A stretch of 23,501 nt of DNA, from positions 1 to 23,501 of IMG/VR virus record IMGVR_UViG_3300006101_000070; one strand, given 5' to 3'. The number at the start of each line of letters is the position of its first letter. Positions within the stretch are counted from its first letter, which is position 1. Source of the DNA: a virus. The notes beneath the pieces were generated by a model. It was not told where the DNA came from, did not search any database, and worked only from the letters and a program-made list of their open reading frames with translations. The position numbers and the translations under genes are program-made. Positions 1 through 23,501 of the stretch are shown here, piece by piece.

Positions 1-209
1 CCGTGCATCCATATTTGGACACTACCTGCTGCGGCAAGATTTTGGCCACCATTTACACCAACTGTATTTGTTACCGCATTGTCGCCAAGAAAAATTGCGG
101 CTGAATCTCGGTTATTAACTTGAACTGCCACGTATCCCACGCCGTTTGGCAAAGTCACTAAAGGTGTTGGTGTAGTTCCGACTGTAATGTTGTTATGAAT
201 AAGAGCCAT
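1..209 (-). CDS. Partial small virion protein (N-terminal part)
   Basis: The gene starts with ATG at 209 and runs off the left edge, leaving about 69 codons. It opens MALIHNNITVGTTPTPLV and goes on with short beta-like stretches and Gly/Asn turns. It includes AIFLGDNAVT and ends near SVQIWMH. That pattern recalls the small beta-rich structural or decoration-type proteins of tailed phages. A good Shine-Dalgarno AAGGA lies about 8-12 bases upstream. It follows the Mu-F-like head gene by about 50 bases, which fits a head-region virion protein. I do not recognise the exact family. A head decoration, stopper or fibre-associated role is inferred from position and composition only. Confidence 0.7.
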   Translation of the reverse strand, partial: MALIHNNITVGTTPTPLVTLPNGVGYVAVQVNNRDSAAIFLGDNAVTNTVGVNGGQNLAAAGSVQIWMH

Positions 210-241
210 AAGAGTTATTTCCTTCTCTAAGATTGTTGTAA

Positions 242-259
242 ATTGTAACGGTTATTATT
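242..259 (-). promoter_or_regulatory. Candidate promoter: duplicated TAACSGTTACAAT element (copy 2)
   Basis: Read on the minus strand, the intergenic space holds TAACCGTTACAATTTA. It almost repeats the element before the small terminase gene (5194-5207), and AGAATAAAA lies just upstream in both. TACAAT fits a -10 hexamer of the TANNNT type. Here the -10 would sit about 32 bases before the ATG at 209, leaving a leader with its own Shine-Dalgarno. No convincing -35 is seen. Confidence 0.4.
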
Positions 260-1135
260 TTATTCTGCTTGACTGTTTTCCTCAGGCGGTACCCATCCCG
301 CAGGAATATCGTCAGCCGGTACTGTCAGACAACGACAATTTGGGTGAAGCGGAATATCCTCGGCGGTGTAATTATTACTAAAACTTTCCCCAACGTTCAC
401 GACTTCCCCATCGATATCGCACTCTTCGTCTATCGGATCACTAGCCGCCCATTGAATTTTGTCCACTCCTAGCGCGGCGAAAGAATCTCTCGAAGCGGCG
501 TTAGCGGCTCTCGAACCTTCGGTCAGGGCAATCATTAAAGAACGCTCAGGGCTAGAAAGAGAATCCTCAATCATAGAAGCCAGTTTGGTAGGGCTGGCAC
601 CAATAGCGAAACCATCTGCCAACTGAGAGCCGAGCAAGTCGTAACTGCTCTTGTTCATATCAAGGGATTTGATTTCCACTTCCCCGAGTAATTTTTCTAA
701 CCCACCCGGCGGGCGTAGCAAAGCCTCAGCCGCAAAGTTACCCGGTTGCCAGTTATCCCAGTCGATAGCCTTCTCTAAAACCTTAGCCGCCCACCCCATA
801 GAATCCCAATTATGAATCGGTTTCTTTTCGGCTTTCTTAGATCTCAGAATCTTGCCGAAAGCGTCATAAGTCGAAGCAACTCCCGTAACGTACATTTCAG
901 CGTAATGCTGACGGAGAGCAGACTTTAGAGCATCACGATTGAGCGTGACATTATGCATCGCCCACGCTCTAGCCCTAGCCCTGTCCTGCGATATGAACTC
1001 ACTCGTAACCGGATGCGTATGCAGGTAATCAGCAACTACCTTTCGCCCATCGACGCTTTGCTTCAAGGCGGCACGAATCTTTATGGCGGCTTTAGCGGCT
1101 ATGCGCCCATCGACTTGATGAACGCCATGAATCAT
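260..1135 (-). CDS. Mu F-like phage head morphogenesis protein (minor head protein)
   Basis: The product is a 291-residue minor head protein, probably sitting near the portal during head assembly. The C-terminal part carries the hallmark of the Mu-F/SPP1 gp7 family: a WAASDPIDEECDIDGEVV segment (about residues 229-246) followed by PLHPNCRC (about 262-269), the usual H-P-N-C-R-C ending. The N-terminal half is mostly helical and charged. I chose ATG at 1135 because it makes an ATGA overlap with the portal stop. An in-frame start at 1192 would overlap the portal by 61 bases. The gene lies directly after the portal, the standard order. No toxin or protease domain is fused at its C terminus. Confidence 0.85.
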   Translation of the reverse strand: MIHGVHQVDGRIAAKAAIKIRAALKQSVDGRKVVADYLHTHPVTSEFISQDRARARAWAMHNVTLNRDALKSALRQHYAEMYVTGVASTYDAFGKILRSKKAEKKPIHNWDSMGWAAKVLEKAIDWDNWQPGNFAAEALLRPPGGLEKLLGEVEIKSLDMNKSSYDLLGSQLADGFAIGASPTKLASMIEDSLSSPERSLMIALTEGSRAANAASRDSFAALGVDKIQWAASDPIDEECDIDGEVVNVGESFSNNYTAEDIPLHPNCRCLTVPADDIPAGWVPPEENSQAE

Positions 1136-3423
1136 TGCAGATACGCCTTCGCAAGAGATTTCATCGTGTCGAGATCTCCATCGAAGTAGCACCTATTCAG
1201 GGCATCTCCAACGATAGGGTCGAGAGCCTTAAACTCGAACTGACGAGCCCTCTTTCCCTTACTTGACCACTTTAGGAAAGCCTTGACCTCTGCGCTCGCT
1301 TCCTTAGCCATATCGGGAGTGCCAAGCCAGACTGGAACCTGATCCATGCCTAGCAACCACATAGCAAAGAGGCGGTGATGCCCGTCGATGATAATCTGCT
1401 TTTCGCCGTCATCATAAACGAGCGGATACCCACGGTACGGAGTTAGGGCTTGACCCATTGACTCAATATGGTCGGCAACGTTAGAGCGGTCGAGTCCGGT
1501 ATCGGTACCGTATAGATCCTTCACATTGACGAGGGTGAGTTTTGCTTTCTCCCATACATCAGGGCTGACCGGGTAGTCACCGTCCTGAGTTTCGACAACC
1601 GGCCACGGACTCGCTACTGAATCGGCTAACTCTTTCGGACTATCCGAAGTCGGATGGTCGCCAGCCGCGTTCGGAAGTATATGCAATTTGGAGAGCGCAT
1701 CCTTCACTTCTGCCTTAGACGGTACTCCAGCCTTCTGAAAGTCCGCCTCAGTAGTTTCATCCACCGGAGCGGTTGGCTTTTCCTCTGGCTTTTCCTCAGC
1801 AGGAGCCGTCGGTGCTAGTGGGTCGATTTCGTCGTCCACATTCTCAACACCGGCAGTTGGAGCGGCGGCGTTCACGATTCCCTCAGGGGTGAAGAGATAG
1901 ACGCCATTACCAGCAACCAATATTGGCTGGTCAGCGGCGGGAGTATCCAAGAGCGGAAGTCCGAGTTCGCTACGGCGTTCGTTCATTGTCTTAGTGCCGC
2001 CACGAAGTTCGAGATCAGATTTCTTTGCGGCTTGCTCATTGTCGCGGATTTCATTGACCATGAACTTGAATTCGAGTTCGCGTGGCATTTTGAGATATGT
2101 GTACGAAATATTCGTAATCATCTTAGAAACCCATTGAGCCAAAGGAGCGACACCGATAGCCTGAGCCGAATCTGCCTCTCCCTCTTGATGCCCAGAAGCA
2201 CCTAATCCACCTTTTTGAGAGAAACCGATTTCGGTAGGCAACACGCCAAAGTGTCCGGTGATAGAAGTAATCAGGTACTCGTCGAGAGCGGCTCTGAACT
2301 TCTCTCCGTAACCTTCATAGAATTGAGGTTTCAATCCAGACGGCAAAATGAGAGCGCGCTTGCGTTGTTCAGTCTGTCCAGCGAGGTTGTCGTTAATGAT
2401 ATTTTCGTACTGCTTCATCACGAGCGGATCATTACCGAAATCCGCATCCGAGGTCAGCATCATCTCAGGCGTTACGCCGTCGGTATATTCAGCACGAAGC
2501 CATTGCTGGCGACGAAGATAAAGGTCGGCAAGTGGTAGGCAACGCTCTACTGGTGAAGATCCATAAACCGAGTTTGCTCTGCGGTTACGAATAAAGTATG
2601 AAAGGTCGTCGCTCGTGAACTCTCCGTCGGCGTTTACATCATCAGAATTTGCAGTGAACTCCACGCGAGGGAAGCCATAAAGGATTTGCTGATAAGCGGC
2701 TTGCGGTGGCATTGGGCGCATACCGCGGTCGTCGAGTAGTGGCTTAATGGTAGAGCCATCAAGGATTTGGAAGCCGTATAGATCTCCCCCTACTGTCTTT
2801 TGCGGCCAGATAGCCCAAGCATCGAGAACGAGGATTTCTTCAAGGCTCATCATCATCCAGTCGATGAACGTCAATCCATTAGCACGGTCGGGATTTTCCC
2901 AGAAAGTACGAAGGCGATAAATCTCATCTGAAAACTTAGAACGAGCCTGACTCATGGCGCGAGTATGGTCGCCACCAATTTCAGCGATAATCTTTTCACT
3001 TGCATCCTCAGCGATAACGATATCCCAATCCATACCAGAGATTTTGGCTTTGAGGACTTCGATACACCGGCGCACAATGTCGATTTGCTCAGCCGCGCCT
3101 CGGAGAGTCTTGAATTGAACTAACTTCTGCTCAGTTCCGATATTAAGGTTTTGCGCTACTTGGTACTCGTAACGGCGAGGATCAGGGCGACCATCAGCAC
3201 GAAGCGGGTTAATTGCTCCCGGCAGAATAGGTTGTCCGGGTCCGAAAGGAACTCCAGACATTAAAGGATTTCGAAGTAACGGAGTCTGTTGTCCGTAACT
3301 GTTTTGCGTATTCGCATCCCTCATCTGCTGTTCAGTCATTACGACCGCACCCGCAGGGAGATTACTTGGAGCCTTCTCGATTTGTTGTGCTACTGCTTTT
3401 GCTAGACGGTCAATTAGACCCAT
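1132..3423 (-). CDS. Portal protein with C-terminal ParB-like domain
   Basis: The 763-residue product begins with a portal of the HK97-like type: LDGSTIKPLLDDRGM (about 220), NRRANSVYGSSPVE (about 280), LPTEIGFSQKGGLGASG (about 395) and NERRSELGLPLLDTPAAD (about 480). It should form the dodecameric DNA channel at the capsid vertex. After a Pro/Glu-rich linker (about 535-575) comes an extra domain. Its core, QIIIDGHHRLFAMWLLGMD (about 676-694), followed by VPVW, matches the ParB/sulfiredoxin-like fold with a GHHR motif. Portals are usually 400-550 residues, so the last 200 or so are additional. ATG at 3423 has the Shine-Dalgarno AAGGGGA. The gene lies between the large terminase and the Mu-F protein. 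What the ParB-like part does is unknown. Confidence 0.9.
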   Translation of the reverse strand: MGLIDRLAKAVAQQIEKAPSNLPAGAVVMTEQQMRDANTQNSYGQQTPLLRNPLMSGVPFGPGQPILPGAINPLRADGRPDPRRYEYQVAQNLNIGTEQKLVQFKTLRGAAEQIDIVRRCIEVLKAKISGMDWDIVIAEDASEKIIAEIGGDHTRAMSQARSKFSDEIYRLRTFWENPDRANGLTFIDWMMMSLEEILVLDAWAIWPQKTVGGDLYGFQILDGSTIKPLLDDRGMRPMPPQAAYQQILYGFPRVEFTANSDDVNADGEFTSDDLSYFIRNRRANSVYGSSPVERCLPLADLYLRRQQWLRAEYTDGVTPEMMLTSDADFGNDPLVMKQYENIINDNLAGQTEQRKRALILPSGLKPQFYEGYGEKFRAALDEYLITSITGHFGVLPTEIGFSQKGGLGASGHQEGEADSAQAIGVAPLAQWVSKMITNISYTYLKMPRELEFKFMVNEIRDNEQAAKKSDLELRGGTKTMNERRSELGLPLLDTPAADQPILVAGNGVYLFTPEGIVNAAAPTAGVENVDDEIDPLAPTAPAEEKPEEKPTAPVDETTEADFQKAGVPSKAEVKDALSKLHILPNAAGDHPTSDSPKELADSVASPWPVVETQDGDYPVSPDVWEKAKLTLVNVKDLYGTDTGLDRSNVADHIESMGQALTPYRGYPLVYDDGEKQIIIDGHHRLFAMWLLGMDQVPVWLGTPDMAKEASAEVKAFLKWSSKGKRARQFEFKALDPIVGDALNRCYFDGDLDTMKSLAKAYLQ

Positions 3424-3452
3424 GTTGTCCCCTTAATCGCGCCCCTTAAAAA

Positions 3453-4826
3453 TCAGGCAGGTGTAATGATAGCGTGATTACACCGAGGGCATAATCTCGT
3501 TCCGCGTACTAACGGCAATCGGCAACTAGGGCAGAAGTCAGCAAGAGCGGCAAGCGAGCGCAGGGCAGTAGATCCACCCATCAAGTCTGATACCGCCCAT
3601 ACCATAGCGTCCATGCGGTCAGGTGATTTATCGCTATCCGGTTCCCACGTCACCAACTGATCTTCGAGTTGCGCAAAGTTATTTCCCACCATGTGAAGGC
3701 GTAATTGTTCAGATAAAGCAGACACCGGCTCGGCTCGAACTTTCTTACCCCTAGACGCGTGAACCTTTCGATACGGGATAGTTGAATCAACCTGTCGGAG
3801 AAGTGACTCAATCATATCGCCACCGTTATTTGCTTCTCCAATAACTCGGTCGCACTTCCACTTTCTAAACATCTCAATGGCTTTTCTCGCCCAGTTTTCA
3901 GGCGTTCCCCTCATTGAAGCATCTTCGAGAATGTAATAGTGACCATCCGGCGTAGCACCGGCTACCACGATTCCAGTTTCGTCCGAGTCTTCGCCACTCG
4001 TCACGGCGGGGTCAATAGCAACCACGACACGGAAATACGGCGGGGCATCCTCAACCTTAATTCGAGCCTGTTCGATAAGATCTCTTGTCCATAGGGCAGA
4101 GTCCGACTCGTTCAGGATTTCCCCATAAAGTTCCTGCCTACCCATTCGAGTACCAGCATATCGAGCCTGTAACTCAATCAACGCTTGCGGAGCGAGGTTG
4201 TCGGCATTATCAAAGGTCGAACCTCTAGCGACTTTAACGGTTCCATCAGTTCGCCCGACGAGGTTTCTAATAAGGCTAACGGGTCGTGGCGTAGTGGTGA
4301 TAACGGTTCGAGGATGCTCTCCAAGGCGCAATCCGAACTGGAGTTGATCCCAAGTGTCCGCGTATCTCCAAGCCGCTAATTCGTCGCACCATGCCCCGTG
4401 ATGCTGTGGTCCGCGAAGGCGGTCAGGTTCATCAGCAGAAAAGAGTTTGATTCGAGATCCATTAGTCAGCACTATCGAACCCTGCGAACGGTTGTAGTCG
4501 TCGATGGAGCCGTAATCTTTTAGTATGTTGATGATGCCCGATTCACCCTCAGCGCATACATCTCTCACGTCGCCAAAGGTAGGAGCCACAATAGCCCACC
4601 TAGTATTCGCTCTCGTAGTTGCTTCCCACGCCAACCACTCAGCCGCAGTTCGAGTTTTACCAGCACCACGCCCAGCGAGATAAAGATAGATACTCCACGG
4701 CTCGTCGCTATTCGGTAACTGCTCCGGCCTCGCTAAGTCCGTCTCCCACGCTATTCGGCGATTCTCTAATCTCTCGTATAGTCTCGATAATCTCTCTCGT
4801 TCTTTGTCGTAAAAGGTTGCCGTCAT
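3453..4826 (-). CDS. terL: Terminase large subunit with C-terminal zinc ribbon
   Basis: This is the ATP-driven packaging motor and headful or cos nuclease, 457 residues. Walker A is GRGAGKT (52-58) and Walker B is AWCDE (145-149). VITTTPRP (175-182) fits the coupling motif. The RNase H-like nuclease carries AIDPAVTSGED (Asp272), VIGEANNGGD (Glu331) and DRMDAMVWA (Asp406). The tail has an unusual CPSC-X10-CPRC zinc ribbon (Cys432, 435, 446, 449). The ATG at 4826 lies 119 bases inside the small terminase gene. I kept this start because the ARPEQLP segment before Walker A is typical of the family and lies in the overlap. The portal follows after a 29-base gap. Confidence 0.97.
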   Translation of the reverse strand: MTATFYDKERERLSRLYERLENRRIAWETDLARPEQLPNSDEPWSIYLYLAGRGAGKTRTAAEWLAWEATTRANTRWAIVAPTFGDVRDVCAEGESGIINILKDYGSIDDYNRSQGSIVLTNGSRIKLFSADEPDRLRGPQHHGAWCDELAAWRYADTWDQLQFGLRLGEHPRTVITTTPRPVSLIRNLVGRTDGTVKVARGSTFDNADNLAPQALIELQARYAGTRMGRQELYGEILNESDSALWTRDLIEQARIKVEDAPPYFRVVVAIDPAVTSGEDSDETGIVVAGATPDGHYYILEDASMRGTPENWARKAIEMFRKWKCDRVIGEANNGGDMIESLLRQVDSTIPYRKVHASRGKKVRAEPVSALSEQLRLHMVGNNFAQLEDQLVTWEPDSDKSPDRMDAMVWAVSDLMGGSTALRSLAALADFCPSCRLPLVRGTRLCPRCNHAIITPA

Positions 4827-5187
4827 AGTTAGTTACCTCAACTTCTGTTTTGATAGGCATATCTAAGCCGTAGAGTTTTGCATCGCGTTCAAGTATTCGG
4901 AGCATCATTGCAATTGCTCTTAGATCCCCGCTAAGCACTCTATCCCATATAGCAGTTAAGGCGGTTTCGAGTCTAGCCCTATGTAACTCTCTACCCTCAC
5001 TCGCTAACGCATCATCTCTCGTACGCTCTAGTGCTCTCTTAAAAGCGGCGTGTGCGCCTGACGGATGGGAGTACCCCATCTTCTCCGCAATCTGATCAAA
5101 AGTTAATCCGCCCTTACGGTACTTTAGGACTTGTCGCTCTTTTTCAATAAGGGCAGGATCTAACTTAATTACATTAGTGTCGCTCAT
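4708..5187 (-). CDS. terS: Terminase small subunit
   Basis: The product (159 residues) should recognise the packaging site and hand DNA to the large subunit. A helix-turn-helix runs over about residues 27-52 (GLTFDQIAEKMGYSHPSGAH followed by AAFKRAL), as in actinophage small terminases. A helical oligomerisation region follows, ending at RDAKLYGLDMP. I chose ATG at 5187 (MSDTNVIKL). The frame stays open to 5325, but that stretch overlaps the end of the epimerase and reads as shadow. No Shine-Dalgarno precedes the ATG. Instead a TACAAT box lies six bases upstream, suggesting a leaderless transcript. The last 39 codons overlap terL in another frame. Confidence 0.9.
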   Translation of the reverse strand: MSDTNVIKLDPALIEKERQVLKYRKGGLTFDQIAEKMGYSHPSGAHAAFKRALERTRDDALASEGRELHRARLETALTAIWDRVLSGDLRAIAMMLRILERDAKLYGLDMPIKTEVEVTNYDGNLLRQRTREIIETIREIRESPNSVGDGLSEAGAVTE

Positions 5188-5193
5188 AATTAC

Positions 5194-5207
5194 ATTGTAA
5201 CCGTTAC
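5194..5207 (-). promoter_or_regulatory. Candidate leaderless promoter for terS (duplicated element, copy 1)
   Basis: The minus strand reads GTAACGGTTACAAT, then six bases, then the terS ATG. TACAAT fits the TANNNT -10 class, and a -10 ending six bases before ATG would start transcription at or next to the start codon. That spacing is typical of leaderless actinobacterial genes, and terS has no Shine-Dalgarno. GTAACGGTTAC is also a near-perfect inverted repeat and could be an operator. A second copy lies at 242-259. Confidence 0.45.
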
Positions 5208-5209
5208 TT

Positions 5210-6232
5210 TTATTCTTTAGCAGTATTCCAAGTAATACCTTCGTTAGTCTTAAACCACTCCACTGTTTCGCGGATTCCATCTTCAAGTGACTTAAAGGTG
5301 TTGGGGTCAATTCCAATAGCGGCAAGCGTTGAAGTGTCGGCAGATACTACTGTTCCGAGTTCCCTAACTACACGTTGAACCTGAATTCTATTAAGATCAG
5401 GATTCACTTTGGTTACGGCATCTACGATTTGCTTCAACTTCTCCGGGGTATCTATTGCCCCACCGTGAGGCTCACCGGTGCGCATAGGCACTAAGTCAAT
5501 TTCCGCATCCGGTACATATTTTTGAACTATTTTCGCAACATCTAAAACTGTGTGAGGGGTCACATTACCAACATCGATTGGGTGCTTAGGGATATTTCCC
5601 TTTGCCGCCTCTTCAATAGCAGTAACGAACACTCTAGCCACATCTCCGACCCATACCGAGTCGCTGTATTGAGTTCCCCCACCGTATAGGCGCATAGCGT
5701 TTCCGGATAAAGCAGAGCAGATGAAGGAAGGCACAATTTTGCGTACCTTTGCCGAAGCATAAGGAGAAGGGGCTGATTGTCTTGGTCCATAAGCGTTCAT
5801 TGGGCGAACCGAGATCACCTTTAGCCCTCTATCTTCTCTATACATCTCCACGAATCGTTCTCCGCAAGATTTTGTAATGCAGTAAGTACCTCTAGCAATA
5901 TTGGCATTGCCTACCGCCGCGAACACCATCGGCAAGTCGTATCGTGAAGCGGCTTCGAATACATTTAGAGCACCAACGATGTTGATTTCAGCCGAGGCAA
6001 GTGGAGCATCGATTGTTTCAGTAGTTCCTAGCACCGCCGCAAGGTGAATGATCGCATCTACGTGTGCCGCCATTTCCATTACGATTGTTGAATCTCTTAC
6101 ATCACCGAGAAGCCCTTTACCATCTAGGCGACCTTTATGGTCCAGCACATAAGGTGTATGCCCTCTTTTTACTAATTCTTCTTTTATCCAAGATCCAATA
6201 AAACCCGAACCGCCTGTAATTCCTACAATCAT
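5210..6232 (-). CDS. NAD-dependent sugar epimerase/dehydratase (SDR family)
   Basis: This is an extended short-chain dehydrogenase/reductase of 340 residues, the normal length for nucleotide-sugar epimerases and dehydratases. It opens with a Rossmann motif, TGGSGFIG (6-13). It has HLAA (63-66), the catalytic YxxxK as YCITK (Tyr117, Lys121) and the substrate-side motif RPMNAYGPRQ. The probable substrate is a nucleotide sugar in the host cytosol, but the sugar cannot be told from sequence. It starts in an ATGA overlap with the glycosyltransferase gene, so the two are probably translationally coupled. This suggests it supplies a sugar donor to that enzyme. Such a gene is not part of the core terminase module. 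Confidence 0.9.
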   Translation of the reverse strand: MIVGITGGSGFIGSWIKEELVKRGHTPYVLDHKGRLDGKGLLGDVRDSTIVMEMAAHVDAIIHLAAVLGTTETIDAPLASAEINIVGALNVFEAASRYDLPMVFAAVGNANIARGTYCITKSCGERFVEMYREDRGLKVISVRPMNAYGPRQSAPSPYASAKVRKIVPSFICSALSGNAMRLYGGGTQYSDSVWVGDVARVFVTAIEEAAKGNIPKHPIDVGNVTPHTVLDVAKIVQKYVPDAEIDLVPMRTGEPHGGAIDTPEKLKQIVDAVTKVNPDLNRIQVQRVVRELGTVVSADTSTLAAIGIDPNTFKSLEDGIRETVEWFKTNEGITWNTAKE

Positions 6233-7101
6233 TTGCTTGCCCCTGTTCTTATTTTTTTATAACTCTCGTGAATAATCTTTGGTACGGCATTATCCCATTT
6301 AATCGCGTGATGAAAACGATTATTAGTTACGCCTATTGTGCCAATCTTAACGCACGAAGGCGACATAATTACAGAATAAAAAGACTTTACATACGTTCCG
6401 GAATTCAAGTACGCATCTGTCATACCCCCACTCGCTTTTTGAGTTTGAGTTTGAGTAAGGCATACATCCATTACTGTGAAAAAAAGTTGCCCTCTTGACC
6501 CATGAACTATGTAGGCATTAACGTCGTCGTTTATTTTACCGATGAACTCAACAGGGTCGTTTGTTTTAAGAAAAAAAGAGTTCATTGCCTTGCGTTTTAA
6601 CCGGTGTTTATGACCCCCATTTATACCGCCTATGAGATCCCCACCTTGCGCAAAAGCAACAGTTTTTGCTCCGGTATCATCCAAAAAAGTGAGCATTGCT
6701 TCGATAACGTCATCCATATTACGAATTGCTGTTGAACCTAGTTTTTTCCCATTAGGAAATCTATGAAGAAAACTATTGTAATCATCGTCTAATTGAACGA
6801 AATAATCTAACTCTAAATTACGCGCTATTTGAAAACAGGCATTTCGAGCATAAACTATCGCCAATCTATCCGGCTGAGTATCTGCCGTGTCAAAAGTTTC
6901 GGCTACGGCTTTCTTGTCGAACTCAATTACCCACTCCGCACCGAATTCTTTTCTATATTCATCCCCTAAGGGATCTTCATTGTCAATAATGATGTAAGTT
7001 CTGCCTGTATAACCACTTTTTTTTAGAGTTTTAGCAGTAATAACATTTTTAGGTCGTCCGTGTGTCAAAATAAACACCGCGAACCTTTTATGCTCCGGCA
7101 C
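6229..7101 (-). CDS. GT-A-like glycosyltransferase resembling phage TET-associated glycosyltransferases (TAGT)
   Basis: The 290-residue product starts FAVFILTHGRPKN, then IIDNEDP (about 38-44), YARNACFQIA (about 84-93) and a DXD-type metal and nucleotide-sugar site, QLDDDYNSF (about 103-111). From memory this order matches the TAGT family, which glycosylates modified cytosines in phage DNA. I could not run a search. I chose GTG at 7101 because GGAAAG lies about 8 bases upstream and only 14 bases overlap the ParB-like gene. The longer ATG start at 7164 would overlap by 77 and add a non-family N terminus. The gene ends in an ATGA overlap with the epimerase. Acting on capsid or surface sugars is an alternative. 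Confidence 0.75.
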   Translation of the reverse strand: MPEHKRFAVFILTHGRPKNVITAKTLKKSGYTGRTYIIIDNEDPLGDEYRKEFGAEWVIEFDKKAVAETFDTADTQPDRLAIVYARNACFQIARNLELDYFVQLDDDYNSFLHRFPNGKKLGSTAIRNMDDVIEAMLTFLDDTGAKTVAFAQGGDLIGGINGGHKHRLKRKAMNSFFLKTNDPVEFIGKINDDVNAYIVHGSRGQLFFTVMDVCLTQTQTQKASGGMTDAYLNSGTYVKSFYSVIMSPSCVKIGTIGVTNNRFHHAIKWDNAVPKIIHESYKKIRTGASK

Positions 7102-7846
7102 TGTTTTGACTTTCCAACTCGGCAATCGTATCAGCGAATTTAACATAACCATTACGAATAGCATTGTTAAAATCTATTATCACTAGTGCGGAGTTTTCCA
7201 TAAGTTCCTGAACCTCTACCGGTGCGTGCGCATAGTATTCTGCTATTTTTTTATAATTAAACACTACGTGCCTATACGCCGCCAATGCGAGAAAGCCTTT
7301 ATCTGCTTCCGAAATATCAGATGCCTGAATTTGTGCGTTTAACTCATAAAACTTTTGCAAGTCAGCGAGATCAGAAACTTCCGGCTTTTCTCCCACAATT
7401 TCATAGTGAGGCACATTTACCGTTGCCGTGTAGGGGTTTTCATCGTCAAAATCTTTTTTTATTTCCTCAAAATCATCTTTTGTAAATCCGAGTTTGCCTA
7501 TATTCCATCCGTTAGCATCTAAATCTAGCAACTGGCTTGCAAGAGTTTGATTATCCCATTCAGCCAATTCGGATGAGCGGTTATCGGCGAGCGCATAGGC
7601 TTTCGCGGTGTTTTCGTCCCACGCATCAGGGCATCGTGATATCGTGATTTCATGCCATCCGAGAGCCTTAGCCGCTTCGAGCGTTCCATTTCCAGCAATC
7701 ACTACATCCTGATGAACGACTATTGGTTTGCGTTGCCCGAACTTAGTTAGGCTCGCGGCGATAGTATCTATATTACGTTTTGAGTGTTTCCGAGCGTTCT
7801 GCGGGTCGAGAATCAGACTCTCGATTAGTACCGTTTCCACCTTCAT
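7088..7846 (-). CDS. ParB-like domain protein, first gene of putative DNA-modification cassette
   Basis: The product has 252 residues. Residues 1 to about 95 form a ParB/Srx-like domain: ILDPQNARKHSKRNI, then VVIAGNGTLEAAKALGW and the ADNRSSELAEWD segment. These are typical of phage ParB-like proteins, often linked to DNA methylases. From about residue 135 a second conserved region follows, NPYTATVNVPHYEIVGEKP, then AAYRHVVFNYKKIAEYYAHA and MENSALVIIDFNNAIRNGY. I recall this type of C-terminal region near DNA-modification glycosyltransferases, without proof. No methylase domain is present. ATG at 7846 overlaps the 79-residue upstream gene by 74 bases. A GAGG-type Shine-Dalgarno is present. 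It likely acts on DNA or as an adaptor for modification. Confidence 0.8.
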   Translation of the reverse strand: MKVETVLIESLILDPQNARKHSKRNIDTIAASLTKFGQRKPIVVHQDVVIAGNGTLEAAKALGWHEITISRCPDAWDENTAKAYALADNRSSELAEWDNQTLASQLLDLDANGWNIGKLGFTKDDFEEIKKDFDDENPYTATVNVPHYEIVGEKPEVSDLADLQKFYELNAQIQASDISEADKGFLALAAYRHVVFNYKKIAEYYAHAPVEVQELMENSALVIIDFNNAIRNGYVKFADTIAELESQNSAGA

Positions 7847-8012
7847 TTAGTGCCTCTAATCTGGCGTCGAGCAAAGAATCCAACTCACCCATGAGCAACG
7901 CCTTACGCTGATGGGTGAGTCTATTGCCGTACCTGTCCTTCAACATCTCGGCAATATAAGAAATCGCCTCGTCGATATCAGCGACGGTGACTTCTTCCTT
8001 TTCAATTATCAC
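7773..8012 (-). CDS. Small protein of unknown function (79 aa)
   Basis: The product starts with GTG at 8010-8012. The first 55 residues are helical and acidic, with DIDEAISYIAEMLKDRYGN and LLMGELDSLLDARLEAL. The last 24 are polar and overlap the ParB-like gene in another frame. It sits five bases after the small HTH gene. The Shine-Dalgarno is weak. Family not recognised. The helical part looks like a real small protein; the tail may be only a by-product of the overlap. Confidence 0.55.
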   Translation of the reverse strand: MIIEKEEVTVADIDEAISYIAEMLKDRYGNRLTHQRKALLMGELDSLLDARLEALNEGGNGTNRESDSRPAERSETLKT

Positions 8013-8016
8013 GAAA

Positions 8017-8205
8017 CTATTTTACCGTTTTACGGGCTTCGCGTTTTTCTTTGTAAGCGATTACATCTTCGGCTCGGTAGAAAACTGCCTTGCCTTCTTT
8101 CTTCACCCATACAATCGTCTTGCGAAACTGCAACTGGCGAAGGTTATTCATAGTGATACCGAGGTATTCGATTACCTGATTACTCGTCCAAAGTTCCTCT
8201 ACCAT
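8017..8205 (-). CDS. Small MerR/excisionase-like HTH DNA-binding protein
   Basis: A 62-residue protein with a winged helix-turn-helix like the helix_turn_helix_17/excisionase family. It has LWTSNQVIEYLGITMNNLRQ (about 5-24), then a wing and VFYRAEDVIAYKEK. Members bind DNA as small regulators or directionality factors. No integrase is visible here, so a regulatory role is likelier than excision. The ATG lies 7 bases inside the end of the SSB gene, so the two are probably co-translated. Confidence 0.7.
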   Translation of the reverse strand: MVEELWTSNQVIEYLGITMNNLRQLQFRKTIVWVKKEGKAVFYRAEDVIAYKEKREARKTVK

Positions 8206-8624
8206 CCCGGCACATCCTCAACTGTCTTGACGATATTGTTGAAATCGTAATTTGTTGAACGGGCATCATTACCGCCACTAAATCCAGTTGAACGGTTTTG
8301 AGATCTCGGAACGATACTAAAACTTGTTCCATTAACTTCTAGGGCAGACTTAGCCTCGCCGGTTTTTGCAACGTAATTTGACTGCGAAAGAGTACCGATA
8401 ACGATTACTTTGTCACCCTTACGCAAGTTATCCTGAACGAGATCAGATTTTGAGTTCCAGAACGTAACTCGGAACCAAAGTGTTTCGCCATCTTCCCATT
8501 GACCGTTGACCTTTTTGCGAGGCGTATGAGCCAGCGAGAATGTCGAAAGAGTTTCATCTCGTACTGTTTTTAACTCAGGGTCAGAGCCGAGGTTGCCTTC
8601 AATCGTGATTTGATTTACTGCCAT
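8199..8624 (-). CDS. ssb: Single-stranded DNA-binding protein
   Basis: The 141-residue product has a bacterial-type SSB OB fold over about residues 1-105: ITIEGNLGSDPELK, ETLWFRVTFWNSKSDLVQDN, then LRKGDKVIVIGTLSQSNY. A short Ser/Gly/Asn-rich linker follows. It coats single-stranded DNA in replication and recombination. The end, VEDVPGW, is acidic and hydrophobic but not the usual DDDIPF interaction tip, so its partners may differ from those of the host SSB. The ATG has AGAAAGGCAAAC upstream, and a TGTAATCT promoter-like box lies 30 bases away, at the stop of the HNH gene. Confidence 0.93.
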   Translation of the reverse strand: MAVNQITIEGNLGSDPELKTVRDETLSTFSLAHTPRKKVNGQWEDGETLWFRVTFWNSKSDLVQDNLRKGDKVIVIGTLSQSNYVAKTGEAKSALEVNGTSFSIVPRSQNRSTGFSGGNDARSTNYDFNNIVKTVEDVPGW

Positions 8625-8653
8625 GTGTTTGCCTTTCTTATCGTGGGTTGCTT

Positions 8654-8661
8654 AGATTACA
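8654..8661 (-). promoter_or_regulatory. TGTAATCT box (candidate -10) before ssb
   Basis: Minus-strand TGTAATCT overlaps the TAA stop of the HNH gene and lies 30 bases before the SSB start. TAATCT fits the TANNNT -10 pattern. The same box precedes at least four other genes in the window. No strong -35; ATGACG lies at about the right distance. Confidence 0.4.
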
Positions 8662-8977
8662 CCTTCTCGACGGTTCCGTCATTTTTTAATAACACCCATT
8701 CCCCGTCGGGTCGCAGAAACGGCTCGGTTTCTGGATCACTCCAACTGCTCACCATCCAACCCCTATCGGCAGACATTGAAGGTTGCGAATGTATCGAATT
8801 AGTGCCTAAGTTGTGACAGGCGTGATGAATCCGAATAAGGTTTGATGCTGAATCTTTCCCGCCGCGAGATCTTAATTTACGGTGGTGAAGTGCCATAGAT
8901 TCAAGGGCGGGCTGACCGCACGTTTCGCAGTAATGCCCCGCCCTTTCCTCTACCAGCCTGACGATTTCTTTATCCAC
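8657..8977 (-). CDS. HNH endonuclease
   Basis: The 106-residue product has a classic HNH nuclease core: a zinc knuckle starting CETC (17-20), LHHRKLRSRGG (30-40), then SNLIRIHHACHN (45-56). It is likely a metal-dependent DNA nickase or endonuclease. Phage HNH proteins often help terminase cut concatemers, but this one is far from terL and a second HNH protein sits near the lysis genes. The C-terminal third is Trp-rich and polar. It starts with GTG directly after the stop of the transglycosylase-like gene. Confidence 0.85.
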   Translation of the reverse strand: MDKEIVRLVEERAGHYCETCGQPALESMALHHRKLRSRGGKDSASNLIRIHHACHNLGTNSIHSQPSMSADRGWMVSSWSDPETEPFLRPDGEWVLLKNDGTVEKV

Positions 8978-9370
8978 TCAATACCAGCCGAATCTCTTTT
9001 CGTGACTCCAAGCGGCACACGGAGTCGAATAACGGCGGCTAATGTATCGCAAGCCGTACTGGATTTGCGTGTACGCGCTCTTAGGCTCGAACTGCATTTT
9101 GTAATTTCCCCATGTCGTAGGCAGAAATTGAGCAATCCCGAACGCTCCAGAAGATTTGTTTCGGGCTTTCGGATTCCAATTACTCTCTTGCTTCCACAAC
9201 TTAACGAGGCATGAATACTGATACCGGTCTGATACCTGAAGCCGAGCATACTCTTTCGGACTCATCTGAATTACGAGGTGCCTTTTAGGCGCGAAAGCGG
9301 CTTGCGCTCCAACAGTTTGCAAAGATCCAACCACTATGGCAATTACGAGGATTTTTGCCTTACCCTTTAT
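8978..9370 (-). CDS. Secreted lytic transglycosylase-like protein, possibly with AUA start
   Basis: The catalytic part resembles actinobacterial SLT-type domains: CLVKLWKQESNWNPKA with a likely catalytic Glu, SSGAFGIAQFLPTTW, then YGLRYISRRYSTPCAAWSHE and GWY. It should cleave peptidoglycan. The first canonical start, GTG at 9334, has no Shine-Dalgarno and would cut into a signal peptide. In frame upstream lie a Lys-rich segment, ILVIAIVVGSL and AQAAFA, a complete Sec signal. That frame has no ATG, GTG or TTG before an in-frame stop. ATA at 9368-9370 has AAGG 7 bases upstream and overlaps the preceding TAA stop as ATAA. I therefore give 130 residues from ATA. An assembly error is possible. 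Roles in entry, wall remodelling or lysis are all possible. Confidence 0.65.
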   Translation of the reverse strand: MKGKAKILVIAIVVGSLQTVGAQAAFAPKRHLVIQMSPKEYARLQVSDRYQYSCLVKLWKQESNWNPKARNKSSGAFGIAQFLPTTWGNYKMQFEPKSAYTQIQYGLRYISRRYSTPCAAWSHEKRFGWY

Positions 9371-9471
9371 CGGGTCGCCTTACTTCCAATCTTGCAGACT
9401 TCGCAATCGTTTCCTGCATAGATCCATTCGCCGCACTTGTGACGGCTAATTTTTTTGTCGTCGTTATCCAT
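9367..9471 (-). CDS. Cys-containing microprotein (34 aa)
   Basis: A short gene with a strong Shine-Dalgarno (AAAGGGACGAAA before ATG) encodes MDNDDKKISRHKCGEWIYAG and then NDCEVCKIG. Three cysteines and a histidine suggest a small metal-binding knuckle. Its stop overlaps the possible ATA start of the transglycosylase-like gene, so it could couple translation of that gene. Family not recognised. Confidence 0.65.
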   Translation of the reverse strand: MDNDDKKISRHKCGEWIYAGNDCEVCKIGSKATR

Positions 9472-9505
9472 TTTCGTCCCTTTCCGGTGATAGCGGATTT
9501 CTTCA

Positions 9506-9514
9506 ATTTTACAC
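9506..9514 (-). promoter_or_regulatory. Candidate -10 box (GTGTAAAAT)
   Basis: Minus-strand GTGTAAAAT lies 35 bases before the microprotein ATG. It resembles the TGTAATCT boxes elsewhere and fits TANNNT. It may drive the microprotein, transglycosylase and HNH genes. Confidence 0.35.
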
Positions 9515-9520
9515 CCTGAA

Positions 9521-9540
9521 CCCCTGATGACGGTCAGGGG
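9521..9540 (-). promoter_or_regulatory. Inverted repeat, 7-bp stem
   Basis: CCCCTGA and TCAGGGG flank a 6-base loop just upstream of the candidate -10. It has no following T run, so an operator or RNA hairpin is likelier than a rho-independent terminator. Bases 9472-9570 hold this hairpin, the -10-like box and a second hairpin, but no gene that I can see. Confidence 0.45.
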
Positions 9541-9550
9541 CTAGGGCGTT

Positions 9551-9569
9551 TTTCGCTTTTTAGGCGAAA
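9551..9569 (-). other. Hairpin downstream of the FmdB-like gene
   Basis: TTTCGC and GCGAAA pair around a 7-base loop directly after the stop of the zinc-ribbon gene. The position suits a transcript end or 3'-stabilising hairpin. The minus-strand sequence that follows (AACGCCCTAG) is not T-rich, so a rho-independent terminator is doubtful. Confidence 0.35.
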
Positions 9570-9570
9570 C

Positions 9571-9744
9571 CTATTTACTTCCACCCCATCCGTCGCCCTT
9601 AAAAATCGGGCGAAAGGTAGAAAACTTGCGAGATGCTTCCCCTTTACATATAGGGCAGATTTCGAACTCCGGAGCCGTTCCGATAGGGTATTCGACTTCG
9701 AGTAATGCTCCATCGACTTTGCACTCGTATTCGTAATTAGCCAA
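9571..9744 (-). CDS. FmdB-like zinc-ribbon protein (57 aa)
   Basis: A 57-residue product begins MANYEYECKVDG and continues through FEICPICKGEASRKFS to IFKGDGWGGSK. The Y-E-Y-E-C start, CPIC pair and F-K-G-x-G-W ending match small FmdB-type zinc-ribbon proteins common in phages and bacteria, though the first Cys pair is reduced to one Cys. The start is TTG at 9744, with AGGGG six bases upstream. The function of the family is unclear; a regulatory or nucleic-acid-binding role is usually guessed. It overlaps the upstream HTH gene by 8 bases. Confidence 0.75.
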   Translation of the reverse strand: MANYEYECKVDGALLEVEYPIGTAPEFEICPICKGEASRKFSTFRPIFKGDGWGGSK

Positions 9745-9904
9745 TCTTTACCCCTAACGCCACTTCGCGGATTTTTTGCTGAGATACCCCATAACGCTGA
9801 GCCAACTCTATTACATTGACTGCCCTACCGTTTTCGACTTTATATTCCTTCTGAATTTGTTGTTTTTGTTCCTTCGTCAGCGGAATTCGTGATGCTGGTC
9901 GCAT
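9737..9904 (-). CDS. Small helix-turn-helix protein (55 aa)
   Basis: The 55-residue product (MRPASRIPLTKEQKQQIQKE, then VIELAQRYGVSQQKIREVA) reads as a homeodomain-like or sigma70-region-4-like HTH. It is a probable DNA-binding regulator. AAGGA lies about 13 bases before the ATG, somewhat far. The first 65 bases overlap the 98-residue gene in another frame. The HTH is complete within this frame, which supports translation. Confidence 0.6.
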   Translation of the reverse strand: MRPASRIPLTKEQKQQIQKEYKVENGRAVNVIELAQRYGVSQQKIREVALGVKIG

Positions 9905-10136
9905 TTTTTTGGTAATTTCCTTTTTTGATTATATCGATTGCTAATTTCAACCCGGCGACTTCGCTTAATAAGCATTTATCGAGTTCAATTTGTTTTTCGA
10001 ATTCTTCGATTATTTGCTTTCTTTGTCCGTGGTATCTTGCCGACATTTGCCCGATATAGCGCATTTCTGCTTCTAAGAGATCTTCTAGGAGAAGAATCTG
10101 TTGCGCCTGTCGAATAAACCTTTTTAATGTAATCAT
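9840..10136 (-). CDS. Small coiled-coil protein of unknown function (98 aa)
   Basis: Residues 1-75 are strongly helical and charged, with FIRQAQQILLLEDLLEAEMR and IIEEFEKQIELDKCLLSEV, suggesting a coiled coil. The last 22 or so residues are Thr/Asn-rich and overlap the HTH gene in a different frame. The start forms an ATGA overlap with the upstream gene. Not recognised; a small adaptor or inhibitor would be a guess. Confidence 0.6.
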   Translation of the reverse strand: MITLKRFIRQAQQILLLEDLLEAEMRYIGQMSARYHGQRKQIIEEFEKQIELDKCLLSEVAGLKLAIDIIKKGNYQKNATSITNSADEGTKTTNSEGI

Positions 10137-10279
10137 TTAATTCGCACCCACTCTTTCCACGTCATTGTGATCCCCTGATAACTTAACCGATAAAGTTTGC
10201 CGCAATCACACGCCCAGACACTCCCGATGCTCTTAAAAATTGTTCGCGGAGTTTTGCAGTATTCTCTCCTATGACTCAC
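10133..10279 (-). CDS. Small Cys-containing protein (48 aa)
   Basis: I place the start at GTG 10277-10279 because it makes a GTGA overlap with the upstream microprotein and has GAGGC-type Shine-Dalgarno spacing. The open frame extends to 10348 but that part overlaps the other gene. The product reads MSHRREYCKTPRTIFKSIGS, then VWACDCGKLYRLSY and WKEWVRIK. The CDCGK knuckle recalls small phage zinc-ribbon-like proteins. Function unknown. Confidence 0.6.
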   Translation of the reverse strand: MSHRREYCKTPRTIFKSIGSVWACDCGKLYRLSYQGITMTWKEWVRIK

Positions 10280-10410
10280 AGTTTTGCCTCTTTCTCTCCC
10301 CATTCGGCAAGCATTTTTTTTCTTCCGAAGGCAATAAAGCACCCCCATCGGTTAAAGATCTCAGCATTATCGTGAAGCCACCAAAGCCGTTCCGCAACCC
10401 ACATTCTCAC
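10276..10410 (-). CDS. Trp-rich microprotein (44 aa)
   Basis: An open frame begins GTG AGA ATG straight after the upstream stop and ends in a GTGA overlap with the next gene. The product is MRMWVAERLWWLHDNAEIFN followed by RWGCFIAFGRKKMLAEWGE. The Trp-rich amphipathic helix could be membrane-associated. The start could also be the ATG at 10404. The evidence is tight packing and the coupled junction; no family is recognised. Confidence 0.5.
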   Translation of the reverse strand: MRMWVAERLWWLHDNAEIFNRWGCFIAFGRKKMLAEWGEKEAKL

Positions 10411-10411
10411 G

Positions 10412-10627
10412 TTAATTTTTTCTTCTCACACGCTTTTTTGGTTCCGGATAAACGATTTTTGGTGTTTCCACCAAAGAAACTGCCCAAGTTTTCAAGCAAG
10501 AAATTGAACAGAAATTATTATTGTTTGCATGATGCCAGATTTCAGGCGGATAATATTCGCCGAACATTTGTTCACATTTTTCGTATTTGCCGCAGTTGTC
10601 GCATACGTAGTAATAACCTTTACTCAT
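10412..10627 (-). CDS. Small zinc-finger-like protein (71 aa)
   Basis: Two Cys pairs, YVCDNCGKYEKC (about 8-18) and NFCSISCLKTWA (about 38-49), suggest a treble-clef or MYM/TRASH-like zinc knuckle; the FCS-x-x-C form is typical of that group. The tail is basic (KKRVRRKN) and could bind nucleic acid. AAAGGA lies before the ATG. An ATGA overlap links it to the upstream gene. Function unknown. Confidence 0.65.
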   Translation of the reverse strand: MSKGYYYVCDNCGKYEKCEQMFGEYYPPEIWHHANNNNFCSISCLKTWAVSLVETPKIVYPEPKKRVRRKN

Positions 10628-10830
10628 TTCATTTCCTTTTCTATTGCTTTGATAGTAGGGCAGGGATATAGTTTGAGATCATAAGCGCATTGTTGAGGTG
10701 CATTAATGCCTTCCGGCTTGTGCAATCGTGTTACTTCCAGCAAAGCCGTGAACATTTCCCACACTCCCGGCAATCCGTCATACGTCCAACCTATGTCTGC
10801 CATCTTTAGCATTAAGTCGTCGTGCGTCAC
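10624..10830 (-). CDS. Small protein of unknown function (68 aa)
   Basis: I chose GTG at 10828-10830, one base after the upstream stop, giving MTHDDLMLKMADIGWTYDGL, then PGVWEMFTALLEVTRLHKPE. A longer reading to 10983 would run 152 bases inside the upstream zinc protein, and its extra residues look non-native. The product is a compact mixed alpha/beta sequence with Trp and Tyr. It ends in an ATGA overlap with the next gene. Not recognised. Confidence 0.6.
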   Translation of the reverse strand: MTHDDLMLKMADIGWTYDGLPGVWEMFTALLEVTRLHKPEGINAPQQCAYDLKLYPCPTIKAIEKEMK

Positions 10831-10831
10831 T

Positions 10832-11050
10832 TTAATCGTACTCTCGACTGAAACTGAAACTGTGTTGGCACTTCGGACAATGAACTTGCGTGTCGATGTT
10901 ACCGTAATCGTTCGTCTGGAAACTTTCTTCCCAGACATTTCCGCATCCGTCTGGCTCTTTATCGGTAATGCAATCTTCGTCACCGCACATACACTCCATT
11001 TCGATATCTACGTCTATTGAATAAACTCCAGATCCATAAAGAGAAATCAT
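10832..11050 (-). CDS. Small zinc-ribbon-like protein (72 aa)
   Basis: The product carries IEMECMCGDEDC (about 16-27) and HCPKCQHSFSF (about 57-67), with an acidic middle. Paired Cys motifs indicate metal binding. It starts in an ATGA overlap with the RHH gene, suggesting coupled expression. No family assigned. Confidence 0.65.
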   Translation of the reverse strand: MISLYGSGVYSIDVDIEMECMCGDEDCITDKEPDGCGNVWEESFQTNDYGNIDTQVHCPKCQHSFSFSREYD

Positions 11051-11241
11051 TTTTCGCCTTCCTCTTTAATTAAGAGTTTCAAGCACTCTCTGATGTATTC
11101 ATTTAGTGACATGTCGTAATCTTCAAGAATTGCATTTGCCTGAAATCTTATTTCCTCACTTAGCCGAACCGTAATAAAAACTCTCTTATCGGGTCGGTAT
11201 TGTTTTTGCCACTTGCTTGCTGCCTTCTCTAGTGTCTCCAT
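11047..11241 (-). CDS. Ribbon-helix-helix-like DNA-binding protein (64 aa)
   Basis: The sequence RVFITVRLSEEIRFQANAIL is a basic beta strand plus helix. It is followed by DMSLNEYIRECLKLLIKEE, a second helix with the N-cap and spacing of Arc/MetJ/CopG proteins. Such dimers bind operators through the strand pair. It probably regulates early genes and could recognise the inverted repeats noted here, though no target is shown. It is adjacent to the membrane-protein gene. Confidence 0.65.
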   Translation of the reverse strand: METLEKAASKWQKQYRPDKRVFITVRLSEEIRFQANAILEDYDMSLNEYIRECLKLLIKEEGEK

Positions 11242-11242
11242 A

Positions 11243-11398
11243 TTAAAGTCCGATGCACTTCTGAGCGGAGCCTAGACACCAGCCGGAGCCTGTCCACCAG
11301 ACATGATTGACGATGTAATAAAGAGCAACCAGCCCCACGATTACGAAAGGAGCGAAAACCACTCTACGTCGGATTACATATTTACGTTGCATTTTCAT
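11243..11398 (-). CDS. Small single-pass membrane protein (51 aa)
   Basis: I use ATG at 11396-11398, which forms an ATGA overlap with the preceding gene. The longer TTG start at 11446 is only an overlap product. The sequence has a basic N terminus (MKMQRKYVIRRRVV), a hydrophobic helix FAPFVIVGLVALYYIV and a short tail with two Cys, GWCLGSAQKC. It is predicted to be in the membrane with the N terminus inside. A role in superinfection exclusion or membrane remodelling is possible; nothing specific is shown. Confidence 0.65.
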   Translation of the reverse strand: MKMQRKYVIRRRVVFAPFVIVGLVALYYIVNHVWWTGSGWCLGSAQKCIGL

Positions 11399-11553
11399 TC
11401 TGTTTCTGTCCTCTCGGTACGAATTAGGTTTAGGGGCGGGCTCCAAGTGCGTTCGCCTAGATCTCGAATTGCAAGTCGAGCGAAACCGTTATCGAATACT
11501 GTTACCAGATATTGAGTTTTGTTTTCATCCTCAAATACGCTTGTCGTCATCAT
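11395..11553 (-). CDS. Small protein of unknown function (52 aa)
   Basis: Read MMTTSVFEDENKTQYLVTVF, then DNGFARLAIRDLGERTW. It looks like a small beta-rich domain with a polar tail. The start overlaps the previous stop as TAATG and the stop overlaps the next ATG as ATGA, so it is embedded in a coupled chain. The last codons are shared with the upstream extension of the membrane-protein frame. Not recognised. Confidence 0.6.
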   Translation of the reverse strand: MMTTSVFEDENKTQYLVTVFDNGFARLAIRDLGERTWSPPLNLIRTERTETE

Positions 11554-11696
11554 TAGTAGATCTCCATTTTTCTAAGTTCGTGATTGATAATTGCTAAACA
11601 CCATTCGCATTCATACATAATTTCGGTTTTGCTTACTTTATGAGCGATGAGTTGATTAACGAATCCACCGCGAGATCCACACCAGACGCAACTCAT
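11553..11696 (-). CDS. Zinc-knuckle microprotein (47 aa)
   Basis: The product reads MSCVWCGSRGGFVNQLIAHK and then YECEWCLAIINHEL. The two CxxC pairs (Cys3/6 and Cys30/33) predict one zinc ribbon. The gene is coupled on both sides (ATGA at its start, TAATG at its end). Function unknown. Confidence 0.65.
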   Translation of the reverse strand: MSCVWCGSRGGFVNQLIAHKVSKTEIMYECEWCLAIINHELRKMEIY

Positions 11697-11773
11697 AACT
11701 TGCCCTCAATCCAGAGAATAAAAGCAAAGATTGCTAATACGGAAATAAGTCCGATTATGAACATGCTTAGCAT
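11693..11773 (-). CDS. Membrane microprotein (26 aa)
   Basis: A 26-residue frame, MLSMFIIGLISVLAIFAFIL then WIEGKL, is almost entirely one transmembrane helix. It starts in a TAATG overlap with the upstream gene, has a GGGGAT Shine-Dalgarno and ends in an ATGA overlap. Its size makes it a candidate membrane effector or lysis-timing peptide, but there is no direct evidence. Confidence 0.5.
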   Translation of the reverse strand: MLSMFIIGLISVLAIFAFILWIEGKL

Positions 11774-12063
11774 TAGATCACATCCCCGTAATTAGTAGTG
11801 ACCATGTAGATATCTTCAGCCGAATCGAAATACACACGATAAGCGAATCCGAGTGTTTCCAGAAAAGCCTTAACGAACATAACGCCTGTGTAGTTTTCAA
11901 TCCAATAAGCACGAGCGAATGTGTAATCTACTTCAGGTTGAAATGCTTCTGAGTAGTCAATATCTTCGAAACGACCTTCCTGAAGTTGCCAGTCGGTTTT
12001 GTGCTTGCTCCAGTTCATAGAATTGACTGTAAGTTGTTCAAAATCTGCGTGTGTAATTTTCAT
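11773..12063 (-). CDS. Protein of unknown function (96 aa)
   Basis: An acidic, Tyr- and Trp-rich protein: MKITHADFEQLTVNSMNW, ARAYWIENYTGVMFVKAFLE, then LGFAYRVYFDSAEDIYMVTT. The last part looks like paired beta strands after a helix. ATG and stop are coupled to the neighbours. I recognise no family. Small acidic proteins in early phage regions are often host inhibitors or DNA mimics, but that is only a possibility. Confidence 0.65.
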   Translation of the reverse strand: MKITHADFEQLTVNSMNWSKHKTDWQLQEGRFEDIDYSEAFQPEVDYTFARAYWIENYTGVMFVKAFLETLGFAYRVYFDSAEDIYMVTTNYGDVI

Positions 12064-12206
12064 TAGTTAGTGCTCACTCCTACTGATTCGAGAAAGTTCT
12101 CTACGATGATGCCGTCATATTTCTTGAAAAGGTAGCGCGTGATTTCTTCAATATCTGCATCGAAGTTGATTAGCGCATCGAATACTGCTGAGATCTCATT
12201 AAACAT
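12063..12206 (-). CDS. Small acidic helical protein (47 aa)
   Basis: Started at ATG 12204-12206, which shares its A with the upstream TAA (TAATG). The frame upstream of this lies inside the zinc-finger gene. The product is MFNEISAVFDALINFDADIE, EITRYLFKKYDGIIVENFLE, then SVGVSTN. It is mostly helical with a net negative charge. Not recognised. Confidence 0.6.
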   Translation of the reverse strand: MFNEISAVFDALINFDADIEEITRYLFKKYDGIIVENFLESVGVSTN

Positions 12207-12403
12207 TATGCGACCACCCATCCGGCAGAGTGAACTAAATTGCACTCTAAGCATTTACCAGAACGAATGTCATAATCAGCACCGCACGCACATCCAGCCG
12301 CACGAACTACTGGCTCGCCCTTATGGAAATCGTAGTGAAGGAGCATTTGGTATTGCTGGGCGAATTTCTTACCGCAGTTAAAGCACTCGTATTTTGTAGC
12401 CAT
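12206..12403 (-). CDS. C2H2 zinc-finger protein (65 aa)
   Basis: Residues 5-27 (YECFNCGKKFAQQYQM, then LLHYDFH) have the classical C-X2-C-X12-H-X3-H spacing, with Tyr5, Phe14 and Met20 at the usual core positions. A second metal site, CAC (38-40) and CLEC (51-54), follows. It is likely a DNA- or RNA-binding regulator. ATG at 12403 has the strong Shine-Dalgarno GGAAGGCAAA. A longer frame from TTG at 12421 would run through that site and is rejected. It is the first gene after a TGTAATCT box and hairpin leader, so it may head an operon running down to about 9571. Confidence 0.8.
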   Translation of the reverse strand: MATKYECFNCGKKFAQQYQMLLHYDFHKGEPVVRAAGCACGADYDIRSGKCLECNLVHSAGWVVA

Positions 12404-12426
12404 TTTTTTGCCTTCCGTCAAAGGTC

Positions 12427-12440
12427 GGGGCGTTTGCCCC
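12427..12440 (-). other. Leader hairpin (GGGGC-AAAC-GCCCC)
   Basis: A 5-bp all-GC stem with a 4-base loop lies in the leader of the zinc-finger gene, between the TGTAATCT box and the Shine-Dalgarno. CTAACAG just before it also occurs in the leader at 12705-12717. It may protect the 5' end of the transcript. Confidence 0.45.
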
Positions 12441-12472
12441 CTGTTAGTGAAAATCTTAAATTGAATTGAAAT

Positions 12473-12480
12473 AGATTACA
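12473..12480 (-). promoter_or_regulatory. TGTAATCT box (candidate -10) before the C2H2 gene
   Basis: GCTTGTAATCTAT on the minus strand is shared with the element at 12748-12755. TAATCT fits TANNNT. It sits 70 bases before the ATG at 12403. GAAAAG lies about 17 bases upstream, as GAAAAA does near the other copy. Confidence 0.45.
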
Positions 12481-12490
12481 AGCGATTACG

Positions 12491-12509
12491 GGGATCTTTT
12501 CCGGATCCC
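12491..12509 (-). terminator. Hairpin after the 57-aa zinc protein gene (weak terminator candidate)
   Basis: GGGATC and GATCCC pair around a 7-base loop directly after the stop at 12510. No T run follows on the minus strand, so any termination would be partial or factor-dependent. It separates the two similar promoter units. Confidence 0.35.
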
Positions 12510-12683
12510 TTAAAAGTAAGGCTCGTATTCATATTCTGACTTGTGATTGCAGTCAGGGCAAGAGTTTTTGAAAAACTCTCTGCGAGAATTAGCAGGAAAA
12601 GAGCGTGGCTCGCTCCACTCATTAAAGCACTCACCGCACACGAAGATGATTTCCTCTGTAATGATATTTGTCTTGTTAGCCAT
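12510..12683 (-). CDS. Zinc-ribbon microprotein (57 aa)
   Basis: Opens MANKTNIITEEIIFVCGECF, then FFKNSCPDCNHKSEYEYEPY. Two CxxC pairs (Cys16/19 and 42/45) form a zinc ribbon. The Shine-Dalgarno is AGAGGC. It has its own leader with a TGTAATCT box and GC hairpin, and a hairpin after its stop, so it may be a single-gene transcription unit. It resembles short phage ribbon proteins of unknown role. Confidence 0.7.
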   Translation of the reverse strand: MANKTNIITEEIIFVCGECFNEWSEPRSFPANSRREFFKNSCPDCNHKSEYEYEPYF

Positions 12684-12704
12684 TTGGAGCCTCTTTCTGT
12701 TTAG

Positions 12705-12717
12705 GGGCTTTCTGCCC
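12705..12717 (-). other. Leader hairpin (GGGC-AGAAA-GCCC)
   Basis: A short GC stem in the leader of the 57-residue ribbon gene. It is preceded by CTAACAG, as at 12427-12440. Stem lengths and loops differ between the two but the placement matches. Confidence 0.4.
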
Positions 12718-12747
12718 TGTTAGGAGTAATCTAAATTGACCCCCGAT

Positions 12748-12755
12748 AGATTACA
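12748..12755 (-). promoter_or_regulatory. TGTAATCT box (candidate -10) before the 57-aa zinc protein gene
   Basis: GGCTTGTAATCTAT lies just after the resolvase stop on the minus strand, 65 bases before the ATG at 12683. It aligns with the copy at 12473-12480, including the downstream TCAATTTA and CTAACAGGG. Confidence 0.45.
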
Positions 12756-12759
12756 AGCC

Positions 12760-13140
12760 TTAAGCCGCGTTTTTCGAAAATAATTTCAGATCAGCCCCCG
12801 GAGTGTCCGAATAGACTTTTTCCGCTTTTATGTCAATTACCTGAGAATCGTCGTTGTAGCCGATTCCGGTCAGGGCATCCAGCACCCCGCGAATATATTT
12901 ATCGAGATCAGGAGCAACAGTAGGAAAATCCCGTTTTACCGTTTTAGGGCGTTTGACCCGGAAAGTGATTTCAATCCCGACCGCCCCGTCCAAAGGCTTG
13001 ACCCCATTCAGCCGAGCCGCCAGCGCGACGGTGCTTCTCCAGACTGCCAGAGCCGACCCCTGAGAATGAAGAATATGCCCGTTGATTACTTTCATGGATC
13101 CCTGAGGAACCGGAGTGCCATCACACGAGAAAGAAATCAT
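12760..13140 (-). CDS. RusA-like Holliday junction resolvase
   Basis: The 126-residue product fits the RusA family in length. It begins FSCDGTPVPQGSMKV. The catalytic region APDLDKYIRGVLDALTGIGY (76-95) is followed by NDDSQVIDIKAEKVY. Asp78, Asp80 and Asp97/98 are the likely metal ligands. RusA dimers cut four-way junctions symmetrically and resolve recombination or replication intermediates before packaging. The gene lies in the replication block with a Cas4-like nuclease, a possible annealing protein and SSB. The Shine-Dalgarno is weak, and a TGTAATCT box for the next unit lies at its end. Confidence 0.92.
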   Translation of the reverse strand: MISFSCDGTPVPQGSMKVINGHILHSQGSALAVWRSTVALAARLNGVKPLDGAVGIEITFRVKRPKTVKRDFPTVAPDLDKYIRGVLDALTGIGYNDDSQVIDIKAEKVYSDTPGADLKLFSKNAA

Positions 13141-13152
13141 CCGAGAATTATG

Positions 13153-13329
13153 TCAGGGAATAACCTCGACTGGCTCAGTAACGACCTTGTGAAAATCCCT
13201 GACCCCGTTAGTCAGATAAAAGTCATACGCGCCATGAGCATCAGCCTGAACATCCTTCACGAGCATTGCCTCGCCGTTTATCGAAACTTTGTCCCCGTAC
13301 TGCACTTTGTCCGGTGTGATAACTGTCAT
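13153..13329 (-). CDS. Small beta-rich protein (58 aa)
   Basis: A short gene with a clear Shine-Dalgarno (AGAGGA, 8 bases before ATG). The product is MTVITPDKVQYGDKVSINGE, AMLVKDVQADAHGAYDFYLT, then NGVRDFHKVV. It looks like an SH3-like or OB-like small barrel. It lies between the DUF1376 gene and the resolvase, just after a GTAATCT box. Not recognised by name. Confidence 0.7.
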   Translation of the reverse strand: MTVITPDKVQYGDKVSINGEAMLVKDVQADAHGAYDFYLTNGVRDFHKVVTEPVEVIP

Positions 13330-13366
13330 GAGATCATCCTCTCGTAATGATTACGATAATGGTATC

Positions 13367-13373
13367 AGATTAC
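13367..13373 (-). promoter_or_regulatory. GTAATCT box (candidate -10)
   Basis: GTAATCT follows the stop of the DUF1376 gene directly and lies 38 bases before the ATG at 13329. The upstream base is A rather than the T found in the other copies. It may start a transcript for the small beta protein and resolvase. Confidence 0.35.
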
Positions 13374-14168
13374 TTACGATTTGAACCTTAAATCCTTGAC
13401 GATTTCCTTCACCGAATCGGGCATTGGAACGCCCTCTCGAATGTCGGCAGGGCTGAACCTAGGTGGTAGGGGCGTAGGGGTGGTGATAATGGCTCTGGAA
13501 CCGGCTAGGAGCCGTTTTTCAGGTAGCGGAGCATCCAGCCACCGGTCGCCATTCAGCCAAGTCGAAGGATGAGCCGTGAAAGCAGGGTCACGATTAGGAT
13601 CTCGAGCATATCTTTCAACCCCTTCGATAATAATTTGACGCGATGCGCGCTTAATTGCCTTTGCCCAAGATTTCAGAGCGGTCGCCTTTCCGACTTTTAT
13701 CGGGTAGGTAGCCCAGAAAAGGTCGAAGGTATATATATCTTCTTTATCTTTATCTTTATCTTTATGGTTGAACGTTCGTTCAACGTCCGTTGAATCTAAT
13801 TCATCATCTCGTTGAACGGTCGTTGAACGGTCGTTGATTTCACGCTTAGTCGCAGACTTTTTACCAGCCATCGAAGCCTGTTCAGACTTCTCCCGGACTT
13901 TCGCAAGATCATTTTCGACCCTTGCGTGTGTCCAGATATCGCCATCGACCCAAAAAAACTCGGCAAGGATTTCTCGATTATCTTCCCATTCTTCAAGAGT
14001 CATGCGAGCCACGAAAGCGAGCCGGTTCCCGGAGTTGTCTAAGGGTTTCCCTCTCTGCCAGTAATTCATCAGCAAGAGCAGGTACGCCCCATTCTGAGCC
14101 GCGTTCAAGTGAGCCGTGTCGGCTAGGTAATCGCTGACATAAAGTTGCATATACGGTAATGAACTCAT
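13374..14168 (-). CDS. DUF1376-family replication protein with an internal iteron-like region
   Basis: The 264-residue product begins with a DUF1376 (YdaU-like) domain: YMQLYVSDYLADTAHLNAAQ and NGAYLLLLMNYWQRG. These proteins are linked to phage replication initiation or primosome loading. After a charged linker with NHKDKDKDKEDIY comes FDLFWATYPIKVGKATALKS, then TAHPSTWLNGDRWLD, a C-terminal domain also seen in phage replication proteins. The linker DNA holds 11-bp repeats whose phase does not match codons, beside an AT-rich tract (13731-13843). That is similar in layout to the lambda O gene, which contains its own origin. It starts in an ATGA overlap with the WhiB gene. No helicase or DnaC loader is seen nearby. 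Confidence 0.85.
   Translation of the reverse strand: MSSLPYMQLYVSDYLADTAHLNAAQNGAYLLLLMNYWQRGKPLDNSGNRLAFVARMTLEEWEDNREILAEFFWVDGDIWTHARVENDLAKVREKSEQASMAGKKSATKREINDRSTTVQRDDELDSTDVERTFNHKDKDKDKEDIYTFDLFWATYPIKVGKATALKSWAKAIKRASRQIIIEGVERYARDPNRDPAFTAHPSTWLNGDRWLDAPLPEKRLLAGSRAIITTPTPLPPRFSPADIREGVPMPDSVKEIVKDLRFKS
13731..13843. repeat. Iteron-like 11-bp repeats beside an AT-rich tract (candidate origin)
   Basis: On the plus strand, repeats related to GTTGAACGGTC begin at 13767, 13778, 13789, 13811, 13822 and 13833, all in one 11-bp register. GTTGAACGGTC occurs exactly twice in tandem at 13811-13832. GTTGAACGTTC and GTTCAACGTCC form an inverted pair at 13767-13788. The degenerate register at 13800 fills the gap. 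Immediately left is a G-free tract, 13731-13765, with ATATATAT and four exact CTTTAT copies (13742-13765). Eleven is not a multiple of three, so the repeat is not a protein repeat. Iterons plus a melting region suggest an origin or regulatory site. Confidence 0.6.
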
Positions 14169-14647
14169 ACGTTCCCCATCGCTTCGTTAATCATTGTTTC
14201 GGTAATTCCATAAACGGCAAAATCTTTGAGCACCTTTGTTTTGAGATCAGATTTTCTTGGTGACAATAGTGCTCGCCTTTCTTCGGTAGTCATTCCACCC
14301 CATACGCCGTAATTTTCATGGTGCGCTCCATAATTTAGGCACTGCTTCCAAATAGGGCAAGGGATACAGGTAAATCGAAAAACATCTATGCCGACCACCG
14401 CCCGCACGTTTTTTTCCTCAATCTTAAAAAACATATCCGGCGGCAAAGTTTTGCACGCGGCGTTTTTCCATTTGATTTCGGAGTATTGCGGATTGGCATA
14501 ATGGTCAAAAAGAGCGTCGAGTTGATACCGGTCGAATGTCCTATCCTCGAACATGACGACCTCGTATTTATCGGCAAGCCTTTTTACGGTTCGCTCGCTT
14601 ACTCCATATCTATCTGAAGCAGTTTTCAACGAGATTTTGACGGACAC
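14165..14647 (-). CDS. WhiB-family Fe-S regulator with N-terminal HTH
   Basis: The 160-residue product ends in a WhiB domain: AACKTLPPDMFF (Cys65), FTCIPCPIWKQCLNYG (Cys94, 97, 103) and GVWGG (114-118), followed by MTTEERRALL. The four Cys should bind a 4Fe-4S cluster, and the G[VI]WGG turn usually contacts the sigma factor. This family is essentially confined to Actinobacteria and their phages and is the main host clue. Residues 5-50 form an extra HTH, LKTASDRYGVSERTVKRLA, that could bind DNA directly. It starts with GTG at 14647 and overlaps the Cas4-like gene by 22 bases. It likely redirects host RNA polymerase or controls phage genes. Confidence 0.88.
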   Translation of the reverse strand: MSVKISLKTASDRYGVSERTVKRLADKYEVVMFEDRTFDRYQLDALFDHYANPQYSEIKWKNAACKTLPPDMFFKIEEKNVRAVVGIDVFRFTCIPCPIWKQCLNYGAHHENYGVWGGMTTEERRALLSPRKSDLKTKVLKDFAVYGITETMINEAMGNV

Positions 14648-15291
14648 CCGTTCACCCCCGTTGCGTCATAATAAGAGCAGAACGAACGGCAGAAATATAA
14701 ATCCTTTTCCGGCTCTGGGATCTCTCCGGTGCGTGCCATTTCTTTGACTTCATTCAGCCACTCGATACCACGCTCTGCCATTTCAGGGTCGTAAGCCTCT
14801 GTGTGTTCTCGAATATCGTCGAACCCGCCATCTCTAGCCAGAGCCACGAGCGAAACTTTCTCAACCGGATACCCATTCTTTTCGAGAATGTAGCCATAAA
14901 CCTGAACCTGCATCCGTTGTTGCTCGGAAGGAAAATAGCGAAGGCTTTTAACCTTAGTCGTTTTCCAATCTACGACCTGTTTTCTATCCTTAATGTATAG
15001 ATCAACATGACCACGCAAGCCCTCGATGGAAAACTCTTGCTCGATAAGAAAATTATCGTTGAAAGGATCTTCTCTCTTAATGCTCTCGGCAATTCCGGAA
15101 TGAATAAACGTTCCCATAATTGCCGCAAGCGAATCTGTTTCATTAACCTTCGGAGCATCTGTTAAGTGCATCCAGACACGCCGCTTGCAGTCGCCGATAG
15201 AAGATGGTCCAACATCAACCTGAATCGACCTATCTCTCTGGCTATCGTGAGCCGCTAACGACCCGACCAGCATCTTCGCAATATCTCCCAT
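14626..15291 (-). CDS. Cas4-like PD-(D/E)XK exonuclease with Fe-S cluster
   Basis: The 221-residue product has the RecB/Cas4 nuclease core: His64, GHVDLYIKD (Asp97), VVDWKTTK (Asp108, Lys110) and MQVQVYGYILE. Four cysteines, Cys35 near the start and Cys201, 205 and 216 at the end (FCRSFCSYYDATGVNGC), match the Fe-S clasp of Cas4/AddB proteins. It probably resects DNA ends for recombination. Despite the name there is no CRISPR array here. It sits beside a putative annealing protein and a resolvase, which fits a phage recombination set. The ATG overlaps the upstream stop as TAATG. Confidence 0.9.
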   Translation of the reverse strand: MGDIAKMLVGSLAAHDSQRDRSIQVDVGPSSIGDCKRRVWMHLTDAPKVNETDSLAAIMGTFIHSGIAESIKREDPFNDNFLIEQEFSIEGLRGHVDLYIKDRKQVVDWKTTKVKSLRYFPSEQQRMQVQVYGYILEKNGYPVEKVSLVALARDGGFDDIREHTEAYDPEMAERGIEWLNEVKEMARTGEIPEPEKDLYFCRSFCSYYDATGVNGCPSKSR

Positions 15292-15656
15292 TATGAAGCA
15301 TCCATTCCAGTACGAACCGACGTACCAATCGAGCGCGCAATATCAACCTGCACACGAAGTCGAGCCACATTGGCACGATTAGCCTTTACGATAGCCTCGG
15401 ACTCAGCAACCATCCGATGCGCATCTCTGTTTTCTACCAACGCCATGTCGTCCCGCTCTCCGACTGTGTAATTTCTTCCAGTAGGGGAAGATTTGCTTGC
15501 AAGAGCCAGCCTAGATTGAGCCATCGAGATTTCATAGTCAGCCTTATGCCGGTGATACGCCGACTCAGAATCCACTAAATCATTGTGCGCCTCGTCAATA
15601 AGTTTGCTGAGATCCTTTAGACGAGCCTCAACCTGTACCGGAGTTACGACGCTCAT
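15291..15656 (-). CDS. Conserved actinophage coiled-coil protein (121 aa)
   Basis: Almost fully helical: VEARLKDLSKLIDEAHNDLV, DSESAYHRHKADYEISMAQS, then VARLRVQVDIARSIGTSVRT. Similar proteins, with a helical N terminus and a closing RxxVDIxRSLxxSxR segment, are common in actinophages, often beside the Cas4-like exonuclease. This is from memory, not a search. The function is unknown; an exonuclease partner is plausible because of the conserved neighbourhood. The start overlaps are coupled. Confidence 0.7.
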   Translation of the reverse strand: MSVVTPVQVEARLKDLSKLIDEAHNDLVDSESAYHRHKADYEISMAQSRLALASKSSPTGRNYTVGERDDMALVENRDAHRMVAESEAIVKANRANVARLRVQVDIARSIGTSVRTGMDAS

Positions 15657-15835
15657 TTGCTTGATTCCGCATCTTCTAGAACTGCATCAAGCAGTTGTTT
15701 TTGAATATCTAATTGCCATTGTTTGGATCTTTTCTTGGTTGCTTTTCGGGATAGTCCTTCTTTAAGCCATAACATTTCAAGAAAGACAGTCCATTGATTT
15801 AACTCTGGCCATAGTTCTTTTTTACGCCCGATCAC
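15653..15835 (-). CDS. Small basic helical protein (60 aa)
   Basis: GTG start at 15833-15835 in a GTGA overlap with the upstream gene, and an overlapping stop with the downstream one. The sequence MIGRKKELWPELNQWTVFLE, then KKRSKQWQLDIQKQLLDAVL, is basic in the middle and acidic at the end. It may bind DNA or a partner. Not recognised. Confidence 0.6.
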   Translation of the reverse strand: MIGRKKELWPELNQWTVFLEMLWLKEGLSRKATKKRSKQWQLDIQKQLLDAVLEDAESSK

Positions 15836-16098
15836 GCCTTTTCACCCAACGCAATCTGAGCGCAGAGATCTTGAACCTGTAACGCCACGTTCTCAATTCC
15901 ATGCTTGACGATTAGTTTCTTGTTTTTTACGAAATCCAGATTGCAAATTTGGTCGTAAATATCGAGACGAATCTCCGCTTCGAGTCGAGCCGTCATGCGA
16001 GCCAATTCATCTGCCAGCACTTTATTCGAGTCAGCGTTAAGGATCAACTGCCCGTTAATAACCTGCCAATGTTGTTGATGCTTGCATAGTAGTTTCAT
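15832..16098 (-). CDS. Small helical protein of unknown function (88 aa)
   Basis: MKLLCKHQQHWQVINGQLIL leads into helical segments LADELARMTARLEAEIRLDI and ENVALQVQDLCAQIALG. Cys and His near the start might form a partial metal site. ATGA overlaps link it to both neighbours. No family assigned. Confidence 0.6.
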   Translation of the reverse strand: MKLLCKHQQHWQVINGQLILNADSNKVLADELARMTARLEAEIRLDIYDQICNLDFVKNKKLIVKHGIENVALQVQDLCAQIALGEKA

Positions 16099-16490
16099 AG
16101 TTCATGCCCACAATTCTCGCAAGTCTTGACCTTGCGCTCGCTTATTTCTCTGTTGTTGACGTAGTTAGGTAAAACATAAATAGACGATTTGTTGCGCCTA
16201 TCCTTTAGCCTGATTATCTTTCCAGCCTTATGCAAAACTGACAACACCCCAGACGCTTGACCATGATGCCAGCCGTAGAGATCTCCTAACTCTTTCCAAG
16301 TGACCCCGAAATATCCAGCATCGAAAAGAGTTCCCATCGTTTCCTGTTGCCGGTAACTTGTCGTGCCGTCGCCATCTTCACGAACCGCACGTTCTTCACT
16401 CGTAGCCGTTCCCGACCATCCAGAAGTGCCAGCGTAAGGAGTTACCGGTGCCAACTTCCAAAGTTCAGCAATCTGAGATTCAAATATCAT
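16095..16490 (-). CDS. Winged-helix protein with C-terminal Cys pair (131 aa)
   Basis: After a flexible N terminus, residues 60-110 form a winged helix: GVTWKELGDLYGWHHGQASG, then VLSVLHKAGKIIRLKDRRN and SSIYVLPNYV. It ends CENCGHEL, a possible half zinc knuckle. It probably binds DNA as a regulator or replication accessory. It sits between the annealing-protein gene and the small helical genes, with ATGA overlaps on both sides. Confidence 0.65.
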   Translation of the reverse strand: MIFESQIAELWKLAPVTPYAGTSGWSGTATSEERAVREDGDGTTSYRQQETMGTLFDAGYFGVTWKELGDLYGWHHGQASGVLSVLHKAGKIIRLKDRRNKSSIYVLPNYVNNREISERKVKTCENCGHEL

Positions 16491-17029
16491 TCTGACAACT
16501 CCTGAACCCGCTTGTTTAGCGCATCTTTAAGAGTCGTACCCTTGACCTTAATATCCAAAAAATCCTTTTCGTCTGTCCAGATTTTACGCAGTACCGGAAT
16601 TTCGTTGATTGCATAGATCTCTTCGAGCACCTTTTCAATGCGTGTCAATTCCTCAGGCGTTAAAGTGCGAACCTCATGCTTACGAGGATTCTTCTCATAC
16701 CGCTCGACCTTTTCCATTTCTTCACGAGAAGGTCGCTTGTTTCCAGAGAATATGAAATTTGCCAACGCTCTACCAATCGCAGACGTTTCGCAAACTTCAA
16801 GCGCGGAGGTTTTTGTAACCATAGACGAGCCGACGATTTCCTCAGCCATTCCAGAAGTTACGCACCGCTCATCTTCTCTGTCGGTATAAATCCATGCCTG
16901 AACGATAAATCGAGATCCATCATTATGAATCACCTGCGTATGAATACGACCGTTCGGAAACTGCTCCCAAAACTTTTTGATACGGGATTCGACTGTATCG
17001 TAATCTTCCAAATTGAAACGACCTGCCAT
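16487..17029 (-). CDS. Putative single-strand annealing protein (ERF/Rad52-like), uncertain
   Basis: The product is 180 residues: FNLEDYDTVESRIKKFWEQF, PNGRIHTQVI, VCETSAIGRALANFIFSGNK, then RPSREEMEKVERYEK. The E-T-S-A-I-G-R-A-L-A segment is the hallmark of a broad actinophage family that I associate with ERF/Sak-type annealing proteins. The neighbouring Cas4-like exonuclease and RusA resolvase support a recombination role. The C-terminal third (about 115-175) is helical. Recognition is partial. ATG at 17029 has a GGAAGGCAAA Shine-Dalgarno. An ssDNA-binding protein of another class is the alternative. Confidence 0.5.
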   Translation of the reverse strand: MAGRFNLEDYDTVESRIKKFWEQFPNGRIHTQVIHNDGSRFIVQAWIYTDREDERCVTSGMAEEIVGSSMVTKTSALEVCETSAIGRALANFIFSGNKRPSREEMEKVERYEKNPRKHEVRTLTPEELTRIEKVLEEIYAINEIPVLRKIWTDEKDFLDIKVKGTTLKDALNKRVQELSE

Positions 17030-17030
17030 T

Positions 17031-17267
17031 TTATTTGCCTTCCGTTAGTAGATTGTGAAGGTCGGCACAATTTATGCAGACCGATTCTCTAAACATTTGC
17101 CCATTGTCATACTGATACCAACGATATGAAGTTTTGTTTTTTTCTTTTCCGCACATACCACAAGCCGCATATTCGAGGCACTCTTTACAATGCTTAACAG
17201 CGCCAGACTTTTCATAACGCACAACGACTTCGGATTCTTTATCGCAAAAAGAGCAGGTCGCCATCAT
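17031..17267 (-). CDS. Zinc-binding small protein (78 aa)
   Basis: The start is ATG at 17265-17267 (ATGA overlap with the upstream stop) or the next ATG at 17264. The frame above this lies in the neighbour. It reads MMATCSFCDKESEVVVRY, HCKECLEYAACGMCGKEKN, then SVCINCADLHNLLTEG. Four CxxC pairs predict two zinc ribbons. AAGGAAGG precedes the start. It could be a nucleic-acid-binding or adaptor protein; no family name. Confidence 0.65.
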   Translation of the reverse strand: MMATCSFCDKESEVVVRYEKSGAVKHCKECLEYAACGMCGKEKNKTSYRWYQYDNGQMFRESVCINCADLHNLLTEGK

Positions 17268-17479
17268 GCACCTTCCTTCATTCTCCACGGCATATTGTCC
17301 GGATAAGTTACATTCTCGTACGATTGAACTTGCGAGGTATAGTCACCAGTTTCGCAATACCAAATGCAAGTCTTTTCAATAGATTGAATTCCAAAACGAA
17401 GTCTGCGATTGCACACCGGACACATTTTCTGCGTATCAGTTTCAACGCCCTCGATAATAACTTTTGTTGGAAGTGCCAT
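17264..17479 (-). CDS. Small protein with zinc-ribbon half (71 aa)
   Basis: MALPTKVIIEGVETDTQKMC, then PVCNRRLRFGIQSIEKTC and IWYCETGDYTS. CPVC, plus Cys38 and Cys42 further on, could make one zinc site. The ATG is preceded by a GGGGGG stretch 9 or more bases away. An in-frame overlap (ATGA) with the next gene supports coupled translation. Function unknown. Confidence 0.65.
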   Translation of the reverse strand: MALPTKVIIEGVETDTQKMCPVCNRRLRFGIQSIEKTCIWYCETGDYTSQVQSYENVTYPDNMPWRMKEGA

Positions 17480-17483
17480 TTGC

Positions 17484-17735
17484 TTATGCCCCCCATCTTA
17501 CGAGGACTTCCGGTGCGAACTTTTTAGCGCACTCAGATCCAACAGGGAAACATCCCTGAGAGTTTTTCTCGTCACTACCAACGACGATAAGTTCCCATCG
17601 CGTACTGACCTCAAAATAAAAAGAGTTTTTACCTAACTTGCGACCGCATGAATAACAATGCGTAAGCCCGTCTGCCGCTTTAGGATTTAGTGGTGCACGA
17701 TCTCCAACATTAAACTCGAATGTTGTTGTTGTCAT
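17484..17735 (-). CDS. Small Cys-containing protein (83 aa)
   Basis: MTTTTFEFNVGDRAPLNPKA is followed by HCYSCGRKLGKNSFYFEV and FPVGSECAKKFAPEVLVRWG. The CYSC pair and later Cys residues suggest a small zinc-binding fold, similar to short phage proteins of the form CYxCGRxL. It is the first gene after the divergent region at 17736-17868 and has a long leader with hairpin and TGTAATCT box. It may head the operon that runs to the recombination genes. The Shine-Dalgarno GGAAGGCAAA is strong. Confidence 0.7.
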   Translation of the reverse strand: MTTTTFEFNVGDRAPLNPKAADGLTHCYSCGRKLGKNSFYFEVSTRWELIVVGSDEKNSQGCFPVGSECAKKFAPEVLVRWGA

Positions 17736-17753
17736 TTTTTGCCTTCCTGTCGG

Positions 17754-17771
17754 GGTTCATTCTCTTGAACC
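17754..17771 (-). other. Leader hairpin (GGTTCA-AGAGAA-TGAACC)
   Basis: A 6-bp perfect stem with a 6-base loop lies between the TGTAATCT box and the start at 17735. It is the third leader hairpin with this placement, after 12427-12440 and 12705-12717. Possible 5' RNA-stability element or operator. Confidence 0.4.
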
Positions 17772-17781
17772 TGATAGCCAA

Positions 17782-17789
17782 AGATTACA
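17782..17789 (-). promoter_or_regulatory. TGTAATCT box (candidate -10), divergent region
   Basis: The minus-strand box lies 47 bases before the start at 17735. GTTGCT is about 16 bases upstream. Bases 17736-17868 lie between divergent genes and should hold promoters for both strands. On the plus strand I see a GGCAGGATT Shine-Dalgarno but no clear -10/-35. Confidence 0.4.
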
Positions 17790-17868
17790 CCCAGAAATCC
17801 GAAAGCAACACCATTTGCCGAAGAAAGTTAAAAAATCTTTTGGGCGAGTCTTATGGCAGGATTAGCCC

Positions 17869-18063
17869 ATGATTCGAGTTCAGATCAGCCTGTGGAGCCT
17901 AGCCGTCGTGGTCGAGGCCGAGTTGAAGTATCCAGATCAGGTTGACGATATTGTAAATAGGGCATCTACGCTCTTTGTTACCGGCCTCATGGCCGCCAAA
18001 AATCAGGGATTAGATATTGCCACCACGACAACCCTGTTCGATCCCGATTCAGACGAGGATTAG
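17869..18063 (+). CDS. Lone plus-strand small protein (64 aa)
   Basis: This is the only gene I call on the plus strand. It has ATG at 17869, with AGGAT about seven bases upstream, and encodes MIRVQISLWSLAVVVEAELK, YPDQVDDIVNRASTLFVTGL, then MAAKNQGLDIATTTTLFDPD. It looks like a strand followed by helices and an acidic tail. No minus-strand gene is visible in this stretch, so the plus frame is the best reading. Its stop overlaps the stop of the convergent Ntn-hydrolase gene in four bases. I do not recognise a family; a regulator is possible. Confidence 0.6.
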   Translation: MIRVQISLWSLAVVVEAELKYPDQVDDIVNRASTLFVTGLMAAKNQGLDIATTTTLFDPDSDED

Positions 18064-18590
18064 ACTTTTTTCTGCTCCATGTATAAAAAGGGAGCCGCCG
18101 TATAGGGGTCATGCCGGCTTGCTATGGTTAAGGCATCCTCAATACTTGCCCCGGCCTCTAACGCTCCTATGGCAAGGCTCGAACCGCTACCGACCCCATA
18201 AAAACCTGTATCCGTTAGGCTCACGGCAAAGTCGTCTGCAATATCGAAAACTTCGCCCCCGACGGCAATCAGGAAAGAAAACTTCGTTTCATCTCCCTTT
18301 TCTTCCCACTTATAGTCGTGCTCCTTAAAACAGGCTTTCAGCGAAGGCACGACTTTTGCAATAACGAAATGGTAGAAATCTCTTTTATCGGTAGCAGTAG
18401 GAACCGGCGGCGTCCAAATATGTTGAGCGATATCGCAAGCCGCAGATTCTCCAGCACCGGCGATGATGAACTGACCTCTCTGCGAGATCTTAACCATACG
18501 AGGGTGCTTAAACTTTCTCGTAGCAGTAACTAAGGAATCAGCACCAAAAATTACGCCATCCTCAGACTGAACCGCCACGATAGTTGTCAT
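18060..18590 (-). CDS. HslV/20S proteasome beta-like Ntn hydrolase
   Basis: The 176-residue product begins MTTIVAVQSEDGVIFGADSL. Removing Met exposes Thr1. Counting from that Thr, Asp17 lies in GADS and Lys33 in HPRMVKI, the catalytic triad of proteasome beta subunits and HslV. GQFIIAGAGESAACD resembles the GFAGG-type loop. YGVGSGSSLAIGALEAG (about 130-146) and IASRHDPYTAAPF match HslV's AIGSG and IYT-F segments. Length agrees with HslV (about 175). No propeptide is present. It probably forms a barrel peptidase. No ATPase partner such as HslU is seen. It starts directly after the metallophosphoesterase stop. Confidence 0.8.
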   Translation of the reverse strand: MTTIVAVQSEDGVIFGADSLVTATRKFKHPRMVKISQRGQFIIAGAGESAACDIAQHIWTPPVPTATDKRDFYHFVIAKVVPSLKACFKEHDYKWEEKGDETKFSFLIAVGGEVFDIADDFAVSLTDTGFYGVGSGSSLAIGALEAGASIEDALTIASRHDPYTAAPFLYMEQKKV

Positions 18591-19625
18591 TTAATCAAGC
18601 CATACCTTATATGCCGCAGTAACGCGACCCTTAACAGGATCAACGAAGTGAAGCCGTTGCGAAGGGGTAGCACTAGCGGCAAGCATTACGCCGGCGTACC
18701 GGTTATCGCTTTCAGTAGAGCCGCTTTGATAAACACTTCCCTGACCGTTAGCCATTGCCCACTCCGCGTGAGTGTGATAATGCCCAATATAAACATCGCG
18801 AAACTCCCACGGATACGCGCCAGATCTCCACCGGTTTGCGTGTTGCACAATCGCACCCGGACTAGCGAATCCATTTCGACCCACTTCATCGCCGTGAATA
18901 AGTAACGCTCTGTAATTACCAATCTCTACGCGCTGGATATCTTCCGGACATTCCTGCCACGTTAGACGTTTTTCTCCAGAGAGAAGTTGGCGAGCCAATT
19001 CATAACACATCCGGTCGAAGTTATCGGAGCGAGGCACGTTGTCGCGCTTAGATCCAATACGACCATGATTACCCCACTCAGGGATTACGTTGACTTTAGA
19101 ATAGTTAGCGAGCGCAAATCGAACCACATCAACCAGCAATCGGCTGACATTTACATATTGCTCGAATAACGTAGAGTCGATTTCGAACGCCTGACTAGGA
19201 AAGTTGAATAGACCTTCCACCATGTCGCCACCGAACATAATCGTGCAATCATTTACAGGATGGTCGGCTCGCATGATATCCGTAATTGAGATGGCCTTTT
19301 CTGCAAAGGTTAAAACTCTCTGACGCATAATCTCAGAGTTGTACGAAGTAGTTTTCTTTGCACCCTGCCAGTCAGTCATGTGCCAAAGAGCGACTTCCGG
19401 TTTCTTCTTTCCCTTTTCTAATTTTCTTTCTGGGACAGGCTGAATCGCACCCATTCCCAAAACGGCATCGTGCGCAGACTGTTGGGTTGCTTCGACGAGT
19501 TGGTCAGTTCGTTGCTTTGCTTCAAGGAGTTGTTTCTGCGTTCGCATAAGTGCTTTACGAAGTTCAGTAACATCATTTGACTCGATTCCTTCAGGGATCT
19601 CACTTAGTCGTTTGCTTAGGCTCAT
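18591..19625 (-). CDS. Calcineurin-like metallophosphoesterase
   Basis: The 344-residue product has a charged N-terminal coiled coil (about 18-50), then the metallophosphoesterase motifs: HMTDWQ (82-87), FGGDMVEG (131-138), WGNHGR (184-189), LIHGDEVG (242-249) and GHYHTHAEW (281-289). These bind two metals. The usual NH[ED] is GNHGR here, so the central position is altered. Substrates could be DNA ends, as in SbcD/Mre11, or small phosphodiesters; it is not an obvious SbcD because there is no SbcC partner. Similar proteins occur widely in phage genomes. The start overlaps the DUF6378-like gene as TAATG. Confidence 0.85.
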   Translation of the reverse strand: MSLSKRLSEIPEGIESNDVTELRKALMRTQKQLLEAKQRTDQLVEATQQSAHDAVLGMGAIQPVPERKLEKGKKKPEVALWHMTDWQGAKKTTSYNSEIMRQRVLTFAEKAISITDIMRADHPVNDCTIMFGGDMVEGLFNFPSQAFEIDSTLFEQYVNVSRLLVDVVRFALANYSKVNVIPEWGNHGRIGSKRDNVPRSDNFDRMCYELARQLLSGEKRLTWQECPEDIQRVEIGNYRALLIHGDEVGRNGFASPGAIVQHANRWRSGAYPWEFRDVYIGHYHTHAEWAMANGQGSVYQSGSTESDNRYAGVMLAASATPSQRLHFVDPVKGRVTAAYKVWLD

Positions 19626-19879
19626 TATGAAAGTGCCGAATCTCTACCGTGTTTTGTATATCCCTCTTTATCGTCCCACGAATCTTCTTTGTAGGGATTA
19701 TAGAAAAGGCGAACAGATTTCAGCGCATCCATCATTAGCGCAACTTGATAAGCAGGAATATCATCTTCGAGTTTGAGAAATCCAGCCCAGACTCGACCAA
19801 TAGCAGTGAACTCAATATACGCGTCGCCATATTCTTCGAGGCGTTCTTTTAGTATTTCTTCTACTCGATTACCGGGCAT
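19625..19879 (-). CDS. DUF6378-like small protein (84 aa)
   Basis: MPGNRVEEILKERLEEYGDA, YIEFTAIGRVWAGFLKLED, VALMMDALKSVRLFYNPYK, then DDKEGYTKHGRDS. The Y-G-D start, hydrophobic helix with LKSVR, and D-x-x-GY ending resemble DUF6378 and MazG-like helical proteins found in phages. That is a recollection, not a search. A nucleotide-pyrophosphohydrolase-type role is possible but the acidic metal motif is incomplete. ATG at 19879 has GGAAGATGTAA upstream. It overlaps the previous gene by 19 bases. Confidence 0.6.
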   Translation of the reverse strand: MPGNRVEEILKERLEEYGDAYIEFTAIGRVWAGFLKLEDDIPAYQVALMMDALKSVRLFYNPYKEDSWDDKEGYTKHGRDSALS

Positions 19880-20097
19880 TTACATCTTCCGCTTCTGTGA
19901 TTATTGAAAGTTGCTTCGGCTATTTGATAACCCTCAGAACGAAGTGCCGCAGTAAGAGTCGTTGTTGGCGTACCTTTTTGGATATGAGCGAGCAGATCTT
20001 TACGGTCGGTTTCGTTCAACATATCAATGATGATTGCCAACGTGCATTTGCTTTCGGATTTTGTTGTATGTCTTTCGATTGAATCGGCTAGTGCCAT
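19861..20097 (-). CDS. Small HTH-like early protein (78 aa)
   Basis: First gene after the terminator: MALADSIERHTTKSESKCTL, AIIIDMLNETDRKDLLAHIQ, then TLTAALRSEGYQIAEATFNN and HRSGRCKC. The pattern of a Cys, DR-x-x-L helix, T-x-LTxALRxEGY and a basic H-R-x-G-x-C end is common in phage early proteins and reads as a small HTH. It has an AAAGGGGGGC Shine-Dalgarno. It probably marks the start of the early transcript. A DNA-binding role is inferred. Confidence 0.65.
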   Translation of the reverse strand: MALADSIERHTTKSESKCTLAIIIDMLNETDRKDLLAHIQKGTPTTTLTAALRSEGYQIAEATFNNHRSGRCKCPVIE

Positions 20098-20113
20098 TTT
20101 GCCCCCCTTTACG

Positions 20114-20146
20114 AGAGAAGCGTACCGAGAAAAATCCAGAGAAGCG
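20114..20146. repeat. 9-bp direct repeat in the early leader
   Basis: AGAGAAGCG occurs at 20114-20122 and 20138-20146, 24 bp apart, between the terminator and the first early gene. It could be an operator pair or part of the early promoter, but two short copies may be chance. Bases 20098-20164 hold no gene that I can see. Confidence 0.3.
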
Positions 20147-20164
20147 AACTGACACGCTAAAAGA

Positions 20165-20200
20165 AAATAGCCACGGGCAAGCGGATCCCCGTGGCTATTT
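20165..20200 (-). terminator. Strong rho-independent terminator, likely bidirectional
   Basis: AAATAGCCACGGG pairs perfectly with CCCGTGGCTATTT (13 bp) around a 10-base loop. On the minus strand the stem is followed by TTTTCTTTT, and on the plus strand by a weaker TTTCTGTTT. It ends the tail-lysis transcript after the holin-like gene and insulates the early genes starting at 20097. Confidence 0.9.
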
Positions 20201-20240
20201 CTGTTTCGATATTAAGTTGTACCGCTAAACCTATCAGGCT

Positions 20241-20531
20241 CTATGCCTTTTTGTCTGCCACTTTCTGACCTTCAGAGATTACGGCATTGACAACAGGGGC
20301 GACCAATTCTTCAGGCGCACCGGTTTCCTTAGAAATCTGATTTACGAGTGACTTCGGGTTAATTGTTGCCAAGAGAGGCGCAAGCAATCCACCTACGAAA
20401 CCACCGATTACGATTTCTTTTGCAGTATGACTCTTGCCCGGAAACGAATACGTTGCGTATCCAGCCGCCAAGATTCCATACGCGTAATGCTCGACGAGAG
20501 CCTTCTGCTTTTGTGTGATTTTAATTTTCAT
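20241..20531 (-). CDS. Putative holin (two membrane segments, 96 aa)
   Basis: A basic N terminus (MKIKITQKQK) is followed by two hydrophobic segments, about residues 13-31 (VEHYAYGILAAGYATYSF) and 41-58 (IVIGGFVGGLLAPLLATI). A mostly soluble tail ends VADKKA. Size, two segments and position after the endolysin and HNH genes suit a holin. It is the last gene before the terminator. A different membrane function cannot be excluded. Confidence 0.65.
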   Translation of the reverse strand: MKIKITQKQKALVEHYAYGILAAGYATYSFPGKSHTAKEIVIGGFVGGLLAPLLATINPKSLVNQISKETGAPEELVAPVVNAVISEGQKVADKKA

Positions 20532-20953
20532 TTTGTTGCCTTTCCGATTAGGTTGCGAACGTACTTTTCTGCTTCGAAATCACTTGCGCTTGCGTGGTGA
20601 ATCCCACCCACTCCGCGATGATGTTTTTCGCAGAGCCATTCGAGATTCGCTGCCGATTCTACCCACTCCCCCACCTTTTCGGGATCACTTACGCCGGGGT
20701 AATCAACTTCCAGCCAGCGCAGATCAACCCCGTTTTGCAGGCTGAACTCGATATGAGCGTGGTGAAGTTCTAAGCCCCCGCCGCAATCCGTGAAATCGTT
20801 ACGGTGCAAGCCAATGGCGCACTTCGCGGTGTCCTTAGTGGCTTTGCGGTACGCGTTAAAATCTTTGTAATGCGGGTCGCTTTCTCTTGGCGAATGCTCG
20901 GGAAAATGAACCACATAATGATTCGTAGTAACTTGATCATGTGCCTCCGTCAC
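20528..20953 (-). CDS. HNH endonuclease-like protein in the lysis region (141 aa)
   Basis: Core residues appear as KCAIGLHRNDFTDCGGG (Cys45, Cys57), LELHHAHIEFSLQNG (His64/65) and AANLEWLCEKHHRGVGG (Asn103, Cys108, His111). That is an HNH nuclease with an insertion between the beta hairpin and the final helix. The C-terminal helix DFEAEKYVRNLI closes the fold. It lies between the amidase and the holin candidate with ATGA overlaps, an unusual place for a nuclease. It may be a late DNA-processing enzyme. Confidence 0.75.
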   Translation of the reverse strand: MTEAHDQVTTNHYVVHFPEHSPRESDPHYKDFNAYRKATKDTAKCAIGLHRNDFTDCGGGLELHHAHIEFSLQNGVDLRWLEVDYPGVSDPEKVGEWVESAANLEWLCEKHHRGVGGIHHASASDFEAEKYVRNLIGKATK

Positions 20954-21486
20954 CCTTTCACCGCCGTCAAGAAAGCATCTATCGGGAAGTTGGCACCGGG
21001 GTCAGTATGACCGCCGGCAATTTTCTTCGCAATAGTAATGTCGTGATGGTAGGCGTAACCTTTAGTCTTGCCATCTAAAATCTGAGCAGACGTAAGGTGA
21101 ACGGCAGGGATTCCGTATTGAGATCCAAGAGCCTTAGAGAGTTCCACCAACTTAGCGAATTCGGCAGTTGAATAGGCATCATGCCATTGAGCGGCAGTCT
21201 GAGAGGCGGCTCCGGCGAGTTCGATAGAAATACTCTGCTGGTTTAGGTCGAAATCATTAACCGCCCAAGCCGTGTCGGTATTTTTTACTGACTGAACGAT
21301 AGCCGAGTTATCGACGCAATAATGTGCCGAAGCCTGAGGCGCAGTCGAACCAGCGAACCACTCAGCCACCTGCTCAGCCCGACCTTGCGTTTCCGGTGTT
21401 TCCATTGTATGAATCACAATCATTCGAGGCGTGTGTGTTCCACGACCTGCCGTGTAATTTTTTGCCTGAATGAAAGGGTATGTCAT
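20950..21486 (-). CDS. N-acetylmuramoyl-L-alanine amidase endolysin
   Basis: The 178-residue product is an Amidase_2 domain: RMIVIHTMETPE with Zn-ligand His26, SAHYCVDNSAIVQSV, YAYHHDIT (His147/148) and GGHTDPGANFPID (His160, Asp162). It cuts the amide bond between MurNAc and L-alanine in peptidoglycan. It lacks a clear cell-wall-binding domain, so it is a single-domain lysin. No signal peptide is visible, so release should depend on a holin. It is coupled to the membrane-protein gene and the HNH gene by ATGA overlaps. Confidence 0.93.
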   Translation of the reverse strand: MTYPFIQAKNYTAGRGTHTPRMIVIHTMETPETQGRAEQVAEWFAGSTAPQASAHYCVDNSAIVQSVKNTDTAWAVNDFDLNQQSISIELAGAASQTAAQWHDAYSTAEFAKLVELSKALGSQYGIPAVHLTSAQILDGKTKGYAYHHDITIAKKIAGGHTDPGANFPIDAFLTAVKG

Positions 21487-21743
21487 TTGTCTAATTCCAA
21501 TTTTGTTTTGATGATTGCCTGATTTATTTGTAATTTATGTAACGCTTCGTCTTGGCGATTCATCTGGTCCTTCATAGATCCACCGCCATTTTCGTACAGT
21601 TGATACTCAATCTTGTCCAAACGCTTGTCGATTTTCTTAAACATTCGGCTAAGCCAAAAGAGCGGTGCTCCGATAATGACCACGCTTTCCAATATTGCCC
21701 AGATAGCCTGACTAACTGTATTGGTGTTGTTCCAGAAGTTCAT
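21483..21743 (-). CDS. Small membrane/coiled-coil protein (86 aa)
   Basis: A transmembrane helix at about 13-31 (AIWAILESVVIIGAPLFWL) precedes a basic and coiled-coil tail, FKKIDKRLDKIEYQLYENGG, ending in helical residues. This recalls small phage proteins next to endolysin genes, such as DUF2746-type or second-holin proteins. Shine-Dalgarno AAAGGG precedes the ATG. An ATGA overlap joins it to the amidase. It may be a pinholin-like or lysis-regulating protein, or a minor virion protein. Confidence 0.65.
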   Translation of the reverse strand: MNFWNNTNTVSQAIWAILESVVIIGAPLFWLSRMFKKIDKRLDKIEYQLYENGGGSMKDQMNRQDEALHKLQINQAIIKTKLELDK

Positions 21744-21767
21744 CGTTGCGCCCTTTCGGGTTATTGT

Positions 21768-21983
21768 CTATACGATAGTTACAGTACGAATTGTACCCGT
21801 TGAATCGACTACTTTAAGAGTGTTCGAAGTTGAGTTAATCCACATATCCCCATTACGGCGGTTTGTAGGATCAACGGCAACGACAGGAATTGAAAACCTT
21901 TGAGCCGTTTCCAATTTACGAATACGAGCATAAATGTCGTCGAAAATATCTTTAATATTCGGCGGGAAGTTCAAGTAACCCAT
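21768..21983 (-). CDS. Small tail-fibre-like virion protein (71 aa)
   Basis: MGYLNFPPNIKDIFDDIYAR, IRKLETAQRFSIPVV and GDMWINSTSNTLKVVDSTG. A short helix is followed by a beta segment of the GDxWINxxxxxLKVxDxxGxxR type seen in phage fibre and baseplate proteins. It is probably a minor tail or fibre component. It lies 8 bases after the tail hub gene. Confidence 0.7.
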   Translation of the reverse strand: MGYLNFPPNIKDIFDDIYARIRKLETAQRFSIPVVAVDPTNRRNGDMWINSTSNTLKVVDSTGTIRTVTIV

Positions 21984-21991
21984 AGCGCCCC

Positions 21992-23083
21992 CTAGTTAGA
22001 TGTATTCGTCAGAGTAACGGTTACGATTTCAGCAGAATTATTTTCGCCCACCGTCACATTGTAGGCGACGATTCTGTAAGTCGTATCGAGTTGAGTCGGG
22101 AACGAGTCGTCTAAGATCCTCACGCGAGCATCGTCTCCGATTTCATACGAGCCAAAAATAGGGTCGTTGTTAGGGGATACGGCAATTTTGATGGTCGTAG
22201 GCGGGTAAGAAACTACTGCAACCTGTCCGTTGGCGAGGTTAGTTAAAAGGGTCGAGTCAGAAACGTCTGAGTAATTAGACTGATCTTCCAGCAACGGCCA
22301 GCCGGCGGCAATTTTAGTTCCGTCGGTACCAGTAGCCAACAACTTGCCGGGATTAGAGCCGGCTCCGAGGGCGTAAATAGTATTAGCGGCAGTCGTTCCA
22401 TCTTCTAAGAAAGAGTATTCAATAATGTTGCCCGGCAACTCAAAGACGGGAACCGTTGTCGAGGTAGCCGAATACTTACGCCCGTAACGTGGATACCCTA
22501 GGCGAAGCAACTTAGCAGGGTTATTGTTCGAGTCGTAATAAACGTAAATGTTGAAATCGAAACCAGACGCAGAGCGCGAGAGATCTTGAATTAGCGAGAA
22601 TACGGTTTTGTATTCGTACCCATAAACGGTTCGGTTAATCAGTACGCCGGAAGTTTCAGTACCAACGGCAACGCCGATGTTTCCATTAGTAGCCGCCTGA
22701 GCAGTATTAACGACAGATTGAACCGCGGTCAGTTGGTCAGTATTAGAAAACACCACGTCCGAGGTAATCCTTCGACGCTCAAAGTATGACTCGAACTCTC
22801 TAGCCGTAATCTTTAATGTTTGATTAGCCGAGGTTCGCTCACGATTCCAGATAATGCCGCCCCACACAAGCGCACCATCTCTGTCCACATAAAGGGCAGT
22901 ACGGTCGGGAATAGTCGCGTTGCTGACATTGAGGGCGGTCGTGTTAATACCAGAGAGCAAGAGTTCGCCGGTAAAGGTTCCCGAAGTATTTAATTGCTGA
23001 GTGAAATTAACGTTAGTCAGGGGCAACTCAGCCAGAATTGTATTCGTTAAAAGGTCAGCGAATAAGTAGCGATATTGAGCCAT
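21992..23083 (-). CDS. Minor tail protein (siphovirus Gp37/tail-hub-like)
   Basis: The 363-residue product begins MAQYRYLFADLLTNTILAEL and includes FTGELLLSGINTTAL, ALYVDRDGALVWGGIIWNRE and LKITAREFESYFERRRI (about 90-107). This order matches Gp37/ReqiPepy6-like minor tail proteins that act as tail hub or baseplate elements. The C-terminal half is beta-rich (GSYEIGDDARVRILDDSFP, TTYRIVAYNV). It should join the tail tube to receptor-binding proteins. Genes before it at 23099 and 23353 encode other tail parts. Confidence 0.85.
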   Translation of the reverse strand: MAQYRYLFADLLTNTILAELPLTNVNFTQQLNTSGTFTGELLLSGINTTALNVSNATIPDRTALYVDRDGALVWGGIIWNRERTSANQTLKITAREFESYFERRRITSDVVFSNTDQLTAVQSVVNTAQAATNGNIGVAVGTETSGVLINRTVYGYEYKTVFSLIQDLSRSASGFDFNIYVYYDSNNNPAKLLRLGYPRYGRKYSATSTTVPVFELPGNIIEYSFLEDGTTAANTIYALGAGSNPGKLLATGTDGTKIAAGWPLLEDQSNYSDVSDSTLLTNLANGQVAVVSYPPTTIKIAVSPNNDPIFGSYEIGDDARVRILDDSFPTQLDTTYRIVAYNVTVGENNSAEIVTVTLTNTSN

Positions 23084-23098
23084 GTGCCGACCTTTCTG

Positions 23099-23350
23099 TT
23101 ACTGATTTTCTGGTAAAGTGAACTCATCCTTAGCGGGATCATAAGCCATACCGATACCAGCAAAGTTGCCTCGAAACTTAGAGTTGTACGATGTTTGCTT
23201 CCACTCGGTATCGTTGCCGTAAAGTGATTTACAGAAAGCAACTCCTATTGACTCTGATTCAGGGAAATCCTTGTTTTCGAGAGTTTCGTTATTGACGACA
23301 ATGACTTGCTCGACGATGTTCTCTGAATTGATTTTTGCAAAGTGTCCCAT
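23099..23350 (-). CDS. Small virion-associated protein (83 aa)
   Basis: MGHFAKINSENIVEQVIVVN, NETLENKDFPESESIGVAFC, WKQTSYNSKFRGNFAGIGMA and YDPAKDEFTLPENQ. This is the FAK-x-x-VxxVIVV...WxQTSYN...FxGIGxxYD pattern common in tailed phages of aquatic bacteria, where it is a structural or fibre-associated protein. It starts two bases after the upstream tail gene stop and precedes the hub gene. Recognition is from memory. Confidence 0.75.
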   Translation of the reverse strand: MGHFAKINSENIVEQVIVVNNETLENKDFPESESIGVAFCKSLYGNDTEWKQTSYNSKFRGNFAGIGMAYDPAKDEFTLPENQ

Positions 23351-23352
23351 AA

Positions 23353-23501
23353 TTATCCAATCACCACAATAACATAGCCTGAACCGCCGGAACCGCCGGC
23401 TGCTTGATATGTCGTTACTCCTGAACCACCAGCACCGCCACCGCCACCACCTGTATTCGCAGTTCCTGATGTTCCTGCTGAAACCGGTGCGCTAGAAGAA
23501 C
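23353..23501 (-). CDS. C-terminal end of a glycine-rich tail protein (partial)
   Basis: Only the last 49 codons or so are in the window; the gene runs off the right edge. The sequence has a glycine-rich stretch, TANTGGGGGGAGGSGVTTYQ, and ends AGGSGGSGYVIVVIG. Gly-rich segments with this GGSGYVIV ending are typical of the C-terminal domain of tail-fibre and receptor-binding proteins in many phages. It lies next to other tail genes. Confidence 0.8.
   Translation of the reverse strand, partial: SSSAPVSAGTSGTANTGGGGGGAGGSGVTTYQAAGGSGGSGYVIVVIG

Follow-up and report, generated by a model that had tools for sequence, protein, structure and literature searches.

What is the role of three genes, encoding a ParB-like protein, a TAGT-family glycosyltransferase and an epimerase, that stand just ahead of the terminase genes of a virus? 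The window analysed here spans the whole of an IMG/VR record, itself a fragment of 23,501 bp, and the original prediction saw in these genes a possible cassette for DNA hypermodification, in which the glycosyltransferase would act on cytosines, the epimerase would make its donor, and the oxidase or hydroxymethylase that such chemistry requires would be encoded outside the window. We argue that two of the three proteins, the ParB-like adaptor and the glycosyltransferase, probably decorate viral DNA with sugars without the attachment-point enzyme used by every known system of this kind.

The glycosyltransferase and its optional donor enzyme

All three genes lie on the minus strand (Table 1), and transcription runs from the ParB-like gene through the TAGT and short-chain dehydrogenase/reductase (SDR) genes to those of TerS, TerL and the portal. 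They are translationally coupled: an ATGA overlap joins the stop of the TAGT gene to the start of the epimerase gene, and the ParB-like and TAGT genes also overlap. The latter overlap depends on the start codon, because the TAGT frame was listed as 6229-7164 with an ATG at 7164. This start is probably wrong, and a GTG at 7101 is better, since relatives begin there and show similar short overlaps; the GTG is preceded by GGAAAG and leaves an overlap of 14 nt. No near-identical phage records were found for the window.

Table 1. Cassette features and neighbouring genes in the window.
Feature	Coordinates	Strand	Basis
ParB-like adaptor gene, whole (252 aa), relative of E. coli YnaK	7088..7846	-	ORF and comparison with relatives
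Adaptor N-terminal ParB/Srx-fold module, residues 1-135	7442..7846	-	AF2 model against CTP-bound ParB; methyltransferase N-terminus
Adaptor C-terminal TAGT-partner domain, residues ~139-245, predicted all-helical	7112..7432	-	Invariant residues; occurs alone beside TAGT
TAGT-family GT-A glycosyltransferase, 290 aa, with probable corrected GTG start	6229..7101	-	PF20691 1.3e-35; GT-A model
TAGT DDD (DxD-type), putative metal/donor-binding motif	6781..6789	-	2/3 Asp shared by all 84 relatives
SDR-family nucleotide-sugar epimerase/dehydratase, optional donor module	5210..6232	-	PF01370 1.6e-34; ATGA overlap with TAGT
Small terminase subunit candidate (context)	4708..5187	-	PHROG 645 2e-26, HTH; ATG at 5187
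Large terminase subunit (context; conserved neighbour)	3453..4826	-	PF03237/PF17289

The motifs from which a TAGT-like enzyme had been recognised (THGRP, IIDNEDP and LDDDY) are all in the 6229-7164 frame, and a profile search bore out the family: the match to PF20691, the Pfam TAGT model, reaches 123.6 bits against a cut-off of 27.5. The only other strong family matches were PHROG 842 and 31222, and neither Pfam nor PHROG gave a best match to a family of capsid, lipopolysaccharide (LPS) or other protein glycosyltransferases; plain LPS or capsid modification was set aside for want of such a match. Searching PDB sequences with the TAGT and with the ParB-like protein returned nothing significant. 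The structure model of the TAGT (pLDDT 93.7), built like the other model from an alignment without rows from annotated records, has a GT-A fold and matches SpsA (E 2e-5) and GnT-I (Z 14.4 over 200 residues, rmsd 3.8). Across 84 relatives its DDD motif hardly varies, and D104 and D105 (A6 numbering) are present in 84/84. Relatives were found, by a scan with the TAGT alignment, in at least 584 virus contigs and in 26 genome contigs from Firmicutes, Bacteroidota, Proteobacteria, Spirochaetes, Verrucomicrobia and others, and 72,556 plasmid records contained no match.

Activity of a TAGT on DNA is established in the literature for the T6 member only, which is a distant one. It is 13% identical to the TAGT of the window, hhalign of the window-family profile against it gave no link, and the two are connected through the Pfam model alone. 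For this reason protein glycosylation stays a serious, if rather unlikely, rival: the TAGT could modify a component of the virion or of the terminase, or else the adaptor, which would be its substrate or select its substrates. That protein glycosyltransferases are among the closest solved GT-A folds speaks in favour of this alternative, to which we return below.

The third protein is an SDR (PHROG 540) with a YCITK motif at residue 117. Its closest relatives keep this motif and GxTGGxGFIG and lack the usual Ser/Thr before the Tyr (AAVGNANI). It falls under every NCBIfam cut-off, that for GalE included (59.8 bits with TIGR01179, cut-off 262.3). SDRs that cluster with it are carried by a minority of loci (11), and other donor-related enzymes occur elsewhere: one locus (L072) encodes a true GalE (339.3 bits against the TIGR01179 cut-off of 262); another (L101) has an SDR with a YDEGK motif, which we take to be typical of UDP-xylose synthase (UXS), making the enzyme UXS-like; and in 14 loci a fusion of His-phosphatase and cytidylyltransferase is encoded between the adaptor and TAGT genes. 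Some loci contain two TAGTs, and one (L056) has five in tandem and a separate cytidylyltransferase. The epimerase is thus an optional donor module outside the core, a plausible maker of the donor as predicted but not an essential part of the system, and the exchange of donor enzymes is in keeping with a glycosyltransferase that does not always transfer the same sugar.

A two-gene core with two genomic contexts

Among the 103 loci of the TAGT scan with enough sequence upstream of the TAGT, 101 have a gene for the adaptor C-domain beside it, mostly overlapping by a few bases. The linkage is reciprocal: a reverse scan with the adaptor C-domain found an adjacent TAGT in 72/72 testable loci (immediately downstream in 71, on both sides in one), and all 28 records with the adaptor domain in the annotated phage collection hold a TAGT too. 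We then compared five genomes, namely Lactobacillus c5, phi jlb1, the archaeal halovirus HHTV-2, Nocardia NTR1 and the Rac-like Escherichia 683R6, excepting small terminal parts of the last three, and retained families present in at least three of them (phmmer E<1e-3). Adaptor and TAGT, each in 5/5, are the only families common to these genomes, and a remote third partner may lie below the sensitivity of the phmmer threshold. The core of the cassette is two genes, found in unrelated phages of Bacteria and Archaea, and we infer that their products interact physically.

The adaptor consists of two parts. The AF2 model of its N-terminal module superposes on CTP-bound ParB (7bnr; Z 15.5, 136 residues, rmsd 3.4), and the Pfam score for the ParB family is only 15.8 bits, under the cut-off of 26.3. 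The window protein has GNGT and not the canonical GERR-type phosphate motif, and its relatives mostly have GHxR (many GHGR); with GNGT in place of GHGR, nucleotide binding may have been lost. The same module begins phage N6/N4-methyltransferases (53-56% identity), and through it the E. coli adaptor matches PADLOC MTase_II at 1e-38. These ParB-methyltransferase fusions (PHROG 498, PADLOC MTase_II) share with the cassette both the module and the slot ahead of the terminase, and differ in that the N6/N4-methyltransferase is fused to the module, whereas the cassette has a separate glycosyltransferase and an adaptor domain. Partition and restriction-modification were considered as roles of the cassette and set aside.

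The prediction that the ParB-like protein has a second domain tied to such systems was right: the C-terminal domain is conserved independently of the ParB module, and in large phages it adjoins the TAGT without that module. Eight positions are invariant in 76 sequences (Y139, P146, Y148, R192, A202, D225, A229 and G233) and three are nearly so (H193, Q213 and E217). The AlphaFold2 model of this part is all-helical and gave no convincing fold match in a match list that was filled by the ParB domain, so that the C-domain was barely probed. These ~110 residues are apparently an undescribed domain tied to TAGT.

The two forms of the adaptor live in different surroundings. When both domains are present, TerL lies at most 4.5 kb downstream in 53 of the 63 loci, as against 0 of the 11 testable loci in which an intact adaptor has the C-domain only; the latter count sets apart five further seemingly ParB-less loci with TerL, which are contig-edge truncations or, in L053, have a divergent ParB domain. 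The loci with the C-domain only sit among genes for family-A polymerases (PolA), DnaB, primase (Toprim) and DnaN-like clamps. An LF dipeptide occurs near the N-terminus of 14/16 such adaptors compared with 28/299 background ORFs, a count made on related, non-independent sequences with uncertain start codons, so that its p-value exaggerates the contrast. The adaptors begin with MKQINLFG, MKQVNLFG, MIQKTLFG, MPLFKI or MALFNV, and polymerases of the same operons with MPLFEIP, MALFTIP or MSALFKIP. QxxLF is a bacterial clamp-binding motif, which the LF peptide of the ParB-less adaptors resembles. Docking by the sliding clamp would have a precedent, because the alpha-glucosyltransferase (alpha-GT) of T4 co-purifies with the gp45 clamp (PMC13216743).

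The acceptor of the sugar

In the T-even phages the sugar is placed on hydroxymethylcytosine (hmC), and the original prediction for the cassette was a cytosine hypermodification that depends on a TET enzyme or a hydroxymethylase encoded elsewhere in the genome. The TAGT family was named after its association with TET, the T6 TAGT adjoins a gene of the dCMP-hydroxymethylase type (PF00303), and the window is a fragment. Yet this alternative is improbable given what the relatives encode. Neither PF12851 (Tet_JBP), nor PF00145 (C5-methyltransferase), nor PF00303 (thymidylate synthase/dCMP-hydroxymethylase) has a match in the complete relatives c5, phi jlb1, HHTV-2 and NTR1 or in the Rac-like record 683R6, the five genomes to which the PF12851 search extended. 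The PF00145 search took in 8 records and 23 contigs of more than 31 kb, with positive controls and no match in either set. PF00303 is likewise absent from the window and from the 23 contigs, which include two relatives of ~42 kb with the same three-gene cassette (L034 and L047); the sole record with such a protein is Vibrio pv27. The PF00303 profile does find the enzyme directly beside the T6 TAGT, and the PF12851 profile finds gp2 of Mycobacterium phage Nigel, a TET control in which PF20515, another 2OG oxygenase model, found nothing, so that its negatives elsewhere carry no weight. Since the relatives are without hmC genes, the oxidase is probably not merely outside our fragment, as had been supposed, and cytosine/TET chemistry is unsupported for this cassette.

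What remains of the predicted DNA hypermodification is the part about DNA, and a number of arguments make DNA what we would regard as the likeliest target. First, phage DNA methyltransferases carry this same ParB module as a fusion. Second, the same slot in Nigel holds a TET/JBP cassette (gp1-gp3), where a ParB-like gene is followed by genes for a Tet_JBP protein and a P-loop nucleotide kinase (PF18751), with TerL next; here TET and kinase stand where our cassette has TAGT and adaptor domain, and the Nigel ParB is without the adaptor C-domain. Third, the ParB-less versions are found in replisome operons and start with the clamp-binding-like LF peptide. A DNA-modification role is therefore probable. 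No known source of a base hydroxyl is encoded, so the chemistry on DNA would be unprecedented unless an unseen enzyme acts.

The same evidence bears on the modification of proteins. This rival gains from the invariant Tyr of the adaptor domain, which is conserved as much as its enzyme partner, from the terminase being the usual neighbour and from the missing base hydroxyl; it loses from replisome-type loci that have polymerase and clamp with no terminase nearby, from a ParB module and a slot that belong to DNA-modifying enzymes, and from the five genomes sharing no detectable virion protein. The least probable reading is that the acceptor is RNA, tRNA or a small molecule, or that a moron-type cassette modifies surface glycans. 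GT2-like folds serve many acceptors, and the best annotated-phage match of the SDR has another glycosyltransferase for a neighbour, within a tail region, but the obligate partner carries a ParB-fold module, the context is that of replisome and terminase, and the plasmid records searched gave no match.

On balance, we hold with some confidence that two core proteins of the cassette form a phage unit for the glycosylation of DNA, which uses an acceptor independent of hmC and a sugar from a nucleotide-sugar donor. Its action might involve 1) recruitment or activation of the TAGT by the adaptor C-domain; 2) docking of the pair on DNA by the adaptor N-terminus, with the ParB-fold module if the pair adjoins the terminase, in phages as in prophages, and with the short clamp-binding-like peptide in phages that have their own polymerase and sliding clamp; 3) placement of the TAGT in this way on replicating or packaging-stage phage DNA; 4) transfer of a sugar from a nucleotide-sugar donor, customised by the SDR in the window, by GalE, the UXS-like SDR or the His-phosphatase/cytidylyltransferase elsewhere, and drawn from the host in phages without a donor module; and 5) attachment to an acceptor other than the 5-hydroxymethylcytosine that a phage TET or hydroxymethylase would produce. 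The likely use would be to shield the DNA from host nucleases. More tentatively, the TAGT could, independently of hmC and docked by ParB fold or clamp peptide, add the sugar directly to an unmodified base, or to a base altered by the adaptor domain, and TAGTs in tandem could add a short sugar chain; we regard this joint proposal as possible rather than probable.

Relation to known systems and distribution of the pair

The cassette can be seen as a candidate variant of phage DNA glycosylation whose sugar and acceptor are unproven. Another set of TET/JBP-associated hypermodification cassettes is reportedly that of the TET phages of Burke et al. Those of the Iyer/Aravind TET phages are also among the TET/JBP-associated cassettes to which ours can be likened. 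With T-even hmC glucosylation the cassette shares the PF20691 family, represented in T6 by the beta-glucosyl-HMC-alpha-glucosyltransferase (YP_010067197), and a likely link of DNA glycosylation with replication, given the T4 alpha-GT/clamp precedent (PMC13216743). It differs in that T6 has its PF00303 gene beside the TAGT and the cassette relatives have no source of hmC; no adaptor domain was found in the T-even records. The TAGT family was named in a 2013 survey (Iyer et al.), and a recent study (PMC13216743, 2026) counted 288 of 753 phage genomes with a TAGT and no alpha- or beta-GT, suggesting novel transferases. The adaptor-TAGT pair is an example of these solitary TAGTs. That study makes no mention of ParB, of a partner, of genomic context or of a docking model, which are added here. 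We found no earlier description in the literature on ynaK, on HHTV-2 modification or on Lactobacillus ParB-TAGT, and a mention of the ParB neighbour in the 2013 survey or in a 2021 TET paper is possible.

The pair is frequent in E. coli: 885 of the 5,426 complete genomes, about a sixth, contain at least 80% of its DNA. In K-12/C600, ynaK (87 aa) represents what is left of an adaptor gene at its 5' end, with ydaY following it in the C600 Rac prophage. The K-12 Rac prophage has lost TAGT and adaptor domain, whereas other E. coli have an intact gene of 263 aa and a TAGT. Strain DA33137 is a case in which an intact adaptor ORF (263 aa) is annotated as incomplete ynaK, seemingly because it was compared with the truncated K-12 version. 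Among Cequinqueviruses of Lactobacillus delbrueckii, the pair is kept in c5 and phiLdb, a separate adaptor is missing from LL-Ku and Ld17, and a short remnant is left in Ld25A. This reduction suggests that the unit is accessory and dispensable, as expected of a counter-defence trait.

These results supply a large group of unexplained solitary TAGTs with an obligate partner and a model of docking, and place them in two genomic contexts; they also give the K-12 gene ynaK an origin as the truncated remnant of an adaptor gene. Because the pair is common in Rac-type prophages of E. coli, the question of the acceptor becomes experimentally simple. If DNA is indeed modified without hmC, the pair would represent a new chemistry for the protection of phage DNA and a new DNA-labelling enzyme.

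Annotations of related cassettes

In Mycobacterium phage Nigel, the sole Pfam match of gp2, annotated as a queuine tRNA-ribosyltransferase, is Tet_JBP, and gp3, annotated as TerS, matches the P-loop nucleotide kinase family PF18751; from these matches, the two genes probably form a misannotated hypermodification cassette. The adaptor (ParB-like) gene of E. coli DA33137 is intact, yet its annotation lists an incomplete pseudogene of ynaK, a label apparently derived from comparison with the truncated K-12 copy.

Features around the window cassette

With its C-terminal ParB-like segment (weak PHROG 620 match, E 0.003), the window portal is a putative portal-ParB fusion, and TerL closes with a four-cysteine zinc-ribbon-like tail (weak DZR match). 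A 79-aa ORF overlaps the adaptor gene start and is conserved there in 10 loci. The closest annotated-phage relative of the window epimerase/dehydratase (SDR), from Streptomyces phage Frankenweenie, shares its unusual VGNA motif; it is paired with a GT2-like glycosyltransferase amid tail genes.

TAGT arrays and inserted nucleotidyltransferases

In 14 loci (L059 and 13 similar ones), a His-phosphatase fused to a glycerol-3-phosphate/heptose-type nucleotidyltransferase lies between adaptor and TAGT glycosyltransferase. Another locus, L056, encodes five tandem TAGTs together with a cytidylyltransferase and an adaptor that consists of the C-domain only, flanked by a clamp-like gene on one side and RecU/RecA genes on the other; such an array could possibly build a multi-step sugar chain.

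Coordinates of the features discussed
Locus	Positions (strand)	Feature	Sequence
Window	1132-3423 (-), residues ~630-710	Portal ParB-like segment	IIDGHHRLFAMWLLG
Window	3453-4826 (-), C-terminus	TerL tail	CPSCRLPLVRGTRLCPRCNH
Window	7773-8012 (-)	79-aa ORF	
L214, Nigel (NC_011044)	776-2382	gp2, gp3	
L120, DA33137	12001-12792	Adaptor	
L008, Frankenweenie	6001-7799	SDR relative	
L059	867-1814	Phosphatase-nucleotidyltransferase fusion	
L056	5419-10843	TAGT array

Follow-up and report, generated by a model that had tools for sequence, protein, structure and literature searches.

The window analysed here is a stretch of 23 501 nucleotides of viral DNA (IMG/VR record IMGVR_UViG_3300006101_000070). 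Almost all of its genes lie on the minus strand, portal and terminase genes can be identified, and Pfam finds an amidase, RusA, WhiB and a PD-(D/E)XK nuclease besides a DUF1376 protein. The DUF1376 gene (13374..14168, minus strand; 264 aa) belongs to a family of unknown function that is common in phages and prophages, and for which our results propose a function, that of a replication initiator. The match to the family (PF07120; E-value 1.9e-21) covers residues 5-89 and scores 76.7 bits, against a curated cut-off of 30.1. Among PHROGs, the protein matches a primosomal protein (E-value 1.8e-48) and a replication initiation protein (E-value 2.8e-20), the latter match falling on its C-terminal half. 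We recognised no helicase or loader gene next to this gene in the window; in isolated phages the order is regulators, a DUF1376-type gene and then a DnaC-like loader or a DnaB-like helicase, resembling the cro-cII-O-P order of lambda (e.g. in Rac-SA53 and the Pseudomonas fluorescens phage UFJF_PfDIW6). Directly upstream of the initiator gene (14165-14647, minus strand) is a gene for a WhiB-type protein that is extended at its N terminus by ~60 residues, and the presence of the WhiB-type protein suggests an actinobacterial host.

The AlphaFold2 model of the DUF1376 protein consists, in order, of a winged helix (residues 11-80), a long helix (residues 82-114), a disordered linker and a helical C-terminal domain. 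The winged-helix domain (aa 5-89 by the Pfam match; 13902..14156, minus strand) is modelled as helices plus a hairpin with pLDDT >90, and pLDDT drops from 93 to 54 along the long helix. The C-terminal domain (aa 143-206; 13551..13742, minus strand) is a proposed contact for a helicase or its loader, and its relatives in tblastn searches are actinophage and lactococcal replication initiators. Structural similarities of the model are all of a size that common folds could explain: Z 4.5 over 60 residues between the C-terminal domain and SPP1 G39P (1no1), Z 7.0 for the winged helix of ORC2, and Z 5.3-6.1 for the N-terminal domain of a staphylococcal plasmid RepA (4pql: Z 6.1, rmsd 2.7, 73 residues; 4pt7: Z 5.9; a second model, Z 5.1), a range in which common winged-helix folds are indistinguishable. 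Sequence searches of the PDB gave no credible relative of the window protein, and Foldseek alone gave nothing below an E-value of 0.5.

The linker of this protein is encoded, ~300 bp into the coding region, by an array of six GTTSAAC-type pseudo-palindromes (13767..13839), which we propose to be iterons: GTTGAAC (13767..13773), GTTCAAC (13778..13784), GTTGAAT (13789..13795), GTTGAAC (13811..13817), GTTGAAC (13822..13828) and a degenerate GTTGATT (13833..13839). The six repeat starts listed in a first-pass annotation of this DNA are all exact, and TRF reports an 11-bp array at 13809-13837 (2.6 copies, 100%) and a second one at 13767-13791 (85%). Two points had escaped that annotation: each unit is itself palindromic (CGTT-S-AACG, with a free central base), the sites being 7-bp pseudo-palindromes of consensus CGTTSAACG with dyads spaced 11 bp; and, since exactly 22 bp lie between the two array halves, the six sites fall into a single register in which only the position at 13800 is blank. 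A LexA-like GAACN4GTTC at 13770 is a by-product of an inverted pair of these sites. Three further GTTGAA sites are found elsewhere in the window (8238-8294), near the end of a single-strand binding protein gene; two GTTGAACG copies there (8254 and 8287) are 33 bp apart, or three 11-bp steps.

The array has a palindromic-array score of 15, and the next best place in the window outside it scores 7. Codon shuffling of the gene gives a maximum of 9, and synonymous recodings have a mean of 7.7 and a maximum of 14 (0/2000 reach 15 in either case). The array therefore cannot be put down to the amino acids alone; codon choice plays a part, in agreement with the earlier argument that an 11-bp period out of codon phase is not a protein repeat. 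Adjoining the array is an AT-rich, strand-asymmetric tract (13731..13765), a proposed unwinding element that codes for (Lys-Asp)n. It had been described as a 35-bp G-free tract with four CTTTAT units, and indeed it has no G on the plus strand and TRF finds (TCTTTA)4.2 at 13741-13765; this repeat, unlike the 11-bp one, is in codon phase (Lys-Asp dipeptides). An AT-rich stretch adjoining the repeats is a feature of in-gene iteron origins, and it is observed both in the window and across 118 genes, in which the 60 bp following the array have an AT content of 0.60 and 0.58, vs ~0.50 elsewhere. A GC-skew switch near 13.8 kb, which the first-pass annotation had put forward as a check, is absent from the window, a result of little weight because the window genes run nearly all in one direction and the record is a fragment. 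Homologues have a small rise in GC skew downstream of the array (0.032, se 0.010; 59 loci), from loci too little independent for it to carry weight.

A protein-based collection of homologues, reduced at 80% identity, comprised 79 genes. Compared with 1000 windows of other ORFs, the DNA of 74 homologue linkers has autocorrelation peaks at lags 11, 22, 33 and 44 (z of 24, 19, 9 and 6, respectively). The first-pass annotation had asked whether the register persists while codons change, and it does: amino acids, linker length and even the position of the array vary, and the 11-bp register stays. For example, in Pseudomonas phage PfAn1 (L203) and two other loci (L353 and L362) the array is inside the region coding for the DUF1376 domain, not the linker, with the register kept. 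When all 64 possible palindrome arms were tried, strong arrays were found at period 11 in 28 of the 79 genes and at periods 9, 10, 12, 13 and 14 in none. All 28 are in the 65.7 kb of DUF1376 genes and none in the surrounding 487 kb; arrays thus go with the gene itself and not with the DNA around it. The array is a common rule, not a universal one, since homologues without it exist: a confident array is absent from about one-fifth of the collected genes, and no significant array was found in Rac ydaU, phiKX2, phPA-G, KEN_02 and MooMoo. The DUF1376 genes of phPA-G and KEN_02 (L633 and L636), which have no array of a known class, encode GKKGGR at the place of the class peptide described below, with an AT-hook-like GGRPRK in the phPA-G version.

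Genes of this kind are also reached from DNA alone. A blind scan of IMG/VR viral contigs for three GTTSAAC sites at 11 bp, with no protein reference, gave at least 120 loci, and among the matches listed 91 of 120 are inside ORFs with a DUF1376-like domain. Pfam assigns 83 of 115 ORFs, again among the matches listed, to DUF1376 and 20 to Lin1244_N; other ORFs that were scanned match a PHROG replication initiation protein, a DnaD-like helicase loader or a replisome organizer. Controls behave differently: sites spaced 10 bp apart yielded 12 loci (none in DUF1376), and sites spaced 12 bp apart at least 120, with 10 of 120 among the matches listed in DUF1376-like ORFs. The 12-bp loci probably stem from protein repeats, since this spacing equals four codons. 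The rearranged motif CTTSAAG at 11 bp gave 12 loci, one of them again in a DUF1376-like gene. Scans with two related motifs gave at least 120 loci for GCAWTGC (70 of 120 among the matches listed in DUF1376-like ORFs) and 65 loci for GCTNAGC (16 in DUF1376-like ORFs). The array ORFs outside the DUF1376-like set, where scanned, are mostly Lin1244_N, or belong to the three PHROG functions named above.

The arrays, which hold 3 to 9 sites, fall into three motif classes, GTTNAAC, GCTNAGC and GCAWTGC, and a change of class alters the two palindrome arms jointly. Among 296 confident genes, arms determined de novo are GTT (188), GCA (66), GCT (41) and other (1), proportions that are biased because part of the set was retrieved by motif. 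Just after the winged helix, and not within it, are the protein columns that tell most about class; they fall in the predicted long helix, where the window protein has AGKKSATKR (aa 101-109; 13842..13868, minus strand). Genes of the GTT class encode AGKxSAxxR, and the GCA-class version is about four residues shorter and ends in SAxxRW; the model of a GCA-class member has the same domain plan. Among the matches listed, AGK is found around 87 blind GTT arrays (one of them also with RW), whereas around blind GCA arrays RW is found 88 times and AGK never. ORFs outside DUF1376 follow the same rule (12 to 0 for GTT, 27 to 0 for GCA). The GCT class is less clean, with varying peptides of GG or ASA types. 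Judged from the sequences, then, motif class can be predicted, also across Pfam families, from a short peptide that follows the winged helix.

We mapped class on a tree of the DUF1376 domain built without the peptide columns. Motif class changes ~31 times on this tree, which is poorly resolved. Out of 17 independent GCA/GTT pairs 15 are as expected and none is opposite (p 6e-5); only four of the pairs are on well supported branches, and for these four the expected direction is seen in nearly every pairing. One concern is that peptide and array are a single recombination module swapped among phages, their association being linkage and not recognition, which would touch the claim of specificity and not that of an origin. 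The two are less than ~200 bp apart in most genes, and phage initiators are mosaic; but two Pfam families that differ in their upstream domains both obey the rule, as do genes whose array lies inside the domain, ahead of the peptide (L203, L345, L353, L362 and L398), and we consider linkage an unlikely explanation, if one still to be reckoned with.

The 7-bp pseudo-palindrome with a shared central base is the geometry read by the basic helices of eukaryotic bZIP proteins (e.g. the AP-1 site TGASTCA). This likeness raises a possibility that we put forward tentatively, as conceivable rather than probable: a portable DNA-reading helix may be common to different phage initiator families (DUF1376, Lin1244_N and perhaps others), with AGKxSAxxR reading GTTNAAC, SAxxRW reading GCAWTGC and the GG/ASA-type variants reading GCTNAGC. 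Such a code would be bZIP-like recognition in phage origins, with its specificity switched many times within one family.

In-gene replication origins are already known, and four systems can be compared with the window gene. In phage lambda the origin is inside gene O, with four iterons at 39034-39118 (PMC7466680). Like the window gene, lambda O carries its own iterons mid-gene beside an AT-rich tract, but its iterons measure 18 bp and are spaced by 20 to 24 bp, vs the 11-bp spacing in the window (PMC7466680); moreover, gene O has no 11-bp array, and a Pfam scan of the window protein gave no match to the O family. The winged-helix N-terminal domain of pSK41 RepA binds boxes central in rep, the linker is coded by the origin, and a separate C-terminal domain follows (PMC5703833). 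The window gene shares this layout of winged-helix domain, array-coded linker and separate C-terminal domain; however, iterons, spacing and peptide differ, the C-terminal domain of pSK41 RepA binds DnaG (PMC5703833), and the Pfam scan assigned the window protein to DUF1376 only, not RepA_N (PF06970). Mycobacteriophage RepA (e.g. of Miko) is an initiator necessary and sufficient for prophage replication, and its authors suspect that the origin is inside the gene or shortly before it but report no repeats there (PMC7157519); relatives of the window C-terminal domain are likewise annotated as RepA-like replication initiators. The fourth system is ydaU of the E. coli Rac prophage (DUF1376, primosomal protein I), whose N-terminal domain is homologous to that of the window protein (46.5% identity). 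It carries an AGKASVQAR peptide and precedes ydaV, whose annotation is putative replication protein, but unlike the window gene it has no significant 11-bp array despite the right peptide.

Multiple regularly spaced repeats are found inside a proposed initiator gene; the layout matches that of lambda O and pSK41 rep, where boxes in the gene are bound by the N-terminal domain, and AT content rises after the array, the place to expect an unwinding element. On these grounds we read the array as very probably the iteron part of a phage replication origin inside the gene of its own initiator, bound by the DUF1376 product. The protein would bind the sites probably as one dimer per 7-bp pseudo-palindrome, the half-sites being read by the basic end of the long helix (AGKxSAxxR). 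Dimers one helical turn apart would align along the DNA and could open the AT-rich tract next to the array, with a helicase or its loader perhaps recruited by the C-terminal domain.

The sites could instead be operators by which the protein controls its own gene, with replication starting elsewhere. Sites in a protein's own gene fit autoregulation as well, and the rule linking peptide to motif points to recognition rather than to use as an origin. But the sites are ~300 bp within the coding region rather than at a promoter, they are followed by the AT-rich tract, and both the number of sites per array (3 to 9) and the likeness to lambda O and pSK41 favour an origin, so that operators seem improbable. 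Even less probable is binding by another protein, either a host factor or a phage repressor: the LexA-like match would suggest one, were it not a product of the inverted site pair, and across the ~31 changes on the domain tree the motif class goes with a peptide encoded by the gene itself, also where the array precedes this peptide, and likewise in a second Pfam family. Selection for a charged linker at the protein level, or tandem slippage, is suggested by the low complexity of the linker and by the neighbouring 6-bp repeat in codon phase, but can hardly be entertained for an 11-bp repeat that is out of codon phase, exceeds every synonymous recoding, keeps its register while amino acids change and has palindrome arms that co-change between classes.

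In the literature searched, with most subscription papers outside it, we did not find an 11-bp pseudo-palindrome array spread over initiator families in three classes with a class-predicting peptide. Titles and abstracts joining DUF1376 with replication included none on a DUF1376 origin, and we found no paper on Lin1244 together with phage, with subscription work mostly uncovered in both cases. If the array is an origin, sequence by itself places the likely origin within ~100 bp in hundreds of uncultured phages, the rule from peptide to motif is a simple and testable prediction, and a protein code and an iteron code would overlap on the same DNA in a widespread group of genes.

A few arrays differ from those described above. 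The replication initiation gene of Arthrobacter phage Coral (L637, NC_048099), kin of the window protein in the C-terminal domain only, has ~22-bp tandem repeats of GGGGTGCCAACCTGGACCAAAC type in its middle (~1420-1500). Several genes (L485, L489, L495 and similar) have 11-bp GCTNAGC arrays and neither a DUF1376 domain nor an obvious class peptide; PHROGs assign L485 to DnaD-like helicase loaders. The 11-bp CTTSAAG array found in a DUF1376-like gene (L649, 1035-1062) is possibly a rare further motif class. The DUF1376 gene of Acinetobacter phage AB3P2 (L635; 1495-2238) has CGANTCG sites on an 11-bp register, perhaps another class, with an array score of 10 vs a shuffled maximum of 9.

Follow-up and report, generated by a model that had tools for sequence, protein, structure and literature searches.

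A proteasome-type threonine peptidase widespread in WhiB-bearing actinophages: a candidate unfoldase-independent infection factor

Descriptions of phage members of the proteasome family go back to at least 2020-2021 (PMC8665760, PMC7823757, PMC7289586), and those who catalogued phage proteasome homologues state that they did so without clues to function (PMC8665760). No AAA+ partners were found for the phage and bacterial proteasome homologues, and the long acidic loop of one of them, BPH, was tied to the absence of unfoldase regulation (PMC8665760). Moreover, Fuchs, Alva and Lupas (2021; PMC8665760) found no Actinobacteria-specific phage carrying AAH, another of these homologues. Here we describe a gene of this general kind in a stretch of DNA of 23,501 nucleotides from a freshwater virus (IMG/VR record IMGVR_UViG_3300006101_000070, positions 1 to 23,501; hereafter the window). 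The gene type is already known; what is new is its abundance, the selection acting on it, its actinophage hosts, its mobility and the existence of a portal-linked branch. In our opinion, its product is best read as a self-compartmentalizing, unfoldase-independent threonine peptidase that serves as an accessory infection factor, a reading to which we assign a probability of roughly 0.55.

The gene occupies positions 18060-18590 of the minus strand, from an ATG start through the stop codon. It encodes 176 amino acids, with the N-terminus MTTIVAVQSEDGVIFGADSLV, and is classed as a proteasome-like threonine peptidase (HslV/BPH-type, PHROG 1040) by its open reading frame, profile matches and predicted fold. 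When residues are numbered from the threonine after the methionine, the predicted nucleophile Thr1 (codon 18585-18587), Asp17 (18537-18539) and Lys33 (18489-18491), all on the minus strand, are in place. The AGAG (43-46), GSGS (133-136) and HDPYT (159-163) motifs are likewise found just as the preliminary description had listed them, and Thr1 directly follows Met without a propeptide, in agreement with its proposal of activation by simple Met removal. Gly46 (codon 18450-18452, minus strand), which is invariant, corresponds in the 20S β alignment to the oxyanion-hole Gly47.

A scan of IMG/VR identified 94 relatives near the window protein, with 80 loci retrieved, and 144 relatives near the protein of phage E7, with 80 E7-like loci (L102-L181) inspected; since the two sets may overlap, the relatives number more than 140 in all. 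The active site is intact in every one inspected. Thr1, Asp17 and Lys33 are invariant in the 78 complete copies (the window copy included; 59 distinct), as are Thr2, Gly44, Gly46, Cys51, Asp52, His56 and Gly135; the three catalytic positions and Gly46 are equally invariant in the E7-like relatives (Thr1 in 80/80). Thus, homologues keep the residues whose loss would have spoken against the assignment. Compared with its nearest relative (91% identical), the window gene shows a dN of 0.047 and a dS of 0.64 (dN/dS ~0.07), and the median dN/dS of 0.13 over 57 usable pairs indicates strong purifying selection on the family. The combination of invariant catalytic residues with low dN/dS argues that the window protein is maintained as an enzyme. 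No cellular homologue was confirmed in 84,980 bacterial and archaeal genomes scanned with alignment A1. The protein is apparently a working, phage-owned threonine peptidase, its catalysis being predicted.

Two irregularities within the wider family deserve mention. Three copies (L028:4038, L045 and L046) have no ATG, GTG or TTG at the Met position, an ATC standing directly before Thr1. In L045 and L046, a start at an in-frame TTG that lies a few codons further upstream would add an N-terminal extension of five residues. Such genes either start at a rare ATC or encode a short propeptide. In the alignment of the phiM5 and CcrBL9 peptidases, Arg occupies the Lys33 position, which may be a misalignment.

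Profile and structural comparisons place the protein within the proteasome superfamily. It scores 24.3 bits on the Pfam Proteasome model PF00227 (cut-off 22.4), a model that 33 of 33 family members match, and it matches PHROG 1040, "peptidase HslV family", over residues 1-174 (E 5.6e-27). Together with the invariance of the catalytic residues, these matches bear out the central claim of the preliminary description, that of a phage proteasome-type peptidase with an intact catalytic set. The best sequence match in the PDB is BPH 5ovu, which reaches E 1.3e-4 when the window protein is searched by itself and 6.2e-7 when the family profile is used. An AlphaFold2 model built with the family alignment as input (pLDDT 91.6, pTM 0.88) contains all four core helices (49-58, 72-90, 137-145 and 150-160). 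In structure comparison, the model is closest to BPH 5ovt (Z 17.8; 2.9 Å over 163 residues), followed by HslV 4hnz (17.5), Anbu 5nyg (16.1) and 20S β (about 16); because Z differences of less than 1 count as ties, BPH and HslV are inseparable by fold. Identity to BPH 5ovu is 26% over 167 residues. A Foldseek search of the PDB gives the same picture of proteasome-β/HslV-type neighbors, and in BFVD many predicted viral proteins match, one of which, from an uncultured phage, is named "HslV ATP-dependent protease". The predicted structure is thus that of an Ntn hydrolase with the four-layer αββα proteasome-β fold, rather than the non-Ntn fold that would have contradicted the original proposal.

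Assignment to a particular described class is less direct. With HslV, the protein shares the fold, a length of 176 residues, a Thr-Thr start, Asp17, Lys33 and the GSGG/GSGS loop; however, it scores 8-10 times below the HslV cut-offs (15.7 bits against 157.75 and 16.5 against 137 for NCBIfam TIGR03692 and NF003964), its acidic loop is longer, and none of 17 phage records, several of them fragments, yielded an HslU-class ATPase. HslV proper was rejected for these scores, and the earlier label "HslV/proteasome-like" stands as to the fold and fails as to membership in HslV in the strict sense. Bacterial 20S β was likewise rejected (TIGR03690, 11.4 bits against a cut-off of 191.9; no propeptide). 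BPH (5ovs, 5ovt and 5ovu) is the best structural and PDB sequence match and has a long acidic pore loop as well, but it is cellular rather than phage-borne, it is tied by HslV in Z, and in the tree it is parted from the window clade by a long branch. The deep branches of this tree are long and partly unresolved, and it is used here for the window clade and a plasmid clade only. With the PPH and AAH proteins (PMC8665760), the window protein has in common a compact group I build, occurrence in phages, the lack of a propeptide and the fact that no AAA+ partner was found. PPH itself was set aside, being of ~140 residues and without helix 2, which in the 176-residue window protein is present in the model (72-90). 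AAH (KEGG OC.661151) was compared by its description rather than by its sequences, and on that basis window-type actinophages carry either a close analogue or a member of AAH. A clade found on plasmids of Rhizobium, Streptomyces and Bacillus, the spread of which resembles that of AAH, is homologous (hhalign 99.8%) and forms a separate clade (100/100). Plasmid loci of this clade (L088, L089, L090 and L094; Streptomyces, Rhizobium, Bacillus and Paraburkholderia) encode proteins of the pattern MTCIVGL...TSSFRMGQLL that are annotated as "hypothetical protein". The best model is that the window peptidase belongs to a compact bacterial and phage type on the HslV/BPH side of the family.

Membership in the superfamily does not by itself imply protein degradation. 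Connectase is a proteasome homologue turned ligase (PMC8665760), and the window protein could analogously be a highly specific Ntn enzyme, a ligase or a processing enzyme with a single substrate, rather than a protease. The family does have invariant residues beyond the catalytic set, namely the CDIAQH, PP and YHF motifs of the 33-row alignment, which such specificity would accommodate. Nevertheless, the insertion between strands 3 and 4 that is the hallmark of connectase is absent, and helices 1-4 are all there, as in the ring-forming members; we therefore consider a specific non-protease role quite improbable.

The first of these motifs, CDIAQH (residues 51-56; 18420-18437, minus strand), lies at the start of helix 1 and aligns with the S1 pocket of 20S β. 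In β2, the acidic residue 53 and Gly45 shape a trypsin-like S1 pocket. In the 20S β2 alignment the invariant Asp52 falls at the position of acidic residue 53 and Gly44 at that of Gly45, and from these β2-like positions we tentatively predict a trypsin-like pocket, with cleavage after basic P1 residues perhaps favored. The equivalent of Asp52 is mostly lost in E7-like relatives, where Gln replaces it in 62/80, so that specificity may differ between the groups.

The loop that follows helix 2 bears on the question of how substrates would be admitted. In the window protein this acidic loop, HDYKWEEKGDETK (18282-18320, minus strand), takes the "pore loop" position in the model and in loop alignments. 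It is a conserved feature: all 33 family rows have 12-18 residues here, with 3-7 Asp or Glu. Over the same alignment region the window protein has 16 residues and six acids, BPH 21 and seven, and E. coli HslV nine and one (the HslV sequence having been checked against the PDB). Such a conserved, BPH-like loop suggests that unfolded chains or peptides enter without an unfoldase.

The preliminary description had instead entertained joint work with a host ATPase, and a host unfoldase could indeed serve the peptidase. In this alternative the protein would dock as an HslV-like partner on HslU, ClpX, ClpC or Mpa/ARC and redirect regulated proteolysis of the host, which is speculation at present. The HslV-like fold, a weak match of every family member to HslV models and the fact that phages encode the peptidase half only, noted also for a Salmonella jumbo phage (PMC7823757), are consistent with it. 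Scores far under the HslV cut-offs, and a long acidic loop of the kind found in unfoldase-independent BPH in place of the short HslV loop, argue against it. The phages themselves offer no partner either. No ATPase of the PF07724/AAA_2 (HslU/ClpX/ClpC) class was found in 17 phage records, several of them fragmentary, with the control positive in 14/14 genomes; PF00004 matches are scattered over 7/19 records, none of them the window or its nearest relatives, and mark no conserved partner; and ClpP is absent from the phage records. The ATPase partnership is thus not borne out as far as the phages are concerned. We found no publication on the proteasome content of Nanopelagicales hosts. On balance, docking on a host ATPase seems distinctly unlikely, and entry without an unfoldase is preferred.

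The surroundings of the gene distinguish the window lineage from its more distant relatives. Immediately upstream lies a gene for a calcineurin-like metallophosphatase/exonuclease (PHROG 284; 18591-19625, minus strand), the stop codon of which abuts the peptidase ATG; a promoter scan of positions 17700-20200 found no minus-strand promoter-like site, in keeping with co-transcription of the two genes. On the opposite strand, a 64-residue open reading frame (17869-18063, plus strand), of plausible composition and without a PHROG match, has a stop codon that overlaps that of the peptidase. Among window-type relatives the gene occupies at least six placements, one of them inverted. It lies behind the metallophosphatase in 15 loci and the window, between a transglycosylase-like (SLT) gene and an HNH gene (HNH downstream in 37 loci), behind a histone-deacetylase-like gene in 6 loci (L024, L018-L020, L036 and L047), behind RuvC in 4 loci, behind the portal gene in 10 loci (its place in the L070-L080 group), and in the lysis region beside a small gene in L048. 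In L067 and L068 it is inverted relative to its neighbors, and its 3' end borders directly on the metallophosphatase gene. The histone-deacetylase-like protein (in L024 at positions 9083-9976; PF00850, E 6.7e-54) is encoded ~30 bases upstream of the peptidase in all six of its loci.

The main competitor to an accessory role is that of a head-assembly protease, which would trim portal, scaffold or head proteins while the capsid matures. The E7-like loci argue for it: there the gene directly follows the portal gene in 78/80, a fixed place within the head module. The portal-adjacent L070-L080 group and Sinorhizobium phage phiM5, in which the peptidase gene stands between terminase and portal, point in the same direction. 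Furthermore, no head protease of the PF04586 or PHROG 80 type was found in E7 or phiM5. In the window lineage, on the other hand, the gene stands beside the metallophosphatase, ~13 kb from terminase and portal, and in other lineages its neighbors are HNH, RuvC, deacetylase or lysis-region genes. In addition, HNH-placed relatives encode a separate head maturation protease (PHROG 80), the gene for which comes right before that of the capsid; the window stops before the corresponding part of the head module. Accordingly, classification as a head maturation protease by position in the head module was rejected for the window gene, and that position is the one seen in the E7-like phages. The portal-linked placement in the E7-like loci and in L070-L080 fits a head-assembly role that the window lineage may have kept; for the window protein this reading appears unlikely, and in the E7 group it is a serious possibility. 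If true there, it would mean a proteasome-type protease in virion assembly. A broader scheme, in which freshwater actinophages would have their own unfoldase-free, trypsin-like mini-proteasome that the E7-like branch fixed as a head-assembly protease behind the portal, is similarly doubtful.

The gene of the window lineage, which is movable and stands outside the head module, is best seen as accessory, and an autonomous infection factor is therefore its most likely role. Combining its sequence with established biology, we propose that host methionine aminopeptidase would remove Met and so expose Thr1, and that subunits would form a ring or double ring, as the fold family suggests, with the active sites inside. 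Substrates admitted past the acidic loop would be degraded there, and the enzyme may in this way act autonomously during infection, turning over or removing particular proteins of the host or the phage.

The suggested actinobacterial host is supported by a WhiB-like protein in the window (14165-14647, minus strand; PF02467, E 2.4e-13). We treat WhiB as a marker of actinophages (PMC10202952, PMC6802176); it was found in 15/19 peptidase-bearing records and, in a control set of 14 genomes, in Corynebacterium only. Peptidases of the PHROG 1040 type are present in 104 GenBank phage records, and those of the general window kind occur in phages of Arthrobacter, Microbacterium and freshwater actinobacteria. 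The peptidase is widespread in WhiB-bearing actinophages. Examples of PHROG 1040 include Actinomycetia phage DSL-LC01, "Ca. Planktophila" phages E7 and F5, Microbacterium phage Pumpernickel and Arthrobacter phage Pitbull. Like the window protein, these members have a Met-Thr start and Thr1/Asp17/Lys33 and are borne by phages of actinobacterial hosts; identity to them is ~30-35%, whereas the invariant CDIAQH and the shifting neighborhoods are the window clade's own. The two best GenBank phage matches (OX376640 and OX376641) are 35% identical over 99%, and OX376640 is consistent with phage E7, for which "Ca. Planktophila" strain LanE-43 was the isolation host.

The cultured phages E7 and F5 carry this more distant, 35% identical set of peptidases. 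With its many relatives, these cultured phages on "Ca. Planktophila", and mobile as well as head-module placements, the window family is among the more testable of the phage proteasome homologues. Phage E7 also contains a minus-strand open reading frame (L085:15749-16027) that consists of a long Val-Pro dipeptide repeat; the paper on phage E7 reports collagen-like proteins nearby, and the frame itself is probably a reading-frame artefact of the simple repeat.
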